From NCBI GenBank assembly GCA_021848365.1, contig JAJZUS010000001.1, positions 372,001 to 436,000 on the forward strand: a stretch of 64,000 nt of DNA. The letters are read 5' to 3'. Of the stretch, positions 1 to 64,000 are shown piece after piece. Source of the stretch: Actinomycetes bacterium. GTDB taxonomy: Bacteria; Actinomycetota; Acidimicrobiia; Acidimicrobiales; RAAP-2. The notes beneath the pieces were generated by a model. That model ran no database searches. It was not told where the DNA came from and was given only the letters and a program-made list of their open reading frames with translations. Position 1 is the first letter of the stretch. Every line of letters starts with the position of its first letter. The position numbers were made by a program, and so were the translations under genes.

Positions 1-870
1 ACTCGCGACCGCGAGACCTGCCTCGCCTGCACGACCAAGGACTGCATGCGCGGCGACGCCGACGGCTACGGCTGCCCGTGGTACACGTGGCCCGGCAGCT
101 CGGACTCGAACGCCGCGTGCGGCCTCTGCTCCGAGTGCTACAAGGCCTGTCCCAGCGACAACGTCGGGCTCTTCCTCCAGAAGCCCCTCACCTCGGTCGT
201 CGCGCCGACCCGCCGTCGCGCCGACGTCGCCTGGTCCGTCGCCCTGCTCTTCGGCCTGGTCGTCTACCAGCAGTTCAACGCCCTGGCCCCCTTCGCGAAC
301 CTCGACAGCTGGCTGAACGCCCACACGCACTTCCCCCAGTACCCGAACCCCATCGACTACCTCGGGATCATCGTCGCGGTCGCCCTGGTGATGGCCGGCG
401 TCGGCCAGGTCTTCACCCGGGCCTTCGCCCACGCCGACCGCGTGCCGACGAGTGGGGGGCGTACGTTCGTGGACCGGGTGAGCCCCTTTAGGACCTACTT
501 CCTCCCCCTCATGTACGGGATCATCCCGGTCGTCGGCGCCGACTACTTCGCCCGCCAGCTGCCGAAGTTCTTCCAGCACGTGACCCGGGTCCCGGTCTCG
601 GTCGGCCACCTCTTCGGTGTCGGCTCGACCTCCTCGGCCCTCTACAAGGCCTCGGTCATCGGCTCGAACGGCGGGATCATCGCCGTTCAGGTCGGCGTCA
701 TGGCCGTCGGCACGCTCGCCGCGATGTGGACGAGCTGGCGCGTCGCCGGCCGTGACCTCGTGCCGGTGAGCCGCCACGGACGCGGCGTCCAGGTGGCCGC
801 CGTGTCGCTCGCGGCCCTGCTCGGCGCCGCCACCATCGTGCTGTACGTCCTGATGAACGCCGCGGACTAG
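1..870 (+). CDS. Membrane-bound polyferredoxin-like 4Fe-4S protein, 5'-truncated by the window edge
   Basis: The frame is open from base 1, so the N-terminus lies outside the window. The visible part begins with a cysteine-rich segment (CLACTTKDC, then CGLCSECYKACP) of the kind that binds [4Fe-4S] clusters in NapH/NosR-like membrane ferredoxins. It continues with about four or five hydrophobic segments separated by short loops. The likely role is to pass electrons at the membrane. The stop is 9 bp before the GTG of a ferredoxin/flavodoxin oxidoreductase, so the two probably form one transcription unit and exchange electrons. No substrate can be assigned from the visible part, and the full domain order needs the upstream sequence. 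Confidence 0.7.
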   Translation, partial: TRDRETCLACTTKDCMRGDADGYGCPWYTWPGSSDSNAACGLCSECYKACPSDNVGLFLQKPLTSVVAPTRRRADVAWSVALLFGLVVYQQFNALAPFANLDSWLNAHTHFPQYPNPIDYLGIIVAVALVMAGVGQVFTRAFAHADRVPTSGGRTFVDRVSPFRTYFLPLMYGIIPVVGADYFARQLPKFFQHVTRVPVSVGHLFGVGSTSSALYKASVIGSNGGIIAVQVGVMAVGTLAAMWTSWRVAGRDLVPVSRHGRGVQVAAVSLAALLGAATIVLYVLMNAAD

Positions 871-879
871 GAGGCTGAC

Positions 880-3084
880 GTGACCGCGATTGAGACCCGC
901 CCCACCGCATCGACCGAGCGCCACGTCACGGTGCTCGTGGACCGCTGCGCCGGCTGCCAGGAGTGCGTCATCCGGTGTCCCGCCGGAGCCCTCTCGATGG
1001 AGCCCGTGACCTGGACGGCCCTGGCCGACGACGCCCTCTGCGTGGGGTGCCGCCAGTGCGAGCGGACCTGCCCCTTCAACGCGATTCAGGTGGAGGGCCC
1101 GCTGGCCGTGGCCGAGCGTCACGACCCGCCCCTGCACCACCCCGTCCAGCTGCGCGGCGACGTCAGCGAGACGCGTCGCGGCTTCGCCAGCTGGGACGAG
1201 GCCGTCGCCGAGGCGAGCCGCTGCCTCACCTGCCCCGACCCCACCTGCATGCGGGGGTGTCCGGCCCACAACGACATCCCCCAGTTCGTCAAGGCCGTGG
1301 CCGAGCGTGACCTCGAGCGCGCCCACGCCATCCTGCGACGCACGAGCGTGATGCCCGACGTCTGCTCGCGCGTCTGCAACCAGGCCGCGCAGTGCGAGGG
1401 CTCGTGCACCTGGTCGCTGGCGGGCGGCGTGCCCGTCGCCATCGGCCGGCTCGAGCGCTTCATCGCCGACCAGGTCCCGGTGCCGCCGCCCGCGGTGCGC
1501 AGCGGGGACAGCGAGCCGATGTCGGTGGGCATCATCGGGTCTGGTCCGGCGGGTGCCGGAGCAGCCTGGGACCTCGTCGAGGCCGGGGTCCAGGTGACCG
1601 TCTACGAGAAGGACGCGACCCCGGGCGGACTGCCGGTGTGGGGGATGCCGGACTTCACGCTGCCCGACGCGGTCGCCCGTCGTCCGTGGGAGCAGCTCGT
1701 CGAGGCCGGGGTCGACCTGCGCTGCTCGACGCCGATCCCCGCCGAGTCGATCGACCACCTGCTCACGGTGCACGACGCCGTCATCGTGGCCGCCGGGGCC
1801 AGCGTCCCGATCCGCCTCTCGGTGCCCGGGTCGGACCTCGAGGGCGTCACCGACGCCACCGCCTTCCTCCAGGGGGCGAAGGACGCCCTGGGCCCGGGCG
1901 GCGACGCCGACGGCTTCCTCGCCCAGATGGGGTGCCCGACCGAGCGCGGGACGCGGATCCTCGTCCTGGGCGCCGGCAACACGGCGATGGACGTCGCGCG
2001 CTTGGCCCGCCGGCTCGGCCTCGAGGCCACCTGCGTGGACTGGCTCGACGAGCGCTTCGCCCTGGCTCGTCCGGACGAGTTGCAGGAGGCCCGCGACGAG
2101 GGCGTCGAGGTGCGCTTCAGCCGTACGCTCACCTCGCTCGCCGGCGAGGGACGGGTGGCGCGCGCGACGCTCGCCCACACGACCCAGGCCAGCCGCGGGG
2201 AGACCCCGAAGGTCTCGACGACGCAGTTCGACGAGGTCGAGGTCGCCCTCGTGGTGATGGCCATGGGGTACCGCATCGACGCCGACCTGCGCACGGCGCT
2301 GCCGGCGACGCCGGTCGCGAAGAAGCACACCGGCTACGCCCCGGGCCGCTGGACCGCCTCGGGCATCCTGCACAACCCGGCCTCGTCCTTCAACCACGGG
2401 TACCCCGTCGGCACGATGGCCCTCGACCGCGAGGTCGGCCTCTGGGCCTCGACCCTGCCCCAGCGCTCGCGCGTCTGGGTGGCCGGCGACGCCCTGACCG
2501 GGCCGTCCACGGTCGTCGAGGCGATGGCCCAGGGTCGGCGCGCCGCGCGCGCCGTGCTCGACGCCCACCCGGCCCGACCGGACCGTGGTGCGGCCTTCCG
2601 CGCCCAGCACGAGACGCGCGTCCTCGTCGTCTACGCGAGCGAGGGCGGCACCACCGCGAAGCTCGCCGAGGCCGTCGGTGACGAGCTGCGGGTGCAGGGA
2701 GCCCTCGTGACGGTCGCCCCCGTCGACCGGGTCGGGCCCCGCCAGTTGGCCGCCGCCGACGCCCTGGTCGTCGGGACCTGGGTCGAGGGTCTGGTGGTCA
2801 CCCGGGTGCACCCGGCCGCGGCGATGCGTCAGTGGATCGAGGCGCTGCCGACCCTCGGCGAACGCCCCGTCGCGACCTTCGTCACCTACGGCGTGAACCC
2901 TCGCGGAGCCCTCGACGAGCTCGGTGCGGCCCTCACCGCCAAGGGCGGCGTGGTCGTCGCCGAGGAGACCTTCGGTCCCCGCGAGCGGGCGACCGAGACG
3001 CGGATCCGGCCGAGCAAGCCCGAGGCCTTCGCCCACCGGGTGGCCGCTCGCGTGCTGCGGACGCTCGCGACGGCGGTGGCCTAG
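880..3084 (+). CDS. Fused ferredoxin / GltD-like FAD-NAD(P) oxidoreductase / flavodoxin
   Basis: This 734-residue protein has three modules. Residues about 15-75 form a two-cluster ferredoxin (C23, C26, C29, C33 and C54, C57, C60, C64). Residues about 100-570 resemble the glutamate synthase small subunit and the N-terminal half of dihydropyrimidine dehydrogenase. That part has eight further cysteines (C115, C118, C123, C127, C162, C166, C172, C176), a GxGxxG FAD motif at 220-225 and a second nucleotide motif (VLGAGNTAMD) near 362. Residues about 578-734 form a flavodoxin-like domain beginning VLVVYASEGGTT. The start is GTG with GGAGG five bases upstream. The family moves electrons between NAD(P)H and iron-sulfur or flavin carriers; here the carriers are fused on. 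No gltB is adjacent, so glutamate synthesis is unlikely. The membrane polyferredoxin just upstream is the probable partner. Confidence 0.75.
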   Translation: MTAIETRPTASTERHVTVLVDRCAGCQECVIRCPAGALSMEPVTWTALADDALCVGCRQCERTCPFNAIQVEGPLAVAERHDPPLHHPVQLRGDVSETRRGFASWDEAVAEASRCLTCPDPTCMRGCPAHNDIPQFVKAVAERDLERAHAILRRTSVMPDVCSRVCNQAAQCEGSCTWSLAGGVPVAIGRLERFIADQVPVPPPAVRSGDSEPMSVGIIGSGPAGAGAAWDLVEAGVQVTVYEKDATPGGLPVWGMPDFTLPDAVARRPWEQLVEAGVDLRCSTPIPAESIDHLLTVHDAVIVAAGASVPIRLSVPGSDLEGVTDATAFLQGAKDALGPGGDADGFLAQMGCPTERGTRILVLGAGNTAMDVARLARRLGLEATCVDWLDERFALARPDELQEARDEGVEVRFSRTLTSLAGEGRVARATLAHTTQASRGETPKVSTTQFDEVEVALVVMAMGYRIDADLRTALPATPVAKKHTGYAPGRWTASGILHNPASSFNHGYPVGTMALDREVGLWASTLPQRSRVWVAGDALTGPSTVVEAMAQGRRAARAVLDAHPARPDRGAAFRAQHETRVLVVYASEGGTTAKLAEAVGDELRVQGALVTVAPVDRVGPRQLAAADALVVGTWVEGLVVTRVHPAAAMRQWIEALPTLGERPVATFVTYGVNPRGALDELGAALTAKGGVVVAEETFGPRERATETRIRPSKPEAFAHRVAARVLRTLATAVA

Positions 3085-3087
3085 GGC

Positions 3088-4008
3088 CTAGGACTCCTCC
3101 AGCGCCGCGGCGATCCGGCCGAGCACCGACCGGATCGTCGCGCGCGCGGCCCGTCCGAGCAGGGCCTCGTCGATGGCCTGTCCCGCGCGCCCGAGTGGCG
3201 GGCGGTACCGGCCCGCGAGGGTCAGTTCGGTGCGATCGTCCTCGACGGGACGCAGGCGCAGGCTGCCGGTGAGACGCGGGAAGAGCCCGCTCGGGCCGGT
3301 CGCCTCCCAGCGCAGCGGCACGGCCACGATGTCCTCCACCGTGACCGGAGTCCCGAGGTGGACGGTCACGGTCTTCGCGACGAGTCCCGACTCGCCCGGG
3401 CCGATCTTGAGGACCATGTCCTCGCCCTCCTCGCGCGCGGCGTCGAGGTGGGGGATGAGCCAGCCACCGCCCCCCGTAAGTCGGGCGGTCACGTCGGCGA
3501 GGGGGCGCGAGACGTTGACGACCTCGCTCACCTCCACGCCCGGCGGGCCGTTGCGGTGGTGGCCGACGACGTGGTACGTCCCGGCGACGATCGCGCGGTC
3601 TCGCTCGACGAGCGTGGCGAGCGTGGTGTGCGCCAGTTCGCTGCGCAGAGCCGCCGTCGCGGCGCTCCAGGTCTCGTGCATGGGGCAGACCGACTCCCAC
3701 TGGCAGGGGTCGTCGCCGAGCACGCAGGTGTCCGACTCGAGGGGCCCCTCGCCGGCCTCGACGATCTCGAGCACCGTGATCTCGGCCGGGGGGCGCGTCA
3801 GTCGATATCCGCCGTTCGCCCCGAAGAAGGACTGGGCGATACCGGCCTGGACCAGGTCACCGAGGATCTGGGAGACGAAGGTGCGCGGGACGCCCATGTC
3901 CGTCGAGACCTGGCGGAGCTTCGTCGGCGCGGGGCTCTCGTAGTTCGAGGCGAGGCAGACGGCCGAGCGCACGACGTAGTCGCCGCGCTTGGAGAGCTTG
4001 ATCCTCAT
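3088..4008 (-). CDS. Rrf2-family Fe-S regulator fused to an SRPBCC-like domain
   Basis: Residues 1 to about 135 are a typical Rrf2 winged-helix regulator (IscR/NsrR class). The three cluster-binding cysteines are C95, C102 and C108, with spacing six and five, which suggests an iron-sulfur sensor of NO, redox state or Fe-S supply. Residues about 145-306 look like an SRPBCC/START-type ligand-binding fold of the CoxG or polyketide-cyclase kind, an unusual partner for Rrf2. Rrf2 proteins are normally about 130-160 residues, so this one is double length. It converges on the oxidoreductase with a 3-bp gap, suggesting it regulates that module. The ATG at 4008 is chosen because TAGTGT lies six bases upstream. 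The N-terminal assignment is firm; the C-terminal fold is inferred from sequence pattern. Confidence 0.8.
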   Translation of the reverse strand: MRIKLSKRGDYVVRSAVCLASNYESPAPTKLRQVSTDMGVPRTFVSQILGDLVQAGIAQSFFGANGGYRLTRPPAEITVLEIVEAGEGPLESDTCVLGDDPCQWESVCPMHETWSAATAALRSELAHTTLATLVERDRAIVAGTYHVVGHHRNGPPGVEVSEVVNVSRPLADVTARLTGGGGWLIPHLDAAREEGEDMVLKIGPGESGLVAKTVTVHLGTPVTVEDIVAVPLRWEATGPSGLFPRLTGSLRLRPVEDDRTELTLAGRYRPPLGRAGQAIDEALLGRAARATIRSVLGRIAAALEES

Positions 4009-4014
4009 GGCGCA

Positions 4015-4020
4015 ACACTA
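4015..4020 (-). promoter_or_regulatory. -10 element of the Rrf2-SRPBCC gene
   Basis: TAGTGT on the minus strand lies 6 nt before the ATG at 4008. There is no Shine-Dalgarno, so the transcript is probably leaderless. Confidence 0.55.
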
Positions 4021-4054
4021 TCGGCGCACTTGACCTGAGGCGCCCGGCTACGGG

Positions 4055-4294
4055 TCAGCGAGTATGGAGCGATCCCTCGGCGAGGACCTCGGCGAGGAAG
4101 GCGTCGAGTTCGGCCTCCCGGGCCGCGTGCTCGCGCGCCGCGCGCAGGGTGGCGCGGGTCACGCCGACGGCCAGGATCGCGAAGCCCACCAGGGCGACCA
4201 GCGCGCCGATGATCGCGACTCCCGCCAAGACGCCGAGCACTCCCACGACCCCATGGTGCGCGACGCGCGGGTGAGCGGGAAACCCGGATTCCAC
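4055..4294 (-). CDS. Small single-pass membrane protein, hypothetical
   Basis: This is a possible 79-residue protein. It has one strongly hydrophobic stretch (about residues 16-45), followed by an Ala/Glu/Arg-rich amphipathic tail ending SLHTR. I do not recognise a family. The GTG start at 4294 has no clear ribosome site, and a GTG at 4246 would give a shorter protein beginning VGVLGVL. It occupies most of the 373-bp gap between the Rrf2 gene and ccrA, and its 5' end overlaps repeats in the ccrA upstream region. It could be a real small gene or a chance open frame; codon-position GC bias like its neighbours is the main support. Confidence 0.4.
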   Translation of the reverse strand: MESGFPAHPRVAHHGVVGVLGVLAGVAIIGALVALVGFAILAVGVTRATLRAAREHAAREAELDAFLAEVLAEGSLHTR

Positions 4295-4334
4295 GGTTCC
4301 GCCGAGCTGAATTCCACGGGTCGCCCCGTGGAAT
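4288..4334. promoter_or_regulatory. Candidate operator repeats upstream of ccrA
   Basis: A perfect 10-bp inverted repeat (ATTCCACGGG at 4311-4320 and its complement at 4325-4334, separated by TCGC) is preceded by another direct copy of ATTCCACGG at 4288-4296. The start-to-start distance of the direct copies is 23 bp, about two helical turns. The arrangement suits a dimeric regulator controlling ccrA. Confidence 0.5.
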
Positions 4335-4353
4335 CACCGGGCACCCTCGCATC

Positions 4354-4365
4354 GTGAGCGCTCAC
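4354..4365. promoter_or_regulatory. 12-bp perfect palindrome at the ccrA promoter
   Basis: GTGAGCGCTCAC is perfectly self-complementary. It ends 4 bp before the proposed ccrA -10 element, where a bound repressor would block RNA polymerase. Confidence 0.45.
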
Positions 4366-4369
4366 TCGG

Positions 4370-4375
4370 TAGTCT
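4370..4375 (+). promoter_or_regulatory. -10 element of ccrA
   Basis: TAGTCT lies 6 nt before the ATG of ccrA at 4382, with no Shine-Dalgarno between them. This fits a leaderless mRNA. Confidence 0.55.
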
Positions 4376-4381
4376 CTCGCG

Positions 4382-5728
4382 ATGAGCGAGATGATCGACG
4401 CCGTCCTCGCGGGAGCCGACCCCGCGACCCTGGCGGCCACGCCCCTGCCCGCGACCACGCGAGCGGTCGTCGTACGGCGCGACGAGACCTCGATGTTCGA
4501 CGGGATGGCGTCGCGCGACAAGGACCCGCGTCGTTCGATCCACCTGGCCGAGGTGTCCCTGCCGGAGATCGCCCCCGACGAGGTCGTGCTCGTGGTCATG
4601 GCCTCGTCGATCAACTTCAACACGGTCTGGACGTCGATCTTCGAGCCCCTCCCGACCTTCGGGTTCCTCGACCGTCTGGGCCGCGAGTCGTCGTGGGGCG
4701 CGCGCCACGCCCTCGACGTCCACGTGATGGGGTCGGACGCGGCCGGTGTGGTGGTGCGGGCGGGTTCGGCGGTGCGCAACTGGCGCGTGGGCGACGCGGT
4801 CACGGTCCACTGCAACTACGTGGACGACCAGGATCCCTCGGGCCACGACGACTCCATGCTCGCCGCCAACCAGCGCATCTGGGGCTTCGAGACGAACTAC
4901 GGCGGGCTCGCGGACCTCACGATCGTGAAGGCCAACCAGCTGATGCCCAAGCCGGCCCACCTGACGTGGGAGGAGGCGGCGGTCAACGCCCTGTGCAACT
5001 CGACGAGCTACCGCATGCTGGTGTCGCGCAACGGCGCTCCCGTCACCCCGGGAGACAAGGTCCTGATCTGGGGCGCCTCGGGCGGGATCGGGTCGTTCGC
5101 CGTCCAGCACACCCTCAACGCCGGTGGGGTGCCCATCGCCGTCGTCTCCAGCGAGTCGAAGGCGGCCACGCTGCGCGAGCTGGGCGTCGAGCACGTGATC
5201 AACCGCGCCGAGCGGGACTACCGGTTCTGGAAGGATCCGACGACCCAGGACGAGTCCGAGTGGCGTCGCCTCGGGCGCGACATCCGCGAGCTCGTCGGCG
5301 AGGATCCCGACATCGTCTTCGAGCATCCCGGGCGCTCGACCATGGGGGCGAGCGTCTTCGTGACCAAGCGCGGCGGCACGATCGTGACCTGCGCCGCGAC
5401 GAGCGGGTACATGATCGAGTACGACAACCGCCACCTGTGGATGCGCCTCAAGTCGATCAAGGGCTCGCACTTCGCGAACTACCGCGAGGCCTGGGCCGCG
5501 AACCAGGCGCTGGTGGACGGTCGGATCGTTCCGCCCCTGTCGGCCGTCTTTCCCCTCGAGCGTGCGGGCGAGGCGACCTACGAGATGCACCACAATCGTC
5601 ACGAGGGCAAGGTCGGCATCCTCTGCGCGGCGCCCCGCGAGGGCCTCGGGATCACCGACCCCGAGCTCCGAGCGCGCGTCGGCGAGCGACGTCTGACGAT
5701 CTTCCGCCGTCACGACCAGGAGGACTGA
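4382..5728 (+). CDS. ccrA: Crotonyl-CoA carboxylase/reductase
   Basis: This enzyme reductively carboxylates crotonyl-CoA to ethylmalonyl-CoA with NADPH and CO2, the hallmark step of the ethylmalonyl-CoA pathway. The 448-residue length is typical. Family features are clear: the medium-chain reductase fold, a nucleotide-binding GASGGIG near 231-237, and the segments SINFNTVW (about 76-83), WGFETNYGG (about 167-175) and KGSHF (about 360-364). These segments contain the Asn, Phe-Glu and His that position CO2 in characterised enzymes (here about N80, F169, E170 and H363). An acyl-CoA epimerase gene follows after 1 bp, and pccB, the mutase and a hydroxyacyl-CoA dehydrogenase lie nearby, which confirms the pathway. 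The promoter region carries palindromes, suggesting specific regulation. Confidence 0.95.
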   Translation: MSEMIDAVLAGADPATLAATPLPATTRAVVVRRDETSMFDGMASRDKDPRRSIHLAEVSLPEIAPDEVVLVVMASSINFNTVWTSIFEPLPTFGFLDRLGRESSWGARHALDVHVMGSDAAGVVVRAGSAVRNWRVGDAVTVHCNYVDDQDPSGHDDSMLAANQRIWGFETNYGGLADLTIVKANQLMPKPAHLTWEEAAVNALCNSTSYRMLVSRNGAPVTPGDKVLIWGASGGIGSFAVQHTLNAGGVPIAVVSSESKAATLRELGVEHVINRAERDYRFWKDPTTQDESEWRRLGRDIRELVGEDPDIVFEHPGRSTMGASVFVTKRGGTIVTCAATSGYMIEYDNRHLWMRLKSIKGSHFANYREAWAANQALVDGRIVPPLSAVFPLERAGEATYEMHHNRHEGKVGILCAAPREGLGITDPELRARVGERRLTIFRRHDQED

Positions 5729-5729
5729 G

Positions 5730-6131
5730 ATGCTGACCGAGATCGACCACGTGGCGATCGCCGTGAGGGACCTCGACGCCGCCGTCGAGTGGTACGCGAC
5801 GCGCCTCGGGGCCCGCGAGGTCCACCGCGAGCGCGTGGAGTCCGACGGGGTCGAGGAGGCCCTGCTCGCGGTCGCCGAGAGCTACGTCCAGCTGCTCACG
5901 CCCATCCGCGAGGACTCCCCGGTCGCCCGGTTCCTGGAGCGACGCGGCGAGGGCCTGCACCACGTCGGCTACCGCGTCGACGACGTGGCGAGCGCCCTCG
6001 CGGCGATACGCGACGCCGGCGGCCGGGTGATCGACGAGGTGCCGCGGCCCGGCTCGCGGGGTACGACCGTCGCCTTCGTGCATCCGGCGGCCGCATTCGG
6101 GACCCTCATCGAGCTCGTGCAGGAGGGCTGA
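5730..6131 (+). CDS. mce: Ethylmalonyl-CoA/methylmalonyl-CoA epimerase
   Basis: A 133-residue protein of the vicinal-oxygen-chelate superfamily. It begins with the typical IDHVAIAVRDLD segment and contains HHVGYRVDD and a terminal LIELVQ, which supply the His, His and Glu metal ligands. The enzyme interconverts the 2R and 2S forms of methylmalonyl-CoA, and in this pathway also of ethylmalonyl-CoA, which links the carboxylase product to the mutase. The ATG begins 1 bp after the ccrA stop within AGGAGG-like sequence, so it is co-transcribed with ccrA. The name epi is also used. Confidence 0.9.
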   Translation: MLTEIDHVAIAVRDLDAAVEWYATRLGAREVHRERVESDGVEEALLAVAESYVQLLTPIREDSPVARFLERRGEGLHHVGYRVDDVASALAAIRDAGGRVIDEVPRPGSRGTTVAFVHPAAAFGTLIELVQEG

Positions 6132-6166
6132 TCCCGGTCAAGTGGTCTCCCCCGCGGCATCCTCAG

Positions 6167-6172
6167 TAGCCT
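6167..6172 (+). promoter_or_regulatory. -10 element of pccB
   Basis: TAGCCT lies 8 nt before the ATG at 6181, which gives pccB its own promoter downstream of the epimerase gene. Confidence 0.5.
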
Positions 6173-6180
6173 GACCTCCT

Positions 6181-7737
6181 ATGGAGCACACCATGGGGGA
6201 GCGGCTGGCCGACCTCGAGGCCCGCAAGGCCGAGGCGCGAGAGGCCGGGGGAGCCCGCGCGATCGAGCGCCACCGCGCCAAGGGCCGGATGACCGCGCGG
6301 GAGCGCGTCGAGTACCTCGTCGACGAGGGCTCCTTCCACGAGCTCGACATGCTCACCCACCACCACGCCGTGGGCATGGGCCTCGAGGACACTCATCCCT
6401 ACACCGACGGCGTGATCACCGGCTTCGGGACGATCGACGGCCGCCAGGTCTGCGTCTTCGCTCAGGACTTCACGGTCTTCGGCGGCGCCCTCGGCGAGGC
6501 TCACGGCGAGAAGATCCACAAGATCATGGACCTGGCGGTGGCGACCGGGGTGCCGGTCATCGGCCTCAACGACGGGGCCGGAGCGCGAATCCAGGAGGGC
6601 GTCGCCGGGCTCAACGCCTACGGGGGCATCTTCTTCCGCAACGCCCGGGCCTCGGGCGTCGTCCCGCAGGTCTCGGTGGTCCTCGGGGCCTGCGCCGGGG
6701 GAGCGGTCTACTCGCCGGCCCTCACTGACTTCATCTTCATGGTGAAGGACTCGAGCCACATGTTCATCACCGGTCCCGACGTGGTCCGCACGGTCACCGG
6801 CGAGGTCGTCACGCTCGAGGAGCTCGGCGGTGCCCAGACGCACGCGACGCGCTCGGGGGTGGCCCACTTCGTGATGCCCGACGAGAAGAGCGTCCTCGAC
6901 GAGGTCCGCTACCTACTCTCGTTCCTGCCCTCCAACAACATGGAGGAGCCTCCGCGGCTCGTGGGCGACGACCCGGTCGATCGCTCCTGCGAGGGCCTGC
7001 GCGACCTCCTGCCCCCGTCCTCCAACCAGCCCTACGACATGAAGCGGGTGATCCAGGGGGTCGTCGACGACGGCGAGTACCTGGAGGTCCACTCCAACTA
7101 CGCCCAGCAGATCACCTGCGGCTTCGCCCGCATCGGTGGTCGACCGGTCGGCATCGTGGGCAACCAGCCGGCGGTGCTCGCCGGCGTCCTCGACATCGAC
7201 TCGAGCGAGAAGGCGGCCCGCTTCGTGCGGACCTGTGACGCCTTCAACGTGCCGATCATCAGCTTCGTCGACGTTCCCGGGTTCATGCCCGGGGTCGACC
7301 AGGAGTACGGCGGCATCATCCGTCACGGCGCGAAGCTCCTCTACGCCTTCTGCGAGGCCACCGTTCCGCGCATCTCGGTCATCACCCGCAAGGCCTACGG
7401 CGGCGCCTACGTCGTCATGAACTCCAAGTCGATCGGGGCCGACCTCGTCTACGCCTGGCCGACGGCCGAGCTCGCGGTCATGGGCTCCTCGGGGGCGGTG
7501 GAGATCGTGCACCGGCGCGAACTCGCCGACGCCGAGGACCGCGACGCCCTGCGCACCCGCCTCGTGGACGAGTACGAGGAGCGCTACGCCACGCCCTACA
7601 TCGCGGCCGCCCGCGGCTTCGTCGACGACGTGATCGACCCGGCCGACACGCGGCGCGTGCTCGCCCGGGCCCTCGACCTGCTGCGCTCCAAGCGCGAGGA
7701 CCTCCCCAAGCGCAAGCACGGGAACGTGCCGCTGTGA
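6181..7737 (+). CDS. pccB: Acyl-CoA (propionyl-CoA) carboxylase beta subunit, carboxyltransferase
   Basis: A 518-residue carboxyltransferase with both crotonase-like halves. Oxyanion-hole and acyl-CoA motifs are present, such as GACAGGAVYSPALTDF in the N-half and a glycine-rich RKAYGGAYVVM in the C-half. It transfers CO2 from biotinylated carrier protein to propionyl-CoA, giving methylmalonyl-CoA, and in actinobacteria can also act on acetyl-CoA. In the ethylmalonyl-CoA pathway it would carboxylate the propionyl-CoA released late in the cycle. No biotin-carrying alpha subunit is in the window. A second in-frame ATG at 6193 is possible, but 6181 sits at the right distance from the -10. Confidence 0.93.
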   Translation: MEHTMGERLADLEARKAEAREAGGARAIERHRAKGRMTARERVEYLVDEGSFHELDMLTHHHAVGMGLEDTHPYTDGVITGFGTIDGRQVCVFAQDFTVFGGALGEAHGEKIHKIMDLAVATGVPVIGLNDGAGARIQEGVAGLNAYGGIFFRNARASGVVPQVSVVLGACAGGAVYSPALTDFIFMVKDSSHMFITGPDVVRTVTGEVVTLEELGGAQTHATRSGVAHFVMPDEKSVLDEVRYLLSFLPSNNMEEPPRLVGDDPVDRSCEGLRDLLPPSSNQPYDMKRVIQGVVDDGEYLEVHSNYAQQITCGFARIGGRPVGIVGNQPAVLAGVLDIDSSEKAARFVRTCDAFNVPIISFVDVPGFMPGVDQEYGGIIRHGAKLLYAFCEATVPRISVITRKAYGGAYVVMNSKSIGADLVYAWPTAELAVMGSSGAVEIVHRRELADAEDRDALRTRLVDEYEERYATPYIAAARGFVDDVIDPADTRRVLARALDLLRSKREDLPKRKHGNVPL

Positions 7738-7922
7738 GCGGTCTCCCTCCGCGCCCCGGCCCCTCGGCGTTCGAGGTCGCCGTGGTGACGGCCGCCGTGC
7801 GGCTCAGCGTGTCCGGGATCCCCGACGCCGCACCGGTCGACGCGACCCCGGCCTGGCGCTTCTCGGGGCGCTGGTACGCGCGGGGTCCCCTGGCCGATCG
7901 CCGGCCCACGGTGACGCGCTAG
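7734..7922 (+). CDS. Small acyl-CoA carboxylase epsilon-like protein (tentative)
   Basis: A 62-residue open frame starts with GTG overlapping the pccB stop by 4 bp (GTGA), so it is translationally coupled to pccB. Actinobacterial acyl-CoA carboxylases often have a tiny, poorly conserved epsilon subunit gene exactly here. The sequence shows that family's general pattern: a short helical segment (FEVAVVTAAVRL), a variable Pro/Ala linker and a Trp-containing C-terminus (WRFSGRW). Similarity is weak, so the name rests mainly on position, size and the Trp motif. Its 3' end overlaps the convergent mutase gene by 4 bp. Confidence 0.55.
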   Translation: MSGLPPRPGPSAFEVAVVTAAVRLSVSGIPDAAPVDATPAWRFSGRWYARGPLADRRPTVTR

Positions 7923-9883
7923 GCCTCGGTCTCCGCGAGGTCCAGCAGGTCGGACATGATCGCGTGCAGCGAGAAGTCCTTCGGGGTGTAGACGCGCGCG
8001 ACGCCGGCGGAGTACAGCGTCGCGGTGTCGGCCTCCGGGATGATCCCGCCCACCACCACGCGCGCGCGCACCCCCGCGTCGGCCAGCCCCTCGAGGATCC
8101 GCGGGACGAGCTCGAGGTGCGAGCCGGAGAGCAGCGAGATCCCCACGACGTCCACGTCCTCGTCCCGCGCGGTCGCCACCACCTCGTCGGGTGAGACGCG
8201 GATGCCCTGGTAGACGACCTCGAAGCCGGCGTCGCGCGCCGCGACGGCGATCTGCTCGGCGCCGTTCGAGTGGCCGTCGAGCCCGGGCTTCGCGACGAGG
8301 ATCTTCGGCGGGTTCCCGCGCCGGGCCGCGAGGGCCCGCGACCGGTCCACGAGGTCGGCGAAGTCCTCCGCCCGCCGACTCGGGGCCCCGCGCACGCCGG
8401 TGGGGGCGCGGTACTCGCCGACGGCCGCCCGGAGGCAGGCCGCCCACTCACCGGTGGTGCCACCCGCGCGGGCGAGGGCCAGGCTCGGACCCATGACGTT
8501 GTCGGCGGGGTCGTCGCTCGTGACGACGCGAGCCAGCTCGGCGAGCGCCTCGCGCACCCCCGTCTCGTCGCGCGCGGCCCGCCAGGCCCGCACGTCGGCG
8601 ACCATCTCTCGCTCGACCGCGGGGTCGACCGTCTGGATCGCGCGGGGCAGGTCGGCCGTGAGGGGTGAGGGCTCACTCTCGGTGAAGCGGTTGACGCCCA
8701 CGACGACCTGCTCGCCCGACTCGATGCGCGCGACGCGGGCGGTCTGGCTCGCGACCAGTCGGGACTTCAGCTCCTCGACAGCGGCGAAGGCGCCGCCCAT
8801 CGACAGAACCTCGTCGAGCTCGGCGCCCGCCGCCCGCGTCAGCTCATCGACCTTCGCCGCCATGACCGTCGAGCCGGCGAAGAGGTCGGGGTACTCCAGA
8901 AGGTCGCTCTCGTAGGCGAGGATCTGCTGGAGGCGCAGGCTCCACTGCTGGTCGAAGGGTCGCGGCAGGCCGAGGGCCTCGTTCCAGGCCGGGAGTTGGA
9001 CGGCCCGGGCCCGCGCGTCGGCCGAGAGAGTGACGCCGAGCATCTCGAGCACGATGCGGCCCACGTTGTTCTCGGGTTGCTGCTCGGTGAGTCCGAGGGA
9101 GTTGACCTGGACGCCGTAGCGGAATCGCCGCAGCGCCGGGTCCTCGACCCCGTAACGGGTGCGGCAGATCTCGTCCCACATCGCGGTGAAGGTGCGCACC
9201 TTGGCGATCTCCTCCACGAAGCGGACTCCGGCGTTCAGGAAGAACGAGAGGCGACCCACGACCGAGGGCATGCGTGACGGGGCGACCTTGCCCGAGTCGC
9301 GCACGGCGTCGAGGACGTCGATGGCCGTCGCCAGGGCGTAGGCGATCTCCTGGACCGGGGTGGCCCCCGCCTCCTGCAGGTGGTACGAGCAGACGTTGAT
9401 GGGATTCCAGCGCGGCACGTGCTCCACGCCGAAGGCGATCATGTCGACGATCAGGCGCCGCGAGGCCGCCGGGCCGAAGATGTAGGTGCCCCGGCTCAGG
9501 TACTCCTTCACGATGTCGTTCTGGGTGGTCCCGGCCAGTCGGGCCGGGTCGACGCCCCGCTCCTCGGCGAGGGCGAGGTAGAGCGCCCACAGCCAGGCCG
9601 CGGTCGCGTTGATCGTCATCGAGGTGTTCATCTCCTCGAGGGGCAGGCCCTCGAGGAGCTGGCGCATGTGACCGAGGTGCGCGACGGGCACGCCGACCTT
9701 GCCCACCTCGCCCGCGGCGGCCCCGTCGTCGGGGTCGTAGCCCGTCTGGGTCGGCAGGTCGAAGGCGATCGAGAGCCCGGTCTGACCCTTCGCCAGGTTG
9801 GTGCGGAAGAGCTCGTTCGACGCGCGGGCGCTCGAGTGGCCCGAATACGTCCGCATCACCCAGGGGCGGGCCGGCTCGCTCAT
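7919..9883 (-). CDS. ecm: Ethylmalonyl-CoA mutase, coenzyme B12-dependent
   Basis: This 654-residue single-chain mutase has the methylmalonyl-CoA-mutase-type barrel (for example RTYSGHSSARASNELF near the start and FDLPTQTGYDPDD). The C-terminal cobalamin domain spans about 527-654, with DGHSNG giving the lower-ligand His near 538. It converts ethylmalonyl-CoA to methylsuccinyl-CoA. Methylmalonyl-CoA mutase subunits are usually longer, around 700 residues or more, and this size plus the adjacent ccrA favours the ethylmalonyl enzyme (MeaA type). The open frame extends far upstream, but the ATG at 9883 is chosen because it matches the family start and overlaps the hydroxyacyl-CoA dehydrogenase stop (ATGA), indicating coupling. 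Confidence 0.88.
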   Translation of the reverse strand: MSEPARPWVMRTYSGHSSARASNELFRTNLAKGQTGLSIAFDLPTQTGYDPDDGAAAGEVGKVGVPVAHLGHMRQLLEGLPLEEMNTSMTINATAAWLWALYLALAEERGVDPARLAGTTQNDIVKEYLSRGTYIFGPAASRRLIVDMIAFGVEHVPRWNPINVCSYHLQEAGATPVQEIAYALATAIDVLDAVRDSGKVAPSRMPSVVGRLSFFLNAGVRFVEEIAKVRTFTAMWDEICRTRYGVEDPALRRFRYGVQVNSLGLTEQQPENNVGRIVLEMLGVTLSADARARAVQLPAWNEALGLPRPFDQQWSLRLQQILAYESDLLEYPDLFAGSTVMAAKVDELTRAAGAELDEVLSMGGAFAAVEELKSRLVASQTARVARIESGEQVVVGVNRFTESEPSPLTADLPRAIQTVDPAVEREMVADVRAWRAARDETGVREALAELARVVTSDDPADNVMGPSLALARAGGTTGEWAACLRAAVGEYRAPTGVRGAPSRRAEDFADLVDRSRALAARRGNPPKILVAKPGLDGHSNGAEQIAVAARDAGFEVVYQGIRVSPDEVVATARDEDVDVVGISLLSGSHLELVPRILEGLADAGVRARVVVGGIIPEADTATLYSAGVARVYTPKDFSLHAIMSDLLDLAETEA

Positions 9884-10737
9884 CGCCCCGGGTACTCGTA
9901 GAAGCCGCGGCCGGCCTTGCGGCCGAGCCGTCCGGCCGTGACCATGCGCCGCAGGGTGGGCGCCGGTGAGTAGCGGGGCTCGGCGAACTCCCGGTGGAGG
10001 GCCTCGAGGATCGCGAGCGAGGTGTCCAGGCCGACCAGGTCGAGGAGGGCGAAGGGCCCCATCGGGAAGCCGCAGCCTCCCCGCATCGCCGCGTCGATCC
10101 CCTCCATCGTGGCGACGCCCTGCTCGAGGAGGCGGACCGCGTCGTTGAGGTAGGGGAAGAGGAGGGCGTTCACCACGAAACCGGCCTGGTCCTTCACGAC
10201 GACGGCCTCCTTGCCGCAGTCGGTCACGAAGGCGACGACGCCCTCGATCGTGGCGTCGCTCGCGGGGAGGGGGCGGACCACCTCGACGAGGCTCATGGCG
10301 GGGGCCGGGTTGAAGAAGTGGATGCCGCAGACGCGATCCGGACGCCCCGTCTCCATGGCGAGCTCGATGACCGGCAGGGTCGAGGTGTTCGTCGCGAGGA
10401 CCGCGTCGGGGCGCACCGCCTCGTCCAGCTCGTGGAAGAGGACGCGCTTCACGTCCAGGTCCTCGACGACCGACTCGATCACCAGGTGGCACTCCGCGAG
10501 GTCGGCGAGGAGCGTCGTGGCGCGCACGCGTCCGCGCAGCTCCCGCGCCTCGTCGGCGGAGCGTCGACCCCGCTCCACCTGGCGGGCGAGGGAGGCGTCG
10601 AGCCCGGCGAGGAGGGACGCGGCGGCCGACTCGCTGCGCGAGCGAACGACGACCGAGCGTCCGCTCGCCGCCACGACCTCGGCGATGCCGCTGCCCATGA
10701 TGCCCGAACCCAGGACGCCGACGACGGGGAACTCCAT
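9880..10737 (-). CDS. hbd: 3-hydroxybutyryl-CoA dehydrogenase
   Basis: A 285-residue member of the 3-hydroxyacyl-CoA dehydrogenase family. It has an N-terminal Rossmann motif GSGIMG (10-15), NTSTLPV, the catalytic-His segment GIHFFNPAP and a C-terminal helical domain ending GRGFYEYPGR. It reduces acetoacetyl-CoA to 3-hydroxybutyryl-CoA, which supplies crotonyl-CoA for CcrA. It is the first gene of a two-gene operon with the mutase. The ATG at 10737 is preceded six bases upstream by TACTAT and by no ribosome site, so it is probably leaderless. A longer upstream frame exists but lacks family similarity. Confidence 0.9.
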   Translation of the reverse strand: MEFPVVGVLGSGIMGSGIAEVVAASGRSVVVRSRSESAAASLLAGLDASLARQVERGRRSADEARELRGRVRATTLLADLAECHLVIESVVEDLDVKRVLFHELDEAVRPDAVLATNTSTLPVIELAMETGRPDRVCGIHFFNPAPAMSLVEVVRPLPASDATIEGVVAFVTDCGKEAVVVKDQAGFVVNALLFPYLNDAVRLLEQGVATMEGIDAAMRGGCGFPMGPFALLDLVGLDTSLAILEALHREFAEPRYSPAPTLRRMVTAGRLGRKAGRGFYEYPGR

Positions 10738-10743
10738 GGGCGG

Positions 10744-10749
10744 ATAGTA
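10744..10749 (-). promoter_or_regulatory. -10 element of the hbd-ecm operon
   Basis: TACTAT on the minus strand lies 6 nt from the ATG at 10737. It is back-to-back with the element for the divergent gene at 10783. Confidence 0.55.
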
Positions 10750-10770
10750 ACCGGGACGGTCTCGCGGTGG

Positions 10771-10776
10771 CAGACT
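10771..10776 (+). promoter_or_regulatory. -10-like element of the S51-like gene
   Basis: CAGACT (TAGACT-like, first base off consensus) lies 6 nt before the GTG at 10783. Confidence 0.4.
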
Positions 10777-10782
10777 GCCTCG

Positions 10783-11400
10783 GTGACGACGGTGGTCCTC
10801 GGCTCGCTGGCGCCGCTCGTCGGGCTCGACCTCGCGGCGGTGGGGGTGGGCGACGCGCGCGACGTGGTCGTGGTGGCGACGGCGGCCGCCTTCACCGGGA
10901 TCGACCGCGCCCTCGACCAGGTGGCGTCCCCCCTCGCCGGACTCGGGCTCGCGGGCGAGGTCCTCGCCATCGCCGACCGTCGGGCCAGCGCCGACGGGGC
11001 GCTCGCGGCGCGGATCGCCCGGAGCGACCTGGCCGTCCTCGTTCCCGGCTCGGCGCTCCACGCGCGCCAGGTGTGGCGCGACTCCGTCGTGGGGCGAGCC
11101 CTCGCCGGGGTCCCCCTCCTCGCCATCGGTGAGGTGGCGACCGTGCTCGGTGAGACGATGGTCGACCCGCGCGGCGGGGCTCCCACGATCGGGCTGGGGT
11201 GGCGTCACGGCGCCGTCATCACGCGCCCCGCGGGGGAGGATCAACTGCTCCGCACGCGTCGTCTCCTTGGAGCCCACACCACCCTGATCGTCCTCGGGGA
11301 CGACGGCGTGGTCGCCGAGGACGGCGGGCGGTGGAGGGTCGTGGCGGGCTCGGTGGCCCTGCTCGGGGACGGGGCCCCGCCGACGCCTACGACTCGGTGA
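10783..11400 (+). CDS. Peptidase S51 / cyanophycinase-like protein lacking the catalytic serine
   Basis: A 205-residue alpha/beta protein with the order of motifs seen in peptidase E and cyanophycinase-like proteins: an N-terminal strand followed by VVVVATAAAF, a DRRASAD segment, a PGSALHARQVW segment, VDPRGGAPTIGLG and a C-terminal beta region. In active members the nucleophile lies in a G-x-S-A-G turn; here that turn reads AIGEVA, with no serine. It is therefore probably not a peptidase and may be a binding or regulatory relative. The GTG at 10783 is chosen from the -10 spacing; the same frame is open further upstream antisense to hbd. Its end overlaps the convergent cyclophilin gene by 14 bp. 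Confidence 0.6.
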   Translation: MTTVVLGSLAPLVGLDLAAVGVGDARDVVVVATAAAFTGIDRALDQVASPLAGLGLAGEVLAIADRRASADGALAARIARSDLAVLVPGSALHARQVWRDSVVGRALAGVPLLAIGEVATVLGETMVDPRGGAPTIGLGWRHGAVITRPAGEDQLLRTRRLLGAHTTLIVLGDDGVVAEDGGRWRVVAGSVALLGDGAPPTPTTR

Positions 11401-11935
11401 TCGTCACCGAGTCGATGACGACGCGCTCCGTGGGCTGACCCGACCGAGTGCCGACGGCGTCGATCGCGGCGACCACCTCGAGCCCCTTCACGACCTTGCC
11501 GAACAGCGAGTAGAGCGGCGGCAGGCGGACGCCGTCGGGACCGGAGATCACGAAGAACTGCGATCCGTTGGTGTTGGGCCCGGCGTTCGCCATCGCGAGG
11601 GAGCCCAACTCGTAGCGGCCGGGCTTCGGCAGCTCGTCGGCGAAGCGGTAGCCCGGCCCGCCCGTGCCGGTCCCCGTGGGATCGCCTCCCTGGAGGACGA
11701 AGCCCGGGATGACCCGGTGGAAGACGATGCCGTCGAAGTAGTGGAAGCGCGCCAGGTAGACGAAGCTGTTGACCGTGACGGGCGCCGCCAGCGGGTCGAG
11801 CAGCAGCTCCATCGTTCCCTTCGTGGTCACCATCGTCGCGGTGTAGGTGCGCTGCGGATCGATGACCATCGGCGGGGCCGCGTCGAAGTGCTGGCGCCGC
11901 TCGCTCGAGCCGTCGGGGTTCGGGATGAGGCTCAT
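11387..11935 (-). CDS. Cytoplasmic cyclophilin-type peptidyl-prolyl isomerase
   Basis: A 182-residue cyclophilin with the core motifs FHRVIPGFVLQGGDPTGTG, the segment ending GSQFFV, and YSLFGKVVKG. It catalyses cis-trans isomerisation of prolyl bonds during protein folding. There is no signal peptide or membrane segment. The ATG at 11935 overlaps the stop of the membrane-anchored paralogue upstream by 4 bp, so both are made from one mRNA. The two proteins are tandem duplicates specialised for the cytosol and the cell surface. Confidence 0.93.
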   Translation of the reverse strand: MSLIPNPDGSSERRQHFDAAPPMVIDPQRTYTATMVTTKGTMELLLDPLAAPVTVNSFVYLARFHYFDGIVFHRVIPGFVLQGGDPTGTGTGGPGYRFADELPKPGRYELGSLAMANAGPNTNGSQFFVISGPDGVRLPPLYSLFGKVVKGLEVVAAIDAVGTRSGQPTERVVIDSVTITES

Positions 11936-12780
11936 GGGGCGCTCGTGATCGAGACCGACAGCATCCGGTGGACGACCACCGGGGTGCCGGAGGCGGAGCC
12001 CGCGTTGTTGATTGCCATGACCACCTTCTGTCCGCTGATCACCTGGCCGAAGAGGGAGTAGGAGTTGGGCAGCGACTCCCCCGAGGCCCCGGTGACGATG
12101 AAGAACTGGCTCCCGCCCGAGTGCGGCTGGCCCGTGTTGGCCATCGCCACCGAGTAGAGCGGGTAGGTCGGGTTCCCGGCCTTCGGGTACTCGTCGGCGA
12201 TCGTGTAGCCCGGCCCGCCCGTTCCCGTCCCCGTGGGGTCGCCGCCCTGGACGACGAAGCCCGGGATGACGCGGTGGAAGATGACGCAGTTGTAGTACTT
12301 GTGCTCGGCGAGGAAGACGAAGTTGTTCACCGTCTGGGGCGCCGCCGAGGGGTTGAGGCGGATCACGAAGTCCCCGGCGGTCGTCGCGACGTGCGCGTAG
12401 TAGGAGCCGGTCGTCGAGATCGTCATCGGCGGGGCGCTCGACCACGACAGGGTGTTGACCCGCGTGCTGGTCGACGCCGGGCAGCCGGCCTTCACGGCGA
12501 TGGCGTTCGCCTGGGCCTGGGTCTCACCGCTCACCTTGACGGTCGTCGTGGTGGACGCCGTCGTCGTCGTGGTGGTCGCCGATGCGGCCGCCGTGGTCGT
12601 CGTCGTCGGGCTCTTCGAGTGACCGGTGAAGAGCAGCGCCGCGCTCACCACGATGACGATCGCCACGACGCCGACGATGACGCCGCGCCGAATCGTCGAG
12701 CGGCGTCGGGCCGCCCGCTGCTCCGCCTCGAGTTTGGCCCGTCGGGCCGCCTTCTGGCGCTCGCGCTTGGAAGTTGCCAT
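11932..12780 (-). CDS. Membrane-anchored cyclophilin-type peptidyl-prolyl isomerase
   Basis: A 282-residue protein. It has a very basic N-terminus (residues 1-32), one transmembrane helix (about 33-52), a threonine-rich linker (about 59-80) and a cyclophilin domain (about 115-282) with FHRVIPGFVVQGGDPTG and GGSQFFIVTG. The topology (positive inside, anchor, flexible linker) places the isomerase outside the membrane, where it would help fold secreted proteins. It is the first gene of the cyclophilin pair. The ATG at 12780 has TAATGT six bases upstream and no ribosome site. Confidence 0.92.
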   Translation of the reverse strand: MATSKRERQKAARRAKLEAEQRAARRRSTIRRGVIVGVVAIVIVVSAALLFTGHSKSPTTTTTAAASATTTTTTASTTTTVKVSGETQAQANAIAVKAGCPASTSTRVNTLSWSSAPPMTISTTGSYYAHVATTAGDFVIRLNPSAAPQTVNNFVFLAEHKYYNCVIFHRVIPGFVVQGGDPTGTGTGGPGYTIADEYPKAGNPTYPLYSVAMANTGQPHSGGSQFFIVTGASGESLPNSYSLFGQVISGQKVVMAINNAGSASGTPVVVHRMLSVSITSAP

Positions 12781-12786
12781 GGTGCG

Positions 12787-12792
12787 ACATTA
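12787..12792 (-). promoter_or_regulatory. -10 element of the cyclophilin operon
   Basis: TAATGT on the minus strand lies 6 nt before the ATG at 12780. It is divergent from the lysC promoter 33 bp away. Confidence 0.55.
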
Positions 12793-12824
12793 CTGGTCCG
12801 ACGAGGAGCCTCCCGGCGCTCAAG

Positions 12825-12830
12825 TAGTTT
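12825..12830 (+). promoter_or_regulatory. -10 element of lysC
   Basis: TAGTTT is followed by 6 nt and then the GTG start at 12837. Confidence 0.55.
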
Positions 12831-12836
12831 GGAGTC

Positions 12837-14057
12837 GTGGCTCTCGTGGTTCAGAAGTACGGTGGCACGTCCGTCGGCGACGCCGAGCGCATCCGCGCGG
12901 TGGCCGACCACGTCGCCCGAACCCGCGCGGCGGGCGACGACGTGGTCGTCGTCGTCTCGGCCATGGGGAAGTTCACCGACGACCTGATCCACCTGGCGAA
13001 CGACGTGTCGCCGCTGCGTCCGCCGCGCGAGCTCGACATGCTGCTGACGGCGGGTGAGCGCATCTCGGTCGCCCTGGTCTCCATGGCGCTGGCCGCGCTC
13101 GGGGTCGAGTCGGCCTCCTTCACGGGTTCCCAGGCGGGGATCATCACCGACACCGACCACACCAAGGCGAAGATCCTCGAGATGCGACCCGACCGCATCC
13201 GCGAGGCACTGGCGAAGGGGCTCGTCCCCGTCGTGGCGGGCTTCCAGGGCGTCTCCACGGAGCACGACATCACGACCCTCGGGCGCGGCGGCTCGGACGT
13301 CACCGCCGTGGCCCTGGCGGCGGCCCTCTCGGCCGACGTCTGCGAGATCTACACCGACGTCACGGGCGTCTTCTCGGCCGACCCCCGCGTCGTCAAGGTC
13401 GCGCGCCGCCTGTCCAAGGTCTCCTTCGACGAGATGCTCGAGATGGCGGCGACCGGCGGCCGCGTCCTCATGCTGCGCTCGGTCGAGTTCGCGCGGCGCC
13501 ACGGCGTGCCGCTGCACGTTCGCTCCAGCTTCACCTGGGAGCCGGGAACCTGGATCGTGGAGGAGGACCCCACCATGGAAGAAGCCGTCGTGTCGGCCGT
13601 GACGGACGACACCTCCGAGGCCAAGATCACCGTTGCCGGCGTCCCGGACCACCCCGGCGTCGCGGCCCAGCTCTTCCGAGCCCTGGCCGATCGCAACATC
13701 AACGTGGACATGATCGTCCAGAACACGAGTGCCCGGGGCCTGACCGACATCTCCTTCACCGTGGCGAAGACCGACCTCGACGCCGCCCGGGCCGCCTGCG
13801 AGACCGTGCGCGAGGAGATCGGGGCGTCCGAGGTCACGAGCGACGACGGCGTTGGACGCGTCACCATCGTCGGCGCGGGCATGAAGTCGAGTCCGGGCGT
13901 GACCGCCCTCATGTTCGAGACGCTGTCCAACCTCGGGATCAACATCGAGATGATCTCGACGAGTTCGATCCGCATCTCGTGCGTCGTGCGGGCCGACCGC
14001 GTCGCGGAGTCGGTTCGAGCACTGCACACGGCCTTCGGACTCGACGCTCGGGCGTCC

Positions 14058-14060
<3 letters not shown>
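12837..14060 (+). CDS. lysC: Aspartate kinase
   Basis: A 407-residue aspartokinase that phosphorylates aspartate in the first step to lysine, methionine, threonine and diaminopimelate. KYGGTSVG near the N-terminus, the catalytic region [19 protein letters not shown] and two C-terminal ACT domains (about 265-400) are visible; the ACT domains normally bind feedback inhibitors. An in-frame ATG at 13575 (Met247) is preceded 8 nt upstream by GGAGGAGG. This matches the internal start that makes a separate beta subunit in Bacillus and Corynebacterium aspartokinases. asd follows directly. Confidence 0.96.
13559..13577 (+). promoter_or_regulatory. Internal ribosome-binding site and start for a putative aspartokinase beta subunit
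   Basis: GGAGGAGG at 13559-13566 and ATG at 13575-13577 are in frame with lysC. Initiation here would yield a 161-residue ACT-domain protein. Confidence 0.5.
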
Positions 14061-15763
<1,703 letters not shown>

Positions 15764-15772
15764 CGGGTCTCC

Positions 15773-15778
15773 AGGCTA
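15773..15778 (-). promoter_or_regulatory. -10 element of the PhoU-like gene
   Basis: TAGCCT on the minus strand lies 9 nt before the ATG at 15763. Confidence 0.4.
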
Positions 15779-15824
15779 CCGAGGTGTGACAGCCCTGACC
15801 TAGCGTGCCCGCAGGGAGGTGGAC

Positions 15825-17087
15825 ATGGTCGCGTGGCTGATGGGACTGGTGGGACTCGTCGCGGGGGCCGTGCTCGCGGGGGCGGTCGTCGGGCGCCGTC
15901 TCGCGGCTCAGCGCGCGGCGACGATGGCCGCGCTCGAGTCGCTGGCGTCGGCCCGCGAGGGCCTGGCCGGGCGGGAGGCCGAGCTCGCGGCCCTGCGGCT
16001 CAGCGCCGAGGAGGCCGAGGCGCGCTTCGAGGGCCTGTCGCATCGCGTGCTCACCGGGGCCCTCGAGCACCTGACCTCGATCCAGGGCCAGGTCCAGGCC
16101 GAGCGAGAGGCCCGGCTCGACGCCTCGCTCGCCCCGCTGCGCTCCCTCCTCGAGGAGTACCAGCGCAGTCTCGCGGCCTTCGACAAGGAGCACGCCGGGG
16201 CCCTCGCCCAGGTCACCCACGGAGCTCAGGCCCTGCTCGAGGCCCAGCAGCGGGCCCAGGCCGAGACGACCCGACTGAGCCAGCTCCTCGGACGCTCGAG
16301 CCAGCGAGGCCGCTGGGGTGAGGCGCAACTGGCGAACGTCCTCAACGCCTCGGGGCTGAGTGAGGGGATCGACTACCGCCTCCAGGTGACGGCCGAGGGC
16401 GAGGGGGGCGTGCGTCGGCCCGACTGCGTCGTCACCCTGCCCGACGCACAGTTGGCGATCGACGCCAAGTTCCCCTTCGACCGCTTCGAGGCGGCGCTCG
16501 ACGCGCCCGACGACGAGACCCGCTCGGCGCTCTACCGCGAGCACGCCCGGGCGTTGCGTGGGCACGTGAAGACGCTCCGGGACCGGGCCTACTGGGAGGC
16601 CCTCGACCCCTCACCCGCGTTCGTGGTCTGCTTCGTCCCGAGCGACGCCGCCCTGGCCGAGGCCCTGGCCGCCGACCCGTCCCTGCACGCCGACGCCGCC
16701 GACGGCCGCGTGCTCCTCTGCGGGCCGACCACGCTGCTCGCTCTCCTCTGGAGCGTGCACTTCGTCCTGCGCCAGCACCGGGTCGCCCTCAACGCCGAGC
16801 GCATCCTCGAGGTCGCCTCGGAGCTGCACGGACGGATCCGCGCGGTGGCCGAGCCGGTCGTCACGATGGGCCGTTCGCTCGGCAGCAGCGTCGCGGCCTA
16901 CAACCAGCTGGTCGGGTCGCTCGAGTCCCGACTGCTGCCCGCGGCGCGGCGGGCCGAGGCTCTCGGGCTCTCCGTCGCCCACGCGCTGCCCGACCTCGCC
17001 GAGGCGACCACCCTGCCGCGGGGGATCGACCCGGACCGCTGGGGACTCGACGCCCTGCCCGCCCGGGAGGACGACGAGCGCGACTGA
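15825..17087 (+). CDS. rmuC: DNA recombination protein RmuC
   Basis: A 420-residue protein. It has one N-terminal transmembrane helix (about 2-22), a long Ala/Glu/Leu coiled coil (about 25-140) and the RmuC nuclease-like domain (about 150-385). Motifs of that domain include RGRWGEAQLANVL, the PD-(D/E)xK-like DAKFPFDRF and LCGPTTLLALL. RmuC limits inversions and rearrangements at short repeats. The ATG at 15825 is preferred over an in-frame GTG at 15819 because GGGAGG (15814-15819) lies five bases before it. It is a single gene. Confidence 0.9.
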   Translation: MVAWLMGLVGLVAGAVLAGAVVGRRLAAQRAATMAALESLASAREGLAGREAELAALRLSAEEAEARFEGLSHRVLTGALEHLTSIQGQVQAEREARLDASLAPLRSLLEEYQRSLAAFDKEHAGALAQVTHGAQALLEAQQRAQAETTRLSQLLGRSSQRGRWGEAQLANVLNASGLSEGIDYRLQVTAEGEGGVRRPDCVVTLPDAQLAIDAKFPFDRFEAALDAPDDETRSALYREHARALRGHVKTLRDRAYWEALDPSPAFVVCFVPSDAALAEALAADPSLHADAADGRVLLCGPTTLLALLWSVHFVLRQHRVALNAERILEVASELHGRIRAVAEPVVTMGRSLGSSVAAYNQLVGSLESRLLPAARRAEALGLSVAHALPDLAEATTLPRGIDPDRWGLDALPAREDDERD

Positions 17088-17113
17088 CGGGCGGGGGCTC
17101 GGGGGTCGGTGAG

Positions 17114-17119
17114 TACTCT
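17114..17119 (+). promoter_or_regulatory. -10 element of the gene at 17128
   Basis: TACTCT lies 8 nt before the GTG at 17128. Confidence 0.5.
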
Positions 17120-17127
17120 GGACCGTC

Positions 17128-18129
17128 GTGGCCCGCTCCCGCGCCCAGCGTCGTCGCACCCAGACGCTCGTCGTCATCGCCCTGGTGCTCTCGCTCCTGG
17201 TGCTGGCCTTCGCTCGTGACGTCTCGCACTCCGCCCACCAGGCGATCTCGCCCCGGCGGTCGGAGAACCGCTCCTTCGGACAGCTCGCGAACGGCGTCAT
17301 CGTGACGGCGAACGACCTCGACGCGCGCCTCAGCTACGTGATCGGGCACGGGGGGGCCCTCACCCGTCCCGTCTTCGCGGCCCGGCTCCTCCAGATCGCC
17401 CACGCCCTGCCCGTCCTCTACACCGACGCGAGCCAGTTGCGCCGCCCGGTCCTCGCCCACGACGTCAACTCGACCTTCGCGCAACTGATCGAGCAGCGCA
17501 TCGACGACGACCAGACCATCCTCGACACCGTCGCGGCGGCCCTCCAGCTGCCCTGGACCCCGACCGCGACGACGACCCAGGGCTGGACGTCGGCCGAGGC
17601 CTCGCTCCAGGCGACGGCCGCCGTCTGGCAGCGAGCTCGCTTCTCGCTGGTGCACGAGCCCGGTCGGGTCCACCTCGACGCCCTCGACAACGCCGTGGCC
17701 ACGATCCCCCTGTCGGCGGCGGTCGCCACGCTCTCCACGTCTCCCTCCCTGGTGCTCAGCCGGGCGATCTCCATCGCCGCGGTGGAGGTCGAGCCGGCTC
17801 CGCTGCCCGCCGCGGTCGGGGTCATCTCCCTGCCACCCGTCACGTCGGTGCGTCTCGCGATCAGCGCGAGCAACGACGCCTACGTGACCCAGCCGGTCCG
17901 GCTCACGGTGACGCTCGCCCCCGCCGGTGGGGGGGCCGTGCAGTCCCAGACGCTGTCGGCGACCCTCGGCCCGTTGAGCTCCTATGGCTTCGTCCCGAAC
18001 GACCTCGCCGTCGTGCCCGGGGACCACTACACCCTCACGCTGACCCTCTCCGGAGCCCCCGCCTCACCCCGCCGTCCGGCGACCCGGACGTACCAGGTGG
18101 TGATGGCTCCGTCGGGCCAGCTCGGGTAA
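17128..18129 (+). CDS. Membrane-anchored extracytoplasmic protein, unknown function
   Basis: A 333-residue protein I do not recognise. It has a basic N-terminus, one transmembrane segment (about 12-29) and a large extracytoplasmic part rich in Ala, Thr, Ser and Val. The middle region (about 60-190) is helical with few charged motifs. The C-terminal third (about 240-330) has alternating hydrophobic residues like a beta-sandwich (VRLTVTLAPAGGG, YTLTLTLSG), similar to an Ig-like or fibronectin-like fold. No catalytic motif is visible. It stands alone between rmuC and citrate synthase. Confidence 0.75.
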   Translation: MARSRAQRRRTQTLVVIALVLSLLVLAFARDVSHSAHQAISPRRSENRSFGQLANGVIVTANDLDARLSYVIGHGGALTRPVFAARLLQIAHALPVLYTDASQLRRPVLAHDVNSTFAQLIEQRIDDDQTILDTVAAALQLPWTPTATTTQGWTSAEASLQATAAVWQRARFSLVHEPGRVHLDALDNAVATIPLSAAVATLSTSPSLVLSRAISIAAVEVEPAPLPAAVGVISLPPVTSVRLAISASNDAYVTQPVRLTVTLAPAGGGAVQSQTLSATLGPLSSYGFVPNDLAVVPGDHYTLTLTLSGAPASPRRPATRTYQVVMAPSGQLG

Positions 18130-18151
18130 CGAGGCCCCTCGGCGAACGACC

Positions 18152-18157
18152 TACGAT
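18152..18157 (+). promoter_or_regulatory. Possible -10 element of gltA
   Basis: TACGAT lies about 28 nt before the GTG at 18186. Unlike most single genes here, this one would have a short leader with a GAGG ribosome site. Confidence 0.4.
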
Positions 18158-18185
18158 GGCGGGTGGCCGTTAGAAACGAGGAACC

Positions 18186-19457
<1,272 letters not shown>

Positions 19458-19922
19458 TCAGCCCTCGAGGACGGCGCGGATCTGGGCGACGTGAGCGCTC
19501 GGGTGAGAGGTGTAGGTCTCGAGCCAGCGCTCCACGGTGTAGCGCCCGGCCGTGCTGTGCTCGGCCCAGCGCGCGAGGTCCTCGTCCCCGAGTCGTTCGA
19601 GGACGTCGAGGTTGCGCGCCCGTAGGGCCGCGATGAGGTCGAGCGACGGACCGACCGGGTCGGACCGGTAGCCCAGCGCGTCGACGTCGGCCCAGGCCGA
19701 CTCGTCGAAGGCGAGCAGCGGCGAGCCCGGGGCCTCGGCCAGCAGTCGGCGCAGGCGGCTGGCCGCCTCGACCTCGGCGTCGGCCAGGTGGTGGATGACC
19801 TGGCGGGCCGACCACTCGCCCTCCGGGGCGACGTCGAGGCGGTGATCCGGCACGGTGCGTGCGACGGAGAGGAACTCGGTGGTGGACGCCGCGTAGGCGG
19901 CGCGTTGCTCGTCGAGGGTCAT
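19458..19922 (-). CDS. DinB-like four-helix-bundle protein
   Basis: A 154-residue protein of the DinB/mycothiol-transferase-like superfamily. The metal-site histidines appear in WSARQVIHHLADAE (about residues 37-50) and in the C-terminal YTSHPSAHVAQI. Members bind a metal and often act as thiol-dependent transferases; the substrate is unknown. The ATG at 19922 lies 6 nt after TAGGCT, whose first bases are the tesB stop codon, so it is probably leaderless although it directly follows tesB on the same strand. Confidence 0.8.
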   Translation of the reverse strand: MTLDEQRAAYAASTTEFLSVARTVPDHRLDVAPEGEWSARQVIHHLADAEVEAASRLRRLLAEAPGSPLLAFDESAWADVDALGYRSDPVGPSLDLIAALRARNLDVLERLGDEDLARWAEHSTAGRYTVERWLETYTSHPSAHVAQIRAVLEG

Positions 19923-19928
19923 GCCGGG

Positions 19929-19934
19929 AGCCTA
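19929..19934 (-). promoter_or_regulatory. -10 element of the DinB-like gene
   Basis: TAGGCT on the minus strand starts with the tesB stop codon and ends 6 nt before the ATG at 19922. Confidence 0.5.
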
Positions 19935-20798
19935 GGACTCGTGCGGGTGCGCCGGGTCGAGCAAGCGCACGAGTCCCTCCTGGACCAGGGAGACGCAGAG
20001 CTGCCCCGCGCGGTTGAAGAGGAAGCCGCGCGCGACGCCCCGGGCGCCGTGGGCGATGGGGGAGTCCATGTCGTAGAGGAGCCAGTCGTCGGCACGCAGG
20101 TCCCGGTGGAACCACATGCAGTGGTCGAGGCTCGCGCCCATGAACGATCCGTCGTCCCAGTGGACGTGGTGGGGGCCGATGATCGCGTTGAAGAGGCTCA
20201 TGTCGCTCGCGTAGGTCACGACCGCGGCGTGGAGGAGGGGGTCGTCGGGCAGGACCCCGTCGGCGCGGATCCAGATGCGCAGCGTGGGGTCGGTCGAGCG
20301 GTTGGGGCTCCAGGGCAGGTCGCCGATGAAGCGCTGGTCGATCGGCTGGTGACGCCGCAGCCAGTCCTCGGCGTCGCCGAACTCCTCGCCGATGCGCTCG
20401 ATGACCGGGGCGATCGTCTCGGGACCGGGGACCTCGGGCATCGTCACCTGGTGCTCGAGGCTCTCCTCGTCGACGTGGAAGCTCGCCTGCATGTTGTAGA
20501 TAGCCCGTCCGTGCTGGATCGCGACGACCCGCCGGGTGCTGAAGCTGCGGCCGTCGCGGATGCGGTCGACCTCGTAGAGGATCGGCACGCGGGGGTCGCC
20601 GGGGCGCAGGAAGTAGGAGTGCAGGGAGTGGACCCGCCCCTGGTCGACGGTGCGACCCGCCGCCATCAGGGCCTGAGCCGCGACCTGGCCCCCGAAGGTC
20701 CGCTGGCGCTCCTCGATGGGCTGGGCCCCCCGGAAGATGTTGACCTCGATGGCCTCGAGGTCCAGGAGGTGGCACAGGACATCGAGAGCGTCGGACAT
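19932..20798 (-). CDS. tesB: Acyl-CoA thioesterase II
   Basis: A 288-residue double-hotdog thioesterase that hydrolyses acyl-CoA to free acid and CoA. The N-terminal TFGGQVAAQAL and HSLHSYFLRPGDP, and the C-terminal DHCMWFHRDLRADDWLLYD, match the TesB family, including the catalytic Asp/Thr/Gln region. The ATG at 20798 is chosen over 20807 because CACAAT lies 7 nt upstream; the difference is three residues. A long frame continues upstream but is antisense to gtrA. Confidence 0.92.
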   Translation of the reverse strand: MSDALDVLCHLLDLEAIEVNIFRGAQPIEERQRTFGGQVAAQALMAAGRTVDQGRVHSLHSYFLRPGDPRVPILYEVDRIRDGRSFSTRRVVAIQHGRAIYNMQASFHVDEESLEHQVTMPEVPGPETIAPVIERIGEEFGDAEDWLRRHQPIDQRFIGDLPWSPNRSTDPTLRIWIRADGVLPDDPLLHAAVVTYASDMSLFNAIIGPHHVHWDDGSFMGASLDHCMWFHRDLRADDWLLYDMDSPIAHGARGVARGFLFNRAGQLCVSLVQEGLVRLLDPAHPHES

Positions 20799-20805
20799 AA
20801 GTCCC

Positions 20806-20811
20806 ATTGTG
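20806..20811 (-). promoter_or_regulatory. -10-like element of tesB
   Basis: CACAAT on the minus strand lies 7 nt from the ATG at 20798. It matches the conserved A and T of the hexamer. Confidence 0.35.
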
Positions 20812-20845
20812 GCACCGCCGCCAGCCCTCGGGCCCGGGCCACCGG

Positions 20846-20851
20846 TAGACT
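20846..20851 (+). promoter_or_regulatory. -10 element of gtrA
   Basis: TAGACT lies 7 nt before the ATG at 20859, with no Shine-Dalgarno. Confidence 0.5.
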
Positions 20852-20858
20852 GGGCGGG

Positions 20859-21365
20859 ATGCAGCGACGCCTCGGGGATCTCATGGCGTGGGCCCGCACT
20901 CACGAAGGCCGCAAGATCATCCGGTTCACCTCGGTGTCGGCGATCTCGACCGTCGTCTCGTTCTCCTCGATCTCCATCCTCTACGGGTTCCACATCATCC
21001 CGGGGATCATGACCGCCACGGTGACCGGGAACCTGATCGCGACCCTGCCCTCCTACTACCTCAACCGCACCTGGACCTGGGGCAAGCGGGGCCGGAGCCA
21101 CTTCCGCAAGGAGATCGTCCCGTTCTGGACGATGTCGGGCCTCGGCATCATCGTCTCGATGCTCGGGGCGACGTGGGCGAAGGACATGGTCCACGAGCAC
21201 CACTGGCGCCACATCGTGAACACCGGGCTCGTCTCGTTCACCAACCTCGCCAGCTTCGGCCTCTTCTGGATCCTGAAGATGATGGTCTTCAACCGGATCT
21301 TCCACGTCCACACGATGGAGGACATGGATAGCCACCTCCAGGCCGAGGAGTCGGCCGCCCGCTAG
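20859..21365 (+). CDS. GtrA-family membrane protein
   Basis: A 168-residue protein with four predicted transmembrane helices (about 24-43, 47-65, 87-105 and 120-140). It has the GtrA-family signatures FTSVSAISTVVSF and SYYLNRTWTWG after helix 2. GtrA proteins are thought to flip polyprenyl-phosphate-linked sugars across the membrane. An mptB-type mannosyltransferase that uses such donors is encoded about 0.7 kb downstream, so a shared role in cell-surface glycans is plausible but inferred. Confidence 0.85.
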   Translation: MQRRLGDLMAWARTHEGRKIIRFTSVSAISTVVSFSSISILYGFHIIPGIMTATVTGNLIATLPSYYLNRTWTWGKRGRSHFRKEIVPFWTMSGLGIIVSMLGATWAKDMVHEHHWRHIVNTGLVSFTNLASFGLFWILKMMVFNRIFHVHTMEDMDSHLQAEESAAR

Positions 21366-21366
21366 G

Positions 21367-21855
21367 TCAGTCGCGGAAGTTCGTGAACTGGAGGGGGGCC
21401 GGCAGGTCCGCCTCCTTCAGCGCCTGGATCGCGCGCTGCAGGTCGTCGCGCTGCTTACCGGTGACGCGCACCTGGTCGCCCTGGATCGACGAGCTGACGC
21501 CCTTCAGGCCGAGCTCCTTCACCAGCTTGTTGATCTGCTTGCCGAGCTCCGGGGAGATTCCCGCGCGCAGCGCCACCTTCTGGCGGGCCGAGCCCTGGCT
21601 GGCCTCCTCGATGCGTCCGGGGTCGAGGGACTTGAGCGAGACGCTCCGCTTCACGAGCTTCTCCTCGAGCACCGTGTAGAGGGCCCGCAGGCGGTCCTCC
21701 GTCGAGGCGCTCAGGGTGAGCTCCTTCTCGGAGAACTCGACCAGGGCGTTGGTGTTCTTGAAGTCGAAGCGCGTGCCGGCCTCACGGTTGGCCTGGTCCA
21801 CCGCGTTGCGAACCTCTTGGAGATCGATCTCGGAGACCACGTCGAAGGTCGGCAT
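21367..21855 (-). CDS. YajQ-family nucleotide-binding protein
   Basis: A 162-residue YajQ-family protein (DUF520). The typical start MPTFDVVSEIDLQEVRNAVD, the segment ending RFDFK, and the C-terminal GLKGVSSSIQGDQVRVTGK are present. Xanthomonas homologues bind cyclic di-GMP and act with a transcription factor; that role is not shown here. The ATG at 21855 lies 6 nt after TACCAT. A longer start is possible but adds residues the family lacks. Confidence 0.92.
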   Translation of the reverse strand: MPTFDVVSEIDLQEVRNAVDQANREAGTRFDFKNTNALVEFSEKELTLSASTEDRLRALYTVLEEKLVKRSVSLKSLDPGRIEEASQGSARQKVALRAGISPELGKQINKLVKELGLKGVSSSIQGDQVRVTGKQRDDLQRAIQALKEADLPAPLQFTNFRD

Positions 21856-21861
21856 GGGTCC

Positions 21862-21867
21862 ATGGTA
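21862..21867 (-). promoter_or_regulatory. -10 element of the yajQ-like gene
   Basis: TACCAT on the minus strand lies 6 nt before the ATG at 21855. Confidence 0.5.
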
Positions 21868-21890
21868 GGGCGGCTCCACGGGAGGCGCAC

Positions 21891-21896
21891 TAGGAT
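21891..21896 (+). promoter_or_regulatory. -10 element of tRNA-Tyr
   Basis: TAGGAT lies only 7 nt before the mature 5' end of tRNA-Tyr, so the transcript may need little or no 5' trimming. Confidence 0.5.
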
Positions 21897-21903
21897 GCTC
21901 GAC

Positions 21904-21988
21904 GGGTCGGTGCCCGAGCGGCCAATGGGATCTGGCTGTAAACCAGACGGCTTTGCCTACGGGGGTTCAAATCCCTCCCGGCCCACCA
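21904..21988 (+). tRNA. tRNA-Tyr (GTA)
   Basis: The 85-nt class II tRNA has a 7-bp acceptor stem (GGGTCGG with CCGGCCC, one G-T pair). The anticodon GTA is at 21938-21940 inside TCTGG/CCAGA, followed by a long variable arm. The T-arm carries GTTCAAAT, and an encoded CCA is at 21986-21988. Confidence 0.95.
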
Positions 21989-22046
21989 GCGGTCGGCCCC
22001 GCCCTCCGGGGCGGGGCTCGACCCGGCGTCGCGGCGCCGGTGCGGG

Positions 22047-22052
22047 TACCCT
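22047..22052 (+). promoter_or_regulatory. -10 element of mptB-like gene
   Basis: TACCCT lies about 21 nt before the GTG at 22074, leaving room for the AGGAGA ribosome site. Confidence 0.4.
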
Positions 22053-22073
22053 GACGGCGGCGAGAGGAGAGGG

Positions 22074-23687
22074 GTGCGTCGACTGCGCGCGTACGCGCGG
22101 AGCGTTCGTCACGGCTACGAGCGAGCGGCCAGTGGTCTCGAGGCCGGCGTCTCGATGCTGGAGCGGCGCTACACGCCGCTCGGCCGCTTCACCCCCGGGC
22201 CCTTCCAGGGCTGGGGCTTCCTCTGGCAGCCGGCCCTCCTCGGACTGCTCGCGATGTCGCTCATCCTGGCGGGAGGATCGTTCACCAACTCGCCCTTCAA
22301 GCTGGACATGACCGGCACCTGGCTCTTCGGGGAGCCGTCGCCGGCCCAGACGGGCACGCCGAGCGAGACCAAGTTCCTGCTCGCCATCGTCCTCACCTAC
22401 GGCGGGCTGCTCCTGCTCATGCGGGTCTGGCTGCGTCTCGCCGAGGTCGTGAAACTCCACCCCGGGGCCCCGCTCGGCAGTCTCTGGATCGCCTTCGCGC
22501 TCTGGAGCATCCCGATGATCGTGGCGCCCCCGATGTTCTCACGCGACGTCTTCAGCTACGCCGCCCAGGGCGAGATGACCAGTCATCACCTGAGTCCCTA
22601 CGTGCTCGGCCCCTTCTCGCTCGGCTCGAGTCCCTACGTCAATCCCGTCGATCCCCTGTGGGGCAACGCCCCCGCCCCCTACGGGCCCCTCTTCCTCTTC
22701 CTCGACGGCTCCATCGCCCGCCTCACCGGGCACCACCAGCTGGCGACCGTGGTCGGGCTCCGCCTGCTCGAGGTGGTGGCCGTCGCCCTGATCGGGGTGG
22801 CGCTGCCCTGGCTGGCTCGCGGGCTGCGGCGCGACCCGGGGGAGGCCTTCGTCCTCGGGGCGATGAACCCGCTGGTCCTGCTCACCCTCATCGGCGGGGC
22901 GCACAACGACGCCATCATGACGGCGCTGCTGGTCGCCGGGATCGCCGCCGCGGTCAACCGTCGTCCCTGGTGGGGGCTGTTCCTCTGCGCCGCCGCGACG
23001 GCGGTGAAGGCGCCGGCGGCCGTGGGCCTGGCCTACGTGGCGTGGAACTGGAAGGGCCCGGGGGTCGCCTGGCGCAAACGCCTCGGCCCGGTGGCCGCCT
23101 CGGCCGGGGTGGCCGCGGCCGTCCTCGGCGTGAGCTCCCTGCTCGCCGGCTTCGGCTTCGGGTGGGTGAAGAACCTCCTCTCCAACGGGACCGTGCGGTC
23201 GTGGGCCGCGCCGGCGACGGCCGTCGGGATGGCCCTCGGCAACACGCTGCACGCCGTCGGGCTGACCTCGATCTCGGTCACCACCGTCCTCTCGGGGACC
23301 CGCTTCCTCGGTCTGCTCGTCGCGGGGGCCCTCTCGCTGTGGCTCCTGTGGCGGGGGGAGGAGCGGGGGTGGGTCCGCTCGCTCGGGGTGAGCCTGATCC
23401 TCGTCGTGGAGCTCGGGCCCGTCGTCCAGCCGTGGTACCTGGCGTGGGGCCTGGTGCTGCTCGCCGCGAGCTACCGCGGCCGGGAGCACTTCTGGCTCCT
23501 CCTGCTCTCGATCACCGGGCCGTTCATCGGCCTGCCGGGCGGGCGGGGGCTGCTCGCCGGGCTCATCCACTCGAACCCCCTGCTCATCGCGGTGGCCGTG
23601 GCGATCCTGGGTGGGGTGCTCATCGCCCCGATGGGCCGCTGGACCCAGTGGTCCTGGCCCGAGTCGCCGGCCCCGGTCTCGGTCTAG
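22074..23687 (+). CDS. Polyprenol-phosphomannose-dependent alpha-1,6-mannosyltransferase (MptA/MptB family)
   Basis: A 537-residue integral membrane glycosyltransferase of the GT-C type with about 11-13 hydrophobic helices. After the second or third helix comes the catalytic-loop region FSRDVFSYAAQGEM, then SPYVNPVDPLWGNAPAPYGPL, the signature of actinobacterial MptA/MptB enzymes. These elongate the mannan core of lipoarabinomannan-like glycans outside the membrane. The GTG start has a good AGGAGA site. The donor-synthesis genes are not in the window. The exact linkage is inferred from the family. Confidence 0.85.
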   Translation: MRRLRAYARSVRHGYERAASGLEAGVSMLERRYTPLGRFTPGPFQGWGFLWQPALLGLLAMSLILAGGSFTNSPFKLDMTGTWLFGEPSPAQTGTPSETKFLLAIVLTYGGLLLLMRVWLRLAEVVKLHPGAPLGSLWIAFALWSIPMIVAPPMFSRDVFSYAAQGEMTSHHLSPYVLGPFSLGSSPYVNPVDPLWGNAPAPYGPLFLFLDGSIARLTGHHQLATVVGLRLLEVVAVALIGVALPWLARGLRRDPGEAFVLGAMNPLVLLTLIGGAHNDAIMTALLVAGIAAAVNRRPWWGLFLCAAATAVKAPAAVGLAYVAWNWKGPGVAWRKRLGPVAASAGVAAAVLGVSSLLAGFGFGWVKNLLSNGTVRSWAAPATAVGMALGNTLHAVGLTSISVTTVLSGTRFLGLLVAGALSLWLLWRGEERGWVRSLGVSLILVVELGPVVQPWYLAWGLVLLAASYRGREHFWLLLLSITGPFIGLPGGRGLLAGLIHSNPLLIAVAVAILGGVLIAPMGRWTQWSWPESPAPVSV

Positions 23688-24214
23688 GCTCGGTCGGGCA
23701 CGACGTACTGGTACTCGACGACGTCGAGCCAGCGGCCGTGCTTGCGCCCTACCTCGATCTCCGTCCCCACCAGGGTGAACCCGCACTTCTCGTGGAGGCG
23801 GATCGAGCCGTCGTTCTCGCCGACGATCCGGGCGATCAGGGCGTGGAAGCCCGACTCCTGGGACATCGTGATCAGGGCGCGCAGGAGGGCCTCACCGACG
23901 CCGCGGCCGCGGGCGCCGCGGTGGACGTAGACGGAGTTCTCGACGGTGGTGCGGTAGGCCGGCCGATCACGGAAGGGTGAGACGACCGCGAACCCGAGCA
24001 GCCGCTCACCGGCGAAGCCCGGCTCGCCGAGGTCGTCCTCCTCGTTGACGGCGACGAGGCACGGGTGGGTCGCCCGGTGCGTCGCGATCCAGGCGCGCTG
24101 CTCCTCGAGAGTCCGCGGGACCAGGTCGAAGGTGACCGTCGTCTCGATCACCTCGGGGTTGTAGATGGCCATCAGCGCCGAGGCGTCGTCGTCGTGGACC
24201 AGGCGGATCCGCAC
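23684..24214 (-). CDS. GNAT-family N-acetyltransferase (phosphinothricin acetyltransferase-like)
   Basis: A 176-residue acetyltransferase. It has an N-terminal IRLVHDDDASALMAIYN, the acetyl-CoA-binding turn GARGRGVGEALL and the C-terminal HEKCGFTLVG, the layout of Pat/Bar-like GNAT enzymes. These acetylate small amines; the natural substrate is unknown. GTG at 24214 is chosen because TACCCT lies exactly 6 nt upstream. An upstream ATG in the same frame would overlap the tRNA-Thr promoter region and adds unconserved residues. Confidence 0.85.
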   Translation of the reverse strand: MRIRLVHDDDASALMAIYNPEVIETTVTFDLVPRTLEEQRAWIATHRATHPCLVAVNEEDDLGEPGFAGERLLGFAVVSPFRDRPAYRTTVENSVYVHRGARGRGVGEALLRALITMSQESGFHALIARIVGENDGSIRLHEKCGFTLVGTEIEVGRKHGRWLDVVEYQYVVPDRA

Positions 24215-24220
24215 CCGACG

Positions 24221-24226
24221 AGGGTA
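24221..24226 (-). promoter_or_regulatory. -10 element of the GNAT gene
   Basis: TACCCT on the minus strand lies 6 nt from the GTG at 24214. The short spacing decides the start codon. Confidence 0.5.
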
Positions 24227-24232
24227 TCCCGG

Positions 24233-24263
24233 TTGGCAGAGCAGGGGCGAGGAGCGGTACACT
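24233..24263 (+). promoter_or_regulatory. Possible promoter of the tRNA-Thr/tRNA-Met/rpmG unit
   Basis: TTGGCA at 24233-24238 and TACACT at 24258-24263 are 19 bp apart, slightly long. The -10 is 28 nt before tRNA-Thr. Confidence 0.35.
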
Positions 24264-24291
24264 CGTCCTCCGCGTCGGTGACGGCGTGAGC

Positions 24292-24363
<72 letters not shown>

Positions 24364-24368
24364 CGCCT

Positions 24369-24445
24369 GGCGGCGTAGCTCAGGTGGTTAGAGCACACGG
24401 CTCATAATCGTGGTGTCGCGGGTTCGACTCCCGCCGCCGCTACCA
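24369..24445 (+). tRNA. tRNA-Met (CAT), elongator type
   Basis: The acceptor GGCGGCG pairs with CGCCGCT, including a G-T first pair. The anticodon CAT is at 24403-24405. CCA is encoded at 24443-24445. The paired first position argues against the initiator tRNA. It sits 5 bp after tRNA-Thr and 42 bp before rpmG. Confidence 0.93.
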
Positions 24446-24487
24446 GGTCGGCCCCACGGGGCCCGACGCAGTGAGAAAGCGAGAGGG

Positions 24488-24652
24488 ATGGCGAAGAACG
24501 AGAAGCGCGTGCAGGTCACCCTGGCCTGCGAAGAGTGCAAGCGGCGCAACTACATCACCATGAAGAACAAGATGAACGACCGTGAGCGCATCGAGATGTC
24601 GAAGTACTGCAAGTTCGACCGCCGCCACACCGTCCACAAGGAGACCCGCTAG
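24488..24652 (+). CDS. rpmG: 50S ribosomal protein L33
   Basis: A 54-residue L33. C14, C17 and C41 correspond to three of the four zinc cysteines of the classic form, but the fourth position is Asp (CKFD instead of CxxC). The protein is therefore intermediate between zinc-binding and zinc-free types. It is preceded by GAGAGGG and lies between tRNA-Met and tRNA-Trp, the usual actinobacterial position before secE-nusG. Confidence 0.95.
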
Positions 24653-24674
24653 GGATCGTTCCCCGGCGGAGTGG

Positions 24675-24680
24675 TAGGCT
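24675..24680 (+). promoter_or_regulatory. -10 element of tRNA-Trp
   Basis: TAGGCT lies 22 nt before tRNA-Trp and matches the hexamer used by asd, glmS and the M13 peptidase gene. Confidence 0.4.
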
Positions 24681-24702
24681 GTACCGCCTCGGCCTCGGCC
24701 GA

Positions 24703-24775
24703 AGGGCAGTGGCTCAATTGGTAGAGCACCGGTCTCCAAAACCGGGGGTTGGGGGTTCGAGTCCCTCCTGCCCTG
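24703..24775 (+). tRNA. tRNA-Trp (CCA)
   Basis: The acceptor AGGGCAG pairs with CTGCCCT. The anticodon CCA is at 24736-24738 in loop CTCCAAA between CCGGT and ACCGG. The T-arm has GTTCGAGT. CCA is not encoded at the 3' end. It lies 34 bp before secE, as in many actinobacteria. Confidence 0.95.
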
Positions 24776-24809
24776 CGCGGGCGGTACGCCGCACCAGAGA
24801 AGAGACGAA

Positions 24810-25106
24810 ATGAACCGCGAACAGAAGCGCTTGCTGCAGCGACAGGGTCAGATCGGCGCCGACGGCGCCGCGACCTCCCGTCGCACCACGACGCAAGACC
24901 TCCAGCGCCGCCGGAGCGAGCGCGTGAAGACGCGCCAGTTCCTGCGAGAGGTTCGCGAGGAGATGCGTCAGGTGGCCTGGCCCAAGCGGCCCGAGGTCAA
25001 CAACTACACCACCATCGTGCTCGTGGTGCTCATCTTCATGACGGCCCTGATCTTCGGACTGGGCGCCGGCTTCTCCAAGTTCGTGACGTTCTTCTTCCAG
25101 AAGTAG
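24810..25106 (+). CDS. secE: Protein translocase subunit SecE
   Basis: A 98-residue SecE with a basic N-terminal extension. The conserved amphipathic segment REVREEMRQVAWPKRPEV (about 46-63) precedes one transmembrane helix (about 68-92). It clamps the SecY channel. AGAAGAG serves as ribosome site. nusG follows after 6 bp, and secY lies in the spc operon at 50413. Confidence 0.95.
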   Translation: MNREQKRLLQRQGQIGADGAATSRRTTTQDLQRRRSERVKTRQFLREVREEMRQVAWPKRPEVNNYTTIVLVVLIFMTALIFGLGAGFSKFVTFFFQK

Positions 25107-25112
25107 GCCCTG

Positions 25113-25760
25113 ATGAACGACCTCGACACCACCGCCGACCACTCCGACGAGCCCGTCCTCGGGGACGACGTCGAGATCCTCGACGACCCGCCCGTCGCCG
25201 AGAGCGCCTTCGACCGTCCCGGACGCTGGTACATCGTCCACACCTTCGCGGGACACGAGCACAAGGTGATCGGGGCGCTCAACAACATCATCAAGAGCCG
25301 CGACTTGCAGGACCGGATCTACGAGATCTACCTGCCCGAGGAGGACGTGACCGAGTTCAAGTCGGGCAAGAAGGTCACCGTCTCCAAGCGGGTCTTCCCG
25401 AGCTACCTACTGGTGCGCTGCGAGCCCGACCCCGAGATCTTCTACGTCATCGCCTCGACCCCGGGGGTCACCGGCTTCGTCGGGGCCGAGAAGACCCGCC
25501 CGACCGCCCTGACGCGGCGTGAGGTCGACAACATCATCCGTCCGCACGTCGAGGGCGTCGAGACCGTGACCAAGCGCCGAGCGCCGACCCACGAGTTCGA
25601 GGTCAACGACACCGTCCAGATCAAGACCGGTCCCTTCGCGACCTTCTCGGGCCACGTGGCCGAGATCAACGAGGACCAACTCAAGGTGAAGGTGCTGGTC
25701 GACATCTTCGGACGAGAGACCCCGGTGGAGCTCGATTTCACCCAGGTCACGAAGCTCTAG
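25113..25760 (+). CDS. nusG: Transcription termination/antitermination protein NusG
   Basis: A 215-residue NusG. It has an acidic N-terminal extension (about 1-35), the NGN domain (WYIVHTFAGHEHKV through FPSYLLVRCE) and a C-terminal KOW domain (FATFSGHVAEINEDQLKVKV). It binds RNA polymerase and couples it to S10 or Rho. It is the second gene of secE-nusG-rplK-rplA. Confidence 0.96.
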   Translation: MNDLDTTADHSDEPVLGDDVEILDDPPVAESAFDRPGRWYIVHTFAGHEHKVIGALNNIIKSRDLQDRIYEIYLPEEDVTEFKSGKKVTVSKRVFPSYLLVRCEPDPEIFYVIASTPGVTGFVGAEKTRPTALTRREVDNIIRPHVEGVETVTKRRAPTHEFEVNDTVQIKTGPFATFSGHVAEINEDQLKVKVLVDIFGRETPVELDFTQVTKL

Positions 25761-25780
25761 TCCGCAGTTAGGAGAAACCC

Positions 25781-26206
25781 ATGGCGAAGAAGATCAACGC
25801 CGTCGTCAAGATCCAGCTCAAGGCCGGCGAGGCCACCCCGGCCCCGCCGGTGGGTACCGCGCTGGGGCCCCACGGCATCCAGACGATGGAGTTCTGCAAG
25901 CAGTACAACGCGGCGACCGAGGCCATGAAGGGCACGGTCATCCCGGTGGAGATCACCATCTACGAGGACCGCAGCTTCACCTTCGTGCTGAAGACGCCCC
26001 CCACGCCGGTGCTGCTGCGCCAGGCGGCCGGCCTGCCTAAGGGGGCGAAGACGGCGGGACGCGAGACGGTCGCGACCGTCACGATGGACCAGGTCGAGGA
26101 GATCGCCAAGACCAAGCTGAAGGACCTGAACACCGACGACATCGAGGCGGCCAAGCTGCAGGTGGCGGGCACGGCACGCTCGATGGGTATCGCGGTCGCG
26201 GGCTAG
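25781..26206 (+). CDS. rplK: 50S ribosomal protein L11
   Basis: The 141-residue length is standard. The proline-rich N-terminal domain ([18 protein letters not shown]) binds the GTPase-centre region of 23S rRNA and is the contact for thiopeptides. The ATG has TTAGGAGAA upstream. Confidence 0.97.
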
Positions 26207-26218
26207 GAGACGAAGAAG

Positions 26219-26935
26219 ATGAAGCACGGCAAGAAGTACCTCAACGCCCTCGGTCAGGTCGACCGTACGGCCCTCTACAGCGTCGGTGAGGCCGTCGACC
26301 AGGTGAAGTCCCTGGCCACGGCCAAGTTCGACGAGACCGTCGAGCTGGCGGTGCGCCTCGGCGTCGACCCCCGCAAGGCCGAGCAGATCGTCCGCGGCAC
26401 GCTCACGCTACCCGCGGGCACGGGCAAGACGAACCGCGTGGCGGTCTTCGCCGCCGGTGAGCCCGCGCAGGCGGCCCGCGAGGCCGGAGCCGACGTGGTG
26501 GGCGCCGACGACCTCGTGGCGCGCGTCCGCGAGGGCTTCCTGGACTTCGACATCGCCATCGCCACGCCGGACCTCATGGGCCAGGTGGGCGCACTCGGAC
26601 GCGTCCTCGGACCGCGCGGCCTCATGCCGAACCCCAAGACCGGCACCGTGACGATGGACGTCGCCCGCGCCGTGACCGAGTTCAAGGGCGGTCGCGTCGA
26701 GTACCGCACCGACAAGGTCGGCAACGTGCAGCTGCGCGTCGGCAAGGTCAGCTTCAGTCGCGACGACCTGATGCGCAACGTGCACGCGGTCATCGACGAG
26801 CTGGTGCGCGTCAAGCCGGCCAGCGCGAAGGGCCGCTACCTGGTGTCGATCACCCTGGCCTCGACCATGGGGCCCGGGGTCAAGGTCGACCCGACTCGTG
26901 CCCGTGACGTCGAGGAGGCGCTGGCCGGAGCCTGA
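26219..26935 (+). CDS. rplA: 50S ribosomal protein L1
   Basis: A 238-residue L1 of the ribosomal stalk. It has the family segment GPRGLMPNPKTGTV (about 139-152) and a C-terminus ending in helix DVEEALAGA. It lies 12 bp after rplK. In many bacteria L1 represses its own mRNA; I saw no specific site. Confidence 0.97.
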   Translation: MKHGKKYLNALGQVDRTALYSVGEAVDQVKSLATAKFDETVELAVRLGVDPRKAEQIVRGTLTLPAGTGKTNRVAVFAAGEPAQAAREAGADVVGADDLVARVREGFLDFDIAIATPDLMGQVGALGRVLGPRGLMPNPKTGTVTMDVARAVTEFKGGRVEYRTDKVGNVQLRVGKVSFSRDDLMRNVHAVIDELVRVKPASAKGRYLVSITLASTMGPGVKVDPTRARDVEEALAGA

Positions 26936-26941
26936 TCGGCT

Positions 26942-26970
26942 TTGACCGGCGCCGAGCGCGCGGCTAGCAT
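26942..26970 (+). promoter_or_regulatory. Promoter of the rplJL operon
   Basis: TTGACC at 26942-26947 and TAGCAT at 26965-26970 are separated by 17 bp. Transcription would begin near 26977 and run into the L10 leader. Confidence 0.65.
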
Positions 26971-27008
26971 CGTTGTTCCGCACCTTCGGGTGCCACAGTT
27001 CGAAGAAC

Positions 27009-27110
27009 GCCGAAGACATCCGGTGGGGTGACCCCTAAGGGACGCGAGTCCGCCTGACGAGGAGTTCGGACGGTCGGATCGACCGCCGGATGTCTTGGCC
27101 CGTACCGGGC
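27009..27110 (+). ncRNA. L10 ribosomal protein leader (autoregulatory RNA)
   Basis: A long-range stem pairs GCCGAAGACATCCGG (27009-27023) with CCGGATGTCTTGGC (27086-27099), enclosing smaller hairpins. A further hairpin GCCCG-TAC-CGGGC follows at 27098-27110, immediately before the AGGAGG-like site of rplJ. In the known L10 leader, the L10-L12 complex binds this structure to limit its own synthesis. The placement and closing stem fit; an Rfam covariance search would confirm it. Confidence 0.7.
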
Positions 27111-27131
27111 GGCACCCGGCGGAGGTGAGAG

Positions 27132-27812
27132 ATGAAGATCCGACCCGAGAAGGTCGCCGTCATCGACGAGGTGACGGCCCGCGTGGCGACCACGTCCACG
27201 GCGGTCGTGACGGAGTACCGCGGCCTGACGGTCGCCCAGATCTCGGCGCTGCGCCGGCGCCTGCGCACGCTCGGGGCCGACTACAAGGTCTTCAAGAACA
27301 CCCTGGTCCGCAGGGCGATCTCGGGAACGCCGGTCGAGTCCCTCGGTGAGATGCTGGAGGGACCGACGGCCATCGCCTTCGTCGACGGCGACGTCTCGGC
27401 CGTCGCGAAGGCCCTGCGCGACTTCACCAAGGAGGCGCCGGCCCTCGTCGTCAAGGGCGGCGTCCTCGACGGTCGCGCCCTCTCCTCGAGCGACCTGAAC
27501 GCGCTGGCCGACCTGCCCAGTCGTGAGGTCATGCTCTCCCAGCTGGCCGGCCTCCTGGCCGCCCCGCTGCGCACGATGGCCGGCCTGCTCAAGGCCGTGC
27601 CCCAGAACCTCGCTTACGGCCTGTCGGCCCTCCTCGACTCGCGCGGCGGTGCCGCGCTGGCGAGCGAGCCGACGGCCGCCGAGACTCCGGCCGGGGTCGA
27701 GGATGCCGACACGGCGGCGAGCGGCGACGGTGACGTCGTCGCGGAGGAGGCGGCCCCGGCCGCCGAGTCCGACACCCCCGCGGCGCCAGCCGCGGAGGAA
27801 CCGGCCGAGTGA
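27132..27812 (+). CDS. rplJ: 50S ribosomal protein L10 with long acidic C-terminal tail
   Basis: A 226-residue L10, the base of the L7/L12 stalk. The N-terminal rRNA-binding domain and the C-terminal helix for L12 dimers (near LAYGLSALLDSRG) end about residue 172. The remaining roughly 54 residues form an Ala/Glu/Asp/Pro/Thr-rich disordered tail absent from most L10 proteins, which are about 165-180 residues. GGCGGAGGTGAG provides the ribosome site. Confidence 0.95.
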   Translation: MKIRPEKVAVIDEVTARVATTSTAVVTEYRGLTVAQISALRRRLRTLGADYKVFKNTLVRRAISGTPVESLGEMLEGPTAIAFVDGDVSAVAKALRDFTKEAPALVVKGGVLDGRALSSSDLNALADLPSREVMLSQLAGLLAAPLRTMAGLLKAVPQNLAYGLSALLDSRGGAALASEPTAAETPAGVEDADTAASGDGDVVAEEAAPAAESDTPAAPAAEEPAE

Positions 27813-27853
27813 TCGCGTAGAGCGACAGGACAGACAGACAAAGGAGAGACACT

Positions 27854-28243
27854 ATGGCGTCCCTGACCAAGGAGCAGATTCTCGACGGCATCGCCGAGCT
27901 GACGGTCATCGAGCTGGCCGAGCTGCTCAAGGCATTCGAGGAGAAGTTCGGCGTGACCGCGGCGGCTCCCGTCGCGGTGGCGGCCCCGGCGGCCGGCGGC
28001 GGCGCGGGTGCGGCCGAGGAAGTCGAGGAGAAGAGCGACTTCGACGTCATCCTCGTGAGCGGTGGCGAGAAGAAGATCCAGGTGATCAAGGAAGTTCGCA
28101 CGCTGACCAACCTGGGCCTCAAGGAGGCGAAGGACCTGGTCGACGGCGCTCCCAAGCCGGTCCTCGAGAAGGTCTCGAAGGCCGACGCGGAGAAGGCGAA
28201 GGCGGCCCTCGAGGGCGCCGGCGCCACCGTCGAGCTCAAGTAG
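27854..28243 (+). CDS. rplL: 50S ribosomal protein L7/L12
   Basis: A 129-residue stalk protein. It has an N-terminal dimerisation domain (1-35), an Ala/Gly/Pro hinge (about 38-56) and a C-terminal factor-binding domain ([24 protein letters not shown] onward) that contacts EF-Tu and EF-G. AAGGAGAG precedes the ATG. Confidence 0.97.
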
Positions 28244-28252
28244 TCCCCGGCG

Positions 28253-28281
28253 GGTCCCCCGGCCCTCGTGGCCGGGGGACC
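28253..28281 (+). terminator. Strong hairpin after rplL, attenuator or processing site
   Basis: A perfect 12-bp GC-rich stem (GGTCCCCCGGCC and its complement) with a 5-nt loop CTCGT lies 9 nt after rplL. There is no U-tract, so it may attenuate, stabilise the 3' end of rplJL mRNA, or be cut by an RNase rather than act as a full terminator. Confidence 0.55.
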
Positions 28282-28298
28282 GCGCGCCGGTCCGGTAC

Positions 28299-28327
28299 TT
28301 GACCGGAATGGCGTGAGTGCCTATCGT
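28299..28327 (+). promoter_or_regulatory. Promoter P1 of rpoBC
   Basis: TTGACC at 28299-28304 and TATCGT at 28322-28327 have 17-bp spacing. The -35 is identical to that of the rplJ promoter. Confidence 0.6.
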
Positions 28328-28371
28328 GGCCCCAACCGCCACGGCGGTGGCGCTCCGGCGAGGAGCGCTAC

Positions 28372-28401
28372 TTGCATATCTCACTCGCGAGGCATTAGAG
28401 T
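28372..28401 (+). promoter_or_regulatory. Promoter P2 of rpoBC
   Basis: TTGCAT at 28372-28377 and TAGAGT at 28396-28401 have 18-bp spacing, a second possible start for rpoB about 100 nt before the gene. Confidence 0.45.
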
Positions 28402-28492
28402 CGAAAGACCGTGCCCTCGCGTCTCGCTGTGCCGTCCCCTGCCCCCCGCTGTGGTGGCACACGGTCGTGTGGCCGGAAATCACCCTCGATGC

Positions 28493-28508
28493 GGAGGTCT
28501 GCCCGTTG
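28493..28508 (+). promoter_or_regulatory. Ribosome site selecting the TTG start of rpoB
   Basis: GGAGGT at 28493-28498 is followed by 7 nt and TTG at 28506-28508. In-frame upstream ATG/GTG codons have no such site. Confidence 0.65.
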
Positions 28509-31500
28509 ACGTCTCGGACCACTAGCCCGGAACGCTTTAATTTCTCGGCCTTGGGCGAGTCCTTCCCCTTGCCGAACCTGCTGGACATCCAGCGTGACAG
28601 TTTCGACTACTTCATGCGTGACGGGCTCCGGGAGGCGTTCGCGTCGATCTCGCCGATCACGGACTTCACCGGACGTCTCTCGCTCGAACTCGAGTACGAC
28701 CCCGACGACCCCGACCTGAAGAGTCCCCCGAAGTTCACGGTCGAGGAGTGCCGCCAGCGGGCGACCACCTTCAGCCAGCCGATCTTCGTGCGGGCGCGCT
28801 TCCTCAACGCCGAGACCGGTGAGATCAAGGAGCAGACGGTCTTCATGGGGGACTTCCCCATCATGACCGAGCAGGGCACCTTCATCATCAACGGCACCGA
28901 GCGAGTGGTCGTCAGCCAGCTGGTCCGCTCGCCCGGCGTGCTCTTCCAGCCCGGCAAGGACGAGAAGGTCGCCTTCGAGGGGACGATCCACCCCAGCCGC
29001 GGTGAGTGGCTGCAGGTCGACCTCGAGGAGAAGCGCAACCGGGCCGCGAACGCCGGAGCCCGCATCGCCCGCAAGCGTCGCGTCTCGATCTTCACCCTCC
29101 TGCGCGCCCTCGACACGGCGATCGACGAGTCCTTCTTCGAGAAGTTCGTCGCGCACTTCGAGTTCCTCGAGGACCAGTACCACGCGGACTGGAAGAAGGC
29201 CCACGTCGAGATCCAGAAGCACATGGAGCGCTACGGCCACGAGGACAACCCCGAGGGCTTCCAGCGCGCCAGCCAGGAGACGGCCTGGCTCGAGATCTAC
29301 CGCCGCGCCCGTCCGGGCGAGGTCCAGACGGTCGAGGCCGCCCGCCAGTACTTCGAGGGGGCCTTCTTCTCGGACAAGCGCTACGACCTGTCCCGGGTCG
29401 GGCGCTACAAGCTCGACCGCAAGCTCGGTGAGGAGGTCGCCCGCAACGTCGAGCTGTTCGGCGACATCCTCGAGCCGCCGCACCCCGAGCTGCACGTCCT
29501 CTCTCGCGCCGACGTCCTGGCGACGACGACCTACCTGCTCAACCTGGCCCGCGACCGCACCGCCAAGGAGACCGCGTACCACATCGACGACCAGGACCAC
29601 TTCGCCAACCGCCGCATCCGCAGCGTGGGCGAGCTGATCCAGAACGCCCTGCGCACCGGCCTGTCGCGCATGGAGCGGGTCGTGCGCGAGCGCATGAACA
29701 CCCAGGACGTCGAGGCCATCGCGCCCCAGACGCTGATCAACATCCGGCCCGTGATGTCGGCGATCAAGGAGTTCTTCGCGACCTCCCAGCTGAGCCAGTT
29801 CATGGACCAGAACAACCCGCTGAGCGGTCTCACCCACAAGCGTCGTCTGTCGGCGCTCGGGCCGGGCGGTCTCTCGCGAGAGCGCGCGGGCCTCGAGGTC
29901 CGCGACGTGCACTCCTCGCACTACGGTCGCATGTGCCCGATCGAGACGCCCGAGGGCCCGAACGTCGGACTCATCGGCTACCTGGCCAACTACGCCCGGA
30001 TCAACGAGTACGGCTTCATCGAGACGCCGTACCGCGTGGTCGAGAACGGCCGCGTCACCGGTGAGGTGCGCTACTTCACAGCCGACGAGGAGGAGCGCTT
30101 CGTCATCGCCCAGGCCAACACGGAGCTCGACGAGGACGGCCGCATCAAGGCCGACCGCGTGCTCGTGCGTCGCGGGCCCATCGGCACGGGACTGCGCGTG
30201 GGCTCGTCCAACCGCTCGTCCTCGACCACCTCGGAGATCGACTACGTGCGACCCGAGGAAGTCGAGCTGATGGACGTGTCGACCCGACAGGTCATCTCGG
30301 TGGCGACCTCGCTCATCCCCTTCGTCGAGCACGACGACGCCCAGCGCGCGCTCATGGGCGCGAACATGCAGAAGCAGGCCGTGCCGCTCATCATGCCCGA
30401 GGCCCCCTTCGTGGGCACCGGCATGGAGAGCCGGGCGGCGCTCGACTCGGGTGACGTGCTGATCGCCGAGGGTGACGGCGTCGTGCGCTCGGTCTCGGGC
30501 GACCGCATCGTGGTCGAGTACGAGAAGAACGTCACCGACCGCTACGGCAAGGCCCTGGGCAAGAAGCAGTACACGCTCAACAAGTTCCGTCGGTCGAACC
30601 AGGACACCTCGATCAACCAGAAGCCCCTCGTGGTGGGCGGCGAGACCGTCCGCGCCGGGGACCTCCTGGCCGACGGGACCTCGACGAACCACGGCGAGCT
30701 CGCACTCGGCAAGAACCTGCTCGTGGCCTACATGCCGTGGGAGGGCTTCAACTACGAGGACGCGATCATCATCTCCGAGCGCCTGGTGCGCGACGACGTG
30801 CTGACCTCGATCCACGTCAAGGAGTACGAGATCGACGCCCGCGACACCAAGCTGGGCGCCGAGGAGATCACCCGGGACATCCCGAACCTGCCCGACGACA
30901 TCCTGGCCGACCTCGACGACCGCGGCATCGTGCGCATCGGCGCCGAGGTCGACGCCGGCGACATCCTCGTGGGCAAGGTCACGCCGAAGGGGGAGACGGA
31001 GCAGTCGCCCGAGGAGCGCCTCCTGCGCGCCATCTTCGGTGAGAAGGCCCGCGAGGTGCGCGACACCTCGCTGAAGGTCCCCCACGGCGAGTCCGGCAAG
31101 GTCATCGACGTCAAGGTGTACAGCCGCGACGAGGACCACGAGATGCAGCCGGGTGTCAACCAGCTGGTCAAGGTCTACGTGGCCCAGACCCGAAAGATCT
31201 CCGAGGGTGACAAGCTCGCCGGACGCCACGGCAACAAGGGCGTCATCTCGAAGATCCTGCCGGTCGAGGACATGCCGCACCTGGCCGACGGGACCCCCGT
31301 CGACATCATCCTCAGCCCGCTGGGCGTGCCGAGCCGCATGAACGTGGGCCAGGTGCTCGAGAGCCACCTGGGCTACGCGGCCCGTCACGGATGGCGCGGC
31401 GCGCCCGTCAGCCCGATGGTCGGGACCTCGGGTCACGAGGACCAGGCCGACCCGGCGACCCGCCCGTACCGCAAGACCCGTCCGCGCACCGAGCCGGCCG

Positions 31501-32185
31501 TCTACGTGGCCACCCCGTCCTTCGACGGCGCCCACTGGGACGAGTCGGAGCGGGCCAAGGACAAGCCGACGATCCAGGAGACCTTCGCGACGCTCAACGT
31601 CGACGGGGCTCACGGCGAGCGCCTGCTCGCGGGGGACAACGACGGCAAGGTCATCCTCTTCAACGGTCGCACCGGCGAGGCGTACGACAACCCGATCTCG
31701 GTCGGCTACGCGTACATCCTCAAGTTGGCGCACATGGTCGACGACAAGATCCACGCCCGTTCGACCGGCCCGTACTCGATGATCACGGCCCAGCCCCTCG
31801 GGGGCAAGGCCCAGTTCGGTGGACAGCGCTTCGGGGAGATGGAGGTGTGGGCCCTCGAGGCCTACGGCGCCGCCTACGCCCTGCAGGAGCTGCTCACGGT
31901 CAAGAGCGACGACATGCGGGGCCGCGAGCGCGCCTACGAGTCGATCGTCAAGGGTCAGAACCTGCCCGAGCCGGGGATCCCGGAGTCGTTCAAGGTCCTG
32001 ATCAAGGAGATGCAGTCGCTGTGCCTCAACGTCGAGGTGCGCGACAAGGTCGGCGCCCACGTCGACCTGGCCGACACCGAGGAGGACTTCTTCTCGGTGA
32101 CGCGCGAGCTGGGGATCGACATCAGTCGACCCGAGCGCGGAAGCGATGAAGAGGACGCCCGTCGGGCCGCCGAAAGGAAGCTGTC

Positions 32186-32189
<4 letters not shown>
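28506..32189 (+). CDS. rpoB: RNA polymerase beta subunit
   Basis: A 1227-residue beta subunit, from the TTG start chosen by its ribosome site. The protein then begins with the family-like stretch [14 protein letters not shown]. The same frame is open up to 28317, but that extension crosses both rpoB promoters. The rifampicin region ([20 protein letters not shown], then RLSALGPGG) is wild type, with Asp, His and Ser intact, predicting rifampicin sensitivity. The [15 protein letters not shown] segment and other C-terminal motifs are complete. The stop overlaps the rpoC start by 4 bp. Confidence 0.96.
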
Positions 32190-36214
<4,025 letters not shown>

Positions 36215-36234
36215 GGCGCGGCGGCGCGGGCGGT

Positions 36235-36264
36235 TTGCCGACTCGCGCCGTCGTGTCGTAAAAT
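36235..36264 (+). promoter_or_regulatory. Promoter of the rpsL-rpsG-fusA operon
   Basis: TTGCCG at 36235-36240 and TAAAAT at 36259-36264 are 18 bp apart. The leader to the rpsL GTG is about 60 nt. Confidence 0.6.
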
Positions 36265-36330
36265 CGACAGTCCGTGTGCCGCCCCGGTGGCACACCCCCA
36301 CGAAGTAACAATCCAAGAACGAGGTTCCGC

Positions 36331-36702
36331 GTGCCCACCATCGCACAACTGGTCCGCAAGGGCCGGCAGGACAAGGTCTCCAAGACCAAGACGCCGGCGC
36401 TCAAGGGAGCGCCACAGCGGCGCGGCGTGTGCACCCGCGTGCACACCGTCACGCCCAAGAAGCCGAACTCGGCCCTGCGTAAGGTGGCTCGCGTGCGACT
36501 GACCTCGGGGGTCGAGGTCACGGCCTACATCCCGGGCGTCGGCCACAACCTGCAGGAGCACTCGATCGTCCTCGTTCGCGGGGGCCGTGTGAAGGACCTC
36601 CCCGGCGTTCGCTACAAGATCATCCGCGGCGCCCTCGACACCTCGGGCGTGCGCGACCGCAAGCAGGCCCGTAGCCGTTACGGCGCCAAGAAGGAGAGCT
36701 GA
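36331..36702 (+). CDS. rpsL: 30S ribosomal protein S12
   Basis: A 123-residue S12 at the decoding centre. The streptomycin-related residues are wild type: Lys43 in [11 protein letters not shown], and Lys88 and Pro91 in [13 protein letters not shown] at 36331 with GAGG six bases upstream gives the family start [10 protein letters not shown]; the frame's earlier ATG at 36274 adds unconserved residues. The stop overlaps the rpsG start by one base. Confidence 0.97.
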
Positions 36703-37172
36703 TGCCCCGCAAAGGACCCGCCGAGCGCCGGGAGCTCATCCCCGACCCGATCTACAAGTCCGTCCTGGTCACGCAGGTTATCAACAAGGTCCTGGAGCGC
36801 GGCAAGCGCACCATCGCCGAGCGCATCGTCTACACGGCTCTCGAGTCGGTGGAGCAGAAGACCGGGGGCGACCCGGTGGCCGCCCTCAAGCGGGCGCTCG
36901 AGAACGTGCGCCCCGAGCTCGAGGTCCGCAGCCGCCGCGTCGGCGGCACCACCTACCAGGTGCCCGTCGAGGTGCGGCCCCGCCGCGCCACGACGCTCGC
37001 CATCCGGTGGCTGACCGACTTCGCGAAGAAGCGCCGCGAGAAGACGATGTCCGAGCGCCTCGCGGCCGAGATCATCGACGCCAGCAACGGCGTCGGCGCC
37101 GCCGTCAAGCGGCGCGAGGACATGGCCAAGATGGCCGAGTCCAACAAGGCCTTCGCCCACTATCGCTGGTAG
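36702..37172 (+). CDS. rpsG: 30S ribosomal protein S7
   Basis: A 156-residue standard S7 that nucleates assembly of the 30S head. It contains [14 protein letters not shown] and ends with FAHYRW. It overlaps rpsL (TGATG) with AAGGAGAG upstream, so its translation is coupled. Confidence 0.97.
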
Positions 37173-37193
37173 AGAAAGAGACGTCCCACCCCC

Positions 37194-39281
37194 ATGGCTT
37201 CACGCGACTTCGCCCTGGACAAGGTCCGCAACATCGGCATCATGGCCCACATCGACGCCGGTAAGACGACCACGACCGAGCGCATCCTCTACTACACGGG
37301 CAAGAACTACAAGATCGGCGAGGTCCACGAGGGCGCCGCGACCATGGACTGGATGGTCCAGGAGCAGGAGCGCGGCATCACGATCACCTCGGCCGCGACC
37401 ACCTGCCAGTGGAACGGCCACCGGATCAACATCATCGACACCCCGGGCCACGTCGACTTCACGGTCGAGGTCGAGCGCTCCCTGCGCGTGCTCGACGGGG
37501 CCGTCGCGGTCTTCGACGCCGTCGCCGGCGTGGAGCCCCAGACCGAGACGGTCTGGCGCCAGGCCAACAAGTACCACGTCCCGCGCATCTGCTTCGTGAA
37601 CAAGATGGACCGCGTCGGGGCCGACTTCTTCCGGTGCGTGGACATGATCCGCGACCGCCTGGACTGCGTGCCGGCCGTCATCCAGCTGCCGATCGGGGCG
37701 GAGGGCCACTACCAGGGCATCATCGACCTCACGACGATGAAGGCGACGATCTACCACGACGAGAAGGGTGAGAACTTCGAGGTCGTGGACATCCCCGCCG
37801 AGTTCCGCGAGCAGGCCGACGAGTACCACACGGCCCTGATCGACGTGCTCACCACCTTCGACGACCACCTGATGGAGAAGGTGCTCGGCGAGGAGGAGGT
37901 CACGCCGGCCGACATCCGTCGCGCCCTGCGCGTCGGGACCCTGGGCAGTCACTGCGTGCCGATCCTCAACGGGACCGCCTTCAAGAACAAGGGCGTCCAG
38001 CCCATGCTCGACGCCGTCGTGGACTTCCTGCCCTCGCCGGTCGACCTGCCCCCCACCCAGGGGACCCGGCCGAGCAACGACGAGCCCGTCGAGCGCAAGG
38101 CCAGCGACGACGAGCCCTTCGCGGCGCTCGCCTTCAAGATCATGACCGACCCCTACGTCGGCAAGCTGACCTACCTGCGCGTCTACTCCGGCACCCTGGA
38201 GAAGGGCGAGACGGTCATCAACACGACCAAGGGGAACAAGAAGGAGCGTCTCGGGCGACTCCTCCTGATGCACGCGAACAACCGCGAGGACCTCGAGACC
38301 ATCCGCACCGGCGACATCGTCGCCGCGGTGGGCCTGAAGCAGGTCACGACCGGTGACACCCTCTCGGACTCGAACGACCTGATCCGCCTGGAGACCCTGA
38401 CCTTCCCGGAGCCCGTCATCCACGTGGCGGTCGAGCCGAAGACCAAGGCCGACCAGGAGAAGCTGGCGAAGGCCCTCTACGCGCTCTCCGAGGAGGACCC
38501 CACCTTCCGAGTGCGCACCGACGAGGAGACCGGCCAGACCGTCATCTCGGGAATGGGCGAGCTGCACTTGGAGGTCCTGGTCGACCGCATGCTGCGCGAG
38601 TTCTCGGTCGACGCCAACGTCGGCAAGCCCCAGGTGGCCTACCGCGAGACCGTGCGCAAGACCGTCGAGAAGGTCGAGGAGAAGTACGTCCGCCAGACCG
38701 GTGGTAAGGGCCAGTACGGCCACGTGGTCATCACCCTGGAGCCGACCGGCCCCGGTGGCGGCTACGAGTTCCTCGACGAGATCACCGGTGGGGTGATCCC
38801 CAAGGAGTACATCAACCCGGTCAACCAGGGAATTCAGGAGGCGCTCACCGCGGGGGTGCTCGCCGGGTACCCGACGGTCGACGTGCGCGTGCGACTGACC
38901 TTCGGCTCGTACCACGACGTCGACTCCTCGGAGATGGCCTTCAAGATCGCGGGATCGCTCGCCATCAAGAAGGCCGCCCGCATGGCCAACCCGGTCCTGC
39001 TCGAGCCGATCATGGCCGTCGAGGTCGTGACGCCCGAGGACTACATGGGCGACGTGATCGGCGACCTGTCCTCCCGGCGAGGCCGCGTCGAGGGCATGGA
39101 GCAGCGCGGCAACAGCCAGGCCATCCGGGCTCAGGTCCCGCTCGCGGAGATGTTCGGCTACGCTACTGACCTGCGGTCGCGAACCCAGGGTCGCGCGACC
39201 TACACCATGCAGTTCCATTCGTACGCGGAAGTGCCCGACTCGATCGGCAAGGAGATCGTGGCGAAGGCCACCGGCGCGTAA
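37194..39281 (+). CDS. fusA: Elongation factor G
   Basis: A 695-residue translocase GTPase. The P-loop is [12 protein letters not shown], the switch region [11 protein letters not shown], then DTPGHVDF and NKMDRVG. Domain IV carries [10 protein letters not shown]. All five domains are present and the length is typical. It follows rpsG by 21 bp. A 114-bp leader separates it from tuf. Confidence 0.97.
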
Positions 39282-39395
39282 AGGACTGGGAAACCAGTAG
39301 TCAACCAGAGGTCCAAACCGTCGTCGGGGAGGGCCGAAACAGAACCGACGGGACCAGGGTGGGCCCGTCACGAGACAGAAAGTAAGTCCCCGACA
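39282..39395 (+). promoter_or_regulatory. fusA-tuf intergenic leader
   Basis: This 114-bp spacer has short complementary runs (CCGTCG near 39319 and CGACGG near 39347) but no convincing -35/-10 pair. There is no Shine-Dalgarno close to the tuf ATG; only a weak GAAAG lies about 15 nt upstream. It may control how fusA and tuf are differently expressed. Confidence 0.3.
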
Positions 39396-40583
39396 ATGGC
39401 AAAGCAGAAGTTCGAGCGCACCAAGCCGCACGTCAACATCGGCACGATGGGACACATCGACCACGGCAAGACGACCCTCACCGCGGCGATCACCAAGGTG
39501 CTGAGCGACCGCCTCCCCGGAACGGCCTTCACGCCGTTCGACCAGATCGACAAGGCTCCCGAGGAGCGTCAGCGCGGCATCACCATCTCGATCGCCCACG
39601 TGGAGTACGAGACCGAGAAGCGCCACTACGCCCACGTCGACATGCCGGGCCACGCCGACTACGTGAAGAACATGATCACCGGCGCCGCCCAGGTCGACGG
39701 CGCCATCCTGGTCGTCTCGGCGACCGACGGCCCGATGCCCCAGACGCGCGAGCACGTCCTGCTCGCCCGCCAGGTCGGCGTCCCCTACATCGTGGTGGCC
39801 CTGAACAAGGCCGACATGGTGGAGGACGAGGAGCTGCTCGAGCTGGTCGAGATGGAGATCCGCGACCTGCTGAACACCTACGACTTCCCGGGTGACGACA
39901 CGCCGATCGTGCGGGTCTCGGCCCTGAAGGCCCTCGAGGGCGACGCCGCCTGGGGCGACAAGATCATGGAGCTCATGACGGCCGTGGACGAGTACATCCC
40001 CGAGCCCCAGCGCGCCGTCGACAAGCCCTTCCTCATGTCGATCGAGGACGTCATGTCCATCACCGGCCGTGGCACCGTCGTCACGGGCCGCGTCGAGCAG
40101 GGCGTGATCAAGGTCGGCGACGAGGTCGAGATCGTCGGTCTGCGCACGACGCAGAAGACGACCGTCACCGGCATCGAGATGTTCCGCAAGCTCCTCGACG
40201 AGGGTCGCGCCGGTGACAACCTCGGCGCCCTGCTGCGCGGCACGAAGAAGGAGGAGGTCGAGCGCGGCCAGGTCCTCTGCAAGCCCGGCTCGATCACTCC
40301 GCACACCCAGTTCGAGGCCTCGGTCTACGTCCTGACCAAGGAGGAGGGTGGTCGTCACAAGCCGTTCTTCTCGAACTACCGGCCGCAGTTCTACTTCCGC
40401 ACCACCGACGTGACGGGCACCATCGAGCTGCCCGCCGGGACGGAGATGGTCATGCCCGGTGACAACACCGAGATGACCGTGACCCTGGGCAAGCCGATCG
40501 CGATGGAGGAGGGTCTCACCTTCTCGATCCGCGAGGGTGGCCGCACCGTGGGCTCCGGCCGCGTCGTCAAGATCCTGAAGTAG
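39396..40583 (+). CDS. tuf: Elongation factor Tu
   Basis: A 395-residue EF-Tu. The P-loop is [11 protein letters not shown], then [22 protein letters not shown] and NKADMV. Domains 2 and 3 are complete, with [12 protein letters not shown] and [19 protein letters not shown]. It delivers aminoacyl-tRNA. Only 5 bp separate it from rpsJ, so S10 is translated from the same message. Confidence 0.97.
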
Positions 40584-40588
40584 GGATC

Positions 40589-40912
40589 GTGGCTGATAAC
40601 CGTCAGATGATCCGGATCCGGCTGAAGGCCTTCGACCACACGGTCCTCGATCAGTCGACCGCGAAGATCGTGCAGACGGTGGAGCGCACGAACGCCCGCG
40701 TCCAGGGCCCGGTGCCGCTGCCGACCGAGACGCACCGCTACACGGTGGTGCGCGGTCCGCACAAGCACAAGGACAGTCGCGAGCACTTCGAGATGCGGGT
40801 GCACAAGCGCCTGCTCGACATCGTGGACCACACCGCGAAGACGGTCGACTCGCTCCAGCGGCTCGACCTGCCGGCCGGCGTGGACATCGAGATCAAGATC
40901 CGTCAGGGCTGA
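40589..40912 (+). CDS. rpsJ: 30S ribosomal protein S10
   Basis: A 107-residue S10 with [17 protein letters not shown], the NusG/NusB-contact loop around [14 protein letters not shown], and [20 protein letters not shown] start at 40589. Here S10 ends the str operon instead of heading the S10 operon: a promoter and hairpin separate it from rplC. Confidence 0.96.
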
Positions 40913-40935
40913 CCCGCGGTCCCCGTCGGCGCGAA

Positions 40936-40965
40936 TTGCGCCGGCGGGGAACCGTGGTGTACGGT
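40936..40965 (+). promoter_or_regulatory. Promoter of the rplC (S10) operon
   Basis: TTGCGC at 40936-40941 and TACGGT at 40960-40965 have 18-bp spacing, giving a leader of about 140 nt before rplC. Confidence 0.5.
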
Positions 40966-41040
40966 GGAACGCCCCCCGGCAACGGGGAAGTGACGTGTCC
41001 GGCCGCCTCCTCGGAGGGACGCCGGACCGAACCAGTCGAG

Positions 41041-41071
41041 CGCTCCGTTCGGGTTCACCCCGAACGGAGCG
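41041..41071 (+). promoter_or_regulatory. 13-bp leader hairpin before rplC
   Basis: A perfect stem CGCTCCGTTCGGG with its complement and loop TTCAC is followed by a T/G-rich GTCTGTGTGT. It lies 43 nt before the rplC GTG. It could be an attenuator of the S10 operon, a role L4 plays in other bacteria, or an inefficient terminator. Confidence 0.5.
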
Positions 41072-41114
41072 TCTGTGTGTCGGCAACGACGCGCAGAGTT
41101 AGAGAGAGGCAGAC

Positions 41115-41774
41115 GTGGCGACCAAAGCGATCGTCGGCGAGAAGGTGGGCATGACCCAGGTCTGGGACGACCAGAACCGGGCCGTGCCGGTGACGGTGGT
41201 CCGGGTGAGCCCGGTTCGCGTCGTCCAGGTGAAGACTCCCGAGAAGGAGGGCTACGGCGCCCTCCAGGTGACCTGGGGTGCCCGTCGGGCCTCCACGCTC
41301 ACCAAGCCCGAGTTGGGCCACTTCGAGAAGGCCGGCGTCACGCCCGGACGGGGACTGGTCGAGCTGCGTCTCGACGACGTCGCGGGCTACGAGGTCGGCC
41401 AGGAGTTCGGAGGCGACGCCTTCAACGCCGGCGAGAAGATCGACGCGACGGCCGTCTCGAAGGGCAAGGGCTTCGCGGGTGGCATGAAGCGCCACAACTT
41501 CAACGGCCAGGGCGGCGCCCACGGCAACCACAAGCACCACCGGGCGCCCGGCTCGATCGGGTCGTGCTCGACCCCGGGCCGCGTCTTCAAGGGCGTGCGC
41601 ATGGCGGGCCGCATGGGCGGGAACCAGGTCACCACGACGAACCTCGAGGTCGTGAGCGTGGACGTCGAGCGCCAGCTGGTGCTGGTGAAGGGGGCCGTTC
41701 CCGGCCCCCGCGGCGGCGTCGTCGTGCTGCGGACCTCGGTGAAGAACCCGATGAAGGCCGGAGGTGTCCGATGA
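41115..41774 (+). CDS. rplC: 50S ribosomal protein L3
   Basis: A 219-residue L3. The family core KGKGFAGGMKRHNFNGQGGAHG reaches toward the peptidyl-transferase centre, followed by HHRAPGSIG and GRVFKGVRMAGRMGG. GTG start at 41115 after AGAGAGGC. Its stop overlaps the rplD ATG. Confidence 0.97.
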   Translation: MATKAIVGEKVGMTQVWDDQNRAVPVTVVRVSPVRVVQVKTPEKEGYGALQVTWGARRASTLTKPELGHFEKAGVTPGRGLVELRLDDVAGYEVGQEFGGDAFNAGEKIDATAVSKGKGFAGGMKRHNFNGQGGAHGNHKHHRAPGSIGSCSTPGRVFKGVRMAGRMGGNQVTTTNLEVVSVDVERQLVLVKGAVPGPRGGVVVLRTSVKNPMKAGGVR

Positions 41775-42451
41775 GCGAGGTCTTTACCCTGCGCGGACCG
41801 GTGAAGAAGGAGCGCCCGGCCCCGGCCGAGCGCTCGGTCGAGCGTAAGAGCGTCGAGGGGGCCGTCCTCGGGACGGTGGCCCTCGAGCCGTCGATCTTCG
41901 GGATCGAGCCGAACGTCGCGGTGATGCACCAGGTCGTGACGGCCCAGCTGGCCGCGCGGCGCGCCGGCACCCAGTCGACGAAGACTCGCGCCGAGGTCAC
42001 CGGTGGTGGCAAGAAGCCGTTCCGTCAGAAGGGCACCGGCGGAGCCCGTCAGGGAACCATCCGAGCGCCGCACTACCCGGGCGGTGGCATCGCGCTCGGG
42101 CCGAAGCCCCGCGGCTACGCCCAGCGCACGCCGAAGAAGATGATCCGCCTGGCGCTGAACTCGGCCCTGTCGGACCGCGCGGCCGAGGGTCGCGTGGCCC
42201 TGATCGACTCCTACGCCGCCTGGACCGAACCCAAGACCAAGCAGGCCGTCACCACCCTGAGTGCGCTCGGCCTCGAGGGCAAGGTGCTCGCCGTGATCGG
42301 ACGCGAGGACGCGGTGGCCTTCTATTCGTTCAACAACCTGCCGTCGGTCCGCACGATCGACGCCGGTGAGCTCAACGCCTACGACGTGCTGAACGCCGAC
42401 TGGGTGCTCTTCACCGACGAGACCCTTCCCGCCCTGAAGGAGGAGAACTGA
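41771..42451 (+). CDS. rplD: 50S ribosomal protein L4
   Basis: A 226-residue L4. The exit-tunnel loop GGGKKPFRQKGTGGARQGTIRAP is intact and the C-terminal globular part is complete. L4 is the autogenous regulator of the S10 operon in E. coli. The ATG at 41771 overlaps the rplC stop and is used rather than the longer open frame upstream. AGGTGTCCG precedes it. Confidence 0.96.
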   Translation: MSEVFTLRGPVKKERPAPAERSVERKSVEGAVLGTVALEPSIFGIEPNVAVMHQVVTAQLAARRAGTQSTKTRAEVTGGGKKPFRQKGTGGARQGTIRAPHYPGGGIALGPKPRGYAQRTPKKMIRLALNSALSDRAAEGRVALIDSYAAWTEPKTKQAVTTLSALGLEGKVLAVIGREDAVAFYSFNNLPSVRTIDAGELNAYDVLNADWVLFTDETLPALKEEN

Positions 42452-42741
42452 TGCGCGACGCAACGACCATCCTCATCCACCCCGTAGTGTCCGAGAAGAC
42501 CTACGCGCTGATGGACCGCCACACCTACGTCTTCGTGGTGGACCGCGACGCGACCAAGATCGACGTGCGCCAGGCCGTGGAGCAGGCCTTCGGGGTCAAG
42601 GTCCTGAAGGTCAACACCCTCACCCGCAAGGGCAAGAGGACTCGCAACCTGCGCACGGGCGTTCGCGGACGTCGTCCCGACACCAAGCGCGCCATCGTCA
42701 CCCTGCGCGAGGGTGACTCGATCAACCTGTTCGAGAACTAA
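42451..42741 (+). CDS. rplW: 50S ribosomal protein L23
   Basis: A 96-residue L23 at the tunnel exit, docking site for trigger factor and SRP. It contains [12 protein letters not shown] and [20 protein letters not shown]. It shares one base with the rplD stop (TGATG). Confidence 0.97.
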
Positions 42742-42749
42742 GGACGGTC

Positions 42750-43583
42750 ATGGCTCTTCGTTCCCGCAAGCCCACGAGCCCGGGCCGTCGCTTCCAGACG
42801 GTCTCGGACTTCGCCGAGTTGACGACCTCTCGACCCGAGAAGTCCCTGCTCGAGCCCAAGCCCCGCACCGGTGGCCGCAACAGCTACGGCCGCAAGACCT
42901 CGCGTCACCGCGGTGGCGGCCATAAGCAGCAGTACCGCGTCATCGACTTCAAGCGCAACAAGGACGGCGTTCCGGCGACGGTCGCGACGATCGAGTACGA
43001 CCCCAACCGGTCGTGCCGCATCGCCCTGCTCCACTACGCCGACGGCGAGAAGCGCTACATCCTCGCCCCCCACGGCGTGAAGGTGGGCGACGTCGTCGAG
43101 TCCGGCCCCAAGGCCGACATCCGTCCCGGCAACGCCCTGCCGATGCGATTCATCCCGACCGGTTCGACCGTGCACAACGTCGAGCTGCGTCCCGGCGGCG
43201 GCGGCAAGCTCGGTCGCAGCGCCGGCATGAGCGTGCAGCTGGTCGCGAAGGACGGTGACTTCGCCACGCTGCGCCTCCCCTCGACCGAGATGCGCCGGGT
43301 GCCGATCGACTGCCGGGCGACGCTCGGCACGATCGGGAACTCGGAGCACGAGCTCATCAAGATCGGCAAGGCCGGCCGCAACCGGTGGCGCGGTGTGCGC
43401 CCCCAGACGCGCGGTGTGGCCATGAACCCGGTCGACCACCCGCTGGGTGGTGGCGAGGGCAAGACCTCGGGTGGACGCCACCCGGTGTCGCCGTGGGGCC
43501 AGCCCGAGGGCCGCACCCGCCTGCCCAAGGCCTCGGACAAGTTGATCATTCGACGTCGCCGCGGTCGCGGCTCGCGGAGGTAG
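42750..43583 (+). CDS. rplB: 50S ribosomal protein L2
   Basis: A 277-residue L2 needed for peptidyl transfer. It has [21 protein letters not shown] in the N-part and the C-terminal [21 protein letters not shown] with the conserved His. It lies 8 bp after rplW and 3 bp before rpsS. Confidence 0.97.
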
Positions 43584-43586
43584 AAG

Positions 43587-43865
43587 ATGGGACGCAGCCT
43601 CAAGAAGGGGCCCTTCATTGACGGGCACCTGCTGAAGAAGGTGGACGCGCTGAACGCGGCCAACGAGAAGAAGGTCATCAAGACCTGGAGTCGTCGCTCG
43701 ACGATCATCCCGGACATGGTGGGCCACACCTTCGCGGTGCACGACGGACGGCGCCACGTACCGGTCTTCGTCTCGGAGTCGATGGTCGGTCACAAGCTGG
43801 GAGAGTTCGCCCCGACGCGAACCTTCAAGTTCCACGCCGGCCAGGAGAAGGCGGGTCGCCGCTAA
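43587..43865 (+). CDS. rpsS: 30S ribosomal protein S19
   Basis: A 92-residue S19 in the 30S head. It has [36 protein letters not shown] and [11 protein letters not shown]. Its stop overlaps the rplV ATG by one base. Confidence 0.97.
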
Positions 43866-44539
43866 TGCCCGGACCCAAGACCAACGAACGACCGGGGACT
43901 CGTGCGGTGCTGCGCGGATACCACATGTCGGCCTCCAAGGCCCGCGTGGTGCTCGACCTCATCCGCAACCAGGACGTCAACCTGGCGCGCGAGATCCTGG
44001 CGCACACCAACCGTGAGGCCGCCGACGTGATCGGCAAGGTCCTCGCCTCGGCGGTGGCCAACGCGGTGAACAACGACGGCCAGTCGGCGGACGAGCTCTA
44101 CGTCGCCGCCGCCTACGCCGACGAGGGCGTCACCCTCAAGCGCTTCAGTCCCCGCGCCCGTGGTCGAGCCGGCAAGATCCGCAAGCGCTCCTGCCACATC
44201 ACGATCGTGGTGGCCCGCCTCGACGAGGACCGCCTCGCCGTGATCCGCGCCGCGCGCAGCGCCCAGGCGGCCGCGTCGCGCGGCCGCCGCGTGGCGTCCT
44301 CGCGTCGTCGCGCCGACCAGCAGGCCAGCGTGAACCGTCGCGAGGCGGCCGCGGAGGCGGCGGCCCAGGCCGCGGCCGAGGCCCAGGCGGCCGAGGACCT
44401 CGAGGCGACCGACGTCGCCCCCGAGGGGGAGACGACGGAGGTCGCGCCGACGGACGTCGCGACGAGCGAGGCCGAGACCGTGGCGCCGGAGTCCTCCGAC
44501 GCGAGCGACGAGGCGACCGACACTGAGGAGACGAAGTAG
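43865..44539 (+). CDS. rplV: 50S ribosomal protein L22 with about 105-residue C-terminal extension
   Basis: A 224-residue protein. Residues about 1-120 are a normal L22 (MSASKARVVLDLIR; RFSPRARGRAGKIRKRSCHITIVV, whose hairpin lines the exit tunnel). The rest is extra: an Arg-rich stretch (about 130-160), then an Ala/Glu/Thr-rich acidic tail. Typical L22 is about 110-120 residues. The tail would project from the ribosome surface. rpsC starts on the next base. Confidence 0.95.
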   Translation: MPGPKTNERPGTRAVLRGYHMSASKARVVLDLIRNQDVNLAREILAHTNREAADVIGKVLASAVANAVNNDGQSADELYVAAAYADEGVTLKRFSPRARGRAGKIRKRSCHITIVVARLDEDRLAVIRAARSAQAAASRGRRVASSRRRADQQASVNRREAAAEAAAQAAAEAQAAEDLEATDVAPEGETTEVAPTDVATSEAETVAPESSDASDEATDTEETK

Positions 44540-45490
44540 ATGGGTCAGAAGGTCAATCCCTACGGGTTCCGCCTCGGCGTCACCACCGACTGGAAGTCGC
44601 GCTGGTTCAAGGAGAAGGGCTACCGCGAGCTGGTCATCGAGGACTGGAAGATCCGCGACTACCTGACGCGTCAGCTCGAGAGCGCCGCGGTCAGCCGCAT
44701 CGAGATCGAGCGCAACTCCGACCGCATTCGCGTCGACATCCACACCGCTCGTCCCGGCATCGTCATCGGTCGCCGCGGCGGGGAGGCCGAGCGCCTGAAG
44801 AAGGAGCTCGAGCGCATCACCGGTCAGCGCAACAAGATCTCCCTCAACATCCAGGAGATCAAGCAGCCGGAGCTCGACGCCGCCCTCATCGCCCAGGGCA
44901 TCTGCGACCAGCTGCTGCGTCGCGTGGCCTTCCGCCGCGCGATGAAGCGCGGTATCCAGACGGTCCAGAAGGCCGGGGCCCTCGGCGTGCGCATCCAGGC
45001 CTCGGGCCGTCTCGGCGGCGCCGAGATGTCGCGCACCGAGTCCTACCGTGAGGGTCGCGTCCCGCTGCACACGCTGCGCGCGGACATCGACTACGGCTTC
45101 CGTGAGGCCCGTACCTCGACCGGGCGCATCGGCGTCAAGGTGTGGATCTACAAGGGCGACATCCTGCCCTACCAGCTCACCAACGACGAGAAGATCGTCC
45201 GCGAGGCCGCTATGGCCGCCGGGGACGCCGTGCCGGCCGTCGGCGCGACCGGGCCCAAGGGCGTCGTGCGCGCCGGGGGCGGTCGTCGTCGCGTGAGTGG
45301 CGAGGGCGCGGCACCGGTCGAGGCACCGGCGGAGGCGCCGGCCGAGGCCGCGAACCGCGACGTGCCGCCCGCCGACCTGATCGCCGCCGGGGACGACGTC
45401 GAGCGTCGCCTCTCCCAGGAGGAGGAGATCGAGCGCCGCACGAACCAGGACCACACGGACACCCCGCACTTTCGAAAGGACGTGGAGTAG
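44540..45490 (+). CDS. rpsC: 30S ribosomal protein S3 with extended C-terminus
   Basis: A 316-residue S3. The KH domain ([20 protein letters not shown]) and the C-terminal domain ([31 protein letters not shown]) form the mRNA-entry helicase site. From about residue 218 a long Ala/Pro/Glu tail is added; usual S3 is about 210-280 residues. It abuts rplV with no gap. Confidence 0.96.
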
Positions 45491-45492
45491 TC

Positions 45493-45930
45493 ATGTTGAT
45501 GCCCCGTAAGGTGAAGCACCGCAAGCAGCAGCGCGGGCGCATGGCCGGCGTCGCGAAGGGTGGCACCGAGCTCAGCTTCGGCGACTTCGGCATCCAGGCC
45601 CTGGAGGCCGGCTGGATCACGGCCCGCCAGATCGAGGCGGCCCGTATCGCGATGACCCGTCACGTCCGCCGTGGAGGGAAGGTCTGGATCCGGGTCTTCC
45701 CGGACAAGCCGGTCACCCAGAAGCCCGCGGAGACCCGTATGGGCTCGGGCAAGGGCAACCCGGAGTTCTGGGTCGCCGTCGTGAAGCCCGGCAAGGTGAT
45801 GTTCGAGCTCGGTGGCGTCGACGAGCCCTTGGCGCGCGCCGCCATGGAGCGCGCCATCCAGAAGCTGCCGATCAAGGCGAAGTTCGTGGTCCGTCCCGGG
45901 ACGCACGGCACCCCGGAGGTGACGATCTGA
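45493..45930 (+). CDS. rplP: 50S ribosomal protein L16
   Basis: A 145-residue L16 near the A-site. It starts with the family-typical [17 protein letters not shown] and contains the segment [20 protein letters not shown]. The ATG at 45493 is two bases after the rpsC stop, with GGAG in the rpsC end. The frame extends upstream inside rpsC but without similarity. Confidence 0.97.
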
Positions 45931-46163
45931 TGGCCAGAACCAGTGAGCGTCGGGCCGAGTTCCGCGGACTCGGGGACCGTGAGCTCGTCGCGCGGCTCGG
46001 CGAGATGCGCCGCGAGTTGTTCAACCTGCGCTTCCAGCTGGCCACGGGTCAGTTGGACAACCCCTCGCGCATGGGCGAGGTGCGCCGCGACATCGCCCGC
46101 CTGGCGACGTTCGTGCGCGAGCGCGAGATCGCGGCCGCCGAGGCCGCAGGAGAGAGTGCCTGA
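45930..46163 (+). CDS. rpmC: 50S ribosomal protein L29
   Basis: A 77-residue two-helix protein at the tunnel exit with [25 protein letters not shown]. It shares one base with both neighbours (TGATGG start, TGATGA end). Confidence 0.95.
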
Positions 46164-46435
46164 TGAGTGAGACCGAGCCGACCCGCGCGAACCCGCGCCG
46201 CGTGCGCGAGGGCATCGTGGTGTCCAACAAGATGAACCAGACGCTCGTCGTGGCCGTGAACGAGCGCGTCAGCCACCCCCGCTACGGCAAGACCGTCCAG
46301 CGCACCAAGAAGCTCTACGTCCACGACGCGGCGAACGACGCCCACGTCGGGGACCGCGTCCGGGTGCAGGAGACGCGTCCGCTGTCGAAGCTGAAGCGCT
46401 GGCGCCTGACCGAGATCGTGGAGCGTGCCCGATGA
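46163..46435 (+). CDS. rpsQ: 30S ribosomal protein S17
   Basis: A 90-residue OB-fold primary binder of 16S rRNA. It has [16 protein letters not shown] and the signature [15 protein letters not shown]. It overlaps rpmC by one base and rplN by 4 bp. Confidence 0.96.
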
Positions 46436-46800
46436 TCCAGCAGGAGTCCCGACTCAAGGTCGCCGACAACAGCGGCGCCAAGGAAGTGCTGTGCATTCGC
46501 GTGCTCGGCGGCTCGCGCCGTCGCTACGCGTCGATCGGCGACGTGTTCATCGCCACGGTGAAGGACGCCATCCCCGGCGCCGCCGTGAAGAAGGGCGACG
46601 TGGTGCGCTGCGTCGTCGTGCGCACCGCCAAGGAGAAGCGCCGCCCCGACGGGTCGTACATCAAGTTCGACGACAACGCCGCGGTGCTCATCAACGACCA
46701 GCTCCAGCCGCGTGGCACGCGCATCTTCGGGCCGGTCGGCCGGGAGCTGCGCGACAAGAAGTTCATGCGCATCATTTCGCTCGCCCCGGAGGTGTTGTGA
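46432..46800 (+). CDS. rplN: 50S ribosomal protein L14
   Basis: The 122-residue length is standard. It begins [20 protein letters not shown], has the bridge-forming [13 protein letters not shown] and ends [10 protein letters not shown]. It overlaps rpsQ (ATGA) and rplX (TGATG). Confidence 0.97.
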
Positions 46801-47105
46801 TGAAGATTCGCAAGGGTGACGAGGTGATGGTGCTCGCCGGCAAGTTCCGCGGTGAGCGAGCGGTCGTCGAGGAGGCCCGTCCGACGACGGAGCAGGTCAT
46901 CCTCGAGGGCCTCAACATCGCCAAGCGCCACACCAAGCAGACCGGCTCCATGATGCAGGCCGGGATCATCGACAAGCTGATGCCGATCCACGTGTCGAAC
47001 GTCGCGCTGTGGTGCGACGGGCACAAGGGTCCGGCTCGAGTCCACTACCGCGACGCGGACGGCGTGAAGGTGCGCGTCTGCCACAAGTGTGGGGAGGTGT
47101 TGTGA
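46800..47105 (+). CDS. rplX: 50S ribosomal protein L24
   Basis: A 101-residue L24 with a KOW motif at the start ([20 protein letters not shown]) and a C-terminal CHKCGEVL, a single CxxC. It initiates assembly of the 50S. ATG at 46800 is used; the frame is open upstream inside rplN but without similarity. It overlaps rplE (GTGA). Confidence 0.96.
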
Positions 47106-47659
47106 GCGAGCGTCCACGTCTTAAGGTGCGCTTCGACTCCGAGGTCCGCGCGGCGCTGCAGTCCGAGCTCGGGCTCGCGAACGTCATGCAGGTGCCGCGC
47201 CTGGAGAAGATCGTCGTCAACGCCGGTGTTGGCCGGGCGACCCAGCAGGCCTCCCTCCTCGAGGGAGCCCAGCGGGACCTGGAACTGATCACGGGCCAGC
47301 GACCGATCGTCACCCGGGCGAAGAAGTCGATCGCCAGCTTCAAGCTGCGCGAGGGCCAGTCGATCGGGGCGAAGGTCACCCTGCGCGGGGACCGCGCCTG
47401 GGAGTTCTTCGACCGGCTCCTCAGCCTCGCGATCCCCCGTATCCGCGACTTCCGCGGACTGTCGCCGAAGTCCTTCGACGGGCACGGCAACTACACCTTC
47501 GGCATCAACGACCAGCTGATCTTCCCGGAGATCGACTACGACAAGATCGACGCCCCGCGGGGCTTCGACATCACGATCGTCACGACGGCCGTCAACGACG
47601 AGCAGGGCCGCGCCTTCCTGCGCGCGTTCGGCTTCCCCTTCAGGCAGGAGACCCGATAG
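47102..47659 (+). CDS. rplE: 50S ribosomal protein L5
   Basis: A 185-residue 5S rRNA-binding L5. It has [36 protein letters not shown] and [20 protein letters not shown] start at 47102 within the rplX stop; GGGGAGGTGTT provides the ribosome site. Confidence 0.97.
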
Positions 47660-47661
47660 AC

Positions 47662-47847
47662 ATGGCGAAGAAGTCGCTTCGAATCAAGCAGCGTCGGACG
47701 CCCAAGTTCTCGACGCGCGCCTACAGCCGCTGCGAGCGCTGCGGTCGGCCGCGTTCGGTGTACCGCAAGTTCGGGCTCTGCCGCATCTGCCTGCGCACCA
47801 TGGTGCACGCGGGCGAGGTGCCGGGCGTCACCAAGGCGAGTTGGTAG
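47662..47847 (+). CDS. rpsZ: 30S ribosomal protein S14, zinc type
   Basis: A 61-residue short S14 with a complete zinc ribbon (C24, C27, C40, C43). It begins [20 protein letters not shown], the actinobacterial/Gram-positive zinc form. It is also annotated rpsN. It lies 2 bp after rplE. Confidence 0.97.
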
Positions 47848-47859
47848 GGAGGACCGGAC

Positions 47860-48264
47860 ATGACAATGACCGACCCCATCGCCGACATGCTGACGCGCAT
47901 CCGCAACGCCAACGCGGCCATGTTCGACCAGGTGTCCATGCCCAGCTCCAAGCTGAAGGAGAACCTCGCCCAGTTGCTGGTGAAGGAGGGATTCATCAGG
48001 GGCTACACGGTCGAGGCGGCCGACGGACGCCCCGGATCCACTCTGCGGATCGACCTCAAGTACACCCAGGACCGGCGCAAGTCGATCATGGGCATCAAGC
48101 GCGTCTCGAAGCCGGGACTGCGCATCTACACCAAGGCCGACTCGATGCCCAAGGTGCTCGGTGGCGTCGGCGTGGCCGTCGTCTCGACGAGCCGTGGGCT
48201 GATGACCGACCGCGAGGCCCGGCGGGCCCGACTCGGCGGCGAGGTGCTCTGTTATGTCTGGTAA
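47860..48264 (+). CDS. rpsH: 30S ribosomal protein S8
   Basis: A 134-residue S8. It has [15 protein letters not shown], the segment [22 protein letters not shown] and the C-terminal [10 protein letters not shown]. The ATG at 47860 follows GGGAGG. S8 represses the spc operon in E. coli; no target was identified here. Confidence 0.97.
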
Positions 48265-48291
48265 GCCCACGTTGTCCCAGGAGGTCTGCTG

Positions 48292-48831
48292 ATGTCGCGC
48301 ATCGGACGCACCCCGATCACGGTGCCCGCGGGAGTGGAGGTGAGCGTCGCGGACGCCGTCATCACCGTGAAGGGGCCGAACGGCACCATGTCCCGCACGC
48401 TGCCCGCCGGCATCGACGTCGAGCGTGACGGCGACGTCCTCACCGTGACGCGCGCCTCGGACGAGACCCGTCTGCGCAGCCTGCACGGGCTGAGCCGCAC
48501 CCTCGTCGCCAACATGGTGACGGGGGTGACGTCGGGCTGGACCAAGGAGCTCGAGATCATCGGCGTCGGCTACCGCGCCGCCGCGGCCGGGCCCGACGCG
48601 CTCGACCTGGCGCTCGGCTTCAGCCACCCCGTGAAGTTCGCGGCGCCGGCCGGGGTCACCTTCGAGGTCCCGAGCCCGACGCGCGTCATCGTGAAGGGTG
48701 CGGACAAGGAGGTCGTCGGCCAGGTAGCCGCGTCCATCCGCAAGATTCGTAAGCCCGAGCCCTACAAGGGCAAGGGCGTGCGGTACCTCGGCGAGAAGGT
48801 GCTGCGCAAGGCTGGAAAGGCGGCGAAGTAA
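48292..48831 (+). CDS. rplF: 50S ribosomal protein L6
   Basis: A 179-residue L6 with two related domains. It starts [17 protein letters not shown] and has [14 protein letters not shown] near the end, which binds close to the sarcin-ricin loop. CAGGAGG precedes it. The stop overlaps the rplR ATG. Confidence 0.97.
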
Positions 48832-49187
48832 TGGCCCGGACCACTCGAGAGCTGCGCGAGCGTCGTCACGCCCGCATCCGTCGGCGTCTCGCCGGGACGC
48901 CGGAGCGACCGCGCGTCGCCGTCAACCGCAGTAACCGTCACATCTCGGCCCAGATCATCGACGACGTGGCGGGCCGCACGCTCGCGAGCGCGTCCTCGAT
49001 CGAGGCCGCGCTGCGCTCGACCGGCGGCGGGAACGTCGCGGCGGCCACGGCCGTGGCGACGGTGCTCGCCGAGCGGGCCCGGGCGGCGGGCATCACGACC
49101 GTGGTCTTCGACCGCGGCGGTTTCGACTACCACGGCCGCGTGGCCGCGTTCGCCGAGGCGCTGCGCGCCGGAGGATTGGAGTTCTAA
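48831..49187 (+). CDS. rplR: 50S ribosomal protein L18
   Basis: A 118-residue 5S rRNA binder. It has [27 protein letters not shown] and the C-terminal [20 protein letters not shown]. It shares single bases with rplF and rpsE. Confidence 0.97.
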
Positions 49188-49735
49188 TGGACCTCGAGCA
49201 GTTTGAAGAGCGGACCATCAAGGTCAACCGCGTCGCGAAGGTCGTGAAGGGTGGTCGTCGCTTCAGCTTCACCGCGCTCATGGTGATCGGCGACGGCAAG
49301 GGACACGTCGGCCTGGGGTACGGCAAGGCCAAGGAGGCCGGTCTGGCCGTCCAGAAGGGTATCGAGGAGGCGCGCAAGAACGTCTTCGAGGTGCCCCTCG
49401 CCGGCTCGACCATCGTCTACCCGATCATCGGCGTCTCGGGCGCCGGACGGGTCCTCATGAAGCCCGCCGCCCCCGGTACCGGCGTCATCGCCGGCGGTGC
49501 CGCGCGGGCCATCCTCGAGATGGCCGGCGTGAAGGACATCATCGCGAAGTCGCTCGGGTCCTCGAACGGCATCAACGTCGCCCACGCGACGATCGCCGGG
49601 CTCCAGGAGCTGCGTCGACCCGAGGTCATCGCGGCCCAGCGCGACCGCGCCCTCGACGAGGTCATCCCGTCGGGGACGCTGCGCGCCTACCGCGAGCGTC
49701 AGCGTGAGGGCGACCTGTTCAAGGTGGAGGGCTAG
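49187..49735 (+). CDS. rpsE: 30S ribosomal protein S5
   Basis: A 182-residue S5. It has [38 protein letters not shown] and [14 protein letters not shown]. The spectinomycin loop (VVKGGRRF) is normal. It overlaps rplR by one base. Confidence 0.97.
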
Positions 49736-49737
49736 AG

Positions 49738-49920
49738 ATGAAGCTCAAGGTCACGCAGATCCGTTCCTCGATCGCCACCAAGCCCAAGCACCGCGGCACG
49801 CTGCGCGCGCTCGGGCTGCGCGGCATCGGCCAGTCCAACGTCCTGCCCGACCGTCCCGAGATCCACGGGATGATCGCGCGGGTCCCGCACCTGATCTCGG
49901 TGGAAGAGGTGTCCGAATGA
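49738..49920 (+). CDS. rpmD: 50S ribosomal protein L30
   Basis: A 60-residue L30 with KVTQIRSSIATKPKHRGTLRALGL. The conserved Gly and basic residues are present. It overlaps rplO by 4 bp (ATGA). Confidence 0.96.
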   Translation: MKLKVTQIRSSIATKPKHRGTLRALGLRGIGQSNVLPDRPEIHGMIARVPHLISVEEVSE

Positions 49921-50402
49921 AGCTCCACGAACTCACGCCCGCCGCGGGCTCGACGCACCGACGCAAGGTCGTCGGTCGCGGCATCGGTGGTAAGGGTGGC
50001 AAGACCGCGGGTCGCGGCACCAAGGGCCAGAAGGCCCGTCGCCAGATCCCGGCCGGCTTCGAGGGTGGCCAGCTGCCCCTGATGCAGCGCGTCCCCAAGT
50101 TGAAGGGCTTCACCAACCCCTTCCGCGTGGAGTACACGCCGGTCAACCTCGACGCCCTCGCCGGGCTCGGCCTGGAGGAGGTCAACCCTGACGTCCTCGT
50201 GGCCCACGGCCTCGCGCGTCGCGGCGACCTCGTGAAGGTCCTCGGTCGCGGGACGATCGGCGCGCCGGTGCGCGTCGCGGTCCACGCCGCCTCGGCCTCG
50301 GCCCGCGCCGCCATCGAGGCGGCCGGTGGGTCGGTGACCCTGCTCGACCCGCCCTTCGCGGTCCGTCCGCCGGCCGCGGGCAACCAGCACCAGAACCGCT
50401 AG
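49917..50402 (+). CDS. rplO: 50S ribosomal protein L15
   Basis: A 161-residue L15. It has a Gly/Arg/Lys-rich N-terminus (GRGIGGKGGKTAGRGTKGQ) reaching into rRNA, a globular C-terminal part and a short Gln/His/Asn end (GNQHQNR). The ATG at 49917 overlaps the rpmD stop; the frame is open further upstream inside rpsE/rpmD without similarity. Confidence 0.96.
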   Translation: MKLHELTPAAGSTHRRKVVGRGIGGKGGKTAGRGTKGQKARRQIPAGFEGGQLPLMQRVPKLKGFTNPFRVEYTPVNLDALAGLGLEEVNPDVLVAHGLARRGDLVKVLGRGTIGAPVRVAVHAASASARAAIEAAGGSVTLLDPPFAVRPPAAGNQHQNR

Positions 50403-50412
50403 GGGGACCGCC

Positions 50413-51702
50413 GTGCTGCGTCGGCTGGCGAACATCTTCCGGGTCCCGGACCTTCGCAACAAGGTCCTGTTCACGGTCGCGATCATCGGTCTCTACCAGT
50501 TGGGGGCCAACCTGCCCATCCCCGGGGTCAGCTGGTCCCAGGTGCAGGTCCTGCAGTCCAAGGCCGGCGCGAGCGGCGTCCTCGGCTTCCTCAACCTGTT
50601 CTCCGGCGGGGCGCTCACGCGCCTCGCGGTCTTCGGGCTGGGGGTCATGCCCTACATCACGAGCACCATCGTGATCCAGCTGCTCACGACCGTGATCCCC
50701 AAGCTCACCGAGTGGCGCGACCAGGGGGCGGTGGGCGAGAAGCGCATCACCCAGACCACCCGGTACCTCACCATCGGGCTCGCGCTGCTGCAGTCGACCG
50801 GCCTCGTCTACGCCTTCCACGGCCACGACCAGGCCCTGCTCGGCTTCAACATCGACCTGATCCCGAAGTTCACGTTCTGGTTGGGGGCCTTCATGGTCCT
50901 CATCCTGACGGCCGGGACGGCCTTCGTGATGTGGCTCGCCGAGCTCATCACCCAACGCGGGATCGGCCAGGGGATGAGCCTGCTCATCTTCGCGAACGTC
51001 GTGGCCGGTCTGCCCTCGGGTGGCCGGGCGGTCTACGCCGAGGGCGGCCCGCTCAAGTTCTTCACCATCCTGGTGGTGTCCCTCGCGCTCCTGGTGTTCA
51101 TCGTCTTCATGGACAACGGCCAGCGGCGAATCCCGGTGACCTTCGCCCGCCGCGTGGTGGGGCGTCGCGAGATGGGCGGCAACTCGACCTACATCCCGCT
51201 CAAGGTGAACCAGTCGGGCGTCATCCCGATCATCTTCGCCTCGTCGGTGCTCTACATCCCGGTCCTGCTGTCGAACGTCGTCCCCTGGGCGGGCTTCCAG
51301 CACTTCGTCAACTCGTCGCTCCAGCCGACCAGCTTCTTCTACATCCTCTCGGACTTCCTGCTGATCGTGGCCTTCACGTTCTTCTACGTGTACATCGCCT
51401 TCGAGCCGCACCAGCAGGCCGAGCTCCTGCGTCAGCAGGGAGGCTTCGTGCCGGGCATCCGACCGGGGCTGCCGACCGAGCGCTACTTCGCGAAGATGCT
51501 CTCGCGCCTGACGACGGTCGGATCGGTCTTCCTGGGCTTCGTGGCGGTGGTGCCCGCGGTCCTCATGGCCCTGTGGAAGATCAACCGCTTCCCGTACTAC
51601 GGAACCACCCTGCTCATCGCGGTGGGCGTCGCCCTGGAGACCATGCGCCAGATCGACAGCCAGCTGATGATGCGCAACTACGAGGGCTTCCTCAAGCGCT
51701 GA
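50413..51702 (+). CDS. secY: Protein translocase subunit SecY
   Basis: A 429-residue channel protein with ten transmembrane helices. SecY signatures include YQLGANLPIPGV (lateral gate/plug region), GVMPYITSTIVIQLL, and the cytosolic loop ending RPGLPTERYF with its conserved Arg. GTG start at 50413 after AGGGGGAC. It pairs with SecE at 24810. It is co-transcribed with adk and map. Confidence 0.97.
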   Translation: MLRRLANIFRVPDLRNKVLFTVAIIGLYQLGANLPIPGVSWSQVQVLQSKAGASGVLGFLNLFSGGALTRLAVFGLGVMPYITSTIVIQLLTTVIPKLTEWRDQGAVGEKRITQTTRYLTIGLALLQSTGLVYAFHGHDQALLGFNIDLIPKFTFWLGAFMVLILTAGTAFVMWLAELITQRGIGQGMSLLIFANVVAGLPSGGRAVYAEGGPLKFFTILVVSLALLVFIVFMDNGQRRIPVTFARRVVGRREMGGNSTYIPLKVNQSGVIPIIFASSVLYIPVLLSNVVPWAGFQHFVNSSLQPTSFFYILSDFLLIVAFTFFYVYIAFEPHQQAELLRQQGGFVPGIRPGLPTERYFAKMLSRLTTVGSVFLGFVAVVPAVLMALWKINRFPYYGTTLLIAVGVALETMRQIDSQLMMRNYEGFLKR

Positions 51703-51703
51703 C

Positions 51704-52366
51704 ATGGGACGCCTGATCCTCGTCCTGTTGGGCAAGCAGGGTGCGGGCAAGGGCACCCAGGCGACCCGTCTCGCCCAGACGCTCTCCATCCCGCACGTCT
51801 CGACCGGCGACATCCTGCGCGCCGCGATCCGCGAGGGCACGCCCCTCGGGCTCGAGGTGAAGGCCGTCCTGGAGTCGGGGGCGCTCGTCTCCGACGACCT
51901 CGTCAACCGACTCGTCGCCGAGCGGCTGACCCAGCCCGACGCGGTCCGCGGAGCGCTCTTCGACGGGTACCCCCGGACCCTCAACCAGGCCGAGGCCCTC
52001 GAAGTGATGCTCGGCGACGACGGCGTGAAGCTCTGCGTCGACCTCGAGGTGCCGGTCGAGTTGGTGACGGCGCGCCTCTCGGCCCGTCGAGTCTGCTCGA
52101 ACTGCGGGGCCATCTACCGCGCGAGTGATCCCGAAGGCGTGAGCGGGCGGTGCTCGACCTGCGGAGGACCGGTGGTCCAGCGGGCCGACGACCAGCCGGC
52201 GGCCATCGCCGAGCGCCTGGCGGCCTACGAGCGCGACACGGCGCCCCTGCTCGACTTCTACCGGGACCGGGGCCTGCTCGTCTCGGTCGACGGCGCGCGC
52301 GCGCCCGACGAGGTCACGGCCTCGATCGCCGCGGCCCTCTCGACCCGGGGGCTCGCCCGCTCGTGA
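51704..52366 (+). CDS. adk: Adenylate kinase
   Basis: A 220-residue long-form Adk. The P-loop is GKQGAGKGTQATRL, then FDGYPRTLNQAE and a LID domain with a four-cysteine zinc site (CSNCG and CSTCG). It converts ATP and AMP to two ADP. It starts one base after secY and overlaps map by 4 bp. Confidence 0.96.
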   Translation: MGRLILVLLGKQGAGKGTQATRLAQTLSIPHVSTGDILRAAIREGTPLGLEVKAVLESGALVSDDLVNRLVAERLTQPDAVRGALFDGYPRTLNQAEALEVMLGDDGVKLCVDLEVPVELVTARLSARRVCSNCGAIYRASDPEGVSGRCSTCGGPVVQRADDQPAAIAERLAAYERDTAPLLDFYRDRGLLVSVDGARAPDEVTASIAAALSTRGLARS

Positions 52367-53103
52367 GGCGCTCGGCCGACGAGATCGCGAAGATGCGCCG
52401 CGCCGGCCGCGTGGTGGCCGAGATCCACGAGGCGACCCGCGCGGCCATCCGGCCCGGGGTGACCACCGCCCGCCTCAACGAGGTCGCCGCCGAGGTCCTC
52501 GAGCGCCGCGGGGCCCGCTCCAACTTCCTCGGGTACCACGGCTTCCCGGCCGTCATCTGCACCAGTCCCAACGACATGATCGTCCACGGGATCCCGGGGG
52601 AGTACGTGCTCGTCGAGGGCGACATCATCTCGGTCGACTGCGGGGCCATCGTCGAGGGGTACCACGGCGACGCCGCCTACACGGCGGGCGTGGGGGAGAT
52701 CTCCGCGGCCGCCCGGCGCCTCATCGAGGTGACCGAGCGCTCCCTGTGGGCCGGGATCGAGCAGTTGCGACCGGGGAACCGGCTCCACGAGGTCGGGCGG
52801 GCCGTCCAGGCCGTCGCCGAGGCCGCGGGCTACGGAGTCGTGCGCGAGTACGTCGGCCACGCGATCGGGACCGCGATGCACGAGAACCCCCAGGTCCCCA
52901 ACTACTGGCCGGGCACCCCGGGCCCGACGCTCAAGTCCGGGATGGTCTTCGCCATCGAGCCGATGGTCAACATCGGCTCCTACGAGACCTACGTGCTGGA
53001 CGACGGCTGGAGCGTGATGACGGCCGACGGGTCCCTCTCGGCCCACTTCGAGCACACCGTCGCCGTCACCGACGACGGTCCCGAGGTGCTCACCGTCCTC
53101 TAG
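52363..53103 (+). CDS. map: Methionine aminopeptidase, type I
   Basis: A 246-residue enzyme that removes the initiator Met. All five metal ligands are visible: the Asp pair in ISVDCGAIVEGYHGDAAYT, His in GHAIGTAMHENP, Glu in FAIEPMVN and Glu in HFEHTVAVT. It is the type Ia short form without an SH3-like extension. GTG start in the adk stop (GTGA). It is the last gene before the inserted DosR-like cassette. Confidence 0.96.
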   Translation: MRRSADEIAKMRRAGRVVAEIHEATRAAIRPGVTTARLNEVAAEVLERRGARSNFLGYHGFPAVICTSPNDMIVHGIPGEYVLVEGDIISVDCGAIVEGYHGDAAYTAGVGEISAAARRLIEVTERSLWAGIEQLRPGNRLHEVGRAVQAVAEAAGYGVVREYVGHAIGTAMHENPQVPNYWPGTPGPTLKSGMVFAIEPMVNIGSYETYVLDDGWSVMTADGSLSAHFEHTVAVTDDGPEVLTVL

Positions 53104-53118
53104 GTGCACTCGGCGCGG

Positions 53119-53763
53119 CTAGCCGTGCGGGTGGGAGCGGTCCTGGTAGCGCTGGGCGAAGAGCGCGGCCTCGGTGCGGCGCTGGAAGCCGAGCTTCGCG
53201 AGGAGGTTCGACACGTAGTTCTTCACCGTCTTCTCGGCGAGGAACATCTCGGCCGCGATCTCGCGGTTGGAGAGGCCCTCCGCCAGGAGCTCGAGGATGC
53301 GTCGCTCCTGGGGGCTGAGGCTCTCGAGGCGCATGTCCTCGGTGATCTGACGGCGCAGCCGCTCGCGGGCCCGCTCGATCTGCTCCGGGCTGAGCAGGAG
53401 CTCGCCGGAGGCGACCCGCCGAACGTCCTCGACCAGGGCGTCTCCGCGCACGTTCTTCAGCACGTAGCCCCGGGCCCCGGCGATCACCGACGCGGCCAGG
53501 GCCTCGGCGTCGGCGAAGGAGGTGAGCATCAGGCAGTTGAGGTCGGCCCGTCGCTCGCGCAGGTCGCGGCAGAGGTCGACGCCACTGCCGTCGGGCAGTC
53601 GTACGTCGAGGACGGCGACGTCGATCGCCCGCACGTCGACGGCGAGGGCCTCCTCGAGGGTGCCGGCCTCGGCCACCACGACGATGTCGTCGTTCGCCTC
53701 GAGCAGTTCGCGCAGCCCCCGTCGCACGATCTCGTGGTCGTCCACGAGCAGCAGTCGGATCAC
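53119..53763 (-). CDS. DosR/DevR-like response regulator (NarL/FixJ family)
   Basis: A 214-residue regulator. The receiver domain has Asp8/Asp9, phospho-acceptor D53 in VLDVRLPDG, then LMLTS and GYVLKN. The C-terminal LuxR-type helix-turn-helix ends MFLAEKTVKNYVSNLLAKLG. The recognition helix AEKTVKNYVS and flanking residues are almost the same as in mycobacterial DosR, the master activator of the hypoxia/NO dormancy response, as is the receiver motif VDDHEIVRRGL. It is coupled to the kinase by GTGA overlap. It lies antisense to map's direction, 15 bp from its stop. Confidence 0.92.
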   Translation of the reverse strand: MIRLLLVDDHEIVRRGLRELLEANDDIVVVAEAGTLEEALAVDVRAIDVAVLDVRLPDGSGVDLCRDLRERRADLNCLMLTSFADAEALAASVIAGARGYVLKNVRGDALVEDVRRVASGELLLSPEQIERARERLRRQITEDMRLESLSPQERRILELLAEGLSNREIAAEMFLAEKTVKNYVSNLLAKLGFQRRTEAALFAQRYQDRSHPHG

Positions 53764-54896
53764 GCGTCCCTCCGGGCCGTCCACTCGACCAGTGTGCCAG
53801 TCCCCGGCGTCGACTCGATCGTGCAGTCCCCACCGAGCTCGCGGGCCCGCCCGCGCAGGTTGCGCAGTCCGCGGCCCGGACCGACCGGGGCGTGGAAGCC
53901 CACGCCGTTGTCGTGGACGCGCAGCACCAGCAGCGGCCCCTCGACCGCCAGGGCCACGTTCGCCTCGCTCGCTCGGGCGTGGCGCGCGATGTTGGAGAGG
54001 ATCTCGCGCAGGGCTCGCAGGGTGTGACGGGCGCAGTGGGCGCTCGCCTCGAGGGCCGACTGGTCCGGCAGGTCGAGGTCGACCTTGATCCCGAGGCGGG
54101 TGGCGACCTCGTCGCTCATGGCGGCCAGGCGAACGAGCAGGGTCTCGCCGTCGACGTCGTCCTGGTCGATCTCGAAGATCGTCGTGCGGATCTCCTGGAT
54201 GGTGCCGTCGAGCTCGTCGAGGGCCCGGTTGATCCGGTCGCGGTCCGCCGGGTCGATCTCCGAGCCGAGCGTGATCTGCAGGGCGAGGCCGACCCCGAAG
54301 AGGCGCTGGATGACGGTGTCGTGGAGGTCGCGGGCCAGGCGCTCGCGCTCCTCGGAGAGGATCAGTTCGCGCAGGTGGGCCCGCAGGTTGGCCTGGTCGA
54401 TGACGAGGCCGGCGGCTCGGCCGAACGAGCTCACCAGGGCCTCGTCCTCCTCGTCGAAGGGCACGCCGTCCTCGCGGTCGGTGAGGTAGAGGTTGCCGAA
54501 GACCCGCCCGTCGCCGGCGAGGATCGGGACGCCGAGGAAGCTGCGCATGACCGGGTGGTGGGTCGGGAAGCCGGCCGACCCGGGGTAGTGGGCGAGGTCG
54601 GCGACGCGTACCGGGGCGGCCCCGACGATCGTCTCGCCGAGGACGCCGTGGCCGTGGGGCGTCGCGCCGATGAGGGAGCTCACGCCCTCGTCGACGCCGT
54701 AGGTGACGAAGCGGCTGAGGCTCGCGCGGTCGCCGCCCACGACCCCGAGGGCGCCGTAGCGGGCGCCCACCAGCTGGCTGGCCGCCGTGACGATGAGGCC
54801 GAGGAGGTCGGTGAGGTCGGCGTCGGTCTCGATCAGCAGCATCGCGTCGATGAGCGCGTGGAGGCGTGCGGGGTCGGTGATCCGACGGAAGGACAC
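53760..54896 (-). CDS. DosS-like GAF-domain sensor histidine kinase
   Basis: A 378-residue soluble kinase. One GAF domain (about 24-165) contains SAGFPTHHPVMRSFLGVP, matching the segment of DosS/DosT GAF-A that carries the haem-ligating His (here H113 or H114). HisKA_3 follows with H192 in ARDLHDTVIQRLFGVGLALQ, then an ATPase domain with VHDNGVGF and GRGLRNLRGRA. DosS senses O2, NO, CO or redox state through haem; the same role is inferred here. DosS has two GAF domains and this protein one. GTG start at 54896, with GAGACT five bases upstream. It forms an operon with the regulator gene. Confidence 0.9.
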   Translation of the reverse strand: MSFRRITDPARLHALIDAMLLIETDADLTDLLGLIVTAASQLVGARYGALGVVGGDRASLSRFVTYGVDEGVSSLIGATPHGHGVLGETIVGAAPVRVADLAHYPGSAGFPTHHPVMRSFLGVPILAGDGRVFGNLYLTDREDGVPFDEEDEALVSSFGRAAGLVIDQANLRAHLRELILSEERERLARDLHDTVIQRLFGVGLALQITLGSEIDPADRDRINRALDELDGTIQEIRTTIFEIDQDDVDGETLLVRLAAMSDEVATRLGIKVDLDLPDQSALEASAHCARHTLRALREILSNIARHARASEANVALAVEGPLLVLRVHDNGVGFHAPVGPGRGLRNLRGRARELGGDCTIESTPGTGTLVEWTARRDA

Positions 54897-54925
54897 GACG
54901 TAGTCTCACACACCCGCCGGGGCGC

Positions 54926-54940
54926 GGTAAAGCCTTTACC
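54926..54940. promoter_or_regulatory. 15-bp palindrome upstream of the kinase gene
   Basis: GGTAAAG and CTTTACC flank a single C. It lies 30-44 bp upstream of the kinase GTG and spans the stop of the flavoprotein gene. With a one-base centre it cannot form a good RNA loop, so an operator is more likely than a terminator. Confidence 0.45.
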
Positions 54941-55331
54941 CGACGCGCTCGCCCGAGAGGATCGTGAGGGGCAGGGCGATGAGGGTGGCGCCCCCGGCGA
55001 CGGCCCGGGTGAGGGACTCCGACAGGGGTGGCTCCCCGCTCGGGAGCTCCGCGATCCCCGAGCCCATGACCGACCAGGTGGCGCCGTCGTCCTCGAGCCC
55101 GTCGATCTGGATCGAGAGCACGTCGCCGCGCCGGGCGGCCACCACGACGGCCTCCTCGGCGCTCGCGAGCAGGACCAGCCCCTCGTCGATCACCGTGATC
55201 CGGGCCGGGAGGGCGGCCGGCAGGCAGCGCACCGAGATCACCACCCGCGCGAGGTCGGCCCGCCGCAGCAGGTCGAGGCACTCCTCGCGGGGAATGACGG
55301 CACGCCTGACGCGCTCGCCCGGTACGCTCAT
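54936..55331 (-). CDS. Pyridoxamine-phosphate-oxidase-like FMN/F420 split-barrel protein
   Basis: A 131-residue split-barrel flavin-binding protein. The helical start (REECLDLLRRADLARVVISV), LPAALPARITVIDEGLVLL and the segment WSVMGSGIAELP resemble small PNPOx-family proteins such as Rv0080, a member of the mycobacterial DosR regulon. A redox or detoxification role under hypoxic/NO stress is inferred. The ATG at 55331 has CATGCT six bases upstream. It lies directly before the DosS-like kinase on the same strand. Confidence 0.78.
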   Translation of the reverse strand: MSVPGERVRRAVIPREECLDLLRRADLARVVISVRCLPAALPARITVIDEGLVLLASAEEAVVVAARRGDVLSIQIDGLEDDGATWSVMGSGIAELPSGEPPLSESLTRAVAGGATLIALPLTILSGERVG

Positions 55332-55389
55332 GGATCCAGCATGAACCCGGCGCCGCCGGAGCAACTAGGGCCGGGGGTCACATTTTGGC

Positions 55390-55409
55390 CCCGGGACCAT
55401 GGTCCGCGA
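55390..55409. promoter_or_regulatory. DosR-box-like palindrome between the flavoprotein gene and infA
   Basis: A perfect 12-bp palindrome GGACCATGGTCC (55394-55405) sits in a 20-bp window matching about 14 of 20 positions of the DosR consensus TTSGGGACTWWAGTCCCSAA by hand alignment. It is 8 bp upstream of the infA -35 hexamer and about 60 bp upstream of the flavoprotein start, so it could serve both directions. Confidence 0.5.
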
Positions 55410-55417
55410 AGCCGCTT

Positions 55418-55445
55418 TTGCGTCGCGCGGAAAATTCGGTAGAAT
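55418..55445 (+). promoter_or_regulatory. Promoter of the infA-rpmJ-rpsM-rpoA operon
   Basis: TTGCGT at 55418-55423 and TAGAAT at 55440-55445 have 16-bp spacing. A leader of about 75 nt follows. Confidence 0.6.
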
Positions 55446-55480
55446 GGCAAGCCGGTCTGCGGGTGCGCCCGCGGCCACCC

Positions 55481-55498
55481 TCGACGGTTCGCCGTCGA
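55481..55498 (+). promoter_or_regulatory. Leader hairpin with TTCG loop before infA
   Basis: TCGACGG and CCGTCGA close a TTCG tetraloop, 28 nt before the infA start codon. It may stabilise or regulate the 5' end. Confidence 0.4.
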
Positions 55499-55526
55499 CC
55501 CGTAGTGCCCGAGAAGGAGAAGGAAC

Positions 55527-55751
55527 CTGAGTAAGCCGAAGGAAGACGCGTTCACCGTCGAGGGAACGGTCGTCGAACCGCTACCCAACGCGATGTTCCG
55601 GGTCGAGCTGGAGAACGGGTATACCGTCCTCGCCCACAGCTCGGGAAAGATGCGCATGCACCGCATTCGCATCCTGCCCGGCGACAAGGTGCAGGTCGAG
55701 ATCACGCCCTACGACATGACCCGTGGCCGCATCACCTATCGGTACAAGTAA
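55527..55751 (+). CDS. infA: Translation initiation factor IF-1, apparently with a CTG start
   Basis: A 74-residue IF-1 with the family core [38 protein letters not shown] and the end RGRITYRYK. An in-frame TAG at 55503-55505 limits the frame, and between it and the conserved region no ATG, GTG or TTG occurs. CTG at 55527 lies 7 nt after AAGGAG (55514-55519) and gives [13 protein letters not shown], matching the usual N-terminal length. An internal ATG (codon 23) would destroy the OB fold. CTG starts are rare, so this is either real low-efficiency initiation or a base error. It is the first gene of the alpha operon. Confidence 0.9.
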
Positions 55752-55780
55752 TCAGGCTCCGTCGCAAGGAAGAAGACGTC

Positions 55781-55894
55781 ATGAAAGTGCGCGCGAGCGT
55801 GAAGACCATGTGTGAGAAGTGCAAGGTGATCCGCCGGGCCGGCCACGTCCGCGTCATCTGCGAGAACCCGCGCCACAAGCAGCGCCAGGGCTAG
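55781..55894 (+). CDS. rpmJ: 50S ribosomal protein L36
   Basis: A 37-residue zinc-ribbon protein. C11, C14, C27 and H32 are all present (the zinc-binding form), with the typical start [15 protein letters not shown]. It lies 29 bp after infA with GCAAGGAAGAAG upstream. Confidence 0.96.
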
Positions 55895-55902
55895 GAGGAC
55901 TG

Positions 55903-56280
55903 ATGGCTCGCATCGCTGGGGTGGACATCCCGCGCGACAAGCGCACGGTGATCTCCCTCACCTACATCTTCGGCATCGGACCGACCACGGCGGCGCAGAT
56001 CTGCGCGGCCACGGGCATCGACGAGTCGATCCGGGTGAAGGACCTCTCGGACACCGACGTCAACAAGTTGCGCTCCTACATCGACCAGAACCTCACGGTC
56101 GAGGGTGACCTGCGCCGCGACGTGGCCCAGGACATCAAGCGCAAGATGGAGATCAACTGCCTGCAGGGCGTGCGCCACCGCAAGGGGCTGCCCGTGCGCG
56201 GCCAGCGCACCCGCACGAACGCCCGCACCCGCAAGGGCCCGAAGCGCACCGTCGCCGGGAAGAAGAAGGTGACCAAGTAA
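55903..56280 (+). CDS. rpsM: 30S ribosomal protein S13
   Basis: A 125-residue S13. It starts [14 protein letters not shown] and has [14 protein letters not shown] and the C-terminal [24 protein letters not shown] that contacts tRNA. ATG at 55903 after AGGAGG. Its stop overlaps rpsK by one base. Confidence 0.97.
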
Positions 56281-56681
56281 TGGCCAAGTCGACCCCCTCC
56301 GCCGCCCGCAAGGGGCGCCGCAAGGAGCGCAAGAACATCGCCTTCGGTGTCGCGCACATCAAGAGCTCGTTCAACAACACGATCGTGTCCATCACCGACC
56401 CCGAGGGGAACGTCATCTCCTGGGCCTCGTCGGGCAACGTCGGCTTCAAGGGCTCGCGCAAGTCGACGCCCTTCGCCGCCCAGCTCGCGGCCGAGAAGTG
56501 CGCCCGCGCGGCGATGGAGCACGGAGTGAAGAAGGTCGACGTGCTGGTGCGCGGACCGGGATCGGGCCGCGAGACGGCCATCCGATCCCTCGCCGCTGCC
56601 GGGATCGAGGTCGTGGCGATCAAGGACGTCACGCCCCTGCCCCACAACGGTTGCCGCCCCAAGAAGCGTCGTCGCGGCTAA
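56280..56681 (+). CDS. rpsK: 30S ribosomal protein S11
   Basis: A 133-residue S11 on the 30S platform. It has [35 protein letters not shown] and the ending [12 protein letters not shown]. It overlaps rpsM by one base. Confidence 0.97.
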
Positions 56682-56689
56682 GGAGACTC

Positions 56690-57334
56690 ATGGCTCGTTA
56701 CACCGGACCCGTCTGCCGACTCTGTCGGCGTGAGCGCACGAAGCTCTACCTGAAGGGCGAGCGGTGCTTCTCGTTGAAGTGCCCCGTCTCCGAGAACTCG
56801 GACCGCCAGGCCCGCGCCTACCCGCCGGGCATGCACGGTCGCGACCGCCAGCGCCAGGGGTCGGAGTACCTGACCCAGCTGCGCGAGAAGCAGAAGGCGC
56901 GCCGCACCTACGGTCTGCTCGAGAAGCAGTTCCGCAACCTCTACGAGGAGGCCAACCGTCGTCCCGGCATCACCGGAACGAACCTGCTGCAGTTCCTCGA
57001 GATGCGCCTCGACAACGTCGCCTACCGCGCCGGGTGGGGCGCCTCGCGGGCCCAGGCTCGCCAGTTCGTCCGCCACGGCCACGTGCACGTCAACGGCAAG
57101 CGCGTCACCATCCCCAGTTACCGGGTCCGCCCGGGCGAGACGGTCACCCTGAAGGAGCCGACTCGCGCCAACTTCAACGTCGTGCGCAACCGGGACGTCC
57201 TCGACCGCTCGGTGCCGGGCTGGCTCGAGACGGCCGAGAACGGCTTCGCCGTGACCGTTCGCGTGGCCCCGGCCCGCGAGCAGATCGACGAGGCCATCCG
57301 CGAGCAGCTCATCGTCGAGTTGTACTCGAAGTAA
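56690..57334 (+). CDS. rpsD: 30S ribosomal protein S4, zinc type
   Basis: A 214-residue S4 with an intact N-terminal zinc site (C9, C12, C26, C31) and the S4 RNA-binding domain (RLDNVAYRAGWGASRAQARQ, VRHGHVHVNGKRV). It is a primary 16S binder. ATG at 56690 follows AAGGAGACTC; the frame is open upstream within rpsK but without similarity. Confidence 0.97.
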   Translation: MARYTGPVCRLCRRERTKLYLKGERCFSLKCPVSENSDRQARAYPPGMHGRDRQRQGSEYLTQLREKQKARRTYGLLEKQFRNLYEEANRRPGITGTNLLQFLEMRLDNVAYRAGWGASRAQARQFVRHGHVHVNGKRVTIPSYRVRPGETVTLKEPTRANFNVVRNRDVLDRSVPGWLETAENGFAVTVRVAPAREQIDEAIREQLIVELYSK

Positions 57335-57363
57335 CGCACCCCGACGAGGCCAAGGAGTCACTC

Positions 57364-58305
57364 ATGCTCATCATCCAACGACCCACGATCGAGGCCCTCG
57401 GCGACGAGGAGAACAACCGGCAGTCCTTCGCGGTGGGACCGCTCGACCCGGGCTTCGGCCACACGCTGGGCAACTCCCTGCGCCGCACGCTGCTCTCGTC
57501 GATTCCCGGCGCCGCGGCGACGCGCGTGAAGTTCGACGCCGTGCTGCACGAGTTCGACGTGATCGAGGGCGTCAAGGAGGACGTCCTCGACATCTGCCTC
57601 AACCTGAAGGACCTGCTGCTGCGGGTCCACAGCGACGAGCCGGTCGTGCTGCGCCTGGACAAGCGGGGCGAGGGGCCGGTGCTGGCGTCGGACCTCTCCA
57701 CGACGGCCGACGTCGAGGTCCTGAACGGCAACCTGCACCTCGCCTACCTGACCTCGGCGAAGAGCACGCTCTCCTTCGAGCTGACGGTGGAGCGCGGCAA
57801 GGGCTACGTGCCCGCCGAGGAGAACAAGGGCGCGGGGGCGATCGGCGTCATCCCCCTCGACGCGATCTTCTCGCCGGTGCGCCGCGTGGCGTTCCGCGTC
57901 GAGCCGGTTCGCGTCGACCAGAGCCGGGACTTCGACCGCCTGGTCCTCGACATCGAGACCGACGGGTCCATCAGCCCGCGAGAGGCCCTGGCCTCGGCCG
58001 GTAAGACCCTCGGCTCGCTGCTCGACCTGATCGCCAGCTTCGACGAGGAGGCGCCGGCCCTGGAGCTCGGTGACGTGGGCCTCGCCCAGGCGGCCGCCAA
58101 CGAACTGGACATTCGCATCGAGGAGCTCGGGCTCACCGAGCGCTCGCGCAACTGCCTGAAGCGCGCGGGCATCAACACGGTCGCCCAGCTGGTGAACGCC
58201 ACCGAGCGCGACCTCACCTCGATCACCAACTTCGGCGCCACGTCGCTGAAGGACGTCGTCGACCGGCTCGACGAGCGCGGTCTCCAGCTGCGAGCGGAGG
58301 ATTAG
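57364..58305 (+). CDS. rpoA: RNA polymerase alpha subunit
   Basis: A 313-residue alpha subunit. The N-terminal assembly domain has GFGHTLGNSLRRTLLSSIPGAA, then a linker and a C-terminal domain ending near residue 310 (LGLTERSRNCLKRAGINTVAQL) that binds UP elements and activators. AAGGAG precedes the ATG at 57364. A DosR-type activator could contact this domain. Confidence 0.97.
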   Translation: MLIIQRPTIEALGDEENNRQSFAVGPLDPGFGHTLGNSLRRTLLSSIPGAAATRVKFDAVLHEFDVIEGVKEDVLDICLNLKDLLLRVHSDEPVVLRLDKRGEGPVLASDLSTTADVEVLNGNLHLAYLTSAKSTLSFELTVERGKGYVPAEENKGAGAIGVIPLDAIFSPVRRVAFRVEPVRVDQSRDFDRLVLDIETDGSISPREALASAGKTLGSLLDLIASFDEEAPALELGDVGLAQAAANELDIRIEELGLTERSRNCLKRAGINTVAQLVNATERDLTSITNFGATSLKDVVDRLDERGLQLRAED

Positions 58306-58310
58306 TCATC

Positions 58311-58673
58311 ATGCGCGGCACTCCCAAGCGCGGACGTCGCTTCGGCGGCGACAACGCCCACCAGAAGGCCCTCATGGGCAACCTCGTGGCCTCGATGATC
58401 GCGGCCGAGTCGATCGTCACGACCGAGGCCAAGGCCAAGGCCCTGCGCCCGATCGTCGAGAAGGTCGTCACCGCGGCGAAGAACAGCCCCGAGGGGTCGG
58501 TCGCGGCCCAGCGCCGCGTCGTGGCGCTGATCCGCGACAAGGACATGGCGACCAAGCTCTTCACCGAGATTGCGCCGCGCTACGCGCAGCGCCCGGGTGG
58601 CTACACCCGGATCCTGAAGCTCGGTCCGCGTCAGGGCGACAACGCCCCGATGGCGCGCATTGAGTTCGTCTGA
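58311..58673 (+). CDS. rplQ: 50S ribosomal protein L17
   Basis: A 120-residue L17. It has RRFGGDNAHQKALMGNLVASMI and the segment RPGGYTRILKLGPRQGDNAPMARIEFV at the end. It starts 5 bp after rpoA. Its 3' end overlaps truA. Confidence 0.97.
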   Translation: MRGTPKRGRRFGGDNAHQKALMGNLVASMIAAESIVTTEAKAKALRPIVEKVVTAAKNSPEGSVAAQRRVVALIRDKDMATKLFTEIAPRYAQRPGGYTRILKLGPRQGDNAPMARIEFV

Positions 58674-59499
58674 TCCCGAGCTGACCGCCCGCTGGCGGAT
58701 CGACCTCGCCTACGACGGGGCCGCGTTCGCCGGCTTCGCCCTCCAGCCCGATCGCCCCACCGTGGTGGGGGCGCTGCGCGAGGCCCTCGCGCGCGCCCTA
58801 CGCCTCGAGGACCCGCCCTACGTGACCGGGGCCGGACGGACCGACACCGGAGTCGCGGCCCTGGCCCAGGTGGTCTCGGTGGACCTCCCGGCCGACCTCG
58901 ACCCCGAGGCCCTGCGGCGATCGCTCAACGCCCAGCTGCGCGGTCGGGTGAGCGTCCACGCCCTCGAGCGACGCGACGGCTTCGATGCCCGCCACGACGC
59001 CCTGTGGCGCGCCTACCGCTACCTGGTGGCCCCCGGGACGGAGCTGGCGCCGGCCGCCGCCGTCGCCTGGGCCGTCCCCGAGGTGCTCGACGTGCGCCCG
59101 ATGGAGCGGGCGGCCGAGGACCTCGTGGGGGAGCACGACTTCCGGGCCTTCTGCAAGCGCCCGCCGGACAAGGGGCCCGACGACCCCCTGGTGCGGCGCG
59201 TGATGGCGGCTCGCTGGCGGCGGGTGCCGGACCTCCTCGGCCTCTCCCCGGGGGGCGGCGACCTCCTCGTCTTCGAGATCCGGGCGAACGCCTTCTGCCA
59301 CCGTCAGGTGCGGGCCCTCGTCGGGACGATGGTCGCCGTCGGGGCGGGGCGGCTCCCGTCCGGCATCGTCGCCGAGCGCCTCCTCGCTGCGACCCACGAC
59401 GGCCTGCCGGCTCCCGCGCCGGCCACGGGGCTCGCCCTGGTCGCCGTGGGCTACCCCGAGGAGGCGGGCGGGCCGAGCGGCCCGGCCCCCGACCGGTAG
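58660..59499 (+). CDS. truA: tRNA pseudouridine synthase A
   Basis: A 279-residue TruA that modifies positions 38-40 of tRNA anticodon arms. The catalytic Asp62 is in GAGRTDTGVAA, with DLAYDGAAFAGFALQ near the start and FCHRQVRALVGTMV in the C-half. The only plausible start is TTG at 58660, 14 bp inside rplQ and without a ribosome site, so it is probably translated by coupling. It follows rplQ in many actinobacteria. Confidence 0.9.
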   Translation: MSSSDPELTARWRIDLAYDGAAFAGFALQPDRPTVVGALREALARALRLEDPPYVTGAGRTDTGVAALAQVVSVDLPADLDPEALRRSLNAQLRGRVSVHALERRDGFDARHDALWRAYRYLVAPGTELAPAAAVAWAVPEVLDVRPMERAAEDLVGEHDFRAFCKRPPDKGPDDPLVRRVMAARWRRVPDLLGLSPGGGDLLVFEIRANAFCHRQVRALVGTMVAVGAGRLPSGIVAERLLAATHDGLPAPAPATGLALVAVGYPEEAGGPSGPAPDR

Positions 59500-59502
59500 G
59501 CT
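59497..59502 (+). promoter_or_regulatory. -10 element of the M13 peptidase gene
   Basis: TAGGCT includes the truA stop codon and lies 7 nt before the GTG at 59510. Confidence 0.5.
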
Positions 59503-59509
59503 GACCCAG

Positions 59510-61459
59510 GTGAACGGGGCGCGGGACGTGATGGCACGAGACGACCGCGATCCGGCGATCCGTCCCCAGGACGACCTCTTCCGCCACGTGAACGGACGCT
59601 GGCTGGCGAGCGACCCGATCCCCGCCGACCGGGCCCGCTACGGCACCTTCGACGAGCTGGCCGACGGCGCCGAGCGCGACGTGCGGGCGATCCTCGAGGA
59701 GTCCCGCGGCGCCGCCCCGGGGACCGAGGCACGTCAGGTGGGGGACCTGTTCGCCTCGTTCATGGACGAGGAGCTCTGCGAGCAGCGCGGAGCGACCCCG
59801 CTCGTCGCGACCCTGGCGGCGATCGACGCGGTCCACACGCGCGAGGAGTTCGTCGGGCTGGTCGGCGCCCTCGAGCGTGAGGGCCTCGCCGGGTTCCTCC
59901 AGCTCTTCGTCGACAACGACCCCGGCGACCCGGAGCGCTACGTCGTCTTCGTGGAGCAGGCCGGCCTCTCCCTGCCCGACGAGAGCTACTACCGCGAGGA
60001 GCACTTCGCCCCCGTCCGCACGGCCTTCCTCGCCCACCTGGAGCGCGTCTTCGCCCTGACCGGGCTCTCGGACGCCCCGGGCCGGGCCGCGCGGGTGATG
60101 GACCTCGAGACCCGGATCGCCGCCGGCCACTGGGACGCCGTGCGCTCGCGGGACCAGAGCGCCACCTACAACCTGCGCACGTGGGCGCAGGTGCGCGCCC
60201 TCGTCGACCTCGACGCCTGGCGCGCCCGCCTGGGGGCGCCGGAGCAGTCCCTCGACGAGGTCGTCGTGCGCCAGCCGAGCTTCGCCGAGGCCCTCGGAGG
60301 GCTCCTCGTCGACGGTGAGCTCCCGGCCTGGCGGGACTGGCTCTCCTGGCGCGTGGTCGCGGGACTCTCGCCCTACCTGTCGTCGGCCTTCGTCGAGGCC
60401 CACTTCGACTTCTTCGGCCGCACCCTCACCGGGGCCCCCACCCAGCGCGCCCGCTGGAAGCGGGCCGTCGGCTTCGTGAACGGGGCGATGGGCGAGGCCG
60501 TCGGGCGCCTCTACGTGGAGCGCCACTTCCGCCCCGAGGCGAAGGCCCGCATGGACGAGTTGGTGGGGCACCTGATCGAGGCCTACCGCCAGTCGATCGC
60601 CGGCCTCGAGTGGATGGGCCCGGCGACCCGCGAGCGGGCCCTCGCGAAGCTCGCGACCTTCACGCCGAAGATCGGCTTCCCGGTTCGCTGGCGGGACTAC
60701 TCGGCCCTCGAGGTCGACCCGGGTGACCTGGTCGGCAACGTCCGGCGGGCCGCGGCGGTCGAGTTCGACCGTCAGCTGGGCAAGATCGGCCGGCCGGTCG
60801 ACCGCGACGAGTGGTTCATGACCCCCCAGACGGTCAACGCCTACTACAACCCCGGGATGAACGAGATCGTCTTCCCCGCCGCCATCCTCCAGCCCCCGTT
60901 CTTCGACCCCGCGGCCGACGACGCGACGAACTTCGGCGCGATCGGGGCCGTCATCGGTCACGAGATCGGCCACGGCTTCGACGACCAGGGCTCCAAGTTC
61001 GACGGCGTCGGACGGCTCGAGGACTGGTGGGAGACGGCCGACCGCGAGGCCTTCGAGGCCCGCGCGGCCCGTCTGATCGCCCAGTACGACGAGCTCCGCC
61101 CGGCCGAGGCCCCCGACCAGCACGTGAACGGGGCCCTCACCATCGGGGAGAACATCGGCGACCTCGGGGGCTTGGGGATCGCGTGGCGGGCCTACCAGAT
61201 CGCCCTGGGCGGTGCCCCCGCCCCCGAGATCGACGGAGTGAGCGGAGCCCAGCGCTTCTTCCTCGCCTGGGCGCGCGCCTGGCGCGGAGCCTCCCGCCCG
61301 GCCGAGGCGGCGCGTCTGCTGGCCATCGATCCCCACAGCCCCGCGGAGTTCCGCTGCAACCAGATCGTGCGCAACCTCGACGCCTACCACGAGGCCTTCG
61401 GGGTCGCGGTGGGGGACCGGGCCTGGCTCGACCCGGCCGAGCGCGTGAGCATCTGGTAG
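59510..61459 (+). CDS. M13-family (neprilysin-like) zinc metallopeptidase
   Basis: A 649-residue soluble M13 peptidase (PepO/Zmp1 type). The zinc motif is in VIGHEIGHGFDDQG, with GENIGDLGG supplying the third ligand and NAYYNPGMNEIVFPAAIL the substrate cleft. The C-terminal helix ends with the conserved Trp (VSIW). There is no signal peptide or anchor, as in mycobacterial Zmp1, so location is unclear. GTG at 59510 is chosen from the -10 spacing; an ATG seven codons later is the alternative. It sits between truA and rplM with its own promoter. Confidence 0.92.
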   Translation: MNGARDVMARDDRDPAIRPQDDLFRHVNGRWLASDPIPADRARYGTFDELADGAERDVRAILEESRGAAPGTEARQVGDLFASFMDEELCEQRGATPLVATLAAIDAVHTREEFVGLVGALEREGLAGFLQLFVDNDPGDPERYVVFVEQAGLSLPDESYYREEHFAPVRTAFLAHLERVFALTGLSDAPGRAARVMDLETRIAAGHWDAVRSRDQSATYNLRTWAQVRALVDLDAWRARLGAPEQSLDEVVVRQPSFAEALGGLLVDGELPAWRDWLSWRVVAGLSPYLSSAFVEAHFDFFGRTLTGAPTQRARWKRAVGFVNGAMGEAVGRLYVERHFRPEAKARMDELVGHLIEAYRQSIAGLEWMGPATRERALAKLATFTPKIGFPVRWRDYSALEVDPGDLVGNVRRAAAVEFDRQLGKIGRPVDRDEWFMTPQTVNAYYNPGMNEIVFPAAILQPPFFDPAADDATNFGAIGAVIGHEIGHGFDDQGSKFDGVGRLEDWWETADREAFEARAARLIAQYDELRPAEAPDQHVNGALTIGENIGDLGGLGIAWRAYQIALGGAPAPEIDGVSGAQRFFLAWARAWRGASRPAEAARLLAIDPHSPAEFRCNQIVRNLDAYHEAFGVAVGDRAWLDPAERVSIW

Positions 61460-61462
61460 CGA

Positions 61463-61492
61463 ACTTGCCGAGCCTCCCGGGCGACCGATAGG
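61463..61492 (+). promoter_or_regulatory. Promoter of rplM-rpsI
   Basis: TTGCCG at 61463-61468 and TAGGCT at 61487-61492 are 18 bp apart, the same -35 and spacing as the rpsL promoter. Confidence 0.55.
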
Positions 61493-61539
61493 CTAGAGAG
61501 TCCCCCGCGCCGGGTGGCGACGGGTCCCAAGGAAGAATC

Positions 61540-61986
61540 GTGCGTACGTACTCCCCGAAAGCCGCTGAGATCGAGCGCGCCTGGCTCGTCATCGACGCCG
61601 ACGGCCTGGTGCTCGGTCGTCTCTCGACCGTGGTCGCCTCGCTCCTGCGCGGCAAGCACCGTCCCTACTTCGCGCCCCACCTCGACACCGGCGACTTCGT
61701 CATCGTCGTGAACGCCGACAAGGTGGTGCTCACCTCGAACAAGGCCGACCAGAAGTTCGCCTACCGCCACTCGGGCTACCCGGGCGGCATCCGGGCCACC
61801 TCGTGGAAGACCCTCCTCACCGAGGACCCCGTCCGCCTAGTGGAGAGCGCCGTGCGCGGCATGGTCCCCAAGACCCGCCTCGGCCGCGCCCAGATGGGCA
61901 AGCTGTTCGTCTACTCCGGTCCCGACCACCCGCACGCGGCCCAGCAGCCCGTTGCGTACGACACCTCGGCCATCCGCCGCGGCTAA
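61540..61986 (+). CDS. rplM: 50S ribosomal protein L13
   Basis: A 148-residue L13. It has the start [19 protein letters not shown], the segment [20 protein letters not shown] and [22 protein letters not shown] at 61540 follows AAGGAAG. It is an early 50S assembly protein, co-transcribed with rpsI. Confidence 0.97.
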
Positions 61987-61994
61987 GGAGCCTC

Positions 61995-62381
61995 ATGTCC
62001 CTCGTCCAGACCACCGGTCGTCGCAAGGAGGCCGTGGCGCGGGTGCGCCTGCGCCCGGGCACCGGCACGATCACGATCAACGGCCGCGCCTTCGACAACT
62101 ACTTCCCCTCGGCGACCCACCGCCAGATCGTGATGGAGCCGCTGCGCCTCATCGACGTGCAGGAGACCTACGACGTGGACGCGACCCTGGAGGGTGGCGG
62201 CATCGCCGGCCAGGCCGGGGCGCTGCGCCTGGGCATCGCCCGCTCGCTCGTCGAGACCGACGAGGCGGTTCGCCCGGCCCTCAAGAAGGCCGGACTCCTG
62301 ACGCGCGACGCGCGCAAGAAGGAGACCAAGAAGTACGGGCTCAAGAAGGCTCGTAAGGCGCCCCAGTACTCGAAGCGCTAG
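61995..62381 (+). CDS. rpsI: 30S ribosomal protein S9
   Basis: A 128-residue S9. It has [38 protein letters not shown] and the P-site-reaching C-terminus [11 protein letters not shown]. The ATG at 61995 lies 8 bp after rplM with AAGGAG; the frame is open upstream within rplM. Confidence 0.97.
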
Positions 62382-62389
62382 AGCCCACC

Positions 62390-63676
62390 GTGCGATTCGG
62401 CACGGACGGCATCCGGGGACGGGCCGGCGAGGACGTCACCGTCGAGCTGGCCTACCGCCTGGGACGGGCGGTCGCGTCCGTGCTCGGCTCCCCGGTCGTC
62501 GTCGGCTACGACACCCGTGAGAGCTCGCCCGAGCTCGCCGCGGCGGTCCTTGCGGGGGCCGCCGACGGCGGCGTGGCGACGACCAACCTGGGGGTCTTCA
62601 CGACGCCCGGGGTGGCGGTCGTCGCCCGCCAGCGCGACGCCGTGGGCGTCGTCGTCTCGGCCTCCCACAATCCCTTCCGCGACAACGGCTTGAAGGTCCT
62701 CGGCCGGGGCGGAGCGAAGCTCGACCGCACGACCGAGGCGGCCCTCGAGGCGGCCCTCGAGGCGGCCCTCGAGGCGGCACCCGCCCCCACCGACGCGCGG
62801 CCCCTGCCCCCGGCCGACGCCGCGGCCGAGGGCCAGTACGTCGAGCACCTGCGCCGTCTCGTCCCGCTCGCGCCCGTCGCGCGACGCGTCGTCGTCGACT
62901 GCGCGAACGGGGCGGCGAGCCACGTGGCCCCGGCCCTCCTCGCCGCGACCGGCGCCACGGTCGTCGCCCTGCACGACGCGCCCGACGGGCGCAACATCAA
63001 CGAGGGCTGCGGCTCGACCGCGCCGGGCGACCTCGCGGCCGCCGTGCGCGCTCACGGGGCCGACCTCGGCTTCGCCCTCGACGGCGACGCCGACCGACTC
63101 ATCTGCGTCGACGAGGCGGGCGCGGTCCGCGACGGCGACGACCTGCTCGTCCTCTTCGCCCTCGACCGCCACGAGCGGGGCCTCCTCGGCGGCGGCCTCG
63201 CCGTCACCTCGATGAGCAACCTCGGGCTGTGGCGCGCCCTCGGGGCGGCCGGCGTCGAGGTCGTCGAGACGGCCGTCGGCGACCGCCACGTGGTGGCCGC
63301 CCTCGAGGAGCGGGGCTGGCGCGTCGGGGGCGAGCAGTCGGGGCACCTGATCTTCAACGATCTGGCCCCGACGGGCGACGGCCTGCTGACCGCGCTGCTC
63401 GTGCTCGACCTCGTGGAGCGTCGCGGACCCCTCGGCGCCCTCGCGCGCCGGTCGTGGGCCCGCGTCCCCCAGGCCCTCGTCAACGTGGCCCGCGAGGAGT
63501 TCGACGAGGCGCGCGTACGGGACCTCGAAGCCGAGCTCGCCGCGGCCCACGACGTCGCTCCCGCCGACCGGCGGCTCGTGGTGCGCCCGTCGGGAACCGA
63601 GCCGGTCGTTCGCGTGATGGTCGAGAGCGTCGACGGGGGCTTCGTCGAGGAGTTCGTCGCGCGCCTGCGCGCCTGA
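62390..63676 (+). CDS. glmM: Phosphoglucosamine mutase
   Basis: A 428-residue enzyme that converts glucosamine-6-phosphate to glucosamine-1-phosphate for UDP-GlcNAc. The start FGTDGIRG, the phosphoserine loop VVSASHNPFRDNGLK, the metal loop LDGDADR and the phosphate-binding RPSGTEPVVRVM are intact. A run of near-perfect 12-bp repeats at 62735-62778 encodes (EAAL)n. GTG at 62390, 8 bp after rpsI, lacks a ribosome site, so coupling is likely. It is followed by glmS. Confidence 0.95.
   Translation: MRFGTDGIRGRAGEDVTVELAYRLGRAVASVLGSPVVVGYDTRESSPELAAAVLAGAADGGVATTNLGVFTTPGVAVVARQRDAVGVVVSASHNPFRDNGLKVLGRGGAKLDRTTEAALEAALEAALEAAPAPTDARPLPPADAAAEGQYVEHLRRLVPLAPVARRVVVDCANGAASHVAPALLAATGATVVALHDAPDGRNINEGCGSTAPGDLAAAVRAHGADLGFALDGDADRLICVDEAGAVRDGDDLLVLFALDRHERGLLGGGLAVTSMSNLGLWRALGAAGVEVVETAVGDRHVVAALEERGWRVGGEQSGHLIFNDLAPTGDGLLTALLVLDLVERRGPLGALARRSWARVPQALVNVAREEFDEARVRDLEAELAAAHDVAPADRRLVVRPSGTEPVVRVMVESVDGGFVEEFVARLRA
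62735..62778 (+). repeat. 12-bp tandem repeat inside glmM
   Basis: GAGGCGGCCCTC occurs three times in a row (62735-62770) with a partial fourth copy. It encodes a short Glu-Ala-Ala-Leu helix repeat in a surface region after the active-site loop. Confidence 0.85.
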
Positions 63677-63697
63677 GGGCTCGCGGAGGCCCCCGAG

Positions 63698-63703
63698 TAG
63701 GCT
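63698..63703 (+). promoter_or_regulatory. -10 element of glmS
   Basis: TAGGCT lies 7 nt before the ATG at 63711. Confidence 0.5.
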
Positions 63704-63710
63704 CGGGGCC

Positions 63711-64000
63711 ATGTGCGGCATCATCGGGGTCGTCGGGGCCGACGACGCGCTCGACACGCTGCTCGAGGGCCTGGCCCGCCTCGAATACCGCGGGTACGAC
63801 TCGGCGGGCGTCGCCCTGGTGCGCCCGGGCGAGACCTGGCGGGTGCGCACCGCCGCCGGCACCGAGTCGGTCGCCGCGCTGCGCGACGCCTGCGACGGGG
63901 CCCCGCCGGGCTTTCGCTCGGGCATCGGTCACACGCGCTGGGCGACCCACGGGGCGCCCGAGGCCGTCAACGCCCACCCGCACCTCGACTGCACCGGCCG
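63711..64000 (+). CDS. glmS: Glutamine-fructose-6-phosphate aminotransferase, 3'-truncated by the window edge
   Basis: The first 96 or so codons are present and open to the window end. The start MCGIIGVVG supplies the N-terminal nucleophile Cys (after Met removal) of the glutaminase domain, followed by LARLEYRGYDSAGVAL, GIGHTRWATHG and NAHPH. GlmS makes glucosamine-6-phosphate, the substrate of GlmM encoded 34 bp upstream, so both steps of amino-sugar supply are adjacent but separately promoted. Confidence 0.95.
   Translation, partial: MCGIIGVVGADDALDTLLEGLARLEYRGYDSAGVALVRPGETWRVRTAAGTESVAALRDACDGAPPGFRSGIGHTRWATHGAPEAVNAHPHLDCTG

Follow-up and report, generated by a model that had tools for sequence, protein, structure and literature searches.

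A candidate DosRS-type sensor cassette with an Fsq-like flavoprotein between map and infA in Acidimicrobiaceae-like bacteria

Why do three genes resembling a mycobacterial dormancy sensor lie between map and infA, and does this place connect the respiratory state of the cell directly with ribosome production, as the first-pass annotation of this DNA suggested? We approached this question in a window of 64,000 nucleotides (the whole stretch of DNA that was analysed; G000:C1:372001-436000), which belongs to a 1.96-Mb genome in three contigs. As described before, the space between map (52363..53103, plus strand) and infA (55527..55751, plus strand, CTG start codon) is filled by three minus-strand genes encoding a response regulator, a sensor histidine kinase and a flavoprotein. 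In Pfam searches, the regulator showed Response_reg and GerE, the kinase GAF, HisKA_3 and HATPase_c, and the flavoprotein Pyridox_ox_2. The cassette is convergent with map on its upstream flank, the regulator stop codon and the end of map being 15 bp apart, tail to tail, and infA forms the downstream flank. The GC content of the cassette is unremarkable, an NCBIfam search gave no family above the cut-off, and the three Rfam matches in 53000-56500 each stayed far below the gathering score. A generic scan for promoters and terminators (52900-55760) found nothing, including no intrinsic terminator between map and the regulator; it missed the cassette and infA promoters described below, both of which depart from the consensus of the scan.

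The first gene of the operon (54936..55331, minus strand, ATG start) encodes a flavin split-barrel protein of 131 aa, which Pfam, profile and fold matches place in the Fsq-like (MSMEG_5243/Rv0080) family. When a profile of 17 flavoprotein orthologues was compared with solved structures, MSMEG_5243 (6eci) was the sole match at E ≤ 1 (E 1.5e-6), and it was likewise the top fold match of the confident structural model (pLDDT 89.6), with low identity (22-26%) to Fsq-type proteins in the fold alignments. MSMEG_5243 (Fsq), a member of the dormancy regulon and the only characterised homologue of Rv0080, is described as sequestering flavin and guarding FAD from autoxidation in hypoxia (PMC13284343), and it is listed among proteins of the DosR regulon whose levels increase under NO or H2O2 (PMC6292918). 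The proposed resemblance to Rv0080 is therefore right at the family level, and the cassette protein may likewise bind and sequester FAD.

The second gene (53760..54896, minus strand, GTG start) overlaps the regulator reading frame by 4 bp and encodes a single-GAF sensor histidine kinase of 378 aa, assigned by Pfam, a DosT match, Foldseek and alignment. Its GAF domain matched GAF-A of DosT (2vzw) with E 2e-39 and DosS with E 6e-32 to 6e-31, and the 17 best Foldseek matches of the AF2 model, which is of moderate confidence (pLDDT 68), were all GAF-A domains of DosS or DosT. The FPxHHP segment that had been pointed out as holding the haem ligand is present, and its second histidine aligns with the ligand of DosS/DosT; the DosT-like pocket residues are His114, Tyr137 and Gly51, and the kinase histidine is His192. 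An alignment of 43 cassette and 69 other kinases, 112 distinct rows in total, keeps without exception the proximal histidine (149/147 in DosS/DosT), the distal tyrosine (171/169) and a glycine at the position of DosS E87 and DosT G85. According to PMC4082495, His149/His147 is the iron ligand of DosS/DosT, Tyr171 discriminates ligands, and Gly85 of DosT was suggested to keep a channel open so that O2 binds stably, a suggestion that this review finds obscured by conflicting data. Our best guess is that the kinase is a DosT-like sensor of O2, NO or CO.

The annotation had further emphasized one GAF domain instead of two. One domain is what we see, and as DosS and DosT are recognized by two N-terminal GAF domains, we therefore name the protein a single-GAF DosT-like kinase and do not file it as DosS/DosT. 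This form is, however, not unusual. A match in one stretch was obtained in 28 of 29 phylum loci (L140-L168), which were picked as best-scoring loci, a choice that favours single-GAF proteins; 10 of 11 loci fetched as candidate double-GAF kinases (L239-L249) matched in two stretches. A kinase match at E ≤ 1e-40 is present in 53/246 phylum genomes. Single-GAF kinases are thus common, and the single domain is therefore not novel here.

The last gene of the cassette (53119..53763, minus strand, GTG start) encodes a response regulator of 214 aa (receiver and LuxR/GerE helix-turn-helix), placed in the DevR/DosR clade by Pfam, structure match and tree. DevR (3c3w) is its best solved-structure match (E 1.7e-59), followed by VraR (1.9e-33). 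The recognition helix AEKTVKNYVS, initially described as nearly that of DosR, is even identical to the helix of DevR 3c3w (10/10), of which K179, K182 and N183 are presumably the base contacts; the same helix is, however, common across the DevR-like clade and therefore alone no proof of DosR. In a quick maximum-likelihood tree of 69 of the 92 rows (23 named near-duplicates were left out, and the outgroup branches are long), cassette regulators and DevR fall into one clade (SH-aLRT 99), separate from other NarL/LuxR regulators, among which three paralogues from the same genome are found. Inside this clade, 26 cassette regulators form a group of their own with an orphan regulator of genome G019 (support 100), and DevR itself is closest to two regulators that partner double-GAF kinases and not to those of the cassette. 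Clade, ligand residues and Fsq-like partner support the earlier reading as a dormancy-type sensor, and we consider the two-component system to be probably of DosRS type and haem-binding.

How might such a switch act on DNA? Aligning the region between flavoprotein and infA revealed a conserved element, TGTGACNNNNGNCCCTA when read towards the flavoprotein, which we propose as a new DevR-type box in the promoter of the cassette itself, at the position of an activator site. In the window it reads TGTGACCCCCGGCCCTA (55366..55382, minus strand), centred 43 nt before the flavoprotein ATG, and alignment of cassette promoters places a putative -10 hexamer, CATGCT (55338..55343, minus strand), 31 nt from the box centre. 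Among the 49 rows that remained after dropping identical promoters, the box is perfect in 29 and has one mismatch or none in 42; where it has up to three mismatches (47 rows), the ATG lies at +43 from its centre in 34, and a CATGCT-like -10 is seen ~31 nt from the centre in most rows. From this spacing to the start codon, the box would therefore lie near -43 of a probably leaderless transcript, which is the layout of DevR promoters, where the proximal DevR site is reported to overlap the -35 (PMC3029386). It resembles the 16-nt OsdR palindrome AGGGCCGATCGGCCCT, which its authors find in good agreement with the M. tuberculosis consensus (PMC5069765), but the left half-site GTGAC deviates from the symmetric DevR/OsdR consensus. 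G019, which has neither kinase nor flavoprotein, keeps the regulator with a symmetric box, GGGACTTTGGTCCC, upstream. One cassette relative (L013) has no box before the flavoprotein; L109 is a window fragment lacking the promoter, and the cassette loci do not include L055, L058 and L091. In the divergent histidine kinase/response regulator (HK/RR) gaps of 13 non-cassette loci, 12 boxes were no better than shuffles and the one in L083 was borderline (0.02), so autoregulation via such a box is not general in the family.

A second palindrome, GGGACCATGGTCC (~55393-55405), was considered and rejected. It occurs only in the rows of the window and in the 96%-identical relative L003, and the conserved box at 55366-55382 is therefore preferred.

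Searching for the box in further genomes yielded a candidate regulon. The exact pattern gave 57 matches in 61 genus genomes versus 9 for the reversed pattern, with about nine expected by chance, and 37 of the 61 genomes have at least one exact box. By our own count, 24 matches lie at cassette promoters, the source of the pattern, and 33 elsewhere, several of the latter with no evident start nearby. Genes behind the non-cassette boxes encode Hsp20 (by Pfam in L184, L185 and L203; L201 looks alike), a luciferase-like (LLM) oxidoreductase, GAPDH, ferritin, cytochrome b, pyruvate:ferredoxin oxidoreductase (POR), a GPR1-family protein, a GNAT acetyltransferase and a glutamate-type dehydrogenase; GAPDH, GDH and MFS behind boxes are atypical of hypoxia. 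In the genome of the window itself, allowing up to one mismatch resulted in 4 matches versus 2 for the control. Of these four, the cassette accounts for one; two fall in the region ahead of an operon that includes a CsoR-type repressor and a P-type ATPase, and the last precedes an ODP-GGDEF gene by 45 bp. In G005, the regulator is followed by cydA and cydB in the same orientation; together with the genes downstream of boxes, they point to low oxygen. By eye and without a control, we also noted a near-match to the box in the regulator-cydAB gap of this genome.

GAF domains bind many ligands, and a DevRS-like pair could have been retuned, its GAF domain being empty or holding a non-haem ligand and its regulon serving general stress. 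The ligand range of GAF domains as a class and the presence of Hsp20 and central metabolism among the box-downstream genes would fit such a change, but the three DosT pocket residues (His, Tyr, Gly) in all 112 rows, the haem GAF-A domains as nearest folds and the Fsq-like neighbour, plus cydAB in G005, make it unlikely. Based on gene content, conservation, clade, ligand residues and the box with its spacing, we read the cassette with high confidence as an operon, presumably autoregulated, of an Fsq-like flavoprotein, a haem-GAF kinase and a DevR-type regulator that would work like mycobacterial DosRS. It probably senses oxygen or nitric oxide and appears to run its own low-oxygen genes. We infer haem binding and a gas response at the kinase: when O2 leaves the haem, or NO or CO displaces it, the kinase would phosphorylate the regulator. 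The phosphorylated regulator would then bind TGTGACNNNNGNCCCTA boxes at the -35 region and switch on its own operon as well as a small, scattered set of low-oxygen genes; the role of the flavoprotein would be to keep FAD sequestered and flavin autoxidation low.

The order map-cassette-infA recurs in the genus. In a tally by hand over 37 same-genus genomes, the cassette was found with both map and infA in 18, two of which (G018, G031) carry ~2 kb of other genes on one side. In four genomes (G013, G020, G024, G026) one flank is seen and the other is cut by the contig end, in three (G005, G006, G009) one flank is present and the other absent within the stretch fetched, and in two (G022, G035) the cassette lies without either flank. 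No cassette is present at infA in nine (G001, G004, G007, G008, G012, G014, G028, G032, G033), six of which have a divergent HK/RR pair elsewhere, and G019 has only a diverged regulator (46% identical) at the map-infA site. Seventeen relatives with kinases 59-96% identical come from MAGs labelled Acidimicrobiaceae, Actinomycetes or uncultured actinobacterium; of 17 named loci, partly from the same genomes as the tally, 13 have both flanks, infA was not found beside the cassette in L011, L017 and L071, and map was not found beside it in L060. By Pfam, HxlR and MFS genes are inserted on the infA side of the cassette in L072, and L073 carries a similar-looking gene pair next to map. In genomes beyond the genus, the closest pairs mostly consist of divergently oriented HK and RR genes located elsewhere. 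In G047, from another family, one stretch holds a flavoprotein with a one-mismatch box at +43, an HK/RR pair and an AAA_33 gene, so the association of flavoprotein and pair may be older than the move to the map-infA position. We take this position to be an old insertion retained by much of the genus, with infA transcribed from its own promoter.

A separate promoter of infA, TTTTGC ... TAGAAT (55416..55445, plus strand), was indeed recognized by aligning cassette loci and other genomes. Over 47 rows, the -35-like part is present in 46 and the -10-like part, 75-101 nt before the CTG, in 40. Ten genus genomes lack the full cassette; six of them have both parts (G007, G008, G012, G014, G019, G028), and G001, G004, G032 and G033 have the -35-like part only. 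Box and infA are separated by 129-295 bp in the majority of cassette loci, while three loci have distances of 951, 2328 and 3541 bp; the box has a fixed spacing on the cassette side only. From the own promoter of infA, the variable distance and the cassette-side spacing, we therefore conclude that the cassette is probably not a regulator of infA.

Coupling might also be passive, with strong growth-phase transcription of the spc operon running antisense over kinase and regulator and keeping the switch low, and induction hindering the read-through. The cassette does lie tail to tail with secY-adk-map, across a 15-bp gap in which no intrinsic terminator was found, and 28 of 44 junctions, among which some genomes appear twice, have aligned regulator and map ends separated by 5-66 nt; however, the remaining 16 have 0.5-2 kb between regulator and map, with further genes in those wide junctions that were inspected, and we regard this explanation as quite improbable. 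It is more doubtful still that the position is functional as a growth/dormancy toggle, in which strong spc transcription would suppress the sensor through antisense RNA or collision and sensor induction would damp spc read-through, without a site at infA. Least likely is the direct coupling originally suggested, with the regulator acting from the intergenic region on infA and the ribosomal operons: box and infA promoter do share a divergent region, whose two start codons are 196 bp apart in the window, and the location is kept in much of the genus, but the infA promoter is separate, its elements and the leader also occur in genomes without the cassette, the box-infA distance varies within 0.13-3.5 kb, reaching 0.95-3.5 kb, and a fixed box spacing is found solely on the cassette side. 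A link to ribosome production would be the more striking claim, and it fails on present evidence.

Separately from the cassette, we looked at the start and leader of infA. In the window, CTG is the only in-frame start candidate after a stop eight codons upstream. The codon is found in 52/52 rows of the flavoprotein-infA alignment (some genomes twice) and in all 10 genus genomes that lack the full cassette. An order-level survey gave a match in 57/59 genomes; among the 36 loci inspected from it, which nearly all represent different families, 32 have CTG. The four exceptions comprise one TTG, one GTG and two loci whose CTG is shifted upstream by a few codons; other in-frame start codons occur further upstream in several of the 36, and CTG is the plain choice in none of six loci outside the order or class. 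A Shine-Dalgarno-like sequence precedes the CTG in most. From promoter to CTG, a subset of 14 of 38 leaders, of similar length and with the structure specified by hand, shows two hairpins with compensatory changes (7/19 pairs changed on both sides; 0/500 shuffles as high). RNAalifold, applied to a MAFFT alignment of 32 leaders, detected no covariation and just 3 invariant pairs, so support for the leader structure comes from 14/38 leaders. infC has an AUU start, and by analogy one idea is that IF1 might tune its own synthesis. A literature search on the infA CUG/CTG start found nothing relevant, part of the text matching being unspecific ('infant').

Our analysis suggests that the DosRS/Fsq core of mycobacterial dormancy, together with a recognisable box and candidate targets of the Hsp20 type, extends to uncultured Acidimicrobiaceae-like bacteria, where it takes a small single-GAF form. 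The cassette offers a compact non-mycobacterial relative for studying DosT-type sensing, and the box a means of reading the regulon from genomes. A literature search found no paper joining 'DosR regulon' and 'Acidimicrobi'. Comparison with known systems places the cassette closest to DosRS/DevRS-DosT of Mycobacterium, with which it shares a DevR-clade regulator with the same recognition helix, the haem-GAF pocket residues, a box at the -35 region, and Fsq-type and Hsp20 targets, which in the cassette are candidates by sequence. Unlike in Mycobacterium, the kinase has one GAF domain, not two, the box TGTGACNNNNGNCCCTA is asymmetric, and the genes form a three-gene operon, flavoprotein first, between map and infA. 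Fsq (MSMEG_5243), Rv0080 and Rv3129 are DosR-regulon proteins of the same fold as the flavoprotein, but identity is low, and the cassette protein is a putative FAD binder. OsdKR of Streptomyces coelicolor, described as orthologous to DosT/DevS/DevR outside mycobacteria, has a related 16-nt palindrome, AGGGCCGATCGGCCCT, and the pyridoxamine-phosphate-oxidase gene SCO0214 among its predicted targets; in contrast to the cassette, its targets include developmental genes, and the sections of that paper considered here describe no three-gene map-infA unit (PMC5069765). Similarly, PolSR of Microlunatus is a DevRS-like actinobacterial pair studied for oxygen shifts, but is reported with two GAF domains and phosphate/polyphosphate targets (PMC6754071). 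Altogether, the cassette is best placed with the DosRS/OsdKR kind, with an Fsq-like partner, and its unusual location is retained across much of the genus.

The gap between map and infA, which houses the minus-strand cassette of a DevR-clade regulator, a single-GAF kinase and an Fsq-like flavoprotein, tolerates further insertions. In one locus, HxlR and MFS genes adjoin the cassette on its infA side (L072:3432-5509), and in another a gene pair looking similar to these lies on the map side (L073:3004-5020). Two same-genus genomes show other arrangements. In G005, the cassette regulator is followed directly by cydAB on the same strand (L060:2797-5349), and the gap between regulator and cydAB contains the box-like sequence TAGGGAAATAAGTCCCTA. 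The small genome G019 lacks the kinase and the flavoprotein and keeps a diverged regulator with a symmetric box at map-infA (L209:561-1260). Matches to the cassette's DevR-type box elsewhere in the window's own genome are located upstream of an operon that includes a CsoR-type repressor gene along with one for a P-type ATPase (L106:5685-5778) and before an ODP-GGDEF gene (L107:3994-4010).

Next to the cassette, the infA leader spans about 55446-55526 (+) in the window, between the infA promoter and infA. In relatives, two hairpins are located between promoter and Shine-Dalgarno sequence, with compensatory changes within a 14-leader subset to which the window's own leader does not belong. These hairpins are also present in cassette-free genomes, and an Rfam search across 53000-56500 gave no match that reached its gathering score.

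In the window, infA itself (55527-55751, +) starts with CTG, preceded by a Shine-Dalgarno-like sequence. The same start codon was observed in 32 of the 36 loci examined at order level, in all cassette-set rows (52/52) and in 10/10 genus genomes without the full cassette. A self-tuning start codon is known from infC, and CTG could possibly play such a role for IF1.
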